Below are positions 1 through 64,000 of a stretch of DNA of 64,000 nt, in pieces (position 1 is the first letter of the stretch; each line of letters starts with the position of its first letter). The position numbers and the translations under genes were made by a program. Under the pieces are notes generated by a model. The model ran no database searches. It had not been told where the DNA came from and was given only the letters and a program-made list of their open reading frames with translations. The DNA is from Pseudochryseolinea flava (lineage in GTDB: Bacteria; Bacteroidota; Bacteroidia; Cytophagales; Cyclobacteriaceae): assembly GCF_003286915.1 (NCBI RefSeq), contig NZ_QMFY01000001.1, forward strand, positions 620,001 to 684,000, given 5' to 3'.

Positions 1-1011
1 GATTCCACCTGGCGCGTTGTAAGAAATCATGAAGTAAGCATTACAGATTTGAAGCCTGGTAAGCACACCATCGAAGTTCGGGCAAAGAAAAATTCGGGAC
101 AAGGATGGAGTCAATCCGAGGTGGTTACCCTCTTCGTCGATCGTCCATATTGGCAACATGCTGAGTTCGTTTTTTTGGTCCTCTTCATTTGTATCCTAAT
201 CGCTTGGATTTCGTATATCGCGACCTCGCGAATTATGAAGAAGCGAAAAGAATATCTTCAAAACCTCGTGCAAGAGAAAACCCATGATTTACAAAAAGCG
301 AACGAAGAACTCCTTGTTCGCAATACTGAGCTTGACAGATTTGTGTATAGCGCATCACACGATCTTAGTGCGCCGTTAAAATCAATTCTCGGACTTATCA
401 ACGTCGCGCGACTTGACAAACCCAACGAACTTCAGACCCAGTACCTCGCCATGATGGAGCGCAGTGTACGCAAACTAGAAGATTTCATTAGGGACGTAGT
501 GAGCTATTCACGAAATACAAGAATACCTGTTCGAATTGAAGGATGTCAATTTGAGGATATTGTTAGAAACTTATTGCATGATCATCAGTACACACCCAAT
601 TTTGAAAAAATAACTTTTACGATTACAGACACAACGCAGGGGTTACTGTTCACCGATCTTACACGGGTTAAAATCATCCTCAACAACCTCATCTCGAATG
701 CTATCAAGTTTCACCGTTTCAACGATGCGACGATAAAACCGTTCGTAAAAATTTCGCTTACAAAAGATGATGCGAATTATTTGCTAACGGTCGAGGATAA
801 CGGCAGCGGCATAGAAGCAAAACACTTGGATAAAATATTCGAAATGTTTTACCGGGCAAGCGAAAAATCACAAGGTTCAGGCCTTGGACTTTATATCCTA
901 AAGGAATCGGTAACAAAGCTGAACGGAACGGTAGAGGCAAATTCGGCTATCGATCAAGGATCGCGATTTACCATCACGTTGCCAATACCATCCGTGGCAC
1001 CCACCGTTTAA
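1..1011 (+). CDS. Sensor histidine kinase, C-terminal part (5' end outside window)
   Basis: The reading frame is open from base 1, so the N-terminus is missing. The first ~45 residues look like the end of a Y_Y_Y domain (KPGKHTIEVRA, then a GQGWS turn), the module that follows the beta-propeller in large periplasmic-sensor kinases of Bacteroidota. One membrane helix follows (visible residues ~54-76), then a charged coiled coil (~77-110), then a HisKA domain with phospho-acceptor His in SASHDLSAPL (codon 358-360). The HATPase_c domain carries an N-box (NNLISNAIKF), G1 (DNGSGI) and G2 (GSGLGLYI). The protein ends there, with no fused receiver or AraC domain, so it is a plain kinase rather than a hybrid. 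It should autophosphorylate and pass phosphate to a separate response regulator, which is not in this window. The signal sensed cannot be read from this part. Confidence 0.9.
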   Translation, partial: DSTWRVVRNHEVSITDLKPGKHTIEVRAKKNSGQGWSQSEVVTLFVDRPYWQHAEFVFLVLFICILIAWISYIATSRIMKKRKEYLQNLVQEKTHDLQKANEELLVRNTELDRFVYSASHDLSAPLKSILGLINVARLDKPNELQTQYLAMMERSVRKLEDFIRDVVSYSRNTRIPVRIEGCQFEDIVRNLLHDHQYTPNFEKITFTITDTTQGLLFTDLTRVKIILNNLISNAIKFHRFNDATIKPFVKISLTKDDANYLLTVEDNGSGIEAKHLDKIFEMFYRASEKSQGSGLGLYILKESVTKLNGTVEANSAIDQGSRFTITLPIPSVAPTV

Positions 1012-1067
1012 ACCATTTACAAACGGCAATAGAAGATTTCAAATCAGTTGCTATTTTTACACCCTTC

Positions 1068-2306
1068 ATGATCAACTTTACAGAATTCACGCTTTCTAAC
1101 GGCCTCAGGGTGATGGTCCACGAAGATCACACCGTTCAAATTGCCGTAATGAACATACTTTACGACGTTGGCTCCCGTGATGAGCATCCTGACAAAACCG
1201 GATTTGCCCATCTTTTCGAACATCTCATGTTTGGTGGTTCCAAGAATATTCCAAGCTACGACGAACCACTGCAGCGCGTCGGTGGTGAAAACAATGCATT
1301 CACCAACACCGATATCACGAACTACTACTTAACCGTTCCGGCTTCCAACATTGAAACAGGATTTTGGCTAGAAAGTGATCGCATGATGAGTTTGTCATTC
1401 GATCCAAAAGTTCTGGAAGTACAACGGAAGGTCGTGATCGAAGAATTTAAGCAACGCTACCTCAATCAACCTTATGGAGATGTTTGGCTTAAACTTCGTC
1501 CGCTTACCTATAAAGTACACCCTTATTCATGGGCTACTATCGGCAAAGAAATTAGTCACATCGAAAACGCTACGCTAGATGATGTAAAGGATTTCTTCTT
1601 CAAATATTATACACCTTCAAACGCAATTTTGGTTGTTGCCGGAAATGTGACGGTAGATCAAGTGAAGAAACTCAGTGAGAAGTGGTTTGGGCCAATTGCA
1701 TCGCCAAAACTTGCCCACCGAAATCTTCCGCTCGAACCGAAGCAAATCACCAAGAGGTTTATGGAAGTGGAGGCCGACGTACCTGCGAATGCTTTTTATA
1801 AAGCGTGGCACATGCCCGGAAGATTTCACCAAGATTACTACGCAGCAGATCTCTTAAGCGATGTTCTGAGCAGAGGGCAGTCCAGCATTTTGTATCAGAA
1901 ACTGGTGAAGGAGAAAGAGATCTTTACGTCAATATCATCCTTTGTAATGGGTACTATTGATCCCGGCTTACTCGTGATGAGTGGCCGCCTAAAAGAAGGC
2001 ATTAGACTTGAAGATGCGGAAAGTGAAATTGGCGAAATCATTTCATCTGTGCTGAGTAGTGGTGTTCACGAGGGTGATCTTGAGAAGGTGAAAAACCAAG
2101 CAGAATCTACGTTGGAATTCGGTGAGATAGAGGTGATGAACCGTGCCATGAATTTGGCCTTTGCAAAACTATCCGGAGACGCGAACCTCGTCAACGAAGA
2201 AGGTGCACGGATTAATGCCGTAACCACAGATCAAATACTTTCTGTTGCAAAGGAAATTTTGCAGGAGTCGAACGCAAGCACAATGTACTATCGCGCAAAA
2301 AAATAA
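1068..2306 (+). CDS. M16 family zinc metallopeptidase (pitrilysin/insulinase type)
   Basis: A 412-residue protein with the inverted zinc motif HXXEH (HLFEH, residues 48-52), which supplies two His ligands and the catalytic Glu. The distal Glu ligand lies in the VIEEF stretch near residue 125. Length and arrangement fit one two-lobed M16 half (M16 plus M16_C). No signal peptide is obvious: the protein starts directly with the domain strand (FTLSNGLRVMV). Many bacterial M16 peptidases work as an active/inactive subunit pair encoded side by side, but here the next gene is an ABC exporter and no partner is present. Eight bases before the ATG is TATTTTTA, a near match to the Bacteroidota -7 element, so the transcript may have almost no leader. 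The substrate is unknown. Confidence 0.92.
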   Translation: MINFTEFTLSNGLRVMVHEDHTVQIAVMNILYDVGSRDEHPDKTGFAHLFEHLMFGGSKNIPSYDEPLQRVGGENNAFTNTDITNYYLTVPASNIETGFWLESDRMMSLSFDPKVLEVQRKVVIEEFKQRYLNQPYGDVWLKLRPLTYKVHPYSWATIGKEISHIENATLDDVKDFFFKYYTPSNAILVVAGNVTVDQVKKLSEKWFGPIASPKLAHRNLPLEPKQITKRFMEVEADVPANAFYKAWHMPGRFHQDYYAADLLSDVLSRGQSSILYQKLVKEKEIFTSISSFVMGTIDPGLLVMSGRLKEGIRLEDAESEIGEIISSVLSSGVHEGDLEKVKNQAESTLEFGEIEVMNRAMNLAFAKLSGDANLVNEEGARINAVTTDQILSVAKEILQESNASTMYYRAKK

Positions 2307-2416
2307 GCGCAAATTTTCGCTGTTGAATCCATCGATCAAATTTGTTCGTACTTATCGACTGAAGCCCTTGTATTGATGATTCTGAAAGGCTGTAATTTAT
2401 ATATGACAAAGTTTTT

Positions 2417-4189
2417 GTGGAGAAAGAAAAAGTAAGCAGCGGAAACATCATCGATTGGTCAGTCCTTCGGCGACTGATGAAATTCGTAATGCCTTACAAA
2501 GGGCGTTTCATCCTTGTTGTGTTGCTAACATTTTTGTTGGGCGTACTTACACCGACTAGGCCGTTCCTCATTCAGTACACGATCGATCACGACGTTGCCG
2601 CGGGCGACTACGGTGCCATGGTGAACATGATGTGGTTACTACTGGGGCTACTGGTTATAAATTCCATCGCTCAATACGTGCATACCTACGTGTCGGGCTG
2701 GCTTGGGCAACAAGTCATTCGCGATATACGCGCCAGGCTTTACCAACATATCATAAGCCTTCGTTTACGATTCTTTGACAAAACACCAATTGGGCGACTC
2801 GTCACAAGATCTATTTCGGATGTCGAGACGCTGTCGGATGTATTTAGTGAAGGACTTGCCGCGATGGTGGGCGACCTACTCCAAATCCTTTTTATTCTTG
2901 CTTTCATGTTTTGGTCTAACTGGCGGCTGTCACTGCTCAGTTTATCCACCATTCCGCTATTGCTTCTGAGCACATACGTCTTCAAAGAAAAAATAAAAGT
3001 AGCTTTTAACGATGTGCGAAACGCCGTAGCGAATCTCAACACGTTTGTGCAGGAGCATATCACAGGGATGAACATTGTGCAAATTTTCGGAAGCGAGAAA
3101 CGTGAGTTTGAAAAATTTAAACAAATCAACGAGGAGCATAAGCAATCTAATCTAAGATCCGTCCTCTACTACAGTGTGTATTATCCCGTAGCAGAAATTA
3201 TCGCGGCGTCGGGAATTGGTTTGCTGATTTGGTATGGTGCGAAAGGAATAATGGACCAGCAACAATCTAGCATCACGGTCGGTGAGCTCATCGCATTTAT
3301 CATGTACATTCAGATGTTCTTCCGACCGATCCGAATGATCGCAGATCGGTATAACACGTTGCAGATGGGTATCGTCAGCTCATCCCGCATCATGAATTTG
3401 CTCGACGATCAAGAACACGTACAAAAAAATGGAAGCTTCAAACCGCATCATATCCACGGAAATGTTGATTTCGATAATGTTTGGTTTGCTTACAACGAAG
3501 AAAACTATGTACTAAAAAATGTTAGCCTTCACATGGCTGCAGGCGAAACCATCGCCTTGGTTGGTGCTACTGGCGCTGGTAAATCTTCCGTCGTTAATTT
3601 ATTGAACAGATTCTATGAAATAAACAAAGGTTCGATCAAGGTCGATGGCGTTGATATTAAGGATTACGATCTTGGTCACCTTCGAAAGAATATCGGCGTT
3701 GTACTTCAAGATGTTTTTCTGTTCTCCGACACCATTCTGAACAACATTACGTTGGGTAATGCTGATGTAACGGAAGCAATGGTTTGGCACGCAGCAGATC
3801 TTGTTGGCGCACGAAAATTTATAGAGCGACTTCCCGGAAAGCTTTCGTATAATGTAATGGAGCGTGGGGCTACGCTTTCCGTTGGTCAACGGCAGCTCAT
3901 CTCGTTCATACGCGCGATGGTTTATGATCCAAAAATTCTGGTGTTGGATGAAGCGACATCATCTGTTGACAGTGAGACGGAGGAAATGATTCAGCAGGCC
4001 ATCGTGAAAATGATGCATGGTCGTACCTCTATTGTTATTGCACATCGACTTTCTACTATTCAAAAGGCGAACAAAATCATTGTGCTCGACCATGGTGAAA
4101 TTAAAGAGTCGGGTACACACGAATCGTTGCTGGCACACAACGGGCATTATGCGCAACTCCACAGGATGCAGTATAAAGAGTTTATTTAA
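2417..4189 (+). CDS. ABC exporter half-transporter, LmrD/TM288-like (canonical Walker B, LSVGQ signature)
   Basis: A 590-residue type I ABC exporter half: a six-helix membrane domain (~1-320) followed by a nucleotide-binding domain. Walker A is GATGAGKSS, and Walker B LVLDEATSSVD carries the catalytic Glu. The signature is LSVGQ rather than LSGGQ. A canonical Walker B with a degenerate signature is the pattern of the second subunit of heterodimeric exporters (LmrD, BmrD and TM288 are established examples). The matching partner pattern occurs in the minus-strand gene at 5600-7393. The start is the GTG at 2417; the ATG at 2403 is out of frame. A weak -7 element (TATATATG, 2398-2405) lies just upstream. 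The substrate is not predictable; drugs or lipids are typical for the family. Confidence 0.93.
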   Translation: MEKEKVSSGNIIDWSVLRRLMKFVMPYKGRFILVVLLTFLLGVLTPTRPFLIQYTIDHDVAAGDYGAMVNMMWLLLGLLVINSIAQYVHTYVSGWLGQQVIRDIRARLYQHIISLRLRFFDKTPIGRLVTRSISDVETLSDVFSEGLAAMVGDLLQILFILAFMFWSNWRLSLLSLSTIPLLLLSTYVFKEKIKVAFNDVRNAVANLNTFVQEHITGMNIVQIFGSEKREFEKFKQINEEHKQSNLRSVLYYSVYYPVAEIIAASGIGLLIWYGAKGIMDQQQSSITVGELIAFIMYIQMFFRPIRMIADRYNTLQMGIVSSSRIMNLLDDQEHVQKNGSFKPHHIHGNVDFDNVWFAYNEENYVLKNVSLHMAAGETIALVGATGAGKSSVVNLLNRFYEINKGSIKVDGVDIKDYDLGHLRKNIGVVLQDVFLFSDTILNNITLGNADVTEAMVWHAADLVGARKFIERLPGKLSYNVMERGATLSVGQRQLISFIRAMVYDPKILVLDEATSSVDSETEEMIQQAIVKMMHGRTSIVIAHRLSTIQKANKIIVLDHGEIKESGTHESLLAHNGHYAQLHRMQYKEFI

Positions 4190-4242
4190 TGCCAAGATCG
4201 ATCAAGCGACAGGCACTGAACTGGTCAGCGATTGAAAACCGT

Positions 4243-4250
4243 TATATTTG
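4243..4250 (+). promoter_or_regulatory. -7 promoter element abutting the start codon
   Basis: TATATTTG is an exact match to the Bacteroidota -7 consensus TAnnTTTG and ends six bases before the ATG at 4257. No convincing TTTG lies 19-21 bases upstream. If used, transcription would start at or within a few bases of the ATG, giving a leaderless mRNA. Confidence 0.45.
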
Positions 4251-4256
4251 CATTTT

Positions 4257-4979
4257 ATGATCGTGCGTGCAACAATACTTGTGTGTATACTTAGTGTAAT
4301 CAGCCTCAATTGCTGGTCACAGAAAAAAAGGGTCACGCATTCTGGCAGTAAGCACAATCGATCGGGCTTCAATGGATCAAAATCAAAAGGCAAGAAAATA
4401 GCTTGTCCTATCTTTGAAGATAGTCAGTATCCCTATCATGGGTTGGGCTTTAAGTTGGGCGACCCGTTCGCATTTACTTACAAGTTCTATCCTTCTAAGA
4501 AATTTGCTTTCGCCGCAGACCTTGGCAAAGCAGCCAGTGGGTTATACAATCGCTACTTCCGCGAAAAATTTAGTGAGTACCAAAATTTCGACACACTTAC
4601 CAACAACTCGTTTGTACGCTATTTGAGTCATCGCGTAAAGGGCGACTTCATTGGCGAAATTAAAGCACTCTATCATATCGACGGGAAAGGAATTTCTCCC
4701 GGGTTGCAATTTTATATTGGTGCGGGTTGGGAATGGAAAAACACGCGGCTTTCTTACGACTATCTCTACGAAGGTGGTGCTGCAGGTTCAGAAACACTCC
4801 CTGGCAACTACCAGGTTTATCGTGGTACGCAAGGCCCACAAGGCGTACTTGGAATTGAATACTCCTACTTCAAACTCCCTATCTCTGCCTTTATGGAGCT
4901 TGAATATTTTGCTGATGTGCAAGCCGATCCAGGATGGCGCAATGTAGAAGGTGGCGTAGGATTACGTTACATCTTCTGA
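4257..4979 (+). CDS. Predicted outer-membrane beta-barrel-like secreted protein
   Basis: About 240 residues with an N-terminal signal peptide (MIVRATILVCILSVISLNCWS). A basic linker of ~35 residues (KKRVTHSGSKHNRSG...) follows, then alternating aromatic/polar strands typical of small outer-membrane barrels. The protein ends in Phe after Tyr and Ile (LRYIF), as barrel proteins often do. The motif GLGFKLGDPFAFTYKFY aligns with GLGIRIGEPMAITFKRY in the next gene, so the two are tandem paralogues. I chose the ATG at 4257 over the TTG at 4248 because the TTG lies inside the -7 element and because the signal peptide starts at the ATG. Family and function are not recognised. The gene sits between the two ABC half-exporter genes. 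Confidence 0.8.
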   Translation: MIVRATILVCILSVISLNCWSQKKRVTHSGSKHNRSGFNGSKSKGKKIACPIFEDSQYPYHGLGFKLGDPFAFTYKFYPSKKFAFAADLGKAASGLYNRYFREKFSEYQNFDTLTNNSFVRYLSHRVKGDFIGEIKALYHIDGKGISPGLQFYIGAGWEWKNTRLSYDYLYEGGAAGSETLPGNYQVYRGTQGPQGVLGIEYSYFKLPISAFMELEYFADVQADPGWRNVEGGVGLRYIF

Positions 4980-5027
4980 TTATGCGGAGAATTTTGCAGA
5001 TTTACAGTCTGTATCACACCGATCCTC

Positions 5028-5603
5028 ATGAAAAAAATTGCCTTCTGCTCCTTATTCCTCCTCAACACATTCATCGTCGTCGCTCAGCATAACGGTCTGG
5101 GTATACGCATTGGCGAACCGATGGCCATCACCTTTAAGCGATACCTTCCGTCAAACAGAGCATTGGAGTTTATGATCGGCACAGCACCGAATGTTTTTGC
5201 ATCTACTTACTACGAAAAGCAGTTTAACCGTCTTTATGACGACCTTGAGTACAAAGACCATGAAACACGAAGTGTATTTTACACGGCGGCACGTTACCTG
5301 TTTCAATTCCAGGTTCCAACTGAAGGAATCGAAGGGAAACTAGATTGGTATGTAGGCTTTGGTGGTGTGATTAAAACTGCGCGTGTTGAATATTTTTATA
5401 GAGACTTCGACATCAACGGCCGCGATATTTTTTCTACCAAGAAAAGAGATTTCGACGTCGGCCCTGAAGCTATTGGCGGACTTGAATTCACATTGCAGAA
5501 TATCCCACTCGTGGTTTTTGGCGAGATGAGTTTCTTTTTCGAAGTGTCGAACCGCGCTTCGATGCGTGTATTTCCAGGCATTGGTGCACGATACAGTTTC
5601 TAG
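5028..5603 (+). CDS. Predicted outer-membrane beta-barrel-like secreted protein, paralogue of the preceding gene
   Basis: A 191-residue protein with a clear signal peptide (cleavage near VVAQ) followed by strand-like sequence ending in ARYSF, a terminal aromatic residue as in outer-membrane barrels. The opening motif GLGIRIGEPMAITFKRYLP is shared with the gene at 4257, which is longer by a basic linker. Its stop codon TAG is part of the palindrome CTAG, which also provides the stop of the minus-strand ABC gene, so the two genes overlap by 4 bases tail to tail. No family name is recognised. A role with the flanking exporter pair is possible but only suggested by position. Confidence 0.8.
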   Translation: MKKIAFCSLFLLNTFIVVAQHNGLGIRIGEPMAITFKRYLPSNRALEFMIGTAPNVFASTYYEKQFNRLYDDLEYKDHETRSVFYTAARYLFQFQVPTEGIEGKLDWYVGFGGVIKTARVEYFYRDFDINGRDIFSTKKRDFDVGPEAIGGLEFTLQNIPLVVFGEMSFFFEVSNRASMRVFPGIGARYSF

Positions 5604-7393
5604 CTCGTTTTTTCCTCAGCTTCCTGTAACACCTGCTTTTCATAGAGATCTTTGTAAACACCCTCACGACCAATCAGTGATTCGTGTGTTCCTTGTTCAA
5701 CAATGCTGCCGTCAACAAGTACAATAATTTTATTAGCAAGTTTTGCAGACGAAACACGGTGAGAAATAATAATCGTTGTTCTTCCTCGCATGATGCGTTT
5801 CATGCTGTTAAGAATATTGTTCTCGGTCTTTGTATCAACTGCAGACAACGCATCATCCAATATTAAAATCTTTGGTTCTCTCACAATTGCTCTCGCAATC
5901 GAGACACGTTGCTTTTGGCCACCCGAAAGCGTAATGCCTCTTTCTCCAACGCGTGTTTCAAAACCTGCCGCAAATTCCATAATGTTATGGTACACGTCTG
6001 CATCTTTCGCCGCTTGCTCTATTTTGCTTTGGTCAGAATCAACAGTTCCAAACGCGATGTTGTTGGCAACGGTATCGCTGAAAAGAAATACATCTTGTGG
6101 CACGTAGCCAATTTGTTTTCTCAACGATGTGAGGTTGTAGTCTGCAATCGGAAGGTCGTCGATCAACACTTCACCTCCACGCGTGTCGTACAAACGCGAA
6201 ACCAAACTAGATACCGTACTTTTTCCCGAACCTGTTGTTCCAATGATTGCTAATGATTCTCCAGGTGCTATCGTAAAGGAAATATCTTTCAGTGCTTTGA
6301 TGCCACTATCGGGATATATGAACGTGACATTTTTGAATTCAACTTTTCCGTTGATCTCGCGAACCAAATCCTTCTCGCTAACGATGTTGGTTTTTGTTTT
6401 TAAGAACTCATTAATTCTTTTTTGAGAGGCTTCCGCACGTTGAACAAGACTACTCGTCCATCCCAATGATGTTACGGGCCACGTGAGAATGTTTACGTAC
6501 ATGATAAACTCTGCAATAACACCTAGCTTTAGATTACCATTAATAACCTCCATGCTCCCGGCATACACGGTTAAGATTGTGCTCACGCCAATCAATGCCA
6601 TGATCACCGGATAAAACATCGACTGTATCTTGGTTAACTTGAGTGATTGCTTTTTGTAGTCATCGAGTTCACGGTCAAATTTTTCCATCGACTGCGCTTC
6701 TCGATTGAACGACTTCAGTACACGAATACCACTAAAGGCTTCTTGCACAAACGTAGAAAGACGCGACTGATGCTCCTGGATTTTTTCTGATCTCCGTTCG
6801 ACAATATTGTTGACGTAAAAAATACTTAATGCAAGAAATGGCATGGGGCTGAGCGCGTACCAACTTAACGTTGCACTTTTATGAAACATGAACGGAATGA
6901 GCATCATAAAGAGCGTGATGAGTGTCAATCCATACATGATTGCAGGACCGAGATACATTCTTACACGGCTGACATCCTCAGAGATTCTGTTCATCAAATC
7001 GCCGGTGTTATTTCTGCGATAAAAACTCAAGGGCAGCGACTGATAATGTTCAAATATTTCGTTCTTAAGATCGTACTCGATCAATCTCGACATGACGATC
7101 AAAGTTTGTCTTACAAAATATAGAAACACCCCTCGAAGAAAGGCCATCAATACGATCAATCCGGCAAAGACCATGATGCCAAAAGCCACAACGGTAAAGA
7201 ACTTTTGCTGCGTTGCTGATTGTCCGAGCGATTGATAGATGTTAAGATTATCAACCACATAGTTAATCGCATCTCTGACGAGCATTGCTGGAATAATCTG
7301 GAAGATGTTGGAAATGATGACGAAGATTGTTCCGAGGAGAAAATGCCACTTGTATTTAAACAGATATTTATTCAGGTACTTCAGTTCGCGCAT
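5600..7393 (-). CDS. ABC exporter half-transporter, LmrC/TM287-like (degenerate Walker B Asp, LSGGQ signature)
   Basis: A 597-residue type I half-exporter with six membrane helices and a nucleotide-binding domain. Walker A is GTTGSGKST and the signature is canonical LSGGQ. Walker B reads LILDDALSAVD, so the catalytic Glu is Asp. In asymmetric exporters such as TM287/288 or LmrCD, that Asp marks the subunit carrying the degenerate ATP site, while its LSGGQ completes the active site of the partner. The gene at 2417-4189 has exactly the complementary set (Glu, LSVGQ). Such partners are usually adjacent in one operon; here they face each other across two small barrel genes. The start is the ATG complementary to 7391-7393. 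The upstream region is shared with the divergent dehydrogenase. Confidence 0.94.
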   Translation of the reverse strand: MRELKYLNKYLFKYKWHFLLGTIFVIISNIFQIIPAMLVRDAINYVVDNLNIYQSLGQSATQQKFFTVVAFGIMVFAGLIVLMAFLRGVFLYFVRQTLIVMSRLIEYDLKNEIFEHYQSLPLSFYRRNNTGDLMNRISEDVSRVRMYLGPAIMYGLTLITLFMMLIPFMFHKSATLSWYALSPMPFLALSIFYVNNIVERRSEKIQEHQSRLSTFVQEAFSGIRVLKSFNREAQSMEKFDRELDDYKKQSLKLTKIQSMFYPVIMALIGVSTILTVYAGSMEVINGNLKLGVIAEFIMYVNILTWPVTSLGWTSSLVQRAEASQKRINEFLKTKTNIVSEKDLVREINGKVEFKNVTFIYPDSGIKALKDISFTIAPGESLAIIGTTGSGKSTVSSLVSRLYDTRGGEVLIDDLPIADYNLTSLRKQIGYVPQDVFLFSDTVANNIAFGTVDSDQSKIEQAAKDADVYHNIMEFAAGFETRVGERGITLSGGQKQRVSIARAIVREPKILILDDALSAVDTKTENNILNSMKRIMRGRTTIIISHRVSSAKLANKIIVLVDGSIVEQGTHESLIGREGVYKDLYEKQVLQEAEEKTS

Positions 7394-7447
7394 GAAAAAA
7401 AATTTGGTGGACCCACGTCAAAACGAAATATCCTACCAAATGTTAGT

Positions 7448-7460
7448 GCAAACGTTTGAA
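7448..7460. promoter_or_regulatory. LacI-type palindromic operator candidate (copy 1)
   Basis: GCAAACGTTTGAA contains the perfect 10-base palindrome CAAACGTTTG. The same 13 bases recur at 33468-33480, and GCAAACGTTT recurs at 17194-17203. The core resembles operators of LacI-family repressors. It ends six bases before the -7 element of the dehydrogenase promoter, inside the expected spacer, which is a repressor position. It is also upstream of the divergent ABC gene. Confidence 0.45.
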
Positions 7461-7466
7461 GGACCT

Positions 7467-7474
7467 TAATTTTG
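7467..7474 (+). promoter_or_regulatory. -7 promoter element of the amino-acid dehydrogenase gene
   Basis: TAATTTTG matches TAnnTTTG exactly and lies about 70 bases before the ATG at 7547. No clear -33 TTTG is present, which would fit a promoter controlled by a factor at the adjacent palindrome. Confidence 0.45.
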
Positions 7475-7546
7475 CACATCCTTAGTTGGATAACGCCCTT
7501 TCTCGGAGGGTTTAAAACTACAACAACAAACGCAAAATTAAATCGC

Positions 7547-8647
7547 ATGGAGATCAAAGAACTGGAAAAAGTGCAGCACGCGGGTATCTTCGGAACCCTC
7601 TCACAACTGGGACATGAGCAAGTGGTATTTTGCCATGATGAGGTAACAGGGCTGAAATCGATCATTGCAATTCACAATACTGTGCTTGGTCCTGCACTGG
7701 GTGGAACGAGAATGTGGAATTATGCGACAGAACAAGAGGCACTTACAGATGTTCTTCGTCTTTCGCGCGGAATGACTTTCAAAGCATCCATCAGCGGAAT
7801 TAATCTCGGCGGCGGAAAAGCAGTAATCATTGGTGACGCAAAAACAATGAAGACAGAAGCATTTCTTCGTCGCTTCGGAAAATTCGTAAACAGCCTTAAC
7901 GGAAAATATATAACAGCAGAAGATGTGAACATGAAAACTTCCGATATGGAATACCTTTTCATGGAGACAAAACACGTTACCGGTCTTCCTGAATCGATGG
8001 GGGGCGGCGGTGACCCTTCACCTGTCACAGCATATGGCGTGTACATGGGCATGAAAGCTGCGGCGAAAAAAGTTTATGGGAACGACAGTCTAACAGGGAA
8101 GCGTGTAAGTGTGCAAGGTGTCGGTCAAGTGGGCATGCACCTCGTAGAATACCTTGTAAAAGAAAATGCTGACGTGTTTATCACCGATATTTTCGAAGAT
8201 AAAGTAAAGGAGCTAGCACAACGATTTAACGTAACAGGTGTAGGGCAGCAAGAAATTTATGATTTAGATGTAGACATTTATGCGCCATGTGCGTTAGGTG
8301 CAACCCTAAATGACAATACTATTCCAAGATTGAAGTGTAACATCGTAGCAGGTGCAGCCAACAACCAGTTGAAGGAAGAAACGAAGCATGGCTATATGCT
8401 ACTCGATAAAAGTGTAGTTTATGCGCCAGACTTTCTGATCAATGCTGGTGGACTAATGAACGTTTATCAGGAATACATGGGTAACTATAACCGTAAACGT
8501 GTGTTTGAGCAAGCGGAGAAAATCTACACAACGTGCTTAAACATTCTGAACCTCGCAGAAGCGGACAAAATTTCTTCGCAAGAAGCTGCCATACGGCTGG
8601 CGGAGAAAAGAATCGCCGACGTTGGTCGAATTAGAATGTCCCGATAA
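7547..8647 (+). CDS. Glu/Leu/Phe/Val dehydrogenase (leucine dehydrogenase-like)
   Basis: A 366-residue NAD(P)-dependent amino-acid dehydrogenase performing reversible oxidative deamination of an amino acid to its 2-oxo acid plus ammonia. Residues ~40-130 form the ELFV dimerisation domain with the lysine motif NLGGGKAVI. A Rossmann domain with VQGVGQVGMHLVEYL follows. The length fits leucine dehydrogenase (~365) rather than glutamate dehydrogenase (~450), so a branched-chain substrate is likely. I used the ATG at 7547; an upstream in-frame TTG at 7472 lies inside the -7 element. An intrinsic terminator follows at 8711. The LacI-type palindrome in the promoter suggests control by nutrient state. 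Confidence 0.93.
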   Translation: MEIKELEKVQHAGIFGTLSQLGHEQVVFCHDEVTGLKSIIAIHNTVLGPALGGTRMWNYATEQEALTDVLRLSRGMTFKASISGINLGGGKAVIIGDAKTMKTEAFLRRFGKFVNSLNGKYITAEDVNMKTSDMEYLFMETKHVTGLPESMGGGGDPSPVTAYGVYMGMKAAAKKVYGNDSLTGKRVSVQGVGQVGMHLVEYLVKENADVFITDIFEDKVKELAQRFNVTGVGQQEIYDLDVDIYAPCALGATLNDNTIPRLKCNIVAGAANNQLKEETKHGYMLLDKSVVYAPDFLINAGGLMNVYQEYMGNYNRKRVFEQAEKIYTTCLNILNLAEADKISSQEAAIRLAEKRIADVGRIRMSR

Positions 8648-8710
8648 GGAGAAATTCGCGCCAGCATCCAGAAATGCGCGATAAAGCAATATTTTAACCT
8701 AAACTTTGAG

Positions 8711-8748
8711 GCATCCCGTTGGCGAACCTGACGGGATGTTTTATTTTT
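8711..8748 (+). terminator. Intrinsic terminator after the dehydrogenase gene
   Basis: An 8-bp stem CATCCCGT/ACGGGATG (8712-8719 with 8731-8738) with an 11-base loop, followed by TTTTATTTTT. It separates the dehydrogenase from nusB, which must therefore have its own promoter or depend on read-through. Confidence 0.75.
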
Positions 8749-8784
8749 ACGGCTCATTGAATCAACTACTCGTCGTTCTTTATC

Positions 8785-9927
8785 ATGCTTAACAGAAGAA
8801 GTCTCCGGATTAAAGTAATGCAGAATCTTTTTGCGCTCCAGCAATGCAAAGATGCCAACTACGAATTATGTCTGGAAAATATTGGTGAAGCGTTTCTTCC
8901 AGATCTTAATTCGATGGAAGTACAGGACAAAGCTGCCTTAAACGCTCAGAAAAAAACTGCTACTAAACTTTTTGAGAAAGCCTTCGGCAAAGGCGAAACA
9001 TCTGTCGATAGTGACGATGAAAAAATCAAAAAGACTGTTAACGCTGCGTTTCTATTTTATGCGAAGCAATCCAAGAAAGACACTGATTTCTTCAGAACAA
9101 GCCTCATCAGCGAAATCGAAAAAATTTATGATCAATACATTTCCGTATTGAGTCTGGCTACAGCGTTTGCAGAACTCGCAGAAGCCGACAAAAAAGTATC
9201 GCACAAGAACTTTGTTCAAAATACTTGGATCAAAGCACTTCAAAAAAATGAGGAGCTCAAGAAGAACGCCTTGAAGATGGGACGTCATTGGCAAGATAAA
9301 CTCGATCGCGTTAAACTTTGGTTCCGCGATGTAGTACGCCAAGACAATGAATATTTAAACTATCTCGACAAGAAAAGCCCCTCCGCCGACGATCAGAAAA
9401 AGTTTGCAAACCATCTCTTCAAAAAAGTGATCCTTGGCAAGACTGTTATCAATGAACATTTCGAAGAAGAAGTGCTTCGCTGGGCAGAAGACAAAGAAAT
9501 TGTGCGTGGCCTTATCGAAAAAACCATCAAATCGTACGACCCTGACACGATGCCGAATGGTATAGCACTTCACACACTTTCTATTAACTGGGAAGAAGAT
9601 AAAGAGTTTATTGAGATACTGTATAAGGCAACAGCGGACCTCGACGGTGAATACAAAACACTCATTGCCAATAATACACGCAATTGGGAGGTCGACCGCC
9701 TACCGCTTACAGACCGTATGATCCTGGAAATGTCGATTGCTGAATTTTTGAATTTCCCGAACATTCCGGTAAAGGTTACCATCAACGAGTACATTGAGCT
9801 GGCCAAAAACTACAGCACGCCTAAAAGCCGACAGTTCATTAATGGTATCCTGGATGTGATTGCAAAAGAACTCCAAGACAACGGCACGCTGAAGAAAAGC
9901 GGACGAGGATTGATGGATAACAAATAG
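8785..9927 (+). CDS. nusB: Transcription antitermination factor NusB with long N-terminal extension
   Basis: The protein opens with MLNRRSLRIKVMQNLFAL, the typical NusB helix-1 pattern (RR..R..A.Q.L), and ends with the conserved NusB core (~residues 240-370: LPLTDRMILEMSIAEFL, PVKVTINEYIELAKNYSTPKSRQFINGILD). NusB binds boxA RNA with S10 (NusE) in rRNA antitermination. Most bacterial NusB proteins are ~140 residues; this one is 380, with about 200 extra helical, charged residues between the opening helix and the core. Long NusB forms are usual in Bacteroidota. The product of an adjacent YtxH gene is unrelated in function. Confidence 0.93.
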   Translation: MLNRRSLRIKVMQNLFALQQCKDANYELCLENIGEAFLPDLNSMEVQDKAALNAQKKTATKLFEKAFGKGETSVDSDDEKIKKTVNAAFLFYAKQSKKDTDFFRTSLISEIEKIYDQYISVLSLATAFAELAEADKKVSHKNFVQNTWIKALQKNEELKKNALKMGRHWQDKLDRVKLWFRDVVRQDNEYLNYLDKKSPSADDQKKFANHLFKKVILGKTVINEHFEEEVLRWAEDKEIVRGLIEKTIKSYDPDTMPNGIALHTLSINWEEDKEFIEILYKATADLDGEYKTLIANNTRNWEVDRLPLTDRMILEMSIAEFLNFPNIPVKVTINEYIELAKNYSTPKSRQFINGILDVIAKELQDNGTLKKSGRGLMDNK

Positions 9928-9971
9928 GTAAAATTCCGGCACAAATTTTAATAACCGGACATCCAAATCTG

Positions 9972-10002
9972 TTTGTTAAACTTTGTTAAAATTTTGAATT
10001 TG
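9972..10002 (+). promoter_or_regulatory. Predicted promoter for the YtxH-DUF1573 pair
   Basis: TTTG (9972-9975), a 19-base spacer and TGAATTTG (9995-10002) match the Bacteroidota architecture with one mismatch in the -7 element. The predicted start of transcription is near 10006, about 25 bases before the ATG at 10033. Confidence 0.55.
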
Positions 10003-10032
10003 CGTCTTGACGTAATTTAATTTAAACGTTTT

Positions 10033-10341
10033 ATGAGTAAAAAGAGTGGAAGTTTATTGATGGCCTTTCTAGTGGGAGCAGCGACAGGTGCAGTGCTGGG
10101 CATTTTATACGCACCAGACAAGGGCTCGAACACTCGGGAAAAGCTTTCATTTCAATTGGATAAATACCGCAAAATGCTTCAAGAGCTTGTAAATGATTTC
10201 GTGACTGGTAAAGAAACGCCGCTCACCTCTGAAGCAAAATCGCAAGGTCAGAAAGTCGTAGATGAAGCCAGAAATAAGGCTGAGAAATTATTGGAAGATG
10301 TTGATGAGCTGTTGGAACAAATCCGCGGCAAAAAAGCTTAA
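10033..10341 (+). CDS. YtxH domain-containing protein
   Basis: A 102-residue protein with an N-terminal glycine-rich membrane segment (SLLMAFLVGAATGAVLGILYAP, ~7-28), the hallmark of YtxH proteins, followed directly by the conserved APDKGSNTREKL-type stretch. The rest is a charged, coiled-coil helix (~40-100). YtxH proteins are often stress-related and envelope-associated; the molecular role is not known. The DUF1573 lipoprotein gene starts 20 bases downstream and is probably co-transcribed. Confidence 0.88.
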   Translation: MSKKSGSLLMAFLVGAATGAVLGILYAPDKGSNTREKLSFQLDKYRKMLQELVNDFVTGKETPLTSEAKSQGQKVVDEARNKAEKLLEDVDELLEQIRGKKA

Positions 10342-10360
10342 AATAGGAATTGAAAAAAAT

Positions 10361-10867
10361 ATGAAAACACAGATAGTAAGATCACTTGTCTTTACAGCAC
10401 TTGTGGCGTTAACGCTCGGTGCTTGCAATAGCAAAGACGCTGAAAAGAAAATTGCCGCTGCAGAAGAGCAACTTCAAAAATCACCAGCGCCTACAGCGAC
10501 AGTACCTCAACCTGAAGCAAAGCCGGAAGGTCCGCTTCCTGCGTTTCAATTCGAAACAACGAAACATGATTTCGGCACACTCAAAGAAGGGGATCCTGCG
10601 GAATTCACTTACAAATTCACCAACAATGGTGCAGCACCGTTAGTGATTTCGTCTGTTAAACCTTCTTGCGGCTGCACGGTACCTGAGTACTCTCAACAGC
10701 CAATTGCCGTAGGTGGAAGCGGATTCGTGAAAGTAAAATTCGACACGAACGGTAAAAGCAACGTGCAAAACAAAACTGTTACTGTGATTGCGAATACTTA
10801 CCCTAAAGAAATCACGTTGAATTTTACGGCGGTTATCGTACCAAAAGCTGGACCATCAGCAAAATAA
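10361..10867 (+). CDS. DUF1573 domain lipoprotein
   Basis: A 168-residue protein with a lipoprotein signal peptide: a hydrophobic stretch ending LTLGAC, with Cys near residue 22 as lipidation site. An Ala/Pro/Glu-rich linker follows, then a DUF1573 Ig-like domain (~65-165) with the family signature KHDFGTLKEGD...F.NNGAAPLVI..V.PSCGCTVPEYS. Such proteins are abundant in Bacteroidota and of unknown role; the Ig-like fold suggests binding. I used the ATG at 10361 because the signal peptide begins there; longer frames run into the preceding gene. An intrinsic terminator follows at 10891. Confidence 0.9.
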   Translation: MKTQIVRSLVFTALVALTLGACNSKDAEKKIAAAEEQLQKSPAPTATVPQPEAKPEGPLPAFQFETTKHDFGTLKEGDPAEFTYKFTNNGAAPLVISSVKPSCGCTVPEYSQQPIAVGGSGFVKVKFDTNGKSNVQNKTVTVIANTYPKEITLNFTAVIVPKAGPSAK

Positions 10868-10890
10868 AAGTATTGCTTAAACGAATGAAA

Positions 10891-10924
10891 AGCTGCTCGA
10901 CTTAAGGGCGGCTTTTTTTATTTA
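10891..10924 (+). terminator. Intrinsic terminator after the DUF1573 gene
   Basis: A 6-bp stem AGCTGC/GCGGCT with one G-T pair and an 11-base loop, followed by a run of seven T and more T-rich sequence. It closes the YtxH-DUF1573 unit. Confidence 0.6.
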
Positions 10925-10967
10925 TGGTGGCATAAAAAGTTTCTTCATCCTCTCTATCTTTCTTCCC

Positions 10968-11879
10968 ATGATCCGTCCTCCTTTCCTTCAAGCCGGCGAC
11001 AAAATTGGAATGGTCGCCCCTGGCCGAAAAGTTTCACCAGCTGATGTTGACATCGCCACGCAACATTTTAAATCGTGGGGACTGGAAGTTGTTCTCGCTC
11101 CAAATCTTTTCAGCCGCGATGAATATTATCTCTCCGCTACTGATGATCAAAGAATGGAAGACTACCAACAAATGCTGGATGATCCGCAGATAAGAGCCAT
11201 CGTTAATGCGCGTGGCGGGTATGGGAGCACACGCATTCTTGATCGATTGGATTTTACCGCCTTCACGAAAAATCCTAAATGGATCGTCGGATTCAGTGAT
11301 GTCACTGCGATTCATCTCGCGGTACATCGACTCAACGTTGAAAGCATTCATGGAATCATGCCAATTGTGTTTGGAAAAAATGATGCCCCCAACTCAATCA
11401 ATTCTCTCAAAAACACCCTGTTTGGTATCTTACCCGATATTGATTTTCAGTCAAGCTTACCCAACCGCGAAGGCGCAGCGCGCGGAATTGCAGTCGGTGG
11501 AAACTTGTCGCTCGTAGTTGATTCAATCGGAACATCGTCGGATGTAGACACCGATGGTAAAATTTTGATTCTCGAGGAGGTTGATGAATACCTGTATCGT
11601 ATGGATAGAATGATCGTTCACCTGAAACGCGCGGGAAAATTAAAAAATCTTGCTGGGTTAGTGATCGGTCATATTACGGCGCCACTTGACACAGAGTTAA
11701 ACTTCGGATACAATTTTCAAGACATCATCACAGAACATGTCAAAGAGTACGCGTTTCCAGTGGCTTTCAATTTCCCTTCCGGTCACGAAAATCCAAATTT
11801 ATCGTGGTTACATGGTGCGCATGCATCGCTTAGCGTGAGTGCAAACAAAGCAGGTTTATATTTTAACACGCTAGGATAA
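10968..11879 (+). CDS. LD-carboxypeptidase, peptidase family S66
   Basis: A 303-residue cytoplasmic serine peptidase of the LdcA type, which removes the terminal D-Ala from murein tetrapeptides during cell-wall recycling. The nucleophile Ser is at ~110 in VGFSDVTAI, the Glu is in LEEVDEYLYRMDRM (~205), and the His is in VIGHI (~236), in family order. The N-terminal motif ARGGYGSTRILD is also typical. The upstream sequence TATCTTTC (10955-10962) sits five bases from the ATG, a near match to the -7 element. The gene overlaps the convergent LysE gene by 9 bases, so there is no room for a terminator between them. Confidence 0.93.
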   Translation: MIRPPFLQAGDKIGMVAPGRKVSPADVDIATQHFKSWGLEVVLAPNLFSRDEYYLSATDDQRMEDYQQMLDDPQIRAIVNARGGYGSTRILDRLDFTAFTKNPKWIVGFSDVTAIHLAVHRLNVESIHGIMPIVFGKNDAPNSINSLKNTLFGILPDIDFQSSLPNREGAARGIAVGGNLSLVVDSIGTSSDVDTDGKILILEEVDEYLYRMDRMIVHLKRAGKLKNLAGLVIGHITAPLDTELNFGYNFQDIITEHVKEYAFPVAFNFPSGHENPNLSWLHGAHASLSVSANKAGLYFNTLG

Positions 11880-12491
11880 AAAGAAGTAGTCCACAAATCC
11901 GTAAAGACCTAAGGCGAGAAGCATGTATCCAGGTATTTTTTTCAGTTTACCCGGATCGCCAAATCGTACAACAATTTTTTGTGCGAAGTACGTGAAGATT
12001 AATAGCAATGCGACTGTGCCGAGTGATATCCCTAACAAGTAGGCATGTAATTCCCACGCCGTTGAAACCGTAAGGCTCCATTTCTCTTTTAAGTAAGCCG
12101 TTGCTACGATCCAAAACGGTATTGCTTGTGGATTTAAAATACTAAGCACAACACCACGACGGAAACCACTTTTATTAAAACCCTGAACAAGCGGAGATGC
12201 CTGCTGTTTTGCTGGCAACAATGTAATCACGGCAAAGATTGTAATGGCAACCGCCGTGATGAGTTTCATGTTTGCAATAATTACAGGCGAGGATGTGACC
12301 ATATCGGCAAAAATTACCGAGATCCAAGCATAAGGATATTCAACGATTGCAACGGCAATGGTAAAGCGTATGGCTACCTCAATTTGTTTGTTGAGTCCAA
12401 GTTGAAAAACAATGAGATTAAGTGATCCCGGTGGTATAGATCCGATGAATGAAAAAACAAAACCTAAAGTAAACGCGACAACTATGCTCAT
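11871..12491 (-). CDS. LysE family transporter
   Basis: A 206-residue membrane protein with about six hydrophobic segments. The N-terminus carries the LysE/RhtB signature (FVFSFIGSIPPGSLNLIVFQLGL), and NPQAIPFWIVATAYL falls in the fourth segment. Family members export amino acids; the substrate here cannot be assigned. TATCTTTC lies four bases upstream of the ATG (complement of 12496-12503), again a close -7-like element suggesting a very short leader. This is the last gene of the minus-strand run that starts at 17123. Confidence 0.85.
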   Translation of the reverse strand: MSIVVAFTLGFVFSFIGSIPPGSLNLIVFQLGLNKQIEVAIRFTIAVAIVEYPYAWISVIFADMVTSSPVIIANMKLITAVAITIFAVITLLPAKQQASPLVQGFNKSGFRRGVVLSILNPQAIPFWIVATAYLKEKWSLTVSTAWELHAYLLGISLGTVALLLIFTYFAQKIVVRFGDPGKLKKIPGYMLLALGLYGFVDYFFLS

Positions 12492-12522
12492 TCGCGAAAG
12501 ATAGTAATATCACGTCATGAAA

Positions 12523-13566
12523 TTAAGCTGCGGTTCTCTGCTTAAATTTTTTATAGTGCTGTCGTGCTTCACCAACCGTCGTGAATCTAAAACCGCGTTG
12601 AGCATTTTTTTGTGCGATAAGAAAAATGTTTTTCCAATGTGACATTAATACCTTCATTCCTTTTAACAACGGGAAGCCTGGTTGATAAATATGTGCCGGC
12701 TCGGCGCCACACCCATTAAGCTCTAATATTTTAACATTGCCTTTGTACAAATCTTCGAGTGAAGCAACGCGAAGGTCGAAACGTCCGAAATAAAATCCCT
12801 CGATCTGTTTACTGATTACATCGAATGCATCAGAAAGTTCGTCATTAATCAGATGAGAACCATCCAAAAACTTTGTGCCGAGACAATGGTTGCCAATGGA
12901 TACGAGCTCTAGCTTCTCACCTTCATGAAGTACCTCCTTAAGTCTATCTGCAAATGTCAGCTTCAATTTATCCCACTGAAGTTTTGCGCGATCAAGATTT
13001 AGGATTAAGTCTTGTAATGTCGTCTTACCATCGCCGGTTACGGAGAGCATTTCCTTCATCGTTACAGAAGTAACACGTCCTTTCTCTTGATCCGGAAAAC
13101 GCGTGTAAAAAACACCAAACTCTAACGGATATGAAACAAGATCCTGAATAAGAAAATTGAATTTCATTTTCTGAATATAATTTTCAATGTCTTGATGCGA
13201 GGTAATTCGCTTCACCATAAATCCGCGTTCACCCAGTTCGGGTTTAAAAATTAAAGGAAGTGATAGTCCATTATTTTTAATCTGCTGAGCAACTTCTTCC
13301 GCGTTCGTCGGCCCAACAATCAAGAAAGTTTGAGGAATGTATTGCTTCGGAATTTTTTTGATAACGTCAAACTTCGATTCTCCAAACATACCTCCCATCG
13401 TTATGCCCGGATTCGATCCAGAAAAGAAAATGAAAGAACGTGCGCGCAACGACAGCCAGATGTAATATAATATCACGGGAAACTGCACGATGCCAAATGG
13501 CCAATACTCCCAATGTCGAAGCTTAATAAAAAAATTGCTTCGATAGATCTTCTCCCAAAATGTCAT
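12523..13566 (-). CDS. ATP-grasp protein, D-alanine--D-alanine ligase-like
   Basis: A 347-residue protein with an N-terminal hydrophobic stretch (~20-47: PFGIVQFPVILYYIWLSLRARSF) and an ATP-grasp core. The core shows PLIFKPELGERGFMVKRI (the ATP-binding Lys strand), SVTGDGKTTLQDLI, and FGRFDLRV...ILELNGCGAEPAHIYQPG, where the E-x-N metal-binding pair is visible. The DGKTT loop and the RFDLR/ELNG order resemble the D-Ala-D-Ala ligase branch, which forms peptide-like bonds through acyl phosphates. It is not the housekeeping Ddl by length or start. Its substrates are unknown. DinB lies 14 bases upstream and the two are probably co-transcribed. Confidence 0.7.
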   Translation of the reverse strand: MTFWEKIYRSNFFIKLRHWEYWPFGIVQFPVILYYIWLSLRARSFIFFSGSNPGITMGGMFGESKFDVIKKIPKQYIPQTFLIVGPTNAEEVAQQIKNNGLSLPLIFKPELGERGFMVKRITSHQDIENYIQKMKFNFLIQDLVSYPLEFGVFYTRFPDQEKGRVTSVTMKEMLSVTGDGKTTLQDLILNLDRAKLQWDKLKLTFADRLKEVLHEGEKLELVSIGNHCLGTKFLDGSHLINDELSDAFDVISKQIEGFYFGRFDLRVASLEDLYKGNVKILELNGCGAEPAHIYQPGFPLLKGMKVLMSHWKNIFLIAQKNAQRGFRFTTVGEARQHYKKFKQRTAA

Positions 13567-13580
13567 TTCTAAGGTAAGAA

Positions 13581-14102
13581 TTAATGAGCAGAAGTGGATA
13601 CGGTTTCTTTATGTCGGATCGTAGATGCGGCTATGCCGAAATCATCTGCCAACGAGATGTAGCGTGCAATTTCACGAACGCCGATCTTTATGATCGCCAT
13701 GTGGTGTACGGCATGTTCAATATTATAAACAAGTTCGCGCGTGGCGTTTGTATCGATGGTAACAAACACATCTTTACTTACGTCGTAGCCAGCTTCAAGC
13801 TTCAGCGGCTTCTCATGCATGCCTTCGATAAAGGAAGATATTCTCCCGATAGCCGCGAGTGCTAAGTATTTATCGCTTTCGATTAACTTGTCATGCGCAC
13901 GTTTGTCGTAGTTAATCAGCCCTTGCTGATAACCTTGTTGAAAACACAGAAAGAATTCCAATGTATGGCGGAGGTGCTGACCAATTGTTGACCCACTCAA
14001 ACTTTCAACGGGTCTGGCAAAATCTGCTGCGGTAATTTGATGAACGAGTGACGAGAGTTGATTTAATATATGACAACACGCTTGGTGGAGGTGAACGTTC
14101 AT
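13581..14102 (-). CDS. DinB family protein
   Basis: A 173-residue protein with the four-helix DinB fold. The metal-binding His residues are recognisable in TIGQHLRHTLEFF (~43-55) and in YNIEHAVHHMAIIKIG (~130-145). Family members include thiol-dependent transferases and proteins of unknown role. I prefer the ATG at 14102 over the upstream TTG at 14141 because the recognisable family sequence begins after it. Confidence 0.8.
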   Translation of the reverse strand: MNVHLHQACCHILNQLSSLVHQITAADFARPVESLSGSTIGQHLRHTLEFFLCFQQGYQQGLINYDKRAHDKLIESDKYLALAAIGRISSFIEGMHEKPLKLEAGYDVSKDVFVTIDTNATRELVYNIEHAVHHMAIIKIGVREIARYISLADDFGIAASTIRHKETVSTSAH

Positions 14103-14262
14103 AGACTGTTGGGTTATCGCAAGTTTAAAAGTAATCGACAAAAAATGTTATACCCATCCCGAAGGATTATGGATCAATCCATCAAGTTTGGCTCCCATTC
14201 TAACATGGCCCTACCTATGGAAGTTCTGAAATTACCGAATTGTTGTCGAGATTACAATGACG

Positions 14263-14733
14263 TTAAATGTTGTTCGACGATTTTATCACGCGCCATACTA
14301 AATCCGGTTCGAATCCTTTTTGAATGGCAAAACGCGCAACTTTATCACGTCTCACAAACGGATCTTTATCGCCTGTCTGCTGCGATTTCTTTTGAAGAAT
14401 TTCGGTTAGTGTTTGAAGATAAGCATCGTCTTCTATCTCTTTCATTCCAGACTTGATGCAATTCGGCGTAAGGCCACGTGCTTCCAATGCATGAACGATC
14501 TTTATTCGTCCCCATTTCATGAGCCGAAACTTTCCACCCGCAAATGCTTTTGCAAAACGTTCCTCGTTTAGAAAACCTTCTGTGATAAGATGCGATAAAA
14601 TTTCATCGACTTCATCACGATAGAGTCCATACTCATAGAGCTTATCGCGAACTTCACTGTGAGAACGTTCTTGATACGCGCAAAAGCGATAGATTTTTTG
14701 ACGAGACTCAGAAACTGTCAGCCGCTTCTTCAT
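14263..14733 (-). CDS. recX: Regulatory protein RecX
   Basis: A 156-residue all-helical protein with RecX repeats: RQKIYRFCAYQERSHSEVRDKL (repeat 1), ILSHLITEGFLNEERFAKAFAGGKF (repeat 2) with GRIKIVHALEARGL, and a C-terminal repeat KVARFAIQKGFEPDLVWRVI. RecX binds RecA filaments and modulates recombination. recA is not nearby. A -7-like TAACTTCG (complement of 14739-14746) sits five bases before the ATG, suggesting a separate, nearly leaderless transcript. The 160-base gap to DinB holds nothing recognisable apart from a small inverted repeat. Confidence 0.9.
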   Translation of the reverse strand: MKKRLTVSESRQKIYRFCAYQERSHSEVRDKLYEYGLYRDEVDEILSHLITEGFLNEERFAKAFAGGKFRLMKWGRIKIVHALEARGLTPNCIKSGMKEIEDDAYLQTLTEILQKKSQQTGDKDPFVRRDKVARFAIQKGFEPDLVWRVIKSSNNI

Positions 14734-14796
14734 GATGTCGAAGTTATCACAGCTTCAAAAAAAACAATAGCGGTTCGTCGAGAAATTTACACGCGA

Positions 14797-15273
14797 TTAT
14801 TTCACCAGTCCCTTAGCTTTCATCACACTACCAACAAACTTGCGTTCATTCTCAGTGTTGAAAATTCGGAATGGCCAGTACAGAATCTGAGCCTTATTGA
14901 TATAAAGGACGAAGAAATCCTTTCCGATTTCTCCCTTTTGAATTTGATCCCACTTAATCGGAGCGCCTTCTCTTGGGTTAATCTTCATCAAGATTTGCTG
15001 ACTGCTAATTTCGTAAGAAAACTTTTCGAACAACATCTTGCTCTGTTCGAGTTGCGTAACACCATAAAACTGGATATACCAGAATAACAGATAAAGTAAA
15101 ATACCAATGAATGCCGCGATGAACCACCAAATTGACGCTACCCAAATATAACCCAAGCAGATAATGAATGCAGCAGCTGCTGCTATCCAACCCTGCTGCT
15201 TCATGATATTCTTAAAAGCAATGTTGATATAAATGTTCTTCTCTAGCTTATAATTTTTCGTCTTGACTACCAT
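14797..15273 (-). CDS. YcxB-like membrane protein
   Basis: A 158-residue protein with two adjacent membrane helices (~28-68, rich in Trp, Ile and Ala) followed by a soluble strand-rich domain. That domain carries the family pattern YEISSQQILMKINPREGAPIKWDQI...FFVLYINKAQILYWPFRIF, characteristic of YcxB-like proteins. Function is unknown. It lies between nadC and recX, 27 bases after nadC on the same strand. Confidence 0.75.
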   Translation of the reverse strand: MVVKTKNYKLEKNIYINIAFKNIMKQQGWIAAAAAFIICLGYIWVASIWWFIAAFIGILLYLLFWYIQFYGVTQLEQSKMLFEKFSYEISSQQILMKINPREGAPIKWDQIQKGEIGKDFFVLYINKAQILYWPFRIFNTENERKFVGSVMKAKGLVK

Positions 15274-15300
15274 ATACTATTCACTACAATTTTAATTTCT

Positions 15301-16158
15301 TTAGAATGCTTTCAAGCTTAAGTCTAAGCTTTTGATGGAATGTGTGAGCGCCCCTACCGAGATAAAATCGACACCACATTCCGCTATGGACCGAATCGTT
15401 TCTTCCGTGATTCCGCCACTGGCTTCTGTCTTGAACTTTCCTCCAATCATCGTTACCGCTTCCTTCATCTGTTCGACAGACATGTTGTCTAACATCACAA
15501 CGTCAACTCCACCGATTGTCAATACCTCCGAAACTTCTTTCAGATTTCTTGTCTCGACCTCGATTGCCAATTGTCGATTGGTGGCGCGAAGATAATCTTT
15601 TGCTCGAATGATTGCCTGCTCTATCCCACCAGCCATATCAATATGATTATCTTTTAGCATGATCATGTCATATAATCCAATGCGGTGATTTCGTCCGCCG
15701 CCTATTACAACGCCCCATTTTTCAAGTAACCTGAAGTTGGGCGTCGTTTTACGGGTATCGAGAATCGCGGCTTTTGTGCCTGCAATCAGTTTCTTCAAGT
15801 GCGCAGCTTTCGTCGCGATGGCACTCATTCTTTGCATGCAGTTCAAAACAAGTCGTTCCGCCGTCAAAATAGACCTAGCGGGACCTTCAACCGTAAGTGC
15901 GATGTCTCCAAATTTTATTGACGAGCCGTCCTTCAACAAAACATTCACTTTTAAACGTGGATCCACCTGTTCGAAAATTTTCTCTGCAAGTTCCATCCCC
16001 GCCAGGACGCCGTTATCTTTCACAAGTAGGCGTGCGCGACTGATGGCATCTTCGGAAATAGCAGAAAGCGACGAATGATCTCCGTCCCCCACATCCTCGT
16101 TCAGGGCCTCTGTAATAAATTTCTGAAGAAATTGGTCAGTAATGTAAGGTGGCTTCAC
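15301..16158 (-). CDS. nadC: Nicotinate-nucleotide pyrophosphorylase [carboxylating] (quinolinate phosphoribosyltransferase)
   Basis: About 285 residues. NadC converts quinolinate and PRPP to nicotinate mononucleotide, CO2 and pyrophosphate in de novo NAD synthesis. Family motifs include NEDVGDGDHSS, RTAERL-type ILTAERLVLNCMQRMSAIAT, DTRKTTPNFRLLEKWGV, GGGRNHRIGLYDMIMLKDNH, EVETRNL and ASGGITEETI. I set the start at the GTG at 16158 (M-K-P-P-Y-I-T). An upstream in-frame TTG at 16191 is unlikely because a full promoter lies between the two. The gene follows DUF4783 and DUF1648 on the same strand. Confidence 0.94.
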   Translation of the reverse strand: MKPPYITDQFLQKFITEALNEDVGDGDHSSLSAISEDAISRARLLVKDNGVLAGMELAEKIFEQVDPRLKVNVLLKDGSSIKFGDIALTVEGPARSILTAERLVLNCMQRMSAIATKAAHLKKLIAGTKAAILDTRKTTPNFRLLEKWGVVIGGGRNHRIGLYDMIMLKDNHIDMAGGIEQAIIRAKDYLRATNRQLAIEVETRNLKEVSEVLTIGGVDVVMLDNMSVEQMKEAVTMIGGKFKTEASGGITEETIRSIAECGVDFISVGALTHSIKSLDLSLKAF

Positions 16159-16162
16159 CGGG

Positions 16163-16192
16163 CAAAAATAGGACGGTTTCTGCTCCGGCAAA
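16163..16192 (-). promoter_or_regulatory. Predicted nadC promoter, leaderless
   Basis: Reading the minus strand: TTTG (complement of 16189-16192), 18 bases, then TATTTTTG (complement of 16163-16170), four bases, then the GTG start codon of nadC. The spacing puts the transcription start at or next to the GTG. This decides the nadC start. Confidence 0.55.
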
Positions 16193-16208
16193 AGATGGCG
16201 GCAGGCTT

Positions 16209-16718
16209 TTATTCTTCCGGTTCTTTATGCTGTTGAATCATCTGATACATGTAGTATGAAACGACAGCTATTAACGCCAAAAGAAAGTAAATCATCAGAA
16301 ACATATCTGCGCGTTCGTCATAACCCAATCCAACGCGAACCATTGAAACCACCAGCAGCGTGAAGAAAATGGCAATGATCACGCGTATCCATCGCATCAT
16401 GCGCAAGCTCAGTTTCAAGAGCGTTGCCCGGTTAGCGTCGGTTACAGGAACTGGGTAATTCATTCGGTTTGAATATCGCTTTACGAGGAAAATCCCAACG
16501 TAAACAGCAGCGCCTAGCGCCGGCGCGATAAGCACATTAATCTTAGAACCTGTACCATTGGGAACGCCCGCAAAATCGAAATGAATTGGGATCACTGCAG
16601 GAAGCTTTTGGAAAAAGAATATTGGTATACCAATCGAGGAGAGCAGGAAGAGAGCGCCAAACACTTCCAGAATTTGATCAAACAATGTTAGCGCGGGAAT
16701 CTGTACGTCTTTAGACAT
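16209..16718 (-). CDS. DUF1648 domain membrane protein
   Basis: A 169-residue protein with four predicted membrane helices. The first two are joined by the DUF1648 signature LPAVIPIHFDFAGVPNGTGSK, as in SdpI-type immunity and sensor proteins (shorter here). It starts 3 bases after the DUF4783 stop, so the two are translated from one message. Function is unknown. Confidence 0.85.
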   Translation of the reverse strand: MSKDVQIPALTLFDQILEVFGALFLLSSIGIPIFFFQKLPAVIPIHFDFAGVPNGTGSKINVLIAPALGAAVYVGIFLVKRYSNRMNYPVPVTDANRATLLKLSLRMMRWIRVIIAIFFTLLVVSMVRVGLGYDERADMFLMIYFLLALIAVVSYYMYQMIQQHKEPEE

Positions 16719-16721
16719 GAC

Positions 16722-17123
16722 TTATTCCTTCACGAATGAAATTTCGTGCACCAATTGTTGGCTACTGACTGCCTTAATCTTCATAAAAACGCGGTATGTA
16801 TTCGCGTTGCTTTTGTATTGCCCAATCGCGAAAGGCTGTCCGCCCTTAGAGGAACCTTGGTGGATGATATTAAATTCAGAAGGTGGATTTTGCTTAAAGA
16901 AATCGCGGAACACAAATTCAGCTTGCGCTTTGCTGTATGATTGCACGTTGTCGTCAATCGTTACGTCAATGGTTTGATTGAGATATTTCGATAACTCTTT
17001 CGCACTACCAGCCTTGATAGTTTCTTTAACCTGGGTAATAACGTCGGCCTGCGCATAGGCTGCTGCCAGGCAAGAAATCGTCATTGAAAAAATCAAACAA
17101 AAGCGAAAAATAGTCTGCTTCAT
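16722..17123 (-). CDS. DUF4783 domain secreted protein
   Basis: A 133-residue protein with a signal peptide (MKQTIFRFCLIFSMTISCL..., cleavage near AYAQ). A single domain follows, with the DUF4783 pattern AGSAKELSKYLNQTIDVTID...YSKAQAEFVFRDFFKQNPP...HQGSSKGGQPFAIGQY, an NTF2-like fold. It is found widely in Bacteroidota, often beside nadC as here. Role unknown. The ATG at 17123 is chosen because the signal peptide starts there and a full promoter lies 18 bases upstream; a longer frame to 17207 would read through the promoter. Confidence 0.87.
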   Translation of the reverse strand: MKQTIFRFCLIFSMTISCLAAAYAQADVITQVKETIKAGSAKELSKYLNQTIDVTIDDNVQSYSKAQAEFVFRDFFKQNPPSEFNIIHQGSSKGGQPFAIGQYKSNANTYRVFMKIKAVSSQQLVHEISFVKE

Positions 17124-17141
17124 GATGGTTTCTAAAGGGGC

Positions 17142-17174
17142 CAAAATTATGCCACACCCATAAAGGTAGGCAAA
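17142..17174 (-). promoter_or_regulatory. Predicted promoter of the DUF4783-DUF1648 unit
   Basis: Minus strand: TTTG (complement of 17171-17174), 21 bases, TAATTTTG (complement of 17142-17149). Both elements match the Bacteroidota consensus exactly. Confidence 0.6.
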
Positions 17175-17193
17175 ATAAATGTTGTTCCTTTTT

Positions 17194-17203
17194 GCAAACG
17201 TTT
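17194..17203. promoter_or_regulatory. LacI-type operator candidate (copy 2, partial palindrome)
   Basis: GCAAACGTTT, the first ten bases of the element repeated at 7448 and 33468; the right arm ends CC instead of GA. It lies in the divergent DUF4783/gpmI region, 20 bases upstream of the minus-strand -33 box. Confidence 0.35.
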
Positions 17204-17268
17204 CCATTAGGATGTAATATTTCCGATGACTCGGTAGATATCTGAGCCTCCGACGAGCAAATCATCGC

Positions 17269-17276
17269 TATATTTG
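17269..17276 (+). promoter_or_regulatory. -7 promoter element of gpmI
   Basis: TATATTTG matches the consensus exactly, 40 bases before the ATG. It is overlapped by a 14-base perfect palindrome (17273-17286). No TTTG is found at the -33 position. Confidence 0.45.
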
Positions 17277-17286
17277 CGGCCGCAAA
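17273..17286. repeat. Perfect 14-base palindrome overlapping the gpmI promoter
   Basis: TTTGCGGCCGCAAA is self-complementary and covers the 3' half of the gpmI -7 element and the predicted transcription start. This position suits an operator, but no cognate factor is identifiable. Confidence 0.5.
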
Positions 17287-17316
17287 CATAAACCGCAACT
17301 CAAAAAAGTCAATCTC

Positions 17317-18843
17317 ATGAATAAGAAAGTATTGCTGATGATCCTGGATGGATGGGGAATCGCTAAAAACAAAGCCGTTTCAGCTATAGATAAAGCTCAA
17401 ACACCATTTGTTAATTCTCTTTACACCAAATATTCGAACAGCAAACTTGAGGCTTCGGGGCTCGCCGTTGGTCTCCCGGCAGGGCAAATGGGTAACTCCG
17501 AAGTTGGGCACATGAATATCGGCGCCGGCCGTGTCGTGTATCAAGATCTTGTGCGCGTGAATAAGGCAATTGAAGACAAAGAGCTCGATCAAAATCCCGT
17601 GTTACTTGAAGCTTTCGCATACGCCAAGAAGAACAACAAAAATGTTCACTACATCGGACTTGTCTCTGATGGCGGGGTGCATGCGCATGTTGAGCACTTA
17701 AAAGGCCTCACCACCATTGCAGCCAACAACGGCGTAAAGAATCTTTTCATCCACGCCTTTACAGATGGGCGCGATACAGATCCGAAAGGCGGCCTTAACT
17801 ACATCGCCGACATTCTTAACCACTTGCCAAAATCAACTGGAAAGCTTGCGAGCATTATTGGGCGCTACTACGCGATGGATCGTGACAAACGTTGGGAACG
17901 CGTAAAGCTTGCGTACGACCTGTTGGTAAAAGGCGAAGGTACAAAAGCAACGGATGGGCTAGCTGCAATTCGTCAATCTTACGAAAGCAATGTAACGGAT
18001 GAGTTTATCAAACCGGTAGTGATTGTCGGCGCAGATCAGCAGCCGATTGGAACCATCAAAGAAGGCGACGTGGTCCTATGCTTTAACTTCAGAACCGATC
18101 GCGGTCGCGAAATCACAGAAGCATTAACGCAGCAGGATTTCCCAGAGCAACAAATGAAAAAGCTGCCACTTTACTATATCACGCTCACAAATTATGATGA
18201 CTCATTCAAAGATGTGAAAGTAATTTTCGACAAGGACAACCTTGACAAAACGTTGGGTGAAGTCGTCTCTGCAGCCGGCAAAAAACAAATACGCATCGCT
18301 GAAACAGAAAAGTATCCTCACGTGACTTTCTTTTTCTCCGGTGGAAGAGAAGAACCGTTCCCTGGCGAATCTCGCTTACTATGTCCATCGCCTAAAGTGG
18401 CAACATATGATCTCGCGCCAGAAATGAGTGCTAATGATATTAAAGACAAGATCATTCCAGAGTTGGAGAAAAAATCAGCGGATTTCATTTGCTTGAATTT
18501 TGCTAACCCTGATATGGTTGGCCACACCGGTGTATTTGAAGCTGCCGTGAAAGCTTGCGAAACAGTAGACAAGTGTACTGAACAAGTCGTGACCACAGCA
18601 TTGAAAAATGATTATTCCGTGATCGTGATCGCGGACCATGGCAATGCAGACATGATGATTAATGAAGATGGCTCGCCAAACACCGCACACACAACCAATC
18701 TCGTACCATGCATCCTTGTCGATAATAACTTCAAAGGCAAGATCAAGGACGGCAAACTTGGTGATCTCGCGCCAACGATATTGACGTTGATGGGTGTTGC
18801 AATCCCATCGCAAATGACAGGGAACGTATTGATCGAGCAATAG
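17317..18843 (+). CDS. gpmI: 2,3-bisphosphoglycerate-independent phosphoglycerate mutase
   Basis: A 508-residue cytoplasmic enzyme of glycolysis/gluconeogenesis interconverting 3- and 2-phosphoglycerate. It has the alkaline-phosphatase-fold metal residues: Asp in MILDGWG (~11), the catalytic Ser in GQMGNSEVGHMNIG (Ser61), and the metal-binding Asp/His cluster in IADHGNADMM and NTAHTTNLVP near the C-terminus. The phosphotransferase insert holds GGVHAHVEHL, AFTDGRDTDPKG and GRYYAMDRDKRWER. Its length is normal for the family. The lipoprotein gene follows after 14 bases. Confidence 0.97.
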   Translation: MNKKVLLMILDGWGIAKNKAVSAIDKAQTPFVNSLYTKYSNSKLEASGLAVGLPAGQMGNSEVGHMNIGAGRVVYQDLVRVNKAIEDKELDQNPVLLEAFAYAKKNNKNVHYIGLVSDGGVHAHVEHLKGLTTIAANNGVKNLFIHAFTDGRDTDPKGGLNYIADILNHLPKSTGKLASIIGRYYAMDRDKRWERVKLAYDLLVKGEGTKATDGLAAIRQSYESNVTDEFIKPVVIVGADQQPIGTIKEGDVVLCFNFRTDRGREITEALTQQDFPEQQMKKLPLYYITLTNYDDSFKDVKVIFDKDNLDKTLGEVVSAAGKKQIRIAETEKYPHVTFFFSGGREEPFPGESRLLCPSPKVATYDLAPEMSANDIKDKIIPELEKKSADFICLNFANPDMVGHTGVFEAAVKACETVDKCTEQVVTTALKNDYSVIVIADHGNADMMINEDGSPNTAHTTNLVPCILVDNNFKGKIKDGKLGDLAPTILTLMGVAIPSQMTGNVLIEQ

Positions 18844-18857
18844 CGATAGTCAACGAC

Positions 18858-19487
18858 ATGCTTTCAAGAACAAGACATCAGCCTAACAGTTCACCACTTC
18901 GTAGATACATTCTTGTGGTCGTGAGCGGTATGCTGATGTTTTCGTGCAACATAAAAAAAGATCGATCATCATCGGGATATTATCCGATAGACAGTCTTCT
19001 CAAAGCCCAGGCAAATGCACTTCATCGTCATAGGGCCGAGGTGAGTAAGACATCGTCTCTAAGTGATGTTAACGAAACAAATACCTTTCACCCAAAAGAC
19101 ATTGCATCGTGGGAAAAAGAACTTGCCGCGCTGATGGAAATCGACGCGATCAACAGGCCAACCTATAACGGTCTTTATCAGGTAGACAAAGGGCTTGCAG
19201 ACACGAGGAGCAATTTGAAGGTAGATGCATTCACCGCTCAGGGTGATCTTCCGGTACAATCACTACGGATATATTATCAGGACTCACCTGCAAAGGTTCG
19301 AAAAATCGAAGCGGTACTGAAGGAAGAAAATTCACTATACACCAGCAAGAAATTTTTTGAGTTGGAATTTCAAGACATCGACCGCCAAAATATTCTCACG
19401 GCATACACGGTGGAGGGCGAACAGAAGATGTACTTGAAAGACTCCGTTCATTACAAGATAGCGGTGGCAATTACATTAGCGAACTAA
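18858..19487 (+). CDS. Predicted lipoprotein of unknown function
   Basis: A 209-residue protein with a lipoprotein signal: basic N-terminus, hydrophobic stretch ILVVVSGMLMFSC, and lipidation Cys near residue 30. The mature part is mixed helix/strand, ends in strand-like sequence (LTAYTVEGEQKMYLKDSVHYKIAVAITLAN), and matches no family I recognise. It sits 14 bases after gpmI and 2 bases before an ABC exporter, so it is probably translated with both. A link to export across the envelope is possible from position only. Confidence 0.8.
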   Translation: MLSRTRHQPNSSPLRRYILVVVSGMLMFSCNIKKDRSSSGYYPIDSLLKAQANALHRHRAEVSKTSSLSDVNETNTFHPKDIASWEKELAALMEIDAINRPTYNGLYQVDKGLADTRSNLKVDAFTAQGDLPVQSLRIYYQDSPAKVRKIEAVLKEENSLYTSKKFFELEFQDIDRQNILTAYTVEGEQKMYLKDSVHYKIAVAITLAN

Positions 19488-19489
19488 CA

Positions 19490-21274
19490 ATGGCAAAGCG
19501 AAGCGGCAAGGAACCCTTGCGTGAAGAAGAGAAGCGGAAGTTGACGAAAGACAACCTAAGAAAACTTGCTGTGATTTTCAGATTCATGGCGCCTTATAGA
19601 TGGATCTTTGCTCTCGGGTTACTCGCGTTATTCTTATCATCATCCACACTACTCATTTTTCCAAGGCTGGCAGGCGAACTTGTTGACGTTGCCAATGGAA
19701 AATCGAATTATTTCACTTCAATCACGCAACTCGGATTGGCGTTGCTGCTGGTGCTCGTTGTACAGGGCATATTTTCTTTTGTTCGGGTATACACATTTGC
19801 CATTGTAACAGAGAAGGGGCTCGCGACACTTCGCAAAACGCTGTTTTCTAAATTGGTTTGGCTTCCATTAACATTCTATGATCAACGTCGTACCGGGGAA
19901 TTAATGAGTAGGATTTCATCTGACGTTACCGTACTGAACGATCTCTTTTCAATTACACTAGCAGAATTTTTTAGACAAATCGTAATGCTTATCGGAGGCA
20001 GTGTAATCATCGCTGTTCTCTCTCCAAAGCTTACCGTTTTCATGCTGCTGATATTTCCGATAATCGTTGTTCTCGGCATTGTGTTCGGAAAGTTTATTCG
20101 CAAAACATCAAGCAAAAGCCAGGACAAACTTGCCTCGGCGAACGTGATTGTCGAAGAATCACTGCAGTCTGTCACCGCCGTTAAATCATTTACGAACGAA
20201 CAATTTGAAATCGGGCGATATGTTAAGATGCTTGATGAAGCGGTTAAGGTATCGATCAGCTCCGCACGCTATCGCGCTATTTTTATTTCCTTCCTCATCA
20301 CGATTGTCATGGGCGGTATTGTTGCCATTGCATGTTACGGCGCATCCCTTGTACAAAGCGGTGATTTGAAATCAGGCCAACTCTTCTCGTTCGTCCTCTA
20401 CACGGCTATCATTGGAATTTCTGTTGCTGGTCTCGGCGACATCTTCGGTCAAATTCAAAAATCCATTGGCGCTTCTGAAAGAGTACTGGACATCCTTGAT
20501 GAAAACGATGAGCAATCGTCCCTGCAGCATATCCCGCTTGAAGGAAAGATCACTTTCAACAATGTATCGTTTATCTATCCAACACGACAAGACCATCCTG
20601 TCTTAAAAGAATTAAATTTCTCCATCAGCCCGGGTGAGAAAATTGCACTCGTTGGACCCAGTGGATCTGGTAAGTCAACGATCACAAATTTACTGATGCG
20701 CTTTTATCCGGTTCAACAAGGGCAAATCTTGGTGGATAATATTGCTATTCAGGAATACAATCTTTCCGGGTACCGTCAAAACATAGGTATCGTACCACAA
20801 GAGGTGTTGCTTTTTGGTGGTAGCATTGCAGAGAACATCGCCTACGGTAAACCTGACGCATCCATCGAACAGATTCGTGAAGCAGCGCGCAAAGCAAACG
20901 CGCTTGAATTCATCGAGAGTTTCCCAGATAAGTTTGAGACACTTGTCGGTGAACGTGGTGTAAAACTATCGGGAGGGCAGCGTCAACGGGTAGCGATCGC
21001 TCGCGCCATCTTAAAAGATCCGGCCATTCTTATTCTCGATGAAGCGACAAGTTCACTCGATGCTCAATCAGAAGTTCTGGTCCAGCAAGCACTCGAAAAA
21101 TTAATGGAAGGTCGTACGACGATCATCATTGCACATCGCCTCAGCACCATCAAGAAAGTAGACCGTATCTTTGTCATCAAGGAAGGCAGACTTGCTGAGA
21201 CAGGTTCGCATGCAGAACTCACGCAGGTAGAAGGCGGAATTTATAGTAACTTACTCAAACTACAGTTGCAATGA
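19490..21274 (+). CDS. ABC exporter half-transporter with fully canonical ATP site
   Basis: A 594-residue type I half-exporter with six membrane helices (~30-320). The nucleotide-binding domain has Walker A GPSGSGKST, signature LSGGQ, Walker B LILDEATSSLD and an H-loop in IIAHRLSTI. Unlike the two half-exporters at 2417 and 5600, every catalytic motif is intact, so a homodimer (MsbA-like or multidrug type) is expected. The stop overlaps the ATG of the Fur-family gene (ATGA), implying translational coupling. The pairing with a metal-type regulator and the preceding lipoprotein may mean metal-linked export, but the substrate is not readable. Confidence 0.94.
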   Translation: MAKRSGKEPLREEEKRKLTKDNLRKLAVIFRFMAPYRWIFALGLLALFLSSSTLLIFPRLAGELVDVANGKSNYFTSITQLGLALLLVLVVQGIFSFVRVYTFAIVTEKGLATLRKTLFSKLVWLPLTFYDQRRTGELMSRISSDVTVLNDLFSITLAEFFRQIVMLIGGSVIIAVLSPKLTVFMLLIFPIIVVLGIVFGKFIRKTSSKSQDKLASANVIVEESLQSVTAVKSFTNEQFEIGRYVKMLDEAVKVSISSARYRAIFISFLITIVMGGIVAIACYGASLVQSGDLKSGQLFSFVLYTAIIGISVAGLGDIFGQIQKSIGASERVLDILDENDEQSSLQHIPLEGKITFNNVSFIYPTRQDHPVLKELNFSISPGEKIALVGPSGSGKSTITNLLMRFYPVQQGQILVDNIAIQEYNLSGYRQNIGIVPQEVLLFGGSIAENIAYGKPDASIEQIREAARKANALEFIESFPDKFETLVGERGVKLSGGQRQRVAIARAILKDPAILILDEATSSLDAQSEVLVQQALEKLMEGRTTIIIAHRLSTIKKVDRIFVIKEGRLAETGSHAELTQVEGGIYSNLLKLQLQ

Positions 21275-21687
21275 ACCCATCGTCCGAGAGGCTGCTAAAA
21301 TCTTTCCGTTTAAGGCTAACACCAACACGGCAAGAAATTCTGCATCTTTTCTTGAAGCGCGACCACGCTTTGTCGCACGGCGATATCGAAAAAGAAATCA
21401 AGAATGACCTGGACCGTGTCACCGTTTACAGGACGTTGAAAACTTTTCTAGACAAGGGCCTCATTCATAAAGTTCTCGATGACGAAGGCGGGATAAAGTA
21501 TGCGCTTTGTACCGAAGCTTGTTCGTCTAAGGAACATCATCACAACCACGTCCACTTTAAATGCACACATTGTGGACAAACCCATTGCCTCGACACCGAA
21601 ATCCCTTCAATCAAGCTGCCCAAAGGATATCAGGCAGACGAAGTAAACATATTGATTCAAGGTATTTGTGAACGATGCTCGCGTTAA
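21271..21687 (+). CDS. Fur family transcriptional regulator
   Basis: A 138-residue regulator with a winged helix (~10-80; LTPTRQEILHLFLKRDHALSHGDIE, DRVTVYRTLKTFLDKGLIHKV). The dimer/metal domain contains HHHNHVHFKCTHCGQTHCLD and a terminal CERCS. The two CxxC pairs (CTHC, CERC) form the structural Zn site, and the His cluster suggests a regulatory metal site. Whether it senses Fe, Zn, Mn or peroxide is not decided by sequence alone. It overlaps the ABC exporter by 4 bases and is followed by TerC, an Mn/metal-linked protein. Confidence 0.92.
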   Translation: MNPSSERLLKSFRLRLTPTRQEILHLFLKRDHALSHGDIEKEIKNDLDRVTVYRTLKTFLDKGLIHKVLDDEGGIKYALCTEACSSKEHHHNHVHFKCTHCGQTHCLDTEIPSIKLPKGYQADEVNILIQGICERCSR

Positions 21688-21756
21688 ATATGAACGACTG
21701 CTTTACCGTATAAAAACCTAAAATAAATCGCTAATAGCCCCCTTTTGGGAATGAAA

Positions 21757-21764
21757 TATATTTG
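21757..21764 (+). promoter_or_regulatory. -7 promoter element upstream of TerC
   Basis: TATATTTG, an exact consensus match, about 85 bases before the TerC start. It implies a transcribed leader of roughly 80 bases. No matching -33 TTTG is seen. Confidence 0.45.
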
Positions 21765-21777
21765 TAGTTTTGGCATT

Positions 21778-21803
21778 CGCAGATTCCGAGAACTGCGTTT
21801 TTT
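21778..21803 (+). terminator. Terminator-like hairpin in the TerC leader
   Basis: A short stem CGCAG/CTGCG (21778-21782 with 21793-21797) followed immediately by six T. It lies between the predicted promoter and the coding region, so it could act as an attenuator. With only five base pairs the support is weak. Confidence 0.3.
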
Positions 21804-21847
21804 CGATGTTTTAAGGCTTTAATTTCAATTAACCCCGGTATTCTCCC

Positions 21848-22879
21848 TTGTCATCCGCACTTAACATACTCCTTTTCTCGCTATTCGAAGATTTGAGTAC
21901 AAAGGAGACTATTCTCTTTGGGATTTTTGGTTTCTTCATCCTGGTCTTCTTGGTGCTTGATTTAGGAATTTTGAACAAGCAAGCCCATGCGATTTCCACG
22001 AAGTCTGCATTGTATCAATCAATCTTTTGGGTCACCGTAAGCACGGTGTTTGGTGGCGTGATCTACTTCTATGGACCTTACGAACACCTCGAAGGAGGAG
22101 CAAAAGTTGTGTTGCAAGGTGCAGATGCCGCAGTACTCTATTTCTCAACTTACCTCACCGAGTACGCACTTTCAGTAGATAACATATTTGTAATACTTCT
22201 GATTTTAAAATATTTCCAAGTTAAGGATGAGTATTATCATAAGATCCTTTTCTGGGGAATCTTAGGGGCTATTGTATTCCGTGCAGTCTTCATTTTCGTT
22301 GGCGCATTGCTCATTCACCAATTCGAATGGCTGCTATATGCCTTTGGTGTATTCCTCATTTACTCCGGTGTTCGTATTTATTTCGAAGATGGAGATGAAA
22401 AAATCGAGCCTGAAAAAAATCCGATCATGCGTTTTTGTCGTCGGTACCTACCGCTGACAAAACAAGAGCATGGTGCAAATTTCATGGTAAGAGAGAACGG
22501 CAAAATTAGATTTACGCCATTGTTTCTCGTGATCGTTTTGATTGAAACAACGGATCTCCTATTTGCCGTTGACTCAATCCCTGCCGCTTTTGCAATCACC
22601 AAGAATCCATTCTTGATTTACACATCCAATATCTTTGCGGTGTTAGGGCTTCGAGCAATGTTCTTCTTGCTCGCAGGGATTATTGACAAGTTCTACCTTC
22701 TACAGAAAGGACTGTCTATCATTCTGTTCTTCATCGGCGCCAAGATGCTCCTCGAAATAGTCGACTACAAAGTAGACGTGTACATGTCGTTCGCCGTGAT
22801 CATCGCTACGCTCACGTTATCGATTATTCTATCGGTGCTAGTTCCTCGAAAAGGCGACCAGGAAGAAGAGGGCGCCTAA
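21848..22879 (+). CDS. TerC family integral membrane protein
   Basis: A 343-residue protein with about nine membrane helices and the TerC signatures FLVLDLGILNKQAH (N-terminal Asp), TEYALSVDNIFVILLILKYF, and IETTDLLFAVDSIPAAFAIT. The paired Asp residues inside helices are characteristic of the family. TerC proteins are linked to tellurite resistance and to Mn2+/Ca2+ export during metalation of exported proteins. The start is the TTG at 21848; no in-frame ATG precedes the first helix. The Fur-family gene lies upstream. Confidence 0.92.
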   Translation: MSSALNILLFSLFEDLSTKETILFGIFGFFILVFLVLDLGILNKQAHAISTKSALYQSIFWVTVSTVFGGVIYFYGPYEHLEGGAKVVLQGADAAVLYFSTYLTEYALSVDNIFVILLILKYFQVKDEYYHKILFWGILGAIVFRAVFIFVGALLIHQFEWLLYAFGVFLIYSGVRIYFEDGDEKIEPEKNPIMRFCRRYLPLTKQEHGANFMVRENGKIRFTPLFLVIVLIETTDLLFAVDSIPAAFAITKNPFLIYTSNIFAVLGLRAMFFLLAGIIDKFYLLQKGLSIILFFIGAKMLLEIVDYKVDVYMSFAVIIATLTLSIILSVLVPRKGDQEEEGA

Positions 22880-22973
22880 ATAATCGGCAGTATTCACATC
22901 CAAAGTTCGTAAAACGGAATTGCTGGCAGCCATCATAACATGGCAGCTTTTGTAATTCAAAATGTCGTTTCAA

Positions 22974-24245
22974 TTAATCAGGAACACCGTCTGCGAAAAG
23001 ATTCTTTGGTAGAATTTTAAGCAAGATGGGTAGTGTTAGAAACTTCTGCGGAAGCGCAATTATTACGAATGTCGGGATCGTTTTGAGTATGACGATAAGC
23101 TTCTCACGCATGGTTTCACGCTCCTCATTTGAGAGTTCGTTCGCGCGAGCTTTGCGCATGAGTTCAATCATTTCAGAATCACCTTGCATGGCCTTTACGA
23201 GGCGGCTTTTGTTACGCTCTGTGATTTTTGAAACACGCGCGATAAAATCATTGCTTACCTGATGATAGTCTTGCTTGTTTTGTAAATGCTCAAGCTGCAC
23301 CCAGTGCTCAAGGATAAACCCTTCAATGGCGAGCATGCTGTTCTCAAGATCTTCTTCCGTAAAACCAAGGTAGCCGCAGAAAGCCTTTAAATAATCGAGT
23401 TCAGATTGCTCGACCTTCTTATCTGCCCATAGGGTAAGGATCGCTATCTCAAGGAAGAATTTTTTTAGGATCCATGAGTTTTCAGAAGGGAGATTGATTT
23501 CTTCGACGGTGATTCCTTCTTCAAAAATGCGCTGCGCTTCCTTACGACGTTCACCGGAAAAGTCGGTGCTTTGAAGGAAGTAGTCAAACAATTTTTTCTC
23601 TTCAAAAGCAATTACTTTGTTCGCATGGGCAGCAGAGGCAATCACTTTCACAACCGAGAATCGCAGCTCTTCACGTTCATATCTAAAAAAGTCAGCAACA
23701 ATCTTGTCGGCGTTAGTGTGAATCCACTGACCAAAAATGAAAACGTCCAGAAATAAAAGTGTGTTATGGAAAAAATAAGTCCAGAAATTACCTTCATAAG
23801 AGCTCGTGTGTTCGATGCGCTTGTTCAGAATTATTTCCGCTACCTCCATCGGAGACTTTTTCTTTCCGAAGAGTGTCTTCGCTGGCGTGGCTAACTCTGG
23901 AAAGATATTGTTATAGAAATTGCCGATACTTTCAAGCGTTTTGGAAAATACGTTAGAAAGCTCGTCGACGTCACGGATGGGTTTATCATAAAATAAGAGC
24001 GAACTACTAATGAGACTTTCTGCCAACAGAATTTTCATTCTGTCTTTCTCGCTCCATTTTTCGTGCTCGGGTAGAGTAATGTCGCCTACGGACTGACCAT
24101 ACATTAACCCCGTGGGTTGAATGACGCGATAAAGCGATTGCTCCGGATGTGATCCTTTATGACCTTCTTCGGTCGTCAATTCTTGAAGTAAATCTTTCCT
24201 GAATTCGAGGTACTCTTTAAGCCAGCCTTTGTCGTGAGGTCTCAT
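22974..24245 (-). CDS. TerB-like / LETM1-like domain protein
   Basis: A 423-residue, mostly helical soluble protein. Residues ~265-310 (LEIAILTLWADKKVEQSELDYL...) show the TerB-type acidic helix repeat. The C-terminus (~385-420: LKTIPTFVIIALPQKFLTLPILLKILPKNLF) matches the conserved LETM1-like segment seen in mitochondrial LETM1 and bacterial relatives. The rest is unassigned. It is transcribed toward TerC on the opposite strand. A role in metal or ion homeostasis follows from domain type and neighbourhood only. Confidence 0.7.
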   Translation of the reverse strand: MRPHDKGWLKEYLEFRKDLLQELTTEEGHKGSHPEQSLYRVIQPTGLMYGQSVGDITLPEHEKWSEKDRMKILLAESLISSSLLFYDKPIRDVDELSNVFSKTLESIGNFYNNIFPELATPAKTLFGKKKSPMEVAEIILNKRIEHTSSYEGNFWTYFFHNTLLFLDVFIFGQWIHTNADKIVADFFRYEREELRFSVVKVIASAAHANKVIAFEEKKLFDYFLQSTDFSGERRKEAQRIFEEGITVEEINLPSENSWILKKFFLEIAILTLWADKKVEQSELDYLKAFCGYLGFTEEDLENSMLAIEGFILEHWVQLEHLQNKQDYHQVSNDFIARVSKITERNKSRLVKAMQGDSEMIELMRKARANELSNEERETMREKLIVILKTIPTFVIIALPQKFLTLPILLKILPKNLFADGVPD

Positions 24246-24303
24246 AGTCGCAGTTATGCAAAATGAAATTACAGAAATTTTACGCGATCTCTAAACCTTG
24301 AAA

Positions 24304-24816
24304 TCACAAAGCGCTTTGCCAACCTTTCGACTCGATGTTTTTGGCGGCAGATTCCACTTTACGCTGCAATGACTGCTTAAACTTATCGAGTTTTTTTCCA
24401 ACCTCTTTATCCGACGAACCGATAATTTGAGCGGCGAGTATACCGGCATTGCGCGCGCCATCTAGGGCTACCGTGGCAACGGGTACACCCGAAGGCATCT
24501 GCAAGATAGAGAGCACAGAATCCCAGCCATCGATCGAATTAGAAGATTTCACTGGAACGCCGATCACCGGTAACGACGTTAATGACGCCACCATACCCGG
24601 AAGGTGAGCTGCTCCGCCCGCACCAGCGACAATAGCTTTAATGCCGCGCTTTCTAGCGTTGGTAGCGTATTCTACCATTCGTAACGGCGTACGGTGCGCC
24701 GATACGATCGTTAACTCGTAACCGACACCCATTTCATCTAAAAACTCAGCAGCCTCTTTCATAACCCGAAGATCAGATTGACTACCCATGATAATACCCA
24801 CGACTGGTTTGCTCAT
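24304..24816 (-). CDS. purE: N5-carboxyaminoimidazole ribonucleotide mutase
   Basis: A 170-residue class I PurE, which converts N5-CAIR to CAIR in purine synthesis. Motifs are IIMGSQSDLRVM (substrate phosphate loop), SAHRTPLRM with the catalytic His (~45), GAGGAAHLPGMVASLT, and PVIGVPVKSS. It starts 1 base after the purK stop, so the two enzymes acting in sequence are co-translated. Confidence 0.96.
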   Translation of the reverse strand: MSKPVVGIIMGSQSDLRVMKEAAEFLDEMGVGYELTIVSAHRTPLRMVEYATNARKRGIKAIVAGAGGAAHLPGMVASLTSLPVIGVPVKSSNSIDGWDSVLSILQMPSGVPVATVALDGARNAGILAAQIIGSSDKEVGKKLDKFKQSLQRKVESAAKNIESKGWQSAL

Positions 24817-24817
24817 A

Positions 24818-25960
24818 TCAGCTAATTACTTTTAATGTTTTCTTCACTAACGCGACTTTCTCTTTCAACGAATTGATATCGCGATCTACGATCGTTACAT
24901 GTCCCATCTTTCGAAAAGGCTTCGTGAATTTCTTTCCGTAAAGATGCACGTGAACACCAGAAATAGCGATCACTTCTTCAAATCCTTCATAACGAGCAGC
25001 GCCTGCAAATCCATCTTCTCCCAACAAATTTACCATGGCGCCAGGAATGATCATCGCTGTATCTCCCAACGGCAAATTTAAAATTGCACGAAGATGTTGT
25101 TCATATTGTGACGTACCGTTTGCCTCAATTGTTTGGTGCCCGCTGTTGTGTGGTCGTGGTGCAATTTCATTCACCAGCACCTTTCCATCCTTCGTTACGA
25201 ACATTTCAACTGCAAGTAGTCCGACCATATTCAGTGACGCAATAATTTGGCGTGCGATCCGGTCCGCTTCTTCAGCGACATCAGGCGATATCTCTGCCGG
25301 TGCAAAAAGATACTCTACCAAATTGTGCACGGGATGAAAAACCATTTCTACTACAGGAAATGTCTTGATCTCTCCTTTCTCATTGCGCGCCACGATGACA
25401 GAAATTTCTTTCTCAAAATCAATCAACTTTTCGAGTAAGCTCGGCGCTTCAAAAGCCTTCGCAAGGTCGGCTGCTGTTCTCAGAATTTGAACACCCCGAC
25501 CATCATACCCTTCTTTGCCCAACTTATTTACTGCAGGAAGAAAGTTAGCATGGGCCTGCACCGCTGCAGCCGTATCGGTTAGAATAAAATCCGCCGTGGG
25601 AATATTTTGATCTTTGTAGAATTGCTTTTGAATGCGCTTGTCTTGTATAATTTCGATAACCTCTGGCTGCGGGAAAACTTTTTTGCCTTGCTTAACCAAT
25701 GCTTTCAACGCGGGTGTATTGACATTCTCTATTTCGATGGTGATGATATCGCAATCTTTTCCAAAGTTCATCACCGTGTCATAGTCGGTTAACTTTCCGT
25801 GGTGAAATTCTGTGATGCCAGCGCACGGAGCATTTTCATCTGGATCAAGAACCGTGAAAGGTATGTTAAAATCGATACCTGACTGAATTAACATGCGGCC
25901 CAATTGGCCTCCGCCAAGTATGCCCAGTTTAAAATTTTGCTGAAATGTAAGTGAAGCCAA
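24818..25960 (-). CDS. purK: N5-carboxyaminoimidazole ribonucleotide synthase
   Basis: A 380-residue ATP-grasp enzyme making N5-CAIR from AIR, bicarbonate and ATP, feeding PurE encoded next. It has the N-terminal GILGGGQLGRML motif, an ATP-binding core (PAVNKLGKEGYDGRGVQIL) and metal-binding residues in EMFVTKDGKVLVNEIAPRPHNSGH. The start is the TTG at 25960; the core begins ~12 residues later. A degenerate half of the LacI/PurR-type palindrome (GCAAACGC on the minus strand, 25991-25998) lies ~30 bases upstream. Confidence 0.96.
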   Translation of the reverse strand: MASLTFQQNFKLGILGGGQLGRMLIQSGIDFNIPFTVLDPDENAPCAGITEFHHGKLTDYDTVMNFGKDCDIITIEIENVNTPALKALVKQGKKVFPQPEVIEIIQDKRIQKQFYKDQNIPTADFILTDTAAAVQAHANFLPAVNKLGKEGYDGRGVQILRTAADLAKAFEAPSLLEKLIDFEKEISVIVARNEKGEIKTFPVVEMVFHPVHNLVEYLFAPAEISPDVAEEADRIARQIIASLNMVGLLAVEMFVTKDGKVLVNEIAPRPHNSGHQTIEANGTSQYEQHLRAILNLPLGDTAMIIPGAMVNLLGEDGFAGAARYEGFEEVIAISGVHVHLYGKKFTKPFRKMGHVTIVDRDINSLKEKVALVKKTLKVIS

Positions 25961-26001
25961 GTCGGTGAATTTTGCCCGAATTTATGAAAAGCGTTTGCAA
26001 C

Positions 26002-26385
26002 CTATATCACTAGCGAGGGTGTACTTTTTGCGCGTGTTACAACTTCGTCGAATGCCACCCCTGCGCTCTTAATCGCGTACAGCAATAGCTTGATCTCCTT
26101 GATATCCACGCGGCCGTCAACTTCCGACATCTTATAGAGGAGCGCAAATACGTTGAGTTTCTCGGAAGAAGAGCATAATTGCAGTTCGGACATGGCAGCG
26201 TCGTAAACTTCACGCTCGGTCATGCCGCGAATTTTATCCTCAAACGCCATAAAAACAGCGTCTGAAATTTCTTCTGTCTCCCTGATCAGATAGAGCGCAC
26301 GAAGCTCTCTCTCGTCGGTAATACCGTCAACATCGATCAAAAGCTTGACCAAGTAAAGTAGGCTGCACTGGTAATGTTGACTCAT
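26002..26385 (-). CDS. TerB-like protein, third gene of the feo unit
   Basis: A 127-residue helical protein with TerB-type features: helices rich in Leu and acidic residues (SLLYLVKLLIDVDGITDERELRAL and LLYKMSEVDGRVDIKEIKLL), where the D-G-x-(V/I)-D/T pattern appears twice, as in TerB metal-binding loops. I used the ATG at 26385; an upstream in-frame ATG at 26451 would overlap feoB. It starts 28 bases after the feoB stop on the same strand, the position held by feoC in enterobacteria, but it has no resemblance to FeoC. Confidence 0.75.
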   Translation of the reverse strand: MSQHYQCSLLYLVKLLIDVDGITDERELRALYLIRETEEISDAVFMAFEDKIRGMTEREVYDAAMSELQLCSSSEKLNVFALLYKMSEVDGRVDIKEIKLLLYAIKSAGVAFDEVVTRAKSTPSLVI

Positions 26386-26413
26386 CGTTGAGATTTGATC
26401 CAAAGATAACGGA

Positions 26414-28534
26414 TTACGACATGAACTGGAAAACGGCGAATGCCGAAACATATGCCAACACCGTCATGTACAGCAATTGAATCGCTGGCCATTTCCATCC
26501 TCTCGTTTCGCGATAGACGATGGCTAGCGTACTCATACATTGCATAGCAAAAGTGTAGAAAACCAATAGCGAAATACCGACGGCAGGCGTATAACGCGGA
26601 CCACCAGTGTCAGGATTTACCTCCTGCGCCAAGCGATCTTTAATGGTGATGGCTTCATCTTCGGGCACGCTTCCAATGCTATAAATCGTTGTGATGGTAC
26701 TGACAAAAACTTCGCGCGCAGCAAAAGAAGTAAGCAACGCGATACCGATTTTCCAATCATACCCAAGCGGCTTAATGACCGGTTCAATTGTTTTTCCAAT
26801 GATCCCGGCATATGAGTTTTCGAGTTTGTATGCTGCAACGCGATCTTGAAAAGCCTGCTCAGTTAATCTTAAATTGGACGATTGATCGCGGACAACACTT
26901 TCTGCATTTTCCATTACGTCACCAGGTCCATAGTTGCCAAGTCCCCACAGAATTATTGAAATGGCGAGAATGATCTTACCCGCTTCCAGAACAAATGCTT
27001 TCGTCTTCTCAACAATCGTATAGCCAACATTCGACCATTTTGGAATTCTATAGGTAGGAAGTTCCATAATCAAGTAGCTCCTCTCCTGTACGCGAATGAG
27101 TAACTTCATGATATAAGCAGACATGATAGCAGCAACAAATCCGAGCAAGTACAAGCCCATGAATGCAAGCCCTTGTAAGTTGAAGACACCTAAAACGGTT
27201 TGCTCAGGAACAATCAGGGCAATTAAGATCGCGAAGATTGGAAGACGCGCAGAACAACTCATCAATGGCGTTACCATGATGGTAATGATTCGCTCTTTCC
27301 AATTATCAATCGTACGTGTCGCCATGATCGCTGGAATAGCGCATGCAACACCCGACATCAGCGGGACAACACTTTTGCCATTCAAACCAAACTTGCGCAT
27401 AATTTTATCCATCAAGAATACTACGCGCGCCATATACCCCGACTCCTCGAGGATAGAAATGAATGCAAACAAAATTGCAATCTGCGGAACAAATATGACG
27501 ATTCCCCCGATGCCAGGAATTACGCCATCGGTGAGTAGGCTAGTGAGTGGACCTGCCGGTAAAACATTCGTTAGATAGCTTGCAATCTGTCCGAATGTTT
27601 GATCGATAAAATCCATCGGCGCTTCTGCCCATGCAAAAATGGACTGGAATACAACAAGCAGAATAGAAAAGAAAATCAAATAGCCCCAAACCTTATGCGT
27701 GAGTATGCGATCAATTTTGGTGGAATAACTTTTCCAAGAATCATCAGCAGATTTTAAGATCGCAGAATTCAGTAGGTCTTGAATGACACCATAGCGTTGA
27801 ATGGTTTCCGCACCTTGAAATTTACCAGGGAAGAATTGATGTTTTTCACGTATACGATTTACCGCAGCAATCTTTTCTTTTCCTAAAAAACCTATCGACT
27901 GTGGTTGCTCGAGGAACAGGTAAGCTTCGTAGTCGTTGTCTACTCCAAGTGATCCACGAAGTTCATTGACGGCCTCCTTTGCTTCTGGCCAAATATGAAA
28001 AATATTTTTTGAGATTTTTTCCGCAGGTGTCGCAAGTAGCTTTTTCAATTCATCGATGCCATCACCTTTTCTGGCGTTTAACGCGACAACAGGAATACCA
28101 AGCTTCTTTGAAAGCATGGTAAAGTCGTAAGAGATGCCAGCCTTAATCGCGAGGTCCATCATGTTCAACACGAGAATTGTTGGTAGCCCCATGTCTATCA
28201 CTTGCGTCGCGAGCAACAGGCCGCGCTTAAGATTTGTAGCGTCGGCTACTACGACAACTTTGTCTGGTGTATTCGGCGAATGATGATCGAGCAAAATTTC
28301 AGAAACGATCTTTTCATCCAGGCTTCGCGGATAGATGCTATAGATACCTGGTAGGTCAACAACTTCAACAACACTGCCATCTAACAGCGTGGTGGTGCCC
28401 GATTTTTTTTCGACAGTTACGCCGGGGAAATTTCCGACTTTCTGATTGAGTCCGGTTAGGTGATTGAATAGCGAAGATTTTCCAGCATTTGGATTACCTA
28501 CTAAAGCTATCTTAGAAGATGGCGCTTTTGACAT
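26414..28534 (-). CDS. feoB: Ferrous iron transport protein B
   Basis: A 706-residue inner-membrane Fe2+ permease. It has an N-terminal G domain with G1 GNPNAGKS (13-20), G3 DLPGIYS and G4 NMMD, then a helical GDI region, then about eight membrane helices. The two Gate repeats are visible (SGYMARVVFLMD, GVACAIPAIMATRTI and CSARLPIFAILIALI). The length is shorter than E. coli FeoB (773) but normal for the phylum. It overlaps feoA by one base and is followed by a TerB-like gene. Confidence 0.96.
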   Translation of the reverse strand: MSKAPSSKIALVGNPNAGKSSLFNHLTGLNQKVGNFPGVTVEKKSGTTTLLDGSVVEVVDLPGIYSIYPRSLDEKIVSEILLDHHSPNTPDKVVVVADATNLKRGLLLATQVIDMGLPTILVLNMMDLAIKAGISYDFTMLSKKLGIPVVALNARKGDGIDELKKLLATPAEKISKNIFHIWPEAKEAVNELRGSLGVDNDYEAYLFLEQPQSIGFLGKEKIAAVNRIREKHQFFPGKFQGAETIQRYGVIQDLLNSAILKSADDSWKSYSTKIDRILTHKVWGYLIFFSILLVVFQSIFAWAEAPMDFIDQTFGQIASYLTNVLPAGPLTSLLTDGVIPGIGGIVIFVPQIAILFAFISILEESGYMARVVFLMDKIMRKFGLNGKSVVPLMSGVACAIPAIMATRTIDNWKERIITIMVTPLMSCSARLPIFAILIALIVPEQTVLGVFNLQGLAFMGLYLLGFVAAIMSAYIMKLLIRVQERSYLIMELPTYRIPKWSNVGYTIVEKTKAFVLEAGKIILAISIILWGLGNYGPGDVMENAESVVRDQSSNLRLTEQAFQDRVAAYKLENSYAGIIGKTIEPVIKPLGYDWKIGIALLTSFAAREVFVSTITTIYSIGSVPEDEAITIKDRLAQEVNPDTGGPRYTPAVGISLLVFYTFAMQCMSTLAIVYRETRGWKWPAIQLLYMTVLAYVSAFAVFQFMS

Positions 28535-28767
28535 TAATTCAGAATTGATATAGTGGCTGCCTCTTCAAGACGCAGTGAAAGTTCATAACCAGAAACACTG
28601 ATACAAATTGGATCACCAAAAGGGGCTGCAAAATTAAATCTGACCGCGGCGCCAGGCAGGCAACCCATCTCCATCAGCTTTACAGAAAGTTGTTCATCTG
28701 TAAATCCCGCGACGATGGCCACCTCTCCGGGCTTCATTTGCGCCACATTTTTTACTTTTTCAGCCAC
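28534..28767 (-). CDS. feoA: Ferrous iron transport protein A
   Basis: A 77-residue SH3-like FeoA, a small cytoplasmic partner needed for FeoB function. Family pattern: MKPGEVAIVAGF, KLMEMGCLPGAAVRF and AAPFGDPICISVSGYELSLRLEEA. The start is the GTG at 28767. It shares one base with feoB, indicating translational coupling. A strong promoter lies just upstream. Confidence 0.93.
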   Translation of the reverse strand: MAEKVKNVAQMKPGEVAIVAGFTDEQLSVKLMEMGCLPGAAVRFNFAAPFGDPICISVSGYELSLRLEEAATISILN

Positions 28768-28789
28768 TATTTAGATTAATTTTAAACAA

Positions 28790-28822
28790 CAAAGATAGAT
28801 GCCTGCCAATACCATCACAAAG
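28790..28822 (-). promoter_or_regulatory. Predicted promoter of the feoA-feoB-terB-like unit
   Basis: Minus strand: TTTG (complement of 28819-28822), 21 bases, TATCTTTG (complement of 28790-28797), both exact consensus matches, about 22 bases before the GTG of feoA. A Fur box was not clearly recognisable. Confidence 0.65.
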
Positions 28823-28881
28823 ATTTAAGGCTTTATTAATATTTTTCGGTGCTTTCGTGTTGATAAAGGCAAAGGGAAACT

Positions 28882-29064
28882 ATGGTCGAAAAAGAAGAAA
28901 AAGACGGCAAAAACGAGGAAAAGAAAGATCTCGTTCGCGCTGACGACAAACCAGAAAATGCGTCGGAAAATAAATCGCAGGATGAAAAATCGGATGATGA
29001 AAGGCGATTTGACTTTGGTGGAATACCTGACAGAAACTTAAAGAAAAACCTCGGCTGCGGCTAA
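28882..29064 (+). CDS. Small charged protein with FGGIPDRNLKKNLGCG C-terminus
   Basis: A 60-residue protein. Residues 1-42 are almost entirely Lys, Glu, Asp and Ser and should be disordered. The end (FDFGGIPDRNLKKNLGCG) is of normal composition and finishes in Cys-Gly. No signal peptide or membrane segment. I believe similar short proteins with this C-terminal motif occur in other Cytophagales, but could not check. A -7-like TATTTTTC lies at 28841-28848. It is divergent from feoA. No function is known; it could also be a chance frame, though the contrast between the two halves argues for a real gene. Confidence 0.55.
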   Translation: MVEKEEKDGKNEEKKDLVRADDKPENASENKSQDEKSDDERRFDFGGIPDRNLKKNLGCG

Positions 29065-29082
29065 ATGATTCGTTGGGCGTAA

Positions 29083-33364
<4,282 letters not shown>

Positions 33365-33385
33365 AATTGGTGGATTTATCCCTTA

Positions 33386-33404
33386 GTCTACAGAATTAGT
33401 AGAC
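33386..33404. repeat. Inverted repeat at the predicted TauE transcription start
   Basis: GTCTAC and GTAGAC separated by seven bases, directly downstream of the -7 element on the minus strand. It is either an operator or a 5'-end hairpin. Confidence 0.5.
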
Positions 33405-33435
33405 AAATATGCGGCCTCTTGAGCGAAATGTCAAA
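33404..33435 (-). promoter_or_regulatory. Predicted promoter of the TauE gene
   Basis: Minus strand: TTTG (complement of 33432-33435), 20 bases, CATATTTG (complement of 33404-33411), one mismatch to the -7 consensus. Leader about 35 bases. Confidence 0.5.
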
Positions 33436-33467
33436 ATAATCTTAAAACTACCGTAGATTCTTTTTAC

Positions 33468-33480
33468 GCAAACGTTTGAA
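33468..33480. promoter_or_regulatory. LacI-type palindromic operator candidate (copy 3)
   Basis: GCAAACGTTTGAA, identical over 13 bases to the element at 7448. Here it is 32 bases upstream of the -33 box of the TauE promoter and just past the MurF-Alr stop codon. Confidence 0.45.
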
Positions 33481-33494
33481 ACGCGCCCATCTCC

Positions 33495-35930
33495 TTATAA
33501 ACTACCCGCCACAAACACACGCTTTACCCTTTCACTGGTGTTTGTTAGAATTTCGTATGGAATCGTATTGATACTGCGCGCGATCTCTTGAATTGGCAAG
33601 CCATTACCGAAGATGATTACCTCGTCTCCTTCTACGGCCTCGATATCACTAAGATTGATCATCGTCATATCCATACAAACATTGCCAATCACGGGGGCCT
33701 TTTTCCCATTCACCAAAACATGACCGACACCGCGACTAAAAGCGCGCGTAAATCCATCTGCGTATCCTATCGCAATAGTGCCGATTCGCGTTGTTCGGTC
33801 TGTTACACCCCTTCTCCCATAACCAACACTTTCGCCGGCACTAATTTCCTTGATCTGTGAAATGACAGTCTTCAGTGTTGCAACTGGCTTGAGTTGATCG
33901 AATCCTTCGTTAGTTGGATCAACGCCGTAAAGGCCAATTCCAAGTCGAACCATGTCAAACTGAAACTGCGGCAAACGCAATATTCCCGGTGAATTCAAAA
34001 TGTGAAACAATGGTCTATATCCAATTGCAAAAGCTATTTTCTCAGCGTGCAATTTGAACTGATCCGCCTGATGTTTCGAAAAATCATCATGGGTATGTTC
34101 ATCAGCCCCAGCAAGGTGACTAAATATCGAAGCTACTTTTATATGATGATTGCTTTTTAGATGTGCAATCAATGTATCGACGTCCTTAGGTTCAAATCCC
34201 AGTCGATGCATTCCAGTATCTAATTTCAAATGAACTTTGCATGACCGACCATTCAGTTCCTTCAGCAACGCATCCAACAAACTAAAACTGTAAATCTCTG
34301 GCTCAAGATCGTATTGAAGCATAGCGTCAAAACTATCAGCACTGGGATTCATCACCATAATCGGCAATGACGAATTGTTTTTTCGCAATTCAATTCCTTC
34401 ATCTGCGTAAGCAACACCTAGGTAATCGGCGCGATGATACTGCAACAAATTCGCTACTTCCGCACTACCACTTCCATAGGCAAAAGCCTTTACCATTACC
34501 ATGACTTTCGTTTTTGGCAACAGCAGTGATTTGAAATAATTGAGATTGTGAACAAGTGCATCTAAATCAATTTCCATCACGGTTCCATGGACTTTCTTTT
34601 GAAGCCGCGCTGTTATTTTTTCAAATGCGAAACTTCGAGCGCCCTTTACTAAAATCACTTCATCCTGAAAATCGTCGAACGGATGATCGTTGAGAAAATC
34701 ATCTGTAGATGCGTAAAAAAAATGTTTGCCCGTAAAAAAATTTTTATGCGTTGATAAAATGGGTCCGATACCGATAAACTTAGTCACACCACTGCCATTG
34801 ATCAGGCTAGAAATTTGAGAAACAAGCGTTGTCGGTGTAAGTCCTGATTCAAGGATATCGGACAAGATGACCGTTTTGTTTCTCTTCTGATGTTGGTGCA
34901 ACAAGAACTGAATACTAATGTCAAGTCCACCGAGATCGTTATTATAAGTGTCGTCTATTATCTGCGAACCATTGATACCGTCTTTTAGCTCAAGTCTCAT
35001 CGGAATAGCGCGTAGGCCAGCGATGCGTTGCTGGATAGTATTAACATCGTATCCCTTGTAAATGAGCAATGTCACGATGTGGAAAATATTTTCTATGGAC
35101 GCTTTATCAATGAAAGGAATTTGAATATCGATGCTTCTGTCGTCAATATTGATCGCGAAAGAATCGCCAATTTTTTTTACGACAAGGTCTGCGTCAGGCG
35201 ACTCACCCCAACTTACGCTTGTGATGGATGTAGTCCGAATTACGTTGTCAATTTCATCGTGATCTTTACAATAGATCAATATTTCGCTATTGGCGAAAAG
35301 CTTGAGTTTTTCTTTGATCTTCTCAGTACGGCTATTGAAACCTTCATCATGCGCAGTGCCAATGTTTGTAAATATGCCTATGGAAGGTTGAATGATTTCT
35401 TCAAGCTGCGCCATTTCATCGCGCTGAGAAATTCCAGCTTCAAAGATACCCAACTGATGATGCGCTTGCATTTGCCATACCGACAGCGGCACACCAACCT
35501 GTGAGTTATAGCTACCTGGGTTTTTCACAACATTTAAGTTGCGCGACAAAATTTGATAGAGCCACTCCTTAACAATGGTTTTACCATTGCTTCCTGTGAT
35601 ACCAATTACGGGTATGGTAAACTGCGCGCGATGATAAGCTGCAAGGCGTTGTAATGCATGAACCGCAGAAGGAACTTGAATCACATTGCACTCTTCTGTA
35701 AAAGCACTCGCGTCAAAATGCTCAACAATAAATTGTTTTATGCCTTTAGATACGAGTTCACGCAAGTACCGATGACCATCATGCCGCTCACCTTTGATGG
35801 CAAAGAATAGCGCGCCTTGGTATGAAGATATTTTTCGACTATCGATATACAAGTGCTCAATCGAATCGTCGTGGTGAAACGCAACATGTTGTCCGCCGAT
35901 AATATTGACGAGTTGTGAAAAGAGAATCAT
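33495..35930 (-). CDS. murF-alr: Bifunctional MurF (UDP-MurNAc-tripeptide:D-Ala-D-Ala ligase) / alanine racemase
   Basis: An 811-residue fusion. Residues 1-445 are MurF, with an N-terminal substrate domain, ATP loop GITGSNGKT (110-118), FEAGISQRDEM, NIGTAHDEGF and DDTYNND. Residues ~448-811 are alanine racemase, with the PLP Lys481 in VMVKAFAYGSG, LDTGMHRLGF, GYGRRGVTDRT (catalytic Tyr region) and GNVCMDMTMINLSD. The racemase makes D-Ala for the dipeptide that MurF attaches to the murein precursor. This fusion is known across Bacteroidota. csaA lies 2 bases upstream, so both are co-transcribed. Confidence 0.96.
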   Translation of the reverse strand: MILFSQLVNIIGGQHVAFHHDDSIEHLYIDSRKISSYQGALFFAIKGERHDGHRYLRELVSKGIKQFIVEHFDASAFTEECNVIQVPSAVHALQRLAAYHRAQFTIPVIGITGSNGKTIVKEWLYQILSRNLNVVKNPGSYNSQVGVPLSVWQMQAHHQLGIFEAGISQRDEMAQLEEIIQPSIGIFTNIGTAHDEGFNSRTEKIKEKLKLFANSEILIYCKDHDEIDNVIRTTSITSVSWGESPDADLVVKKIGDSFAINIDDRSIDIQIPFIDKASIENIFHIVTLLIYKGYDVNTIQQRIAGLRAIPMRLELKDGINGSQIIDDTYNNDLGGLDISIQFLLHQHQKRNKTVILSDILESGLTPTTLVSQISSLINGSGVTKFIGIGPILSTHKNFFTGKHFFYASTDDFLNDHPFDDFQDEVILVKGARSFAFEKITARLQKKVHGTVMEIDLDALVHNLNYFKSLLLPKTKVMVMVKAFAYGSGSAEVANLLQYHRADYLGVAYADEGIELRKNNSSLPIMVMNPSADSFDAMLQYDLEPEIYSFSLLDALLKELNGRSCKVHLKLDTGMHRLGFEPKDVDTLIAHLKSNHHIKVASIFSHLAGADEHTHDDFSKHQADQFKLHAEKIAFAIGYRPLFHILNSPGILRLPQFQFDMVRLGIGLYGVDPTNEGFDQLKPVATLKTVISQIKEISAGESVGYGRRGVTDRTTRIGTIAIGYADGFTRAFSRGVGHVLVNGKKAPVIGNVCMDMTMINLSDIEAVEGDEVIIFGNGLPIQEIARSINTIPYEILTNTSERVKRVFVAGSL

Positions 35931-35932
35931 GC

Positions 35933-36262
35933 TTAGTATAATCTTGCCCCGTTTGGAACAGGTTTATCAACACTGGTTAAAATGACTTGATGATGGTCGT
36001 CTGCAAAACCCGTTACGAGTATTTCAGAAGTAAAGGGACCAATTTGTTTTGGCGGAAAGTTAACCACACAGATCACTTGTTTACCAATAAGTGTGTCGGG
36101 TTCGTAATGATGTGTTATCTGAGCGCTGGACTTTTTAACACCGAGAGGGCCAAGGTCGACCCAAAGCTTGATCGCAGGTTTCCGTGCCTGTGCGAAATGC
36201 TCGGCTTGAACGATCGTGCCCGCTCGTAAGTCAATTTTCATGAAGTCATCCCAAGTGACCAT
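35933..36262 (-). CDS. csaA: CsaA-like tRNA-binding domain protein
   Basis: A 109-residue stand-alone tRNA-binding OB-fold. The family start [17 protein letters not shown] is intact, followed by [25 protein letters not shown] and [25 protein letters not shown]. CsaA was described as a secretion-related chaperone; the fold binds tRNA. It is translated just ahead of murF-alr. Confidence 0.93.
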
Positions 36263-36445
36263 GGTCGTTTTTGTTAAATAGTTGTTAAGGAGTGATGGTA
36301 AAACTGACTAAAAGCTTAAAATTTCTTACATAGCATCCTATTCAGATGCTTGTATGCGCAAATAAATGGCAATACACGTTTAATTTCGTACTTTGTTGAA
36401 ACAAAAAATAAAATTCTGACGTTAAGCAATCCACCTGAACTGAGC

Positions 36446-36811
36446 ATGAAGCTTAACTATCGTCAAATACTGCTGGCTTGCCTCATAAGCTTATCCACCG
36501 TAGCTGTTTCCAGTGCGGCAAATGCTCAGGATGCCCACTATCCAACGATCGAGGAAATTAAAGACGATGCAACATTCACCACCTGGAGCGAAACAGATCC
36601 GAAGAATGGCCCGGTAAAAACACCAAAGGATTCCGCAGTCGCAAATACAAAATCCTCGGTTCGTCCTCTAAAAGTAGCAGATACCAAGACCTCTAAGACT
36701 GAATCAGAACAAAACGTAAAAGAGAAAGAAGAAGAAGACGATTCGGTTCTCTCATTCAATTTCCTTTACTACATCTTTCAGAAATACAAACTTCAAGATA
36801 TCGTAGATTAA
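36446..36811 (+). CDS. Small secreted protein of unknown function
   Basis: A 121-residue protein with a good signal peptide (MKLNYRQILLACLISLSTVA..., cleavage near ANAQ). A ~65-residue charged, low-complexity linker follows, then a compact aromatic C-terminus (VLSFNFLYYIFQKYKLQDIVD). The contrast between a variable linker and a well-formed tail suggests the tail is the functional part. No family is recognised. I chose the ATG at 36446 because the signal peptide begins there. The 183-base gap upstream holds only a weak -7-like TAATTTCG (36381-36388) and a 6-bp inverted repeat (36332-36350). A bidirectional terminator follows. Confidence 0.75.
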   Translation: MKLNYRQILLACLISLSTVAVSSAANAQDAHYPTIEEIKDDATFTTWSETDPKNGPVKTPKDSAVANTKSSVRPLKVADTKTSKTESEQNVKEKEEEDDSVLSFNFLYYIFQKYKLQDIVD

Positions 36812-36832
36812 CTACCGTCTCATAAAAAAAGA

Positions 36833-36860
36833 AACCCGCCATAAGCGGGTTCTTTTATTT
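36833..36860. terminator. Bidirectional intrinsic terminator
   Basis: Stem AACCCGC/GCGGGTT (36833-36839 with 36845-36851), five-base loop, with CTTTTATTT on the right and a seven-A run on the left. It can end both the plus-strand small secreted gene and the minus-strand asd gene. Confidence 0.8.
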
Positions 36861-36876
36861 CTAGTGGCATCGTCTA

Positions 36877-37869
36877 TTAATAAACGAGGCTTCTTTCCAT
36901 CATAAACTCAGCAATTTGAACCGCATTTGTCGCTGCACCTTTTCTCAAGTTGTCAGCCACAATCCACATGTTCAAAGTGTTTTCTTGTGATTCGTCTCTG
37001 CGGATACGTCCTACAAAAACTTCATCACGACCTTTTGAATTGATCGGCATTGGATAGATGTTGTTTTTCGGATCATCTTGCACGATAACACCTGGTGTGC
37101 TCGACAAGATTGAACGAATTTCGCTAAGGTTAAATTCTTCGTAGAATTCAACGTTCACCGCTTCAGAATGTCCGCCAATAGAAGGAATTCGAACCGTTGT
37201 TGAAGTCACGCCTATTTTTTGATCGCCAAGAATTTTACGTGTTTCATTGGTCATCTTCATTTCCTCTTTAGTATATCCATTATCTAAGAATGAATCGATG
37301 TGAGGAAGTGCATTCATATCGATAGGGTGAGGGTAAACCTTTGGTCCATCAACGCCTTGACGTTCGTTCATCATTTGCTGAACAGCGTCTTTTCCTGTTC
37401 CTGTAACAGATTGATATGTCGAAACGACAATACGCTTAATTTTATATTTAACATGGAGCGGCGCGAGTGCCATCACCATCTGGATCGTTGAACAATTTGG
37501 ATTAGCGATAATGCGGTCGTCGATCGTCAACACATTACCGTTGATCTCAGGAACAATCAATTTTTTTGTTGGATCCATTCTCCAAGCAGAAGAATTGTCG
37601 ATCACAATTGAACCTGCCTCCGCGAACTTCGGCGCCCAATCCAATGATGTACCTCCACCTGCGGAAAAAATCGCGATATCCGGAGCAAGCTTAACAGCCT
37701 CCTCGATGCTCTTGATTGTATATTCCTTACCCTTAAACTTTAACACTTGACCTACCGATTTGGCAGATGCAACCAAATACAATTCGTCGAAAGGAAAACT
37801 TCTTTCCTCCAATACGTTCAGGATTTCCTGGCCCACAAGTCCGGTGGCTCCTACTACTGCAAGTTTCAT
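36877..37869 (-). CDS. asd: Aspartate-semialdehyde dehydrogenase
   Basis: A 330-residue NADPH enzyme converting aspartyl phosphate to aspartate semialdehyde, the branch point to lysine/diaminopimelate, threonine and methionine. Motifs: AVVGATGLVGQEIL (NADP loop), IFSAGGGTSLDWAP, and the active-site Cys in NPNCSTIQMVMAL (~128). Also TYQSVTGTGKDAV and RIPSIGGHSEAVNVEF with the catalytic His. I used the ATG at 37869, where the Rossmann strand begins; a longer frame would read through the promoter. Confidence 0.96.
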   Translation of the reverse strand: MKLAVVGATGLVGQEILNVLEERSFPFDELYLVASAKSVGQVLKFKGKEYTIKSIEEAVKLAPDIAIFSAGGGTSLDWAPKFAEAGSIVIDNSSAWRMDPTKKLIVPEINGNVLTIDDRIIANPNCSTIQMVMALAPLHVKYKIKRIVVSTYQSVTGTGKDAVQQMMNERQGVDGPKVYPHPIDMNALPHIDSFLDNGYTKEEMKMTNETRKILGDQKIGVTSTTVRIPSIGGHSEAVNVEFYEEFNLSEIRSILSSTPGVIVQDDPKNNIYPMPINSKGRDEVFVGRIRRDESQENTLNMWIVADNLRKGAATNAVQIAEFMMERSLVY

Positions 37870-37894
37870 TTTGTTTGTTAAATTTAAGAGTCCG

Positions 37895-37902
37895 CAAAAA
37901 TA
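37895..37902 (-). promoter_or_regulatory. -7 promoter element of asd
   Basis: Minus strand TATTTTTG (complement of 37895-37902), an exact consensus match about 25 bases before the ATG. It lies between asd and the divergent gene starting at 37922. The -33 is weak. Confidence 0.42.
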
Positions 37903-37921
37903 AGATTTTACCGTTGTGCCC

Positions 37922-40249
37922 ATGAAAAAAATCAATCAAAAATTCAGTTTTTGTATCCTGAAAACGTTTACGGAAAAGATTTTAATAACTTTTTTCGTCT
38001 TCTATTGCTCCCAACAAATGTTCGCTCAAGTGTCTGATAATTTTGCAGATGGCAATTTTAGCAGCAATCCAATCTGGCAAGGAAATGACTCCTCATTTTC
38101 GGTAATTGGTGAGATCCTTCAGCTAACTAGTTTGCCACAGTCGGCAACCAAGTACCTGTCAACAGTCAGCAGTGCAATCAACAATGCATCGTGGGTGTGT
38201 CGTGTGCGTTTAAATTTCAATCCCTCATCATCCAATTTTGCGCGATTTTACCTTGCTTCCGATCAACCTGACCTAACCCAAGATTTAAATGGATATTTTG
38301 TCTCGCTCGGTGGATCTGACGATGAAGTCTGTCTTTATAAACAAACCGGAACGACGGTCACAAAAATTATTGATGGTCCCGATGGTGAACTCGACAACGC
38401 AAGTGTCGATGTCGCCGTGAAAGTAGAACACGATGCCAATGGCCAATGGATTCTCTCGCGCGATTTATCACGGAGTGGCCAGTTTTTAGAGATCGGTCGC
38501 GCGGACGACAACCAACATATAAAGTCGCTTTTTTCTGGCATCTACTGTCGCTTCACCACCACAAGAAGCAGTCATTTCTTCTTCGACGATTTTCAAATCA
38601 ATGGCGAACCCTACACGCCTCCTCCCGCGATCGACTATAAAGATTTAATCATCACAGAAATTTTCGCCGACCCATCGCCATCCGAACAGTTACCTGAAAG
38701 TGAGTTTATCGAACTTCTCAATCGTAGCAATAACACCATCTCATTAGAAGGCATCTCGATTTCTGATGGGACTACAACAACAAAATTCAGTGGCGATAAA
38801 GTACCCGCGGGTGAATACATCATTGTTTGTTCATCATCCAGTGCAAGTGATTATGCTCCGTTCGGAAGAGTTGTTCCCGTTGTATCGTTTCCCTCATTAC
38901 ATAACGATGGCGAGAGACTCACGCTAAAAAAGGATGAAAAATTAATTGAAGAAGTGGAGTACACAATAAAAAGCTATCATCATAATATAAAAGCCGACGG
39001 TGGATGGACACTTGAGCTAATCGATATCAACAACAAATGTAGTGATGAACGTAATTGGTCTGCGTCAGAAGATCAATCCGGCGGAACACCGGGCAAAATA
39101 AACTCCATTGCCGCCGAAAAACCAGATCGCACAGCACCTGTTGTCGAGCGCGCCGTCGCGTCAGCGGATTCTCTATTCATATCGTTTGATGAACGCATCG
39201 ACCTTCCGACAGCAGCATCTTTTTCAATTCGTCCGACGACAGAAATCCAGTCTATCCATTTTATCAATGACCGAAATAAGAAGATCGTTGTAAAAGTCGG
39301 CAAGGCATTCGAACGCGATACAAACTACGAATTGATAGTGAACAACATTAGGGATTGCAGTGGCAACCTATTGGAGAATGTAGCAGTTCAATTTGCCGTA
39401 CCTCAAGATGCCGATAGTATGGATATTGTCTTGAACGAAATCTTGTTCAACCCTCGCCCAACTGGAGTCGACTTTATCGAACTATACAACGCCTCCAAGA
39501 AACATGTTAACCTAAAAAATTGGACAATCTCAAGACAGCAGGATGGTAGAATAACCGATCAGCACGCGATCACCAACGAGGATATAATTTTTAAACCTGG
39601 CTCGTATGCACTACTCACGGTCGACGGTGATATTGTCAGCAGCGAATACGCCAATGCGAAACGTGAAAACTTTTTAGTTGTTGATGCACTCACGCCCATG
39701 AACGATGACGAAGGTGAGATCATTCTGCGGGATGCCGGAGGAAGAACGATCGACCAGTTCATGTACAACGAAACGATGCACGAACCTTTTATTAAAGATG
39801 AAGAAGGGGTGTCGCTCGAAAGGATAGAGGCAAATGCATCGACTCAATCTCCCAGCAATTGGAAATCTGCGGCTGCTACTGCTGGCTTCGGTACGCCTGG
39901 TCTAATCAACTCTATGACGAGGTCTACCGACGTTTCCGTTTCTGACAATATCAGCATTTCGCCACCGTCATTCGTTCCGCAGAATGCTCTCCAAAGCTTC
40001 ACGCAGATCCATTACAATTTTGACAAAGGTGGCTTAATCGGAAACGTAAGAATCATAGACGCAAATGGTCGACCGATACGTACACTGGCTGTCAACACGC
40101 TACTCAGTACCAACGGTTTTTTCCGTTGGGATGGTGATCGCGACGACGGTTTAAAGGCCCGCGTTGGATACTACATGGTACACGTGGAGGTGTTCGATTC
40201 TACCGGAAACGTATCTACCTATAAAGAACCCGTTGCGATTGGTTTTTAG
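37922..40249 (+). CDS. Secreted lamin-tail-domain protein with FlgD-like C-terminus
   Basis: A 775-residue protein with a signal peptide (cleavage near MFAQ) and an N-terminal lectin/LamG-like strand region (~28-230). It has two lamin-tail domains (~240-360, [12 protein letters not shown]...[11 protein letters not shown]; ~505-640, [22 protein letters not shown]) with a Big/SbsA-like Ig domain between. The C-terminus (~690-775) resembles FlgD Ig-like repeats ([13 protein letters not shown]...[16 protein letters not shown]). No T9SS sorting motif ends the protein, unlike the one at 29119. Start: ATG 37922 rather than the GTG at 37916. TACCGTTG ends five bases before the ATG. Confidence 0.85.
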
Positions 40250-40965
40250 GTGCGTGACAGTTGACGCAGATATAATTGAATCGTGTTCTCCAAACCTAGA
40301 TATAAAGCATCGCAGATAAGGGCGTGGCCGATCGATACTTCATCGAGAGAAGGAATGTTGTCTGCTAAGAATTTGAGGTTATCCAAATCTAAGTCGTGAC
40401 CAGCGTTGACGCCTAGTCCGAGTTGCTTGGCAACCTTTGCGCTTTCAGCGTACGGTTTCACAGCGATGTCTCGTTGCACGGAAAATTCGCGCGCATAGGG
40501 TTCCGTGTAAAGCTCAATTCTGTCGGCGCCAATTTTTGCAGCACCTTCAACCATTCGCGGTGTAGGATCTACAAATATAGACACGCGCACACCAAGCGCT
40601 TTAATCGCTTTAGTAACGTCGGCGAGCTGAGATGCATTCGCAAGCGTATCCCATCCGGCGTTGGAGGTTATCGCTTCTGGCGGGTCGGGCACAAGGGTTG
40701 CTTGCGCTGGTTTCACCGTTCTAATGAGATCCATATATCGATCATCCGGGTAGCCTTCGATGTTAAACTCCGTTGCAACAACTGACTTTAATTTAAGCAC
40801 ATCGTCATATCGAATATGCCTTTCGTCAGGCCTTGGATGGACCGTGATTCCCTGAGCACCAAATCGTTCACAATCAATTGCTGTTTTGATTACATCCGGA
40901 TTATTTCCTCCCCGCGCATTTCGGAGTGTAGCAATTTTATTAATATTGACGCTGAGTCTGGTCAT
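40246..40965 (-). CDS. pdxJ: Pyridoxine 5'-phosphate synthase
   Basis: A 239-residue TIM-barrel enzyme forming pyridoxine 5'-phosphate from deoxyxylulose 5-phosphate and 3-amino-2-oxopropyl phosphate. Motifs: [30 protein letters not shown] (catalytic His/Arg), [36 protein letters not shown] and EVSIGHALI. Its 3' end overlaps the convergent lamin-tail gene by 4 bases. PLP made here is the cofactor of the alanine racemase domain encoded at 33495. Confidence 0.96.
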
Positions 40966-41030
40966 GTATCTCGCGATTAAAGGTTACTTGAATTAATATT
41001 CAGCTCGAAAATAATACTAAACGGAAAACT

Positions 41031-41483
41031 ATGAGTCTCAAACAACAAATTGATGGTGATATTAAGAAAGCAATGCTGGCGAAAAACAAGGAAGAGCTTG
41101 AGGCATTGCGCGCTATCAAATCGATGATACTGTTAGCCGAGACTGAGAAAGGTGTTTCTGCTGAAATTACTGCCGACGCTGAGAATAAATTGTTGATGAA
41201 AGCCGCTAAGCAGAGGAAAGAATCAGCTGATATTTTTTCACAACAAGGGCGGAACGATTTGGCGGAACGTGAGAATCAACAACTTGAAATCATTTCTAGA
41301 TATTTACCAAAACAAATGTCGAATGAAGAGTTGGAAGTCGCATTGAAAGCATTAATTGCTGAAGTCGGTGCAAAGGGTCCGCAAGATATGGGTAAAGTGA
41401 TGGGGAACGCGAGTAAAAAATTTGCCGGTCAAGCTGATGGGAAACTCATTTCGGAATTAGTTAAAAAATTGTTGACGCCTTGA
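41031..41483 (+). CDS. GatB/YqeY domain protein
   Basis: A 150-residue helical protein of the YqeY type (SLKQQIDGDIKKAMLAKNKEELEALRAIKSMI..., KQRKESADIFSQQGRNDLAERENQQLEIISRYLPKQMS, MGKVMGNASKKFAGQADGKLISELVKKLL). The domain is related to the tail of GatB amidotransferase subunits and may contact tRNA; its role is unproven. It overlaps the next gene by 4 bases (TTGA). Confidence 0.92.
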   Translation: MSLKQQIDGDIKKAMLAKNKEELEALRAIKSMILLAETEKGVSAEITADAENKLLMKAAKQRKESADIFSQQGRNDLAERENQQLEIISRYLPKQMSNEELEVALKALIAEVGAKGPQDMGKVMGNASKKFAGQADGKLISELVKKLLTP

Positions 41484-41977
41484 GCAAAGTTGACCTTATA
41501 CTAGCCTTAATAATTTGCGCTGGAGCCTACGGTGGCTTCAAAGATGGATTTATCCTTGAGTTAATTTCTTTCTTCGCCATCGTGATCGGCGTCTTCGCCG
41601 GATTCAAACTTATGGCCTGGGGGATGGTGTACCTTGAGCGCGAATTCGTGGTTGATCCCAACGCTGCTCCTTACATCGCATTTGGTGCCGTCTTCTTTTC
41701 CGTCATATTCTTAGCCAATCTGCTGTCAAAACTTATCCGACCGAGGTTTGAAAAACCAATGCTTGGCATTGTTGATCAATCCGTTGGTGCGGCTATCGGT
41801 TTTGTTAAAACAGCTTTTATGCTCAGTATTCTCCTCTGGCTATTTACTTCCATGAAGTTTTATTTTCCAGACGGCTGGGTTAAAGGATCATGGTTGCTAC
41901 CCTTCATTGCCGATCTAGCACCTGGAACTACACACTGGCTCGCTACGTTTATACCTTTTTTTGAAGGCCTGTTTTAA
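41480..41977 (+). CDS. CvpA family membrane protein
   Basis: A 165-residue protein with four membrane helices and the CvpA pattern (VDLILALIICAGAYGGFKDGFILELISFFAIVIGVFAGF; GIVDQSVGAAIGFVKTAFMLSILLWLF). CvpA proteins are linked to colicin V production and envelope stress; the mechanism is unknown. It starts with a TTG overlapping the YqeY stop. Confidence 0.88.
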   Translation: MSKVDLILALIICAGAYGGFKDGFILELISFFAIVIGVFAGFKLMAWGMVYLEREFVVDPNAAPYIAFGAVFFSVIFLANLLSKLIRPRFEKPMLGIVDQSVGAAIGFVKTAFMLSILLWLFTSMKFYFPDGWVKGSWLLPFIADLAPGTTHWLATFIPFFEGLF

Positions 41978-42039
41978 GTTCCTTTAAATCTTTTCATTCT
42001 GAATTATTTTTTTGTTTACTTATCGCTAATAAACACATC

Positions 42040-42792
42040 ATGCCTTTAGAAGTTAAAGCAGAGAACGATTTTAAATTTGTTGACGAGGGACAGGGGCCTG
42101 TGCTGCTCCTATTACATGGACTTTTCGGTGCACTTAGTAATTGGGAGGGTGTAGTGAGTCGCTTTTCTAAAAAATATCGCGTCGTTATTCCGATGCTTCC
42201 TATTTATGAAATGCCCATACGGGAAGCTGGACTAGAAGGCCTTCGCAAATTTGTTGAGGATTTTGTCGCTTACAAGAAATTGTCTGACATGACAATCATG
42301 GGGAATAGTTTGGGAGGACATGTGGCGTTGATCTATACGTTAAAGAATGCAGAAAAAGTAAAGAAGTTGATCCTCACTGGCAGTTCTGGACTTTTTGAAG
42401 ATTCAATGGGAGGATCTTATCCAAAACGTGGAAATTACGAGTACATCCGAGAACGCGTGTCCTACACGTTTTATGATCCTAAAGTGGCTACTAAAGAACT
42501 GGTGGATGAAGTTTTTGAAACCACTAACAGCATTCCCAAATGTATGCGAATCGTGGCTATTGCAAAATCGGCCCAACGACACAACATGGCAGACGAAATT
42601 CCGAACATTAAAGCCCCAACCTTGCTCGTGTGGGGATTAAATGATACAATTACACCACCAATTGTTGCCCACGAATTCAACAGACTAATTCCATTTTCCG
42701 AACTGAAATTCATTGATAAATGCTCGCACGCACCAATGATGGAACATCCGGAAAAATTTAATGAATTGGTCGAAGACTTTTTAGCGCGCTAG
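42040..42792 (+). CDS. Alpha/beta hydrolase
   Basis: A 250-residue protein with the full triad in context: oxyanion HG in LLLLHGLFGALSNW, nucleophile Ser in MGNSLGGHVAL (~88), Asp in LLVWGLNDTITPP and His in DKCSHAPMMEHPEKF. There is no signal peptide, so it should be cytoplasmic. Substrate unknown; the fold includes esterases and C-C hydrolases. Confidence 0.92.
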   Translation: MPLEVKAENDFKFVDEGQGPVLLLLHGLFGALSNWEGVVSRFSKKYRVVIPMLPIYEMPIREAGLEGLRKFVEDFVAYKKLSDMTIMGNSLGGHVALIYTLKNAEKVKKLILTGSSGLFEDSMGGSYPKRGNYEYIRERVSYTFYDPKVATKELVDEVFETTNSIPKCMRIVAIAKSAQRHNMADEIPNIKAPTLLVWGLNDTITPPIVAHEFNRLIPFSELKFIDKCSHAPMMEHPEKFNELVEDFLAR

Positions 42793-42845
42793 CGTATATA
42801 GAGGAAATCCTCTCGGTATTGAATTTGCGTACATAAATATAAAAC

Positions 42846-43511
42846 GTGATAGCTGAAGACCTCATAAACCACATGATCCCACCCTTAAAAGGATCGGACG
42901 ATGCTCACAAAGCAATCGTTTGGATGGAGGAATTCCGCTGTAATTTTTTGCCAGTCGTCGACAACAATCTCTTACTCGGATTTATTTCCGAGGAGATCAT
43001 TCTTGAAAAAAATGACATTGAAAAAAATGTCAAAGACTTTGACTTAGTTGGACAGCAATGCTATGTGCATCTCGACACACACTTTTACGACATTCTTAAA
43101 GTAGCCGCAGAACATAAATTGCAGATGGTTGCTGTACTCACAGAAGATAACGCGTACAATGGCGTCATTACTGTGCAAGATACATTGACATCTTTCGCAC
43201 AAACGGCAGCAGTGCAGCTCCCCGGTGGAATACTGGTGCTTTCCATGAATCACGTTGACTACTCGCTGGCAGAAATTAGCAGACTCGTCGAGGAAAACCA
43301 TGCTAAAATCCTCAGTAGTATCGTGAAAGAAGATCCACTTGATCCGGGCAAGTTGCGTCTTACACTGAAGATCAACCAGAAAGATCTATCCAGAATTGTA
43401 GCAACGCTCGAACGTTTCAATTACCGAGTTATCGGTCGCTATCAGGAAAATAAACCCGTTGCTGGCGAGAAGGATCGCATCGATATGCTCTTGCGATATC
43501 TCGATATTTAA
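42846..43511 (+). CDS. CBS domain pair protein with C-terminal regulatory domain
   Basis: A 221-residue protein. Residues ~1-130 form two CBS motifs (IPPLKGSDDAHKAIVWMEEFRCNFLPVVDNN; YDILKVAAEHKLQMVAVLTEDNAYNGVITVQDTL), which bind adenine nucleotides. Residues ~140-215 resemble an ACT-like fold (GGILVLSMNHVDYSLAEISRLVEENHAKILSSIV...RIVATLERFNYRVIGRY). The start is the GTG at 42846; TGAATTTG (42820-42827) is a possible -7 element. It precedes nadK in a conserved phylum-specific order. Confidence 0.85.
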   Translation: MIAEDLINHMIPPLKGSDDAHKAIVWMEEFRCNFLPVVDNNLLLGFISEEIILEKNDIEKNVKDFDLVGQQCYVHLDTHFYDILKVAAEHKLQMVAVLTEDNAYNGVITVQDTLTSFAQTAAVQLPGGILVLSMNHVDYSLAEISRLVEENHAKILSSIVKEDPLDPGKLRLTLKINQKDLSRIVATLERFNYRVIGRYQENKPVAGEKDRIDMLLRYLDI

Positions 43512-43588
43512 GCTTGATGTTTTGCCCCTTCGCATGTGCTCCCTATCTTTAACTTAGGACATTCCTCTCATTTTTTAACTGACCTCGC

Positions 43589-44464
43589 ATGCGGCTTGCC
43601 ATCCACGGAAAAGAATTCAATAGACAATCGGCACCAGTGATCATCCGATTATTTGAAATTCTTACGATCCGGAAGATTGAATTTATTGTTTCCACAAACT
43701 TCAGTCGGTATCTCAAATCAGCCGCCTTCAAAAAATTCCGATTCAAAACATTTGAACCCGGCAACGCTTTAAAGGGCATTGATTTTTTTATCAGCATTGG
43801 TGGCGACGGCACACTACTCGAATGCGTAACCTTCATTGGAAGTAACGAGATCCCTGTGCTCGGTATCAACACCGGTAGACTCGGTTTCCTTGCTACCATC
43901 AATAAGGATGATACCGAACAGGCAATTACGCACCTCCTTTCTGGTGCATTTCGATTAGATAAGCGCGCAATATTGAAGCTTGAAACGAGCAAACCAGTAT
44001 TCGGAAAAATGAACTTTGCATTGAATGATTTTTCTGTGGTGAAAAAAGATTCATCATCGATGATCACGATTCATACTTACATCGACGGAGAATTCCTAAA
44101 TTCATACTGGGCAGATGGAATTATTGTATCCACGCCAACGGGTTCAACCGGATACTCCTTGAGTTGTGGTGGACCTTTGATTTTTCCGAGGTCGGGCAAC
44201 TTCGTGATCACGCCGGTGAGTCCACACAACTTGACGGTAAGGCCTATTGTTGTTTCCGACTCTTCCGAGATTACTTTTAGAGTTGAAGGGCGGAGTAAAA
44301 AATTTTTGGTGTCACTTGATTCAAGAATTGCTTCCGTTGACGCTTCGATTAAATTGAAAGTATCAAAAGGTAATTTTAGTGTCAACCTTATCCAATTGGA
44401 AGGACAGCACTATTTTAAAACGTTGAGGCAAAAGCTCAATTGGGGGTTGGACATCCGTAATTGA
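43589..44464 (+). CDS. nadK: NAD kinase
   Basis: A 291-residue enzyme phosphorylating NAD to NADP. It has the signature GGDGT at 71-75, followed by GINTGRLGFLATI, the NDFSVVKKDSSSMI region, WADGIIVSTPTGSTGYSLSCGGP, and ISPHNLTVRPIV-type VSPHNLTVRPIVV. Length is normal. It opens the nadK-DUF6089-DUF6089-uppS-bamA-skp-skp order. Confidence 0.96.
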   Translation: MRLAIHGKEFNRQSAPVIIRLFEILTIRKIEFIVSTNFSRYLKSAAFKKFRFKTFEPGNALKGIDFFISIGGDGTLLECVTFIGSNEIPVLGINTGRLGFLATINKDDTEQAITHLLSGAFRLDKRAILKLETSKPVFGKMNFALNDFSVVKKDSSSMITIHTYIDGEFLNSYWADGIIVSTPTGSTGYSLSCGGPLIFPRSGNFVITPVSPHNLTVRPIVVSDSSEITFRVEGRSKKFLVSLDSRIASVDASIKLKVSKGNFSVNLIQLEGQHYFKTLRQKLNWGLDIRN

Positions 44465-44472
44465 ATTTTTAG

Positions 44473-44480
44473 TATGTTTG
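44473..44480 (+). promoter_or_regulatory. -7 promoter element before the DUF6089 pair
   Basis: TATGTTTG, an exact consensus match; TTG at 44447-44449 is 23 bases upstream, slightly too far. Leader about 35 bases to the ATG at 44518. Confidence 0.4.
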
Positions 44481-44517
44481 TAGTCCGCTGATTTGTAATC
44501 ACTTAAATTCTAAATCG

Positions 44518-45579
44518 ATGAAGGTTCGCTACGTATTGCTCGTACTCGCCATGATCTTTCTAGCTGAAGAAGCAATTGCTCAGATGAATCGAAGAGCAAT
44601 CAAGAGAAACAACAAACGCATTTCGAGTTATAGAGGAAGAAAATCAACCTTCAGTAAGGATAAGGTTTATTCGATGGTAGGTCTTTCTCTTAATGCCTTG
44701 AATTACTATGGCGATCTGGCACCAAAGCCTAGTCGCTTCAGTACCGATATCTCTTTTACAAAGCCAGCAGTTGGGTTGTCATTTGGACATCGCTTCGGTC
44801 CACGCTATACGCTTACAGCTTCATTCATGTACGGTGCTTTGAAAGGGTCTGACGCATCATCAGCGGATAGAGGTGATGAGGACAACGGTATTCACCGGTC
44901 CAACAGAAACGTTTCATTTAGAAATAGAATCAAGGAGCTTTCAGTCATAGCGAGCATCGACTTGTTCGAAAATCAGGCTACGTACATCAGTCGTGTTTCA
45001 TGGACGCCATATGCATTCGCAGGTCTTTCCGTTTTTCATCATAACCCGCAGGCACAAGTTCCTGTTGCAGACATCTTCGGTGTTCCATTTGATAACGCAG
45101 GTGAGTGGGTGGATCTCCAGCCATTAGGAACCGAGGGGCAAAATGCAGACCTCGTAGACGGCGATGTGAACAAGGGTATTAGTCCATACAAAAGAATTCA
45201 GTTTGGTATACCATTTGGTATCGGAGCACGTTTTAGACTCAATCACGTGATCGATGTATCCGGAGAAATTGGTTTTAGATATACATTCACAGACTATCTT
45301 GATGATGTGAGTGGAAACTATGTTGACCTTGGTGTTTTCGGCGACGACCGACTGGCGCAGGCGATGTCGTATAGAGGATATGAAATCGCTGATGCATCTG
45401 TACTCACTGACAGTTATGTCGGAAGGGATGGTAAAACCTATACCGTCATTATGGGCCACGGACGTGAAAGCAAGCATAACATGAGAGGGAGCAAAAGTGA
45501 TAAAGATATTTTCATGGTTACGACCATTCGCGTAACCTATATTTTAGGCAAAACTTTCCATCGCGCTAAATTTAGATAA
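44518..45579 (+). CDS. DUF6089 family outer-membrane beta-barrel protein (first copy)
   Basis: A 353-residue protein with a signal peptide (cleavage near AIAQ), a basic Arg/Lys stretch (MNRRAIKRNNKRISSYRGRK), and then strand-rich sequence (MVGLSLNALNYYGDLAPKPSRFSTDISFTKPAVGLSFGHRFGPRYTL...). It ends in strands IRVTYILGKTFHRAKFR. This family lies next to uppS and bamA across Bacteroidota, suggesting a role in outer-membrane assembly, but none is shown. The stop overlaps the next start by one base (TAATG). Confidence 0.87.
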   Translation: MKVRYVLLVLAMIFLAEEAIAQMNRRAIKRNNKRISSYRGRKSTFSKDKVYSMVGLSLNALNYYGDLAPKPSRFSTDISFTKPAVGLSFGHRFGPRYTLTASFMYGALKGSDASSADRGDEDNGIHRSNRNVSFRNRIKELSVIASIDLFENQATYISRVSWTPYAFAGLSVFHHNPQAQVPVADIFGVPFDNAGEWVDLQPLGTEGQNADLVDGDVNKGISPYKRIQFGIPFGIGARFRLNHVIDVSGEIGFRYTFTDYLDDVSGNYVDLGVFGDDRLAQAMSYRGYEIADASVLTDSYVGRDGKTYTVIMGHGRESKHNMRGSKSDKDIFMVTTIRVTYILGKTFHRAKFR

Positions 45580-46265
45580 TGCGGATTATCCAACTTTCGA
45601 CCTTCCTTACGTTTTCGGCGCTCTTCGTATTTGTGACGGCAAATGCCCAACGCTCAGAAGTTGGATTTGGGCTGGGTACGTTCAATTACACTGGAGATCT
45701 CGTACGCAATTACAATTTTAAATATTCAAAGCCAGCGGCGACTGTTTTCTATCGCAATAACATCAGCACCGTTGTCAGCTTCCGAGCAGCGGTAACAGCC
45801 GGACAGATCGGAGCTTCCGAAAAACCGATTGACGCATTCGCCGCGGTGAGAGATGCCTCGTTCGACATGTTCTTATTCGAAGCGAGCACAATTATGGAAT
45901 ATCATTTTCTAAACTGGCGCGACACGAAACGGTTTGTTCGGTTTACACCTTACTTTTTTGCTGGATTCGGCCTTTTTGCAATGTCTGGAAACAACAATAA
46001 GACATCTGAGTATAGCAATATTCAACCTTCTATTCCTTTCGGAGGGGGTGTCAAATACGTTTACAATCCAAAGTGGTATCTCTCGCTAGAATTCGGTGTG
46101 AGGAAAACGTTCTTCGACTATCTTGACAATATTTCTGATGACGATCCCAGAAGAAAGTTGTATCAAAATGGAAATCCAAACGACAATGACCAATACTTCT
46201 TCTTAGGTCTCACGTTAACGCGCACCTTCTACGACATTCCTTGCCCTAAAAATCCTTACAAATAG
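45579..46265 (+). CDS. DUF6089 family outer-membrane beta-barrel protein (second copy)
   Basis: A 228-residue protein with a signal peptide (cleavage near ANAQ), then EVGFGLGTFNYTGDLVRNYNFKYSKPAATVFYRNNI. This parallels NYYGDL...SFTKPAVGLSFGHRF in the preceding gene, so the two are shortened and extended versions of one barrel. The strand YLSLEFGVRKTFFDYLDNISDD matches SGEIGFRYTFTDYLDDVS of the first copy. It ends with an unusual tail (YDIPCPKNPYK). Translation is coupled to the first copy. Confidence 0.87.
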   Translation: MRIIQLSTFLTFSALFVFVTANAQRSEVGFGLGTFNYTGDLVRNYNFKYSKPAATVFYRNNISTVVSFRAAVTAGQIGASEKPIDAFAAVRDASFDMFLFEASTIMEYHFLNWRDTKRFVRFTPYFFAGFGLFAMSGNNNKTSEYSNIQPSIPFGGGVKYVYNPKWYLSLEFGVRKTFFDYLDNISDDDPRRKLYQNGNPNDNDQYFFLGLTLTRTFYDIPCPKNPYK

Positions 46266-46299
46266 GGATCGCCCCGCCTCGCCAACCAAGCCTTTTTAC

Positions 46300-46307
46300 T
46301 ACTTTTG
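46300..46307 (+). promoter_or_regulatory. -7 promoter element abutting the uppS start
   Basis: TACTTTTG, an exact consensus match, ends seven bases before the GTG start of uppS; no clear -33. It would give a leaderless or nearly leaderless message. Confidence 0.4.
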
Positions 46308-46314
46308 CACCCTT

Positions 46315-47067
46315 GTGGCTTCCTTTAAAGAACATATAGATTATAATAATCTACCTCAGCATATTGCGGTGATTATGGACGGCAATGGCCGTTGGGCCAA
46401 AAAGAAGGGCGCGATGCGCATCTTCGGCCATAAAAATGCGATACAGGCTGTTCGCGACGTCACCGAAGGCGCCGGAGAACTCGGGATCAAATTTGTGACC
46501 CTGTACGCATTTTCAACCGAAAATTGGGGAAGACCCAAAGCCGAAGTCGAAGGATTAATGGAATTGCTCGTCAATACCCTTAAGCAAGAGATCGGCACCT
46601 TAATGGACAATCAAGTCAAGCTCTTGACGATTGGAAATACCGCTCACCTGCCCAAAGAATGCCAAGAAAATCTTCAATGGGCAATGGATAAGACCAAGCA
46701 TCATACCAAGCTCACCCTCATTCTCGCGTTGAGTTATAGTGGTCGCTGGGAGATCCTTAACGCTACAAAAGCAATCGCCGAAGACGTTAAAAACGGCAAA
46801 CTGTCGAGTGACGACATAAACGAGAAGACTTTTGAAAACTATTTGACCACTTCTAACATCCCAGATCCTGAGTTGTTAATCCGCACGAGCGGTGAGTTGA
46901 GGATCAGTAACTTTTTACTGTGGCAAATAGCGTATACTGAATTATACATCACGCCTACGCTCTGGCCGGATTTCCGAAGAGAGCATCTGTACGAGGCAAT
47001 CTGGTCCTATCAGCAACGAGAACGTCGATTTGGAAAGACCAGTGAACAAATGAACCCTGTAAGTTGA
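46315..47067 (+). CDS. uppS: Isoprenyl transferase (undecaprenyl diphosphate synthase)
   Basis: A 250-residue cis-prenyltransferase making the C55 carrier for peptidoglycan and polysaccharides. Motifs: IMDGNGRWAKKKG with catalytic Asp22, GHKNAIQAVRDVTEGAGELGIKFVTLYAFSTENWGRP, LALSYSGRWEIL and DPELLIRTSGELRISNFLLWQIAYTELYITPTLWPDF. The start is the GTG at 46315. Its TGA overlaps the bamA ATG by one base (TGATG). Confidence 0.96.
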   Translation: MASFKEHIDYNNLPQHIAVIMDGNGRWAKKKGAMRIFGHKNAIQAVRDVTEGAGELGIKFVTLYAFSTENWGRPKAEVEGLMELLVNTLKQEIGTLMDNQVKLLTIGNTAHLPKECQENLQWAMDKTKHHTKLTLILALSYSGRWEILNATKAIAEDVKNGKLSSDDINEKTFENYLTTSNIPDPELLIRTSGELRISNFLLWQIAYTELYITPTLWPDFRREHLYEAIWSYQQRERRFGKTSEQMNPVS

Positions 47068-49754
47068 TGAAGAAGTTTTTTTTTCTCCTCATTCTCCTAG
47101 TAATTACCGCTGACACGTGGGCGCAGTTTAGAAAAAGCCGCGGAAATGACCGCGCCGCTTCCGAAAACGGACTTAACTATGCCAGTCCAGCAGAATATAC
47201 AATTGCTGCCATTGAAGTCACAGGACTGAACGTTCTCGACAAGAACGCGATGATCTCACTCACCGGTCTCAAGGTTGGTGACAAAATAAAAATACCCGGA
47301 GACGCTATCACGCAAGCCATCCGCAATCTTTGGAAACACGGATTGGTGGGCGATGTAACGATCCAAGTAGATAAAGTGGAAGGCAGTGACGTGTACCTCA
47401 ACATCGTGTTAGCTGAACGCCCTCGTCTCACCGATTTTTTCTTCACCGGCATTAACAAATCACAAGAAAGCGGCCTCAAAGAAGATTTGACATTGATTCG
47501 TGGCAAAATTGTTAATGATGCCATGATCAGAAACACGGAACTCGCTGTGAAAAAATACTTCGTAAAAAAAGGCTTCTTGAATGCGGAAGTTAAAGTGCAT
47601 CAACAAAAAGACACACTGAACAAAGATGGCATCAGACTAAAAATTGCAGTGAATCCTAAATCGAAAGTGAAGATCAACGCAATTTCGTTTACCGGTAACG
47701 ATCATATCGACGACGCCAAGCTTAAGAAGAAAATGAAAGGGACACACGAACGCCCTAAGTTCTCGCTTCACCGTACGCTCATCACTGAATTGTTTACGAT
47801 GAATCATAAGGAGTTTGCAACTTCGTCGAAACCCGTAACATGGAAGGAAACCAAAGAATTTATCAACGATAATATTAAACTCAATCTTTTTGTCACCTCT
47901 AAGTTTGTACAAACCGACTACGAAGACGACAAAAACAAAGTCATTGAGTATTACAATTCGAAGGGATACCGCGATGCTGAGATTATCAGCGACACCATTT
48001 ACGCGCATGACAACAGAACCATCAACATCGATTTCAAAATCCATGAAGGCCCCAAATATTATTTCAGAAATATCATTTGGACTGGCAACTATATATACAC
48101 CGACAAACAACTTAACGCGGTGCTGGCGATCAATAAAGGCGACGTGTACAACAATGAGTTGATCCAGCGTAAAATTACATTCAATCCGAAAGGGCTCGAT
48201 ATAACAGGCCTTTACATGGACGATGGATATTTGTTCTTCCGAATCGTCCCTGTTGAAGTTGCTGTAGCCGGCGATTCCATCGATGTCGAGATGAGAATTT
48301 CAGAAGGAGAACAGGCTACGATCAATGAAGTGTCGATCACTGGAAATGATCGCACCAGCGACCACGTAATTCGCCGCGAACTAAGTACTGTTCCTGGGCA
48401 GAAATTTAGACGATCTGATATTATTCGAACGCAGCAGAAACTTGGCCAGCTCGGATACTTTGCGCCCGATAAAATTGGCCAAAATATGGTTCCTAATCCT
48501 GCCAACGGAACAGTAGATATCGAATGGCAAGTGGAGGAACAATCCAATGACCAGGTAGAATTATCTGGGGGCTGGGGAGGATATTACGGATTTGTAGGAA
48601 CGTTAGGACTTACGTTCAATAACTTTTCACTTCGAAACATTCCGCATTTTGAGAATTGGAAACCGCTTCCTGTTGGTGACGGTCAGAGGCTTTCTCTCCG
48701 CGCGCAAGCCAACGGTAGATCTTTCCAGAGCTATTCTTTCTCTTTCACGGAACCATGGCTTGGTGGCAGAAAACCACACTCACTTACAGTTAGCTTGAAC
48801 AGTTCCTTCCAGAGAAGTTTGTATACCACGCGCTCCAACCAGCGTTTACAAGTGCATAGCGTAACGGTTGGTCTTGGACGTCTTCTTGAGTGGCCAGACA
48901 ATTACTTCACGTTGACGAATTCTGTTTCATACGTGCGGTACATTCTTGACAATTGGTACTCCGGATTAGGTTATAACACGGGTGCATCAAATAGCGTTAC
49001 GTTCAACACAACACTTGCCCGTAATAGTATCGACAATCCAATGTATCCTTCGTCGGGATCGACTCTTTCATTAAGCTTAACGCTTACACCTCCACACTCA
49101 CTCTGGAGAGACGTTGATTACAATACAACGTCCGATGACCCCAATGCTAAAGCGGAAATCTATAAGTGGATTGAATATCATAAATGGATGTTCGATGCGA
49201 AATATTACCTTCCACTTGATAACAAGAAGAAACTTGTTCTCGAAGCAAAAGCACACTTCGGCTTTATCGGACAGTTCACAGGTAAAGCTGGTATTGGACC
49301 ATTTGAAAGATTCTACCTCGGTGGCGATGGTCTGGCCGGAGGATTTAATTCATTCTTGCTAGGACAAGAAGTAATTGGTCTCCGCGGCTACGAAAACAAT
49401 GTATTGACGCCACCTTACTTCGATGCTAGCCGAAACAGCGATGGTTCGGTTGTGGCCGGTGGTATTGTGTATGACAAATTAGGTCTCGAACTTAGATATC
49501 CAGTTACGACCGGAAATGCGGCAACGATTTATGGATTTGGATTTGTAGAAGCTGGTAATAACTGGAACAATTATGAGGACTTCAATCCGTTCAAGATGTA
49601 CAAATCAGCTGGTTTAGGTGCCAGAATCTTTATGCCTGCGTTTGGTCTTATCGGCTTGAACTGGGCTTACGGATTTGATCCTGTACCGCTGAATTCAAAC
49701 AGAGATGCTAGTGGCTCTCAGTTTCACTTTACTATCGGTCAGCAAATCAGATAA
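47067..49754 (+). CDS. bamA: Outer membrane protein assembly factor BamA
   Basis: An 895-residue protein with a signal peptide (cleavage near TWAQ), five POTRA domains (~45-460; e.g. YTIAAIEVTGLNVLDKNAMISLTGLKVGD and ATINEVSITGNDRTSDHVIRRELSTVPGQ), and a C-terminal Omp85 barrel. The barrel includes the loop-6 type motif region GGDGLAGGFNSFLLGQEVIGLRGYENN and ends FHFTIGQQIR. It is the core of the machine inserting beta-barrels into the outer membrane. The barrel does not end in an aromatic residue, as is often the case in this phylum. The adjacent Skp genes encode periplasmic chaperones for the same pathway. Confidence 0.95.
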   Translation: MKKFFFLLILLVITADTWAQFRKSRGNDRAASENGLNYASPAEYTIAAIEVTGLNVLDKNAMISLTGLKVGDKIKIPGDAITQAIRNLWKHGLVGDVTIQVDKVEGSDVYLNIVLAERPRLTDFFFTGINKSQESGLKEDLTLIRGKIVNDAMIRNTELAVKKYFVKKGFLNAEVKVHQQKDTLNKDGIRLKIAVNPKSKVKINAISFTGNDHIDDAKLKKKMKGTHERPKFSLHRTLITELFTMNHKEFATSSKPVTWKETKEFINDNIKLNLFVTSKFVQTDYEDDKNKVIEYYNSKGYRDAEIISDTIYAHDNRTINIDFKIHEGPKYYFRNIIWTGNYIYTDKQLNAVLAINKGDVYNNELIQRKITFNPKGLDITGLYMDDGYLFFRIVPVEVAVAGDSIDVEMRISEGEQATINEVSITGNDRTSDHVIRRELSTVPGQKFRRSDIIRTQQKLGQLGYFAPDKIGQNMVPNPANGTVDIEWQVEEQSNDQVELSGGWGGYYGFVGTLGLTFNNFSLRNIPHFENWKPLPVGDGQRLSLRAQANGRSFQSYSFSFTEPWLGGRKPHSLTVSLNSSFQRSLYTTRSNQRLQVHSVTVGLGRLLEWPDNYFTLTNSVSYVRYILDNWYSGLGYNTGASNSVTFNTTLARNSIDNPMYPSSGSTLSLSLTLTPPHSLWRDVDYNTTSDDPNAKAEIYKWIEYHKWMFDAKYYLPLDNKKKLVLEAKAHFGFIGQFTGKAGIGPFERFYLGGDGLAGGFNSFLLGQEVIGLRGYENNVLTPPYFDASRNSDGSVVAGGIVYDKLGLELRYPVTTGNAATIYGFGFVEAGNNWNNYEDFNPFKMYKSAGLGARIFMPAFGLIGLNWAYGFDPVPLNSNRDASGSQFHFTIGQQIR

Positions 49755-49756
49755 TT

Positions 49757-50293
49757 ATGCGGATCACGCTTATTACAATTTTTTTTCTCATTTTCGGCTC
49801 GACTTTTGTCAAAGCTCAGAGGTTCGGATACATCGATACCGACTTCATCTTGAACAAGATGCCTGAATACAAAAAGGCACAGGATGAGATCGGACAACTC
49901 TCTGCCGCATGGGAGAAAGAAATTCAGGAAATGTCGAAGAAGATTGAAGCGATGTATAGCACACTTCAGGCGGAACAGGTGCTTCTAACAGACGAAATGC
50001 GAAAGGAAAGAACTGCGCAAATCCAAAAGAAGGAAGCTGAACTGAAAGAGTATCAAAAGAAAGTTTTCGGATTTGGTGGATTGTTCTTTTTAAAAAAGCA
50101 GGAATTGATCAAACCAATCCAGGATAAAGTTTGGGATGCCGTGGATAAAGCAGCCAAGCAAAACAATCTCGCGATCGTATTCGACAAAGCTGGCGAGCTT
50201 GTAATGATTTACACAGACCCGCGCTACGACTACACAGATTTTGTGTTGGATGAGCTCGGTCTCGGAGATCCAAATGATAAGATTAAGAACTAA
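49757..50293 (+). CDS. OmpH/Skp family periplasmic chaperone (first copy)
   Basis: A 178-residue protein with a signal peptide (cleavage near VKAQ) and the Skp pattern RFGYIDTDFILNKMPEYKKAQDEIGQLSAAWEKEIQEMSKKIEAMY. A long helical hairpin follows, then the closing strand (LAIVFDKAGELVMIYTDPRYDYTDFVLDELGL). Skp trimers hold unfolded outer-membrane proteins. It starts 2 bases after bamA. Confidence 0.93.
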   Translation: MRITLITIFFLIFGSTFVKAQRFGYIDTDFILNKMPEYKKAQDEIGQLSAAWEKEIQEMSKKIEAMYSTLQAEQVLLTDEMRKERTAQIQKKEAELKEYQKKVFGFGGLFFLKKQELIKPIQDKVWDAVDKAAKQNNLAIVFDKAGELVMIYTDPRYDYTDFVLDELGLGDPNDKIKN

Positions 50294-50306
50294 ATTGAAT
50301 ATTGAA

Positions 50307-50876
50307 ATGAAAAAGTTAGTACTCGTGATGGTGTTCGCATGCAGCGCCATACTCTCCCAGGCACAGACAGCCCCTACGAAAATAGGTTATGCTGACATCG
50401 ACTACATTATGGGCGCGATGCCTGAGACAAAGCAGATTGAATCTGAATTGAATTCAACACAAACACAATTAAAAAATCAAATCGACGCAAAGTATGCTGA
50501 GTTCCAAAAGAAATATCAGGATTACAATGCAAACATCAATACGATGCTCGAAGCTGTGCGTGTGAACACCGAACGCGAACTTCAACAGTTACAACAAAAC
50601 TTAGAAAAGCTTCAGCAAGATGCGCAAGCAAGCATCCAAAAAAAGCAGCTTGATCTCACGAAACCTCTCTACGAAAAAATTGGAAAGGCGATTGAAGCTG
50701 TTGCTAAAGAGAATGGATATGCAATGGTGTTAACAGCGCAAGTGGGTGGCCTTGATGTGGTACTTTACGCTGACGACAGTACAATTGTATCAGATCTCGT
50801 ACTGAAGAAGTTAGGTGTAACACCTAAGCCAGCTGCAGCAGCCACGCCAGCAACAACTCCTGCCAAACCGAAATAG
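50307..50876 (+). CDS. OmpH/Skp family periplasmic chaperone (second copy)
   Basis: A 189-residue paralogue of the preceding protein: signal peptide (cleavage near SQAQ), KIGYADIDYIMGAMPETKQIESELNSTQTQLKNQIDAKYAEFQKKY, a helical hairpin rich in Gln, and an Ala/Pro/Thr-rich tail (PAAAATPATTPAKPK). I used the ATG at 50307, 13 bases after the first copy ends. A strong terminator closes the cluster. Confidence 0.93.
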   Translation: MKKLVLVMVFACSAILSQAQTAPTKIGYADIDYIMGAMPETKQIESELNSTQTQLKNQIDAKYAEFQKKYQDYNANINTMLEAVRVNTERELQQLQQNLEKLQQDAQASIQKKQLDLTKPLYEKIGKAIEAVAKENGYAMVLTAQVGGLDVVLYADDSTIVSDLVLKKLGVTPKPAAAATPATTPAKPK

Positions 50877-50896
50877 TTATTTCGAACGATAATATA

Positions 50897-50930
50897 AAAG
50901 GCTCCGATAACGGAGCCTTTTTCATTTTAA
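50897..50930. terminator. Bidirectional intrinsic terminator
   Basis: A perfect 10-bp stem AAAGGCTCCG/CGGAGCCTTT with an ATAA loop (50897-50920) and a T-tract. It ends the bamA-skp cluster and, on the other strand, the hpf transcript. Confidence 0.88.
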
Positions 50931-50948
50931 ATTATCTCATCTCGATCA

Positions 50949-51251
50949 TTAAGACCTTCCATTTCTTATTTTCGTTTTAAATTTTCGCAGCTGCATTTGT
51001 AATGCAGTTGCAGCGAGCCCAGTCGCTTCTTCAAACGAGCGCGCTTTTTCAGTGGCGAAGAGTAAACTTCCCGGCACACGCAGTTTAATTTCCACTGTTT
51101 TGTTTTCGATTCCCTCGTTGTTCAGCCTGAGAAAAACCTCACCGTCCACCACGCGGTCGTAAAAAGTATGGAGCTTATCCAGTTTCCTTTGAATAAAATC
51201 AATCAACTTCCTGTCCGCATCAAAATGGATGGATTGCACTTGTAACTTCAT
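50949..51251 (-). CDS. hpf: Ribosome hibernation promoting factor, short form (HPF/RaiA)
   Basis: A 100-residue protein with the HPF/YfiA fold: QVQSIHFDADRKLIDFIQRKLDKLHTFYDRVVDGEVFLRL, then strands and SFEEATGLAATALQMQLRKFKTK. It is the short form, lacking the C-terminal dimerisation domain. It binds the decoding centre of idle ribosomes. It follows xerC and rpsU on the same strand, an order common in the phylum. The 115-base gap to xerC contains only a TATGTTTA near -7 match. Confidence 0.92.
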   Translation of the reverse strand: MKLQVQSIHFDADRKLIDFIQRKLDKLHTFYDRVVDGEVFLRLNNEGIENKTVEIKLRVPGSLLFATEKARSFEEATGLAATALQMQLRKFKTKIRNGRS

Positions 51252-51366
51252 AGTCTTTAAATTTTAAGTTAAACATAAACAGTCTGGTAATTCATGACCT
51301 ACCAGTAGTCGACGTTAGTAATGTTACTTCATTGGCGTTTGTTTGTTACTTTGTTTAACGTAGGCA

Positions 51367-52242
51367 CTATGCCTTCGGATGAGCTTGATCGAAGGCTTTT
51401 TTTAATTTTTCGATTGAATTATGTGTATAGACTTGAGTCGCCGATAGACTACTATGGCCTAGCAAATCTTTTACTGCATTTATCTCCGCACCTTTATCAA
51501 GCAAGTGTGTTGCGTAGGTGTGCCGTAATACATGCGGGCTCTTTCTTGAGGCACTGGTCGATTGCAAATTTTCTTTCACAATCCGATAAATCATCATCGG
51601 ATAACACGGGTCACCTTTTTCGGTGACCAATAGGCATCCATGGTCACCAACCTGTACATCTCGATTACGAATTTCTAAATATGATTCAATTTGTTTTCTC
51701 AGTGAGATGGTAAATGGAATAACACGCTCCTTATTACGTTTCCCTAAAACACGTATTGTCCGATTGTCCAAATCAACATTCTGTTCGCGCAGATTGATCA
51801 ATTCTGATAAGCGGATACCGGTGCCATAAAAAAGCTCGAGTACCAGCTTTTCAGTTGCTCCAGTAAAGTCGAAAACGTGAGGGCTGTCCAACACCTTTTG
51901 CATTTCGGACTCCATGGCAAATGATGGGAGTCGTCTCGGCACTTTAAGAACCCTCACCTTCAGCATTGGATCCTTAGAAATATGTCCCTGGCGCATAAGG
52001 AATTTGTAGTAAGCACGGAGACAAGCAATTTTGCGGTTAACCGAAGCGGCGTCGAGTTTGGCTTCAACGAGCGAAACGATCCAAGCGCGAATTATTCCAA
52101 AGTCAGCTTGGTCTATTGTGTAGTCGGGAAATGTTTGGATTATAAATCTTTCAAATTGGCGGAGATCGGTGGCATACGCCACAACCGTGTTAGCGCTGAG
52201 ACGCTTTTCAGATTGAAGGTATTTCAGAAAGAAATCAATCAT
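51367..52242 (-). CDS. xerC: Tyrosine recombinase XerC/XerD-like
   Basis: A 291-residue site-specific recombinase. The N-terminal SAM-like domain is MIDFFLKYLQSEKRLSANTVVAYATDL. The catalytic residues are Arg in YGTGIRLSELINL, His-x-x-Arg in HVLRHTYATHLLDKGAEI, a further His in LLGHSSLSATQVY and the nucleophile Tyr in QVYTH. Length and arrangement are those of the chromosome-dimer resolvase rather than a mobile integrase. I used the ATG at 52242; a GTG at 52254 is four codons earlier. A rpsU terminator and a DnaA-box cluster lie between it and rpsU. Confidence 0.92.
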   Translation of the reverse strand: MIDFFLKYLQSEKRLSANTVVAYATDLRQFERFIIQTFPDYTIDQADFGIIRAWIVSLVEAKLDAASVNRKIACLRAYYKFLMRQGHISKDPMLKVRVLKVPRRLPSFAMESEMQKVLDSPHVFDFTGATEKLVLELFYGTGIRLSELINLREQNVDLDNRTIRVLGKRNKERVIPFTISLRKQIESYLEIRNRDVQVGDHGCLLVTEKGDPCYPMMIYRIVKENLQSTSASRKSPHVLRHTYATHLLDKGAEINAVKDLLGHSSLSATQVYTHNSIEKLKKAFDQAHPKA

Positions 52243-52275
52243 GCTACAACTCACATCCGGTTCGATAGCACAATG

Positions 52276-52313
52276 TAAAAATAAAATCCCCTAACGGGAA
52301 ACCGCAAGGGGAT
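52276..52313 (-). terminator. Intrinsic terminator of rpsU
   Basis: Minus strand stem ATCCCCT/AGGGGAT (52313-52307 with 52292-52286), with an inner CGG/CCG pairing, followed by TTTATTTTTA. It separates rpsU from xerC. Confidence 0.75.
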
Positions 52314-52314
52314 A

Positions 52315-52362
52315 TGTGGATAAAATGACGAAATATTGTGGACAACCCCGTGGTTATCCACA
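52315..52362. other. Cluster of three DnaA-box sequences
   Basis: TGTGGATAA (52315-52323, perfect box on the minus strand), TGTGGACAA (52337-52345, one mismatch, minus strand) and TTATCCACA (52354-52362, perfect, plus strand). The spacers are 13 and 8 bases. The last two also form an 11-bp hairpin with one mismatch and a CCGT loop (52336-52363). The cluster lies in the rpsU 3' untranslated region, just ahead of its terminator. It may be an origin, a DnaA-titrating site or a regulatory site. Confidence 0.6.
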
Positions 52363-52376
52363 ATACGTATAGCTTA

Positions 52377-52390
52377 TTTCAGTACTGAAA
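52377..52390. repeat. Perfect 14-base palindrome after the rpsU stop
   Basis: TTTCAGTACTGAAA is self-complementary. It lies one base beyond the rpsU stop codon and 14 bases from the last DnaA box. Confidence 0.5.
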
Positions 52391-52391
52391 A

Positions 52392-52589
52392 TTAACCGTT
52401 GTTGTGAAGAAGCTGCTGTTGTTCACGGTAAGCAGCACGGATAATCTGGTTTCTGCGTCTTACTGATGGCTTCTCAAATGCCGTACGTGAGCGCAATTCC
52501 TTCAAAATACCAGTTTTTTCGAACTTCTTCTTAAAACGCTTAAGCGCCTTATCAATTGATTCGTTCTCTTTTACGTTAACGATGATCAT
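52392..52589 (-). CDS. rpsU: 30S ribosomal protein S21
   Basis: A 65-residue basic protein: [35 protein letters not shown]...[17 protein letters not shown], the full S21 pattern. In Bacteroidota S21 sits near the anti-Shine-Dalgarno end of 16S rRNA, in a phylum that largely dispenses with Shine-Dalgarno sites. A strong promoter precedes it. Confidence 0.97.
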
Positions 52590-52607
52590 AATTTTTCTTT
52601 AGGGCTG

Positions 52608-52639
52608 CAAATATAGGACGAAGGTTGTGATAATCCAAA
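52608..52639 (-). promoter_or_regulatory. Predicted rpsU promoter
   Basis: Minus strand: TTTG (complement of 52636-52639), 20 bases, TATATTTG (complement of 52608-52615), both exact. The -33 overlaps the last bases before the acyl-CoA dehydrogenase stop. Confidence 0.65.
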
Positions 52640-53809
52640 CTACTTTAATAAGCTTCTGGAAATTACCAGCTTCTGGATTTCAGAGGTGCCTTCTCCAATG
52701 GTGCAAAGTTTTGCATCGCGGTAGTATTTTTCTGCAGGGAAATCCTTGATATAACCATACCCGCCAAACACTTGAACAGCGTCGTTTGCAACCTCGACCG
52801 CTATTTCGGAAGCGTATAATTTTGCCATCGCAGATTCTTTTGTAACGCTTTTACCACGGTTCTTCAGGTCGCCAGCGCGTAGCGTCAACAGTTTAGCGGC
52901 TTCTACTTTCGTGGCCATCTCAGCCAACTTAAAGCTGATACCCTGAAACTTAGAAATAGCCTGGTTAAACTGCTCACGTTGCTGCGAGTAAGCCAGGGCT
53001 GCTTCATAAGCACCTTGCGCAATGCCTACGCTCAAAGCAGCGATTGAAATACGTCCGCCGTCAAGCACTTTCAACGCTTGGACAAATCCATCGCCCAGCG
53101 AACCTATCATCTGTGATTTGTGAACACGGCAGTCTGTGAAAATCAATTCCGCTGTTTCTGACGCACGCATGCCGAGTTTGTTTTCCTTCTTCCCAGATGT
53201 AAAACCAGGTGTGCCTTTTTCAATGATGAATGCCGTCATCCCATGTGAATCTCCCCGCTCTCCAGTACGCACGATCACAACAGCAACATTGCCCGACTTG
53301 CCATGCGTGATGAAATTCTTTGCTCCATTGATTACATAATAGTCTCCATCTTGCACGGCTACCGTACGCATATTTCCAGCATCGGAACCCGTATTGGGTT
53401 CTGTTAATCCCCACGCTCCGATCCACTCACCTGTTGCAAGTTTGGGAAGGTAATGTTGCTTTTGTTCCTCACTTGCAAACTGTAAAATGTGGTTTGTACA
53501 AAGGGAATTATGTGCGGCGAGTGATAGGCCAATAGAGCCATCAATTTTCGAGATGCCAATAATTGCAGTGATATACTCTAAGTATCCAAAACCTGATCCA
53601 CCGTAAGCTTCAGGAACAAGTACACCCATCAATCCAAGCTCCCCCATTTTCTTAAATACCTCCACTGGAAATTCCTGTGTTTCATCCCATTCCATCATCT
53701 TGGGTCGGATTTCTTTTTCACCAAAATCTTTTACCATTTGAGCGATCATTTTTTGGTTCTCGGTTTCATCGAAACCTATGTTGAGCGAGTCTTCGGCTAC
53801 CAGTTGCAT
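52640..53809 (-). CDS. Acyl-CoA dehydrogenase
   Basis: A 389-residue FAD enzyme of the short/branched-chain type, oxidising acyl-CoA to enoyl-CoA. Motifs: GVLVPEAYGGSGFGYLEYI, WGLTEPNTGSDAGNMRTVA (FAD/substrate loop), KNFITHGKSGNVAVV, GGRISIAALSVGIAQGAYEAALAYSQQREQF, AVQVFGGYGYIKDFPAEKYYRDAK and IGEGTSEIQKLVISR, where the Glu is the catalytic base. No beta-oxidation partners are adjacent. Confidence 0.95.
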   Translation of the reverse strand: MQLVAEDSLNIGFDETENQKMIAQMVKDFGEKEIRPKMMEWDETQEFPVEVFKKMGELGLMGVLVPEAYGGSGFGYLEYITAIIGISKIDGSIGLSLAAHNSLCTNHILQFASEEQKQHYLPKLATGEWIGAWGLTEPNTGSDAGNMRTVAVQDGDYYVINGAKNFITHGKSGNVAVVIVRTGERGDSHGMTAFIIEKGTPGFTSGKKENKLGMRASETAELIFTDCRVHKSQMIGSLGDGFVQALKVLDGGRISIAALSVGIAQGAYEAALAYSQQREQFNQAISKFQGISFKLAEMATKVEAAKLLTLRAGDLKNRGKSVTKESAMAKLYASEIAVEVANDAVQVFGGYGYIKDFPAEKYYRDAKLCTIGEGTSEIQKLVISRSLLK

Positions 53810-53834
53810 ACACTTTTGTTTTTTTGGAAGTCGA

Positions 53835-53865
53835 CAAAATTAACGAGTTAAATCGAAATAGCAAA
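53835..53865 (-). promoter_or_regulatory. Predicted acyl-CoA dehydrogenase promoter
   Basis: Minus strand: TTTG (complement of 53862-53865), 19 bases, TAATTTTG (complement of 53835-53842), both exact; leader about 22 bases. In the other direction, TAATTTCG (53940-53947) is a weaker -7 candidate for ugd. Confidence 0.6.
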
Positions 53866-53970
53866 CGAGTGTTAGTTTGTAGATAATAATATTGATGTCA
53901 GCCTGGCGTAAGAAATTACTGCAGTGTTAACAAAAATTATAATTTCGCAAGTTCTAAAACCCATCAATTC

Positions 53971-55284
53971 ATGAAAATAGCTGTAGTTGGCACTGGTTAC
54001 GTTGGTCTCGTAACCGGAACTTGTTTTGCAGAAACCGGAAACACCGTAACCTGCGTAGACATTGATCAGGAGAAAGTAAAAAAACTTCAAAATGGCAAAA
54101 TCACCATTTACGAACCTGGTCTAGAACAATTATTCGAACGTAACCTAAAACAGGGAAGACTAGCGTTCACAACCAATCTTAAAGAAGGTATTGAAGGTGC
54201 ACAAATCATTTTCCTTGCACTTCCTACGCCTCCCGGTGAAGACGGCTCTGCCGATTTAAAGTACATCCTCAAAGTGGCCGATGATCTCGGACCATTGCTT
54301 AAAGACTTCACTGTAATTGTCGACAAAAGTACAGTACCCGTCGGAACCGCCGACAAAGTTCGCGAGCGTGTAGCCAAAGGCGCTAAAGTTGAATTTGATG
54401 TTGTATCAAATCCTGAATTTTTGCGTGAAGGTGTGGCCGTTGAAGATTTTATGAAGCCAGATCGCGTGGTTATCGGAACAAACTCTGCACGTGGCCGCAA
54501 AGTAATGGAGCAGTTATATCAACCATTCGTACGTCAAGGCAACCCGATCATTTTTATGGATGAGCGTTCTGCCGAACTTACGAAATACGCTGCTAATGCT
54601 TTCCTTGCAACCAAAATTTCCTTCATGAACGAAATCGCCAACCTTTGTGAATCCGTTGGTGCGGACGTTGACTCTGTTCGTAAAGGTGTTGGTACGGATA
54701 GTCGAATCGGAAAACGTTTCTTGTTCCCGGGTATCGGATACGGTGGAAGCTGCTTCCCGAAAGATGTGCAAGCACTTGCGAAATCAAGTAGCGACGTTCA
54801 ATATGATTTCAAAATCTTGAAAGCCGTGATGGACGTAAACGCAGATCAAAAAACAAGATTGATCCCGCGCGTGAAAGAATACTTCAACAACAATTTGAAG
54901 GGCAAAACTATCGCTGTTTGGGGACTTTCTTTCAAGCCACATACCGATGATATTCGCGAAGCTCCGGCACTATACAATATAGATTTGCTTTTAGAAGCTG
55001 GCGCGACCGTGAAAGTGCACGATCCAGAAGGAATGGAAAATGTGAAGAAATTAGTGGGGTCGAAAATTCAATACTGCGAAACTCCTTATGAGGCAGCAGA
55101 AGGCGCAGATGCAGTCTTTATTGCTACAGAATGGCCTGAATTTAGAACACCAGACTTTGAAAAACTTTCTTCTTTGCTGAAAGCAAAAGTGATCTTCGAT
55201 GGCAGAAATCTCTATGACCTGTCGGTAATGAAAGAGCTTGGTTACGCTTATTATAGCATCGGAAGGGAGGTAGTCCATGGCTAA
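53971..55284 (+). CDS. ugd: UDP-glucose 6-dehydrogenase
   Basis: A 437-residue NAD enzyme oxidising UDP-glucose to UDP-glucuronate. It has the N-terminal [19 protein letters not shown], middle [16 protein letters not shown] and [23 protein letters not shown], the catalytic Cys in [18 protein letters not shown] (~257), and C-terminal [15 protein letters not shown]. The next gene overlaps by 8 bases and uses its product. GDP-mannose dehydrogenase is a less likely alternative, given the uxs neighbour. Confidence 0.95.
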
Positions 55285-56266
55285 GCAACGCATTCTGATC
55301 ACAGGAGGAGCCGGCTTTCTCGGATCACATCTTTGCGACCGCTTTATCAAAGAGGGATTTCATGTTATCGCGATGGATAACCTGATTACAGGCGATCTTC
55401 GAAATATTGAACATCTTTTTAAACACCCTGATTTTGAATTCTATCACCATGACGTGTCGTCGTTTGTACACGTGCCTGGAGAGCTTCATTATATCCTGCA
55501 CTTCGCCTCACCCGCAAGTCCGATCGACTACTTGAAGATCCCTATTCAGACGCTGAAAGTGGGTTCGCTGGGAACACATAACCTATTAGGCCTCGCGCGC
55601 GCTAAGAAGGCGAGAATCCTGGTTGCTTCCACTTCCGAAGTGTACGGCGACCCTTTGGTTCATCCACAGGTAGAAGAATATTATGGTAATGTAAACCCAA
55701 TCGGTCCTCGCGGTGTCTATGATGAAGCAAAGCGCTTTCAAGAGGCGATCACAATGGCTTATCATACTTACCACAATGTCGATACACGGATCGTAAGAAT
55801 TTTCAATACTTACGGACCACGTATGCGCCTCAACGATGGTAGAGTATTGCCTGCATTTATCGGGCAAGCACTCCGTGGTGAAGACTTAACCGTATTCGGT
55901 GATGGATCTCAAACGCGCTCGTTTTGCTATGTCGACGACGAAGTGGACGGAATCTACAGACTCCTGATGTCCGACTATCACCTGCCAATGAACATTGGTA
56001 ATCCTGGTGAGATCACCATCAAGGAGTTCGCGGAAGAAATTGTTAAGCTCACGGGTACTAAACAAAAGATTGTTTACAAACCGCTGCCACAAGACGACCC
56101 GAAACAGCGTCAACCAAACATTACGAAAGCAAAAGAAATTCTAGGTTGGGAGCCAAAAGTGTCCCGGTCAGAAGGTTTGAAAATTACTTACGAGTATTTT
56201 AAATCTTTGCCGCAGGAAGTACTTTATCAGCGTGATCATAAGAATTTCGATAAATATATCCGTTAG
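55277..56266 (+). CDS. uxs: UDP-glucuronate decarboxylase (UDP-xylose synthase)
   Basis: A 329-residue short-chain dehydrogenase with the NAD loop [16 protein letters not shown], the UXS signatures [28 protein letters not shown] and [15 protein letters not shown], the active-site YDEAKR (Tyr ~144), and [22 protein letters not shown]. It converts UDP-glucuronate to UDP-xylose, consuming the Ugd product. Translation is coupled by overlap with ugd. Confidence 0.94.
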
Positions 56267-56291
56267 AAATTTTTAACTCTACGTCAGGTAA

Positions 56292-57350
56292 ATGTCAATT
56301 CGAAAAGTATTAATTACAGGTGGTGCAGGTTTTATCGGTTCACACGTCATCAGGTTGTTTGTCAACAAGTATGCGTCATATAAGGTTGTTAACCTCGATA
56401 AGCTTACTTATGCTGGCAATCTCGAAAATCTGAAAGATGTAGAGCAAAAACCGAACTATCATTTCGAGCGCGGAGACATTCTTGACGTAGAGTTCTTATT
56501 TGATTTATTCAAACGCCACGACATCGACGGCGTTATTCACTTGGCTGCGGAATCACACGTGGATCGTTCCTTACACAATCCCACAGAGTTCGCAACAACA
56601 AATATCATCGGAACATTAAACCTTCTTTGTGCGGCGCAAGCTGCTTGGAAAGGGAAAGAAGAAGGGAAATTGTTCTACCACATCTCCACCGATGAAGTGT
56701 ATGGCTCAGCCGAGCATGGTGGTTTCTTCACCGAAACAACGCCACTTGATCCACGATCACCATATTCTGCTTCGAAGGCCGGCAGCGATCATTTTGTTAG
56801 CGCCTACCATAACAGTTTTCATTTTCCTTCTGTAATCAGCCGCTGCTCTAATAATTACGGACCTTATCATTTCCCCGAGAAATTAATACCGTTGATGATT
56901 AATAATATCATTAACAACAAGCCACTTCCCGTTTATGGCAAAGGTGAGAATATCCGCGACTGGTTATATGTCGAAGATCATGCACGTGCCATCGATTCAA
57001 TTTTCCACCATGGCAAACCTGGTGAGGTTTATAACATCGGCGGAAACAACGAATGGAAAAATATCGACCTCGTTCAATTGCTTTGCCATATTATGGACAA
57101 AAAGTTAGGTCGCGACGAAGGCACGTCGGCTAAATTAATCACGTATGTGACAGATCGTCCTGGTCACGACCTCCGTTATGCGATTGACGCCTCGAAGCTT
57201 ATTAGCGAAACTGGATGGCGCCCAGAGGTAACATTTGAAGTGGGTCTGGAAAAAACCGTAGATTGGTACCTTTCAAATCAAGAATGGTTGAAGCACGTCA
57301 CTTCAGGTGCGTATCTGCAATACTACGCGAACATGTACCAAGGACGTTAG
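56292..57350 (+). CDS. rfbB: dTDP-glucose 4,6-dehydratase
   Basis: A 352-residue SDR enzyme producing dTDP-4-keto-6-deoxyglucose. Motifs: [53 protein letters not shown], active site [36 protein letters not shown] and [10 protein letters not shown]. It lies 25 bases after uxs, and rfbA follows. The 3,5-epimerase and reductase of dTDP-rhamnose synthesis are not here. Confidence 0.96.
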
Positions 57351-57375
57351 TTGGAGCATTCCTAAATTTTTCGTC

Positions 57376-58236
57376 ATGAAAGGCATCATATTGGCCGGGG
57401 GATCCGGAACAAGATTACATCCGCTTACCATCGCTGTGAGTAAACAACTCATGCCGGTGTATGATAAGCCTATGATCTATTACCCGCTTTCAATTTTGAT
57501 GATGGCCGGTATTCAAGACATTCTCATCATCACTACGCCTCACGATCAAGATACGTTCAAGAAATTGCTCGGAGACGGTAAACAGCTCAATTGCAATTTT
57601 CAGTACGCTGCACAACCGAAGCCAGAAGGTCTTGCCCAGGCATTTATTATTGGAGAAAAATTCATTGGCAACGACAAGGTTGCCTTGATCTTAGGCGACA
57701 ATATCTTTTATGGCGCCGGAATCCAATCGCTGTTAAAGAATAATGCAGATCCCGATGGCGGTGTAGTTTTTGCCTACCACGTTCAAGATCCAGAACGCTA
57801 CGGGGTAGTGGAATTCGATGCTAACAAGAAGGCTATCTCAATAGAAGAAAAACCTTCCAACCCGAAATCTAATTATGCGGTTCCGGGACTTTATTTCTAC
57901 GATAATGAAGTTGTTTCAATCGCTAAGGCGTTGAAGCCGAGCCCCCGTGGTGAGCTGGAGATCACGGATGTGAACAATGCATACCTTAAAGCTGGGAAAC
58001 TAAAAGTCGCACCATTAAGTCGAGGTACCGCTTGGCTCGACACAGGAACGTTCGACTCTTTAATGCAAGCTTCAAACTTCGTACAGACCATCGAGCAACG
58101 GCAGGGACTTAAAATTGGCTGTATCGAAGAAGTAGCATTTCGCATGGGATTTATCAACCGTGCCCAACTTGATGTACTCGCAAAGCCACTGGAGAAAAGT
58201 GGTTATGGCACCTATCTCAAAAATCTCCAACTGTAA
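57376..58236 (+). CDS. rfbA: Glucose-1-phosphate thymidylyltransferase
   Basis: A 286-residue nucleotidyltransferase making dTDP-glucose from dTTP and glucose 1-phosphate. Motifs: [98 protein letters not shown] and [14 protein letters not shown] used the ATG at 57376, where the nucleotide-binding strand begins. It supplies substrate to RfbB encoded upstream. Confidence 0.96.
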
Positions 58237-58242
58237 TTATTC

Positions 58243-58866
58243 ATGGATAACCTGGAAACGACATTTAAGACCGTCGCCAGGACATTTACGAGTGATGGTG
58301 CGTTGATCGATCGTGTTTGGTACACGATCACAAGCGCACATGGCGAACGGACTCGTCACTATCATAATCTATCCCACCTTGAGCATTTGTTGAATGAACT
58401 GGCTGGTGTTCGTCAACATATTTCTGATTGGCCGAGCATCGTATTTGCCATTGTTTTCCACGACGTCGTATATAATAGCACGAGTAAAAGCAATGAAGAG
58501 AACAGTGCGCTTATGGCTGGCAAGCTCCTTACAGAAATGCACGTTCCGCTTCAAACCATTGGCCAGTGTAAAGACATCATTCAGGCTACCAAAAGTCATT
58601 TCATTAGCCCCAATACGGATATCAACTACTTCACCGACGCCGATTTGTCGATACTGGGCGCAGACTGGGACCAATATGAGGCATACACGAAAGCCATCCG
58701 AAAGGAGTATAAATTTTACCCGGCGGTACTTTACAATCCTGGACGAAAAAAAGTATTGACACATTTTTTATCGATGTCACAGATTTACAAGACCACATAT
58801 TTTTTTGATCGATACGAAAAATCGGCGCGGCAGAATCTTGCGCGAGAGCTCGAAAAATTGAGCTGA
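58243..58866 (+). CDS. Predicted metal-dependent HD-superfamily hydrolase
   Basis: A 207-residue helical protein with HYHNLSHLEHLLNEL (first His), IVFAIVFHDVVYNSTSKSNEENSAL (the HD pair), ATKSHF and FTDADLSILGADWDQYEAYTKAIRKEYKFYP (distal Asp). This is the pattern of small HD hydrolases without a known substrate. It starts 6 bases after rfbA, so is likely co-transcribed, though a sugar-related role is not implied by the domain. Confidence 0.85.
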   Translation: MDNLETTFKTVARTFTSDGALIDRVWYTITSAHGERTRHYHNLSHLEHLLNELAGVRQHISDWPSIVFAIVFHDVVYNSTSKSNEENSALMAGKLLTEMHVPLQTIGQCKDIIQATKSHFISPNTDINYFTDADLSILGADWDQYEAYTKAIRKEYKFYPAVLYNPGRKKVLTHFLSMSQIYKTTYFFDRYEKSARQNLARELEKLS

Positions 58867-58896
58867 AACGCTGTATTCCGAATATTTCAATAAACT

Positions 58897-58928
58897 TTTG
58901 TGGGAATGTCAAAAAACTTATAATTTTG
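58897..58928 (+). promoter_or_regulatory. Predicted promoter of rimP-nusA-infB
   Basis: TTTG (58897-58900), 20 bases, TAATTTTG (58921-58928), both exact. Predicted start near 58932, leaving a ~64-base leader that contains a terminator-like hairpin. Confidence 0.65.
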
Positions 58929-58952
58929 CGCCGATTGTAAATCATTCTTTTA

Positions 58953-58990
58953 GGGGGGACGAACAAGTCCCCTCTTTGTTTTTAAAGTTT
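58953..58990 (+). terminator. Terminator/attenuator hairpin in the rimP leader
   Basis: Stem GGGGGGAC/GTCCCCTC (58953-58960 with 58967-58974; eight pairs including one G-T) with a six-base loop, followed by TTTGTTTTTAAAGTTTTTT. It lies after the rimP promoter and before the ATG at 58996, so it may act as an attenuator. It could also simply end the upstream operon. Confidence 0.6.
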
Positions 58991-58995
58991 TTTGG

Positions 58996-59463
58996 ATGGA
59001 CTTGCTCGATCAAATAAAAAGTATTGCAGCGTCAAAATTGACAGACCCAAGTCATTTTTTGGTCGATGTAATCCTGTCGGCACGAAAAGGTCCAAAGAAG
59101 CTATTAATTGTAATTGATGGCGACCAAGGCGTAACGATCGATGACTGCGGAAATATCAGTAGAGATATCGCCAAGGTTTTAGATGAGTCGGATTTAATGG
59201 CTGATGAGAATTATTTGCTCGAGGTTTCAACACCCGGCGTTGATCATCCCTTAAAATTTCCACGTCAGTACAAAAAACATATTGGGAGAAGATTGAAAGT
59301 AAAACTTACCGACAAGACGATCGAGGGTAAGTTGATTGATGTAAAAGACAATTCCATTACCATTGGCCAAGAGGTAGGCGCGGGTAAGAAGATTGAAGTC
59401 ACAAATTTGGACTTAACATTTTCGGAAATAGAAAAAGCTTTTGTGTTAGTTAGTTTTAAATAA
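58996..59463 (+). CDS. rimP: Ribosome maturation factor RimP
   Basis: A 155-residue two-domain protein needed for 30S maturation. Family features: LIVIDGDQGVTIDDCGNISRDIAKVLDESD, NYLLEVSTPGVDHPLKFPRQYKKHIGRRLKVKL and the SH3-like tail. It lies 8 bases before nusA, the standard rimP-nusA-infB order. Confidence 0.94.
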   Translation: MDLLDQIKSIAASKLTDPSHFLVDVILSARKGPKKLLIVIDGDQGVTIDDCGNISRDIAKVLDESDLMADENYLLEVSTPGVDHPLKFPRQYKKHIGRRLKVKLTDKTIEGKLIDVKDNSITIGQEVGAGKKIEVTNLDLTFSEIEKAFVLVSFK

Positions 59464-59471
59464 GACGAACC

Positions 59472-60740
59472 ATGGATGCACATGAATTAATTCAGTCGTT
59501 TGCTGAATTTGCAAAACAAAAAAATATCGATCGTCCAACGATGATCCGTATTCTGGAAGACGTTTTCCGGAATATGATTCGAAAAAAGTACGGTGAGGAT
59601 GAAAATGGAAATCCTATACCGACGGATAATTTCGATATCATCGTTAACGCCGAAAAAGGCGATTTGGAGATCTATCGAATTCGTGAAATTGTCGACGACG
59701 ACTCAGAGGATATTTGGGAGCATAACAAGATTAGTCTTTCCGAAGCACAAAGAATCGAGCCAGATTTTGAAATCGGCGAAGAAGTTTCTGAGCAAATTTT
59801 CATCGAAGATTTCGGCCGTCGTGCTGTTACAACAGCCAGACAAACGCTTATTCAAAAAGTAAAAGACCTTGAGAAGGACATCCTTTTCCAGAAATACAAA
59901 GACCTCGTTGGTGAAATCATTGCCGGTGAAGTTTACCAGGTGCTTAACAAGGAAGTTCTTTTGACCGATGGCGAAGGAAATGAAATCGCTGTTCCGCGTG
60001 GAGAGCAAATTCAAAAAGATCGTTATCGCAAAGGCGAAAATGTGAGAGCCATTGTTCACAAAGTGGAAATGGTGAATGGCAATCCGAAAATCATTTTGTC
60101 GCGTACTTCTCCGGTGTTCTTAGAAAGATTATTTGAACAAGAGGTGCCAGAAGTTTACGATGGCCTGATCACGATTAAGAAAGTTGTTCGTGAGCCAGGT
60201 GAACGTGCTAAAGTAGCCGTAGAATCTTACGATGATCGTATTGATCCAGTAGGGGCTTGCGTGGGTATGAAAGGATCGCGCATTCACGCTATCGTTCGTG
60301 AATTGCAAAATGAAAATATCGACGTCATCAACTATACAGAAAATCTCGAGCTCTACATTCAACGTGCCTTGAGTCCTGCGAAAATAACGTCGATCAAAAT
60401 CGACAAGGACAATGGCAGAGTGTCTGTGTACTTGAAACCAGATCAGGTTTCCCTGGCCATAGGTAAGGGTGGTTTAAACATCAAGCTTGCCAGTCGATTG
60501 GTAGGTTATGAAATTGATGTATTCCGTGAGTTGGCGGAAGGTCAAGTTGAAGAGGATGTCGATTTGAGCGAATTCTCTGATGAGATCGAAAGCTGGGTTA
60601 TCGATGAACTCAACCGTATCGGTCTCGACACAGCGAAGAGTGTTTTGGCATTATCGAAGGATGAACTTGTTAGACGCACAGACCTTGAAGAAGAGACTGT
60701 CGATAACATTTTGAATATTTTGAAGAAAGAGTTTGAATAA
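59472..60740 (+). CDS. nusA: Transcription termination/antitermination protein NusA
   Basis: A 422-residue protein: an N-terminal RNAP-binding domain (~1-125), S1 (~135-200, GEIIAGEVYQVLNKEVLLTDGEGNEIAVP), KH1 and KH2 (VGACVGMKGSRIHAIVRELQNENIDVINYTENLELYIQRALSPAKI; LAIGKGGLNIKLASRLVGYEIDVF), and a short helix-hairpin region (~375-422). It lacks the two acidic repeats of E. coli NusA, as usual outside proteobacteria. It modulates pausing, termination and, with NusB encoded at 8785, antitermination. Confidence 0.96.
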   Translation: MDAHELIQSFAEFAKQKNIDRPTMIRILEDVFRNMIRKKYGEDENGNPIPTDNFDIIVNAEKGDLEIYRIREIVDDDSEDIWEHNKISLSEAQRIEPDFEIGEEVSEQIFIEDFGRRAVTTARQTLIQKVKDLEKDILFQKYKDLVGEIIAGEVYQVLNKEVLLTDGEGNEIAVPRGEQIQKDRYRKGENVRAIVHKVEMVNGNPKIILSRTSPVFLERLFEQEVPEVYDGLITIKKVVREPGERAKVAVESYDDRIDPVGACVGMKGSRIHAIVRELQNENIDVINYTENLELYIQRALSPAKITSIKIDKDNGRVSVYLKPDQVSLAIGKGGLNIKLASRLVGYEIDVFRELAEGQVEEDVDLSEFSDEIESWVIDELNRIGLDTAKSVLALSKDELVRRTDLEEETVDNILNILKKEFE

Positions 60741-60863
60741 ACGGGTTTTGCAATCGGTAAAGTCGCCAACAGCATTGGTAGACACGCCGTGAACTATCCG
60801 TTAATTTTTAGTGCTTTCATCATTTAGGTTTTAAAAGTCTTTAAAAAACAGGCATATTTGAAT

Positions 60864-63707
60864 ATGGCAGAAGAAAAATTGATCAGGTTGAGTCAGGCAG
60901 CGAGGAAGCTCAATGTGGGTCATAACACCATTTTGGACTTTCTAGCGAAAAAAGGCTTTGAGGTTGAGAACAACCCCAACGCTAAACTCACGCCCGAGCA
61001 ATTCAATCTTTTGTCAAAAGAATTTGCTTCATCAGCAACCGACAAACTTGAAGCTTCAGGGCTTTCAATCGGCGCAAAACACGTCGATAACGTTGTGCTA
61101 GAAAGTCAGAAAGAAGCTGCGAAGAAACGTGTTGATGAAGAAGAAAACATCATGATCAAAAACCTTGGTGCAAGCACGAAAGACGTGAAGCCTAAGGAAG
61201 AAGTTAAATCCGAGAAAGTTGAACGCGAAAAGCCGAAGCTGGAAGGAATTAAGGTTCTCGGAAAAATTGATCTCGAAAAGAAACCTGCTAAACCAGAGGT
61301 TGAAGAGCCACCCGTGCAAACACCACCGGTTGTAGCAGAAGTTAAAGAAGTAAAAGAGGTTAAAGAAACCAAACCAGAAGTAGTAGAACCTCCAAAGGTT
61401 GTTGAACCTCCGGTAGTCGTTTCTGAGAAAAAGCCTGAAAAGAAAGAAGAACCTCCAGTAGTGGTAGCAAAACCCGTTGTTGAAAAACAACCCGAGCCTG
61501 AAGTTCAAGAAAACGAACTCATTAAGGCGAAAGCCGACCGTTTGAAAGGATTGAAGGTTGTTGACAAGATTGAACTTCCTGTTGATAAGAAAAAGGACAA
61601 TCCGGTTGCGTCGTCAGACACATCGAAAGACGCGAAAGGAAAACGTCCTCGGAAACGGATTGCCAATTTTGACAATAATCAACAGCAACAAGGACAGGGC
61701 CAAGGTCAGCAACATGGCAACCAACAAAAAGGTCCACGTCCACAGCACCAACATCCGCAACGCGGCAAAGGACCACACGCGCCTCGCGTTCAGAAAGAAG
61801 AACCTTCAGAAAAGGAAATTCAAGACCAAATTCGCGCAACACTTGCCAAGTTAAGTGGCAATCAGAAGAAAGTGTCTTCTGCAAAATATCGTAGAGAAAA
61901 ACGTCAGGCGATTTCCGACGCGCAAGAGCAACAAATGTTGCAAGAGCAGGAATCATCAAAAACATTAAAGGTTACTGAATTCATTTCGGCAAACGACTTG
62001 GCTTCATTGATGAACGTGTCTGTGAACGAAGTTATCTCAGCTTGCTTGAGTCTCGGAATGTTCGTTTCCATTAACCAACGTCTCGACGCTGAAGCAATCA
62101 CGGTGATCACCGATGAATTTGGATACGATGTTCAGTTCACTTCTTCGGAAGAAGAAAATGCTGTACAGGAATCAAAAGACAGTGAACAAGATTTACTTCC
62201 AAGGGCTCCAATCGTTACGATCATGGGTCACGTCGATCACGGAAAGACGTCGTTGCTCGATTATATCCGTAACACAAAAGTTACAGCATCAGAGGCCGGT
62301 GGTATCACTCAGCACGTTGGTGCTTACGATGTAACAACCAAGAGCGGCAACAAAATTGCATTTCTTGATACACCAGGTCACGAAGCGTTTACCGCGATGC
62401 GTGCCCGTGGTGCGAAACTTACTGACATTGCCATTATCGTAGTCGCGGCCGATGACGACGTAATGCCACAAACCAAAGAAGCGATTAATCACGCTCAGGT
62501 TGCTGGTGTTCCGATCATTATTGCGATCAATAAAATCGATAAGCCAACGGCGAATGCTGATAAGATTCGTGAATCACTTTCAAAGATTAACATCCTCGTT
62601 GAAGAATGGGGTGGAAAGTATCAAAGCCAAGAGATTTCTGCTAAGTCTGGAAAAGGTATCGATGACCTTCTTGAGAAAGTTTTACTTGAAGCAGAGTTAC
62701 TAAACCTGAAAGCAAATCCAAACCGGAATGCGACGGGTTCTATTATCGAAGCATCCCTCGACAAAGGACGTGGTTACGTTGCAACGTTGATGGTGCAAAA
62801 TGGTAAGCTCAAAATTGGCGACATCCTTCTTGCCGGTGCTCACTATGGTCGCGTGAAAGCGATGTTTGATGATACCGGAAAGCGCATTCAAGAAGCCGGA
62901 CCATCGACCCCTGTGGTTGTGTTGGGCTTGGATGGTGCGCCTCAAGCAGGTGAAAAGATCGCTGTAATGGATACTGATCGTGAAGCAAGAGAACTTGCTG
63001 GTAAACGTAGTCAGCTACTCCGCGAGCAAAGCATCCGTACGAAGAAACATATCACACTTGACGAGATTGGTAGACGTCTCGCGATTGGAAGCTTCAAGCA
63101 ATTGAATGTGATCGTAAAAGGCGACGTGGACGGTTCAGTAGAGGCCCTCTCCGATTCATTGCTAAAACTTTCAACGGAAGAAGTACAAGTTGCTATTATT
63201 CATAAAGGTGTTGGCCAGATCTCTGAATCTGATGTATTGCTTGCATCGGCATCCGACGCAGTAATCGTAGGTTTCCAGGTAAGACCTTCAGGTGCAGCGA
63301 AACGACTTGCAGAAAACGAAGAGATCGAGATCCGTCTTTACTCAATCATCTACGACGCGATCAACGAAGTGAAGGCCGCTATGGAAGGTATGTTAGCGCC
63401 TGAAACGGAAGAAGTAATTGTTGGTAATGCAGAAATCCGCGAAGTGTTCAAGATCTCTAAGATTGGAACTATTGCAGGATGTATGGTGACTGACGGCTCA
63501 ATCAAGCGTTCGAACCCGATCCGCTTGATCCGTGATGGTATCGTAATTTACGCAGGAAAACTTGGATCACTGAAACGTCATAAAGACGATGCAAGTGAAG
63601 TACGCTCAGGATTCGACTGCGGTATTGGTATCGACGGCTTCAACAATATGGAAGTTGGCGACGTAATTGAAAGCTACGAACAACGCGAAGTTAAACGCAC
63701 ACTTTAA
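60864..63707 (+). CDS. infB: Translation initiation factor IF-2
   Basis: A 947-residue GTPase. It opens with an IF2_N domain ([31 protein letters not shown]). A long low-complexity region follows (~100-345), Val/Pro/Lys/Glu-rich and then Gln/His-rich. A second IF2_N-like domain (~368-425) and the G domain (G1 GHVDHGKT 455-462, [14 protein letters not shown]) come next, then domains II-IV. The start is the ATG at 60864; a TTG two codons earlier lies in a CATATTTG -7-like element. The 123-base gap after nusA shows that element and nothing else recognisable. Confidence 0.97.
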
Positions 63708-63733
63708 TATCGCGCGATAAATTTATGAAGAGG

Positions 63734-63764
63734 GCCTGGTCTAATTGACCGGGCTTTTCTTTTC
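63734..63764 (+). terminator. Intrinsic terminator of the rimP-nusA-infB operon
   Basis: Stem GCCTGGTC/GACCGGGC (63734-63741 with 63747-63754; eight pairs with one T-G) with a TAATT loop, then TTTTCTTTTC. It ends the operon right after infB. Confidence 0.85.
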
Positions 63765-63794
63765 ATCATGATTTGTGACTACGACATCTAAGCG

Positions 63795-64000
63795 ATGAAG
63801 GAAATACATTGGTATTACGCGTTGGGGTATCTTGCGCAGTCGATGTTCGGCGCGAGGCAACTCGTTCAATTGTTTCAATCTGAAAAACAACGAAAAGTAG
63901 TTTCACCCACATTATTCTGGCAGTTGAGTCTTGTCGGCTCTCTACTAACACTCATCTACGGAATCCTTTTAAACAGCTTGGTCGTTGTGCTAGGGCAGAT
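63795..64000 (+). CDS. Lipid-A-disaccharide synthase N-terminal domain (LAB_N) membrane protein, 5' part
   Basis: An open frame from the ATG at 63795 to the window edge, 68 codons, preceded by an in-frame TAA at 63789-63791. The visible protein has two membrane helices and the LAB_N pattern: W-Y-Y-A-L-G-Y-L-A-Q-S-M-F-G-A-R-Q-L-V-Q, SEKQRKVVSPTLFWQLSLVGSLLTLIYGI, ending VVLGQ. In this phylum such small proteins are usually stand-alone and sit beside a polyprenol-phosphate glycosyltransferase, suggesting lipid-linked sugar work. The rest lies beyond the window. Confidence 0.8.
   Translation, partial: MKEIHWYYALGYLAQSMFGARQLVQLFQSEKQRKVVSPTLFWQLSLVGSLLTLIYGILLNSLVVVLGQ

Follow-up and report, generated by a model that had tools for sequence, protein, structure and literature searches.

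A three-slot array of DnaA-box-like sites between rpsU and xerC in Pseudochryseolinea flava and related genomes

Layout of the rpsU-xerC gap

The window analysed here is a stretch of 64,000 nucleotides of the Pseudochryseolinea flava genome (G000; 6.54 Mb in 48 contigs), i.e. C11:620001-684000. Positions at the site are given in window numbering. The site occupies the gap between two genes coded on the reverse strand, rpsU and a gene for a tyrosine recombinase of the XerC type (Table 1). The best NCBIfam model for the latter protein is TIGR02224 (XerC), with a score of 291 bits that is under the cut-off of 335 bits.

The two perfect DnaA boxes and the single-mismatch box that a first-pass annotation had described in this gap were all found where it placed them, and no other perfect box is present in the 64 kb. 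That annotation overlooked two features, the intrinsic terminator of rpsU and a degenerate site that makes three same-direction sites with a period of 11 bp. In the sense of rpsU, the order is the inverted box TTGTGGATAA, 8 bp, then TTGTCCACA-AT, ATTTCGTCA-TT and TTATCCACA-TA, followed by the terminator. The three slots are thus arranged head to tail in 11-bp steps with 2-bp gaps, a period that places them on one face of the helix.

Table 1. Features of the rpsU-xerC region and the probable replication origin (window numbering unless a contig is named)
Feature	Position	Strand	Evidence or remark
rpsU (ribosomal protein S21)	52392..52589	-	Pfam PF01165; TIGR00030
Inverted DnaA box TTATCCACA, 5' arm of hairpin in rpsU sense	52354..52362	+	Word search
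Slot 3, one-mismatch box TTGTCCACA	52337..52345	-	Word search
Slot 2, degenerate site ATTTCGTCA	52326..52334	-	4/8 matches here; mean of 13 carriers 5.92/8
Slot 1, perfect DnaA box TTATCCACA	52315..52323	-	Word search
RNA hairpin in rpsU 3' UTR, inverted box and slot 3	52334..52365	-	Folding, comparison of carriers
Intrinsic terminator of rpsU	52276..52313	-	Hairpin 52286-52313 and T run
TACATTG, possible -7 element of xerC promoter	52271..52277	-	TTTTACNTTG in 28/88 distinct rpsU-xerC gaps
xerC-type tyrosine recombinase	51367..52254	-	Pfam PF00589/PF02899; ATG at 52242 more likely start
Probable oriC gap, 257 bp	C11:754323-754579		Outside the window; flanked by TPR and Big_5-domain genes

The genome contains 55 perfect boxes in 6,542,746 bases (33 matches for the reversed word), or 0.54 per 64 kb, in agreement with the earlier estimate of about half a copy. 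Matches with at most one mismatch number 23 in the window, for 16.1 expected. The claim that such a close pair is not due to chance also holds, as the two perfect boxes of the site, 39 bp apart, form the only perfect pair closer than 500 bp among the 55. Similarly, the only such pair in the related genome G004 (60 boxes) is in its rpsU-xerC gap. G021 (83 boxes) has one perfect box at this site and a 405-bp pair elsewhere.

Downstream of the terminator hairpin, TACATTG and its counterpart TTTTACNTTG in other gaps resemble the -7 element of Bacteroidota, with the consensus TAnnTTTG. If TACATTG were a promoter element of xerC, which is a guess, 37 bp would separate it from the end of the array upstream. 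A sigma-70 scan of the site yielded no promoter, the sigma-70 model being uninformative for this phylum, and an Rfam search of the site gave no match. The 14-base palindrome that had been pointed out at 52377-52390 does exist. However, its 8-base core is absent from all 12 other genomes that carry the array, and the palindrome was dropped as a functional part.

The probable replication origin

The first-pass annotation had also proposed that the site might be oriC or part of it, with a GC-skew minimum as a check. The raw cumulative skew of the full 1,172,084-bp contig does reach its minimum at position 674351, only 2 kb from the site. In contrast, when the skew is taken from third codon positions with a correction for the strand of the genes, its minimum is at 754323, 82 kb away, on the side of mnmG, and the switch in strand composition is not placed at the site itself. 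As this case illustrates, the minimum of an uncorrected GC skew may single out a gap other than the right one.

The corrected minimum marks the edge of a gap in which several DnaA boxes accompany a run of AT; mnmG lies beyond the Big_5-TPR gene pair, at about 2.6 kb. We compared mnmG stretches of 8.5-11.6 kb from 23 Cytophagales genomes. The Big_5-TPR gap holds the top box cluster in 21 of them, including genomes without any box at rpsU-xerC, compared with 3/23 for the reversed box. Although it makes up 4% of the stretch, this gap contains 97 of the 174 boxes with at most one mismatch, vs 4 of 37 for the reversed control (summed by hand). Conservation of box position across relatives, as for an origin, was not found at rpsU-xerC.

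The parS-like word TGTTCCACGTGGAACA occurs with at most two mismatches at the start of mnmG in all 12 genomes searched. In G000, the parS-like sites are a weak pair, with two and three mismatches, at 759033-759114, about 4.5 kb past the oriC gap. The dnaA gene of G000 is on another contig, C9. The corrected skew minimum of G004, at 590919, is consistent with an origin in the gap on the mnmG side; its raw minimum is at 598422. Plasmids of Cytophaga hutchinsonii use an oriC.

Given the corrected skew minimum and the box clusters across genomes, the gap on the mnmG side, beside parS-like sites, is probably oriC. That the site in the rpsU-xerC gap is oriC appears very unlikely, with next to no chance of being correct, and the origin option of the first-pass annotation is not supported.

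In G002, the skew minimum is the end of the 400 kb fetched (C6:376001-776000). The skew is strongly negative up to about 636 kb, becomes positive for a short distance around the parS-like sites and is negative once more afterwards, including beyond 676 kb. A recent rearrangement near oriC, either an inversion or a translocation, is suggested by this pattern.

Conservation of the array and its occurrence at other genes

We gathered 110 loci, of which 16 without a usable rpsU-xerC gap were left out, and kept 88 distinct gaps. Some loci represent one genome under two names (e.g. L003/L031 and L002/L039; G062/G174). The alignment of this gap across relatives that had been suggested shows the boxes to be conserved in 13 related genomes among the 88 distinct gaps (G000-G006, G021 and G059-G063, hereafter carriers). 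At -33, -22 and -11 from the terminator, the carriers have on average 6.54, 5.92 and 6.77 matches of 8 to TTATNCACA, whereas other offsets have a mean of 2.20 and a maximum of 4.77. For this scoring, the anchors of G002, G003 and G063 were shifted by one base by hand because of an indel. When the three slots are scored together, 14 of the 88 gaps (the 13 carriers and L014) reach 18-21 of 24 and the other 74 remain at or below 16; none of 1720 shuffled gaps reaches 18. Perfect boxes are found in 11 of the 88 gaps, every one of them that of a carrier. The terminator of rpsU adjoins the array in all 13 carriers.

The strong slots vary between carriers. They are slots 1 and 3 in G000, G001 and G004-G006, mainly slot 3 in G002 and G003 (where slot 1 is weak), slots 2 and 1 in G021 and G060 (which have lost slot 3), and slots 3 and 2 in G059 and G061. 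In G062 and G063, all three slots are middling. It seems that binding sites turn over while the grid they occupy stays the same. By eye, the inverted box is perfect or has one mismatch in 8 of the 13 carriers (G000-G006 and G021), has two mismatches in G062 and G063, and is poor in G059-G061.

In a tree built from 85 XerC proteins, all 13 carriers belong to one 22-row group (support 90/87) that also includes nine non-carriers. The carrier label requires three changes on the best tree, at least two of which are forced by starred branches, compared with 12.3 for shuffled labels. The patchy distribution on this tree speaks against a single clade of carriers. It is compatible with a single gain of the array followed by two losses, and equally with more than one gain.

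Arrays are also present outside the carrier group. L014, from genome G023, has a three-slot array that scores 19 of 24, lacks a perfect box and is located before the rpsU terminator. It is possibly a weak older form. L055 and L062 have two weak slots at the corresponding place before the rpsU terminator.

A search of 22 chosen genomes for the three-slot pattern, with at most three mismatches, gave 27 places and a single one for the reversed pattern. Eight of them are at rpsU-xerC, 13 upstream of nrdB and 6 upstream of pcm. As these places share descent, they amount to three loci rather than 27 events. The nrdB array is found in 12 of the 13 carriers (in G000 at C11:248809-248839) and in the distant genome G040. 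Of 25 nrdB upstream regions that were scored, seven, from six carriers and G040, reach at least 19, and 18 score 16 or less; the latter include that of the carrier G061, which retains one box there. The pcm array lies directly upstream of the gene in six genomes of the genus (L246-L250 and L260), and none was found in G000 at up to three mismatches.

With at most two mismatches, the same search of 245 genomes of the family gave 31 places in 19 genomes, vs 2 for the reversed pattern. Of these, 13 are at nrdB, 5 at rpsU-xerC and 6 at pcm, and the other 7 are outside the carriers. The last seven comprise two places in the oriC gap, three upstream of an Mpl-like ligase gene, one near a DnaQ-like gene and one next to an unnamed frame, the Mpl-like and DnaQ-like names having been assigned by eye. 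That other genera have the array in their oriC gap is an argument for DnaA being the protein that binds it. The DnaA signature GGRDHSTVIHA is present in six of the seven dnaA loci examined, out of eight retrieved, all from genomes other than G000; the seventh has no qualifying frame. Taken together, conservation in 13 genomes and arrays at two other loci support the earlier reading of these words as DnaA boxes, with its options of titration and regulation.

The arrays upstream of the Mpl-like ligase gene (L291, L293 and L295, by eye) come from two genomes of other genera.

The inverted boxes had been predicted to form a hairpin, and one with 14-nt arms that are 93% complementary is indeed present. 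The site might act solely as RNA, through a stem-loop of the rpsU 3' UTR that protects or terminates the message, its likeness to DnaA boxes being incidental. The folding z score of -5.15 goes in this direction, for a 146-nt stretch that includes the terminator hairpin. In addition, the stem forms in all 13 carriers, so that selection at the RNA level may underlie some of the conservation. It persists in G059-G061 despite poor box words on its 5' arm, and a double change in G062 and G063 preserves pairing, as well as the inverted repeat. However, the 3' arm corresponds to slot 3 in most carriers and to slot 2 in others, which leaves the remaining slots unaccounted for. The three slots of L014 start 5 nt past the rpsU stop without a preceding inverted box, and 12 nrdB and 6 pcm arrays have no inverted box (at most one mismatch) within 60 nt. 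We consider an explanation by RNA alone unlikely. The hairpin is rather a partial contributor that may account for part of the conservation.

Candidate roles of the array

The array lies near oriC yet outside it, at a distance of 75-130 kb in 9/9 carriers that have both on one contig (they are split over contigs in the other 4/13). This is in keeping with pure titration, in which an oriC-proximal cluster would soak up DnaA after initiation and the neighbouring genes would be irrelevant. In Bacillus subtilis, six clusters of this type are present, and initiation comes early when they are lost (PMC13220808, extract); they likewise contain several boxes nearby but outside oriC (Okumura 2012, as cited in PMC13220808 and PMC4447404). 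Accumulation near the origin is also seen in Escherichia coli (PMC12371093, extract). In G000, 9 of the 55 perfect boxes are within 100 kb of oriC, for 1.7 expected (Poisson 6.6e-5, range chosen post hoc); without the site pair and the oriC box, six are left (Poisson 0.008, same post hoc range).

The effect is weak in G004, where a distance of 100 kb around oriC takes in four perfect boxes (Poisson 0.09) and one of 150 kb takes in seven (0.014). The array has only 3-4 candidate sites, compared with 4-11 in each of the strong non-oriC regions 3-8 of B. subtilis (PMC4447404, extract). In the three near relatives G066-G068, which are devoid of the array, a similar distance of 122-134 kb separates rpsU-xerC from oriC, and the place was therefore not chosen for the array. 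Furthermore, the array abuts a terminator in 13/13 carriers, and titration would not need the nrdB and pcm arrays to be upstream of genes. Titration by itself is the main rival reading and seems rather improbable to us, but regulation and titration can hold together. The distance between array and gene is not the same at xerC, nrdB and pcm, a variation that is as compatible with titration as with regulation.

The site could also reset the nucleotide state of DnaA, as a DARS-like (DnaA-reactivating) or datA-like (DnaA-inactivating) element. It resembles the DARS core in having three boxes, one of which is opposed to the two others (PMC5742627, extract). However, the cores of E. coli DARS1 and DARS2 read > < < with start steps of 14 and 12: box I faces box II, and box III has the orientation of box II. 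The site reads < > > with steps of 17 and 22, and its first pair diverges rather than faces. DARS was thus ruled out on polarity and spacing relative to the E. coli cores. With datA, which hydrolyses ATP on DnaA, the site shares an intergenic location and same-direction boxes, in a comparison by box direction alone; datA, though, needs an IHF site. The chances of either kind of element appear slim.

A closer likeness is with the DnaA double boxes of E. coli (nrdA, purH, polA and mioC), which are head to tail, 2 or 3 bp apart, and often combine a strong and a weak box. DnaA ChIP-seq showed a preference for pairs with this spacing and identified nrdA, an nrd gene, as a target (PMC11317965, extract). 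Head-to-tail sites with 2-3 bp gaps are found in the 13 carriers, the middle slot being weak (4/8) in the window. The site differs in having three slots and an inverted box and in being known from sequence alone, a basis on which it may be assigned to the double-box regulatory kind. xerC does not appear in the available portion of the E. coli target table (PMC11317965). DnaA activates or represses nrdAB depending on its bound nucleotide (PMC8203912, extract), and by analogy the xerC array is most likely a site of transcription control.

We favour the reading in which an array bound by DnaA, and distinct from oriC, most likely controls transcription of xerC and possibly also titrates DnaA, for which we would put the chances at about even. 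DnaA molecules would bind the three head-to-tail sites side by side and cooperatively, the inverted box being placed 8 bp before them. Bound DnaA would most likely alter transcription of xerC, either through contact with RNA polymerase or by acting as a barrier to read-through that comes from rpsU, and the effect would follow the level of DnaA or its nucleotide state. Since the array lies 75-130 kb from oriC, it would be copied early and could also hold DnaA after initiation. The analysis itself establishes the sequence, the geometry and conservation of the array, its presence at further loci and the probable place of oriC, and from these we infer DnaA binding, the xerC promoter and the direction of regulation. 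The weakness of slot 2 in the window, the slot losses in some carriers and the patchy tree count against regulation of xerC by DnaA.

The nrdB and pcm arrays would join xerC in a small DnaA regulon. Tentatively, the Chryseolinea group may have a compact regulon based on one fixed three-slot 11-bp array, which arose from the strengthening of weak older arrays, with losses in some lineages. It would link initiation to the resolution of chromosome dimers (xerC) and to dNTP supply (nrdB), with protein repair (pcm) as a third target. We lowered our already limited confidence in this proposal slightly because the carriers are not a single clade on the XerC tree.

To our knowledge, DnaA regulation has been little mapped outside E. 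coli, Bacillus and Caulobacter. Among the open-access papers listed, none dealt with a DnaA regulon or a non-oriC DnaA cluster in Bacteroidota, a result that argues only weakly for there being no such work. With the array comes a motif of fixed form that can be searched for, together with three genes as candidate targets. It would be unexpected for DnaA to be linked to xerC, if this is true.

Finally, a second conserved pair of DnaA boxes, 78 bp apart, was observed at C11:766211/766289, at G004:C5:518673/518751 and at G002:C6:642906/642984. It sits 12-72 kb from oriC and is flanked by a thioredoxin-like operon on one side and by a nitronate-monooxygenase-like gene on the other (both named by eye).
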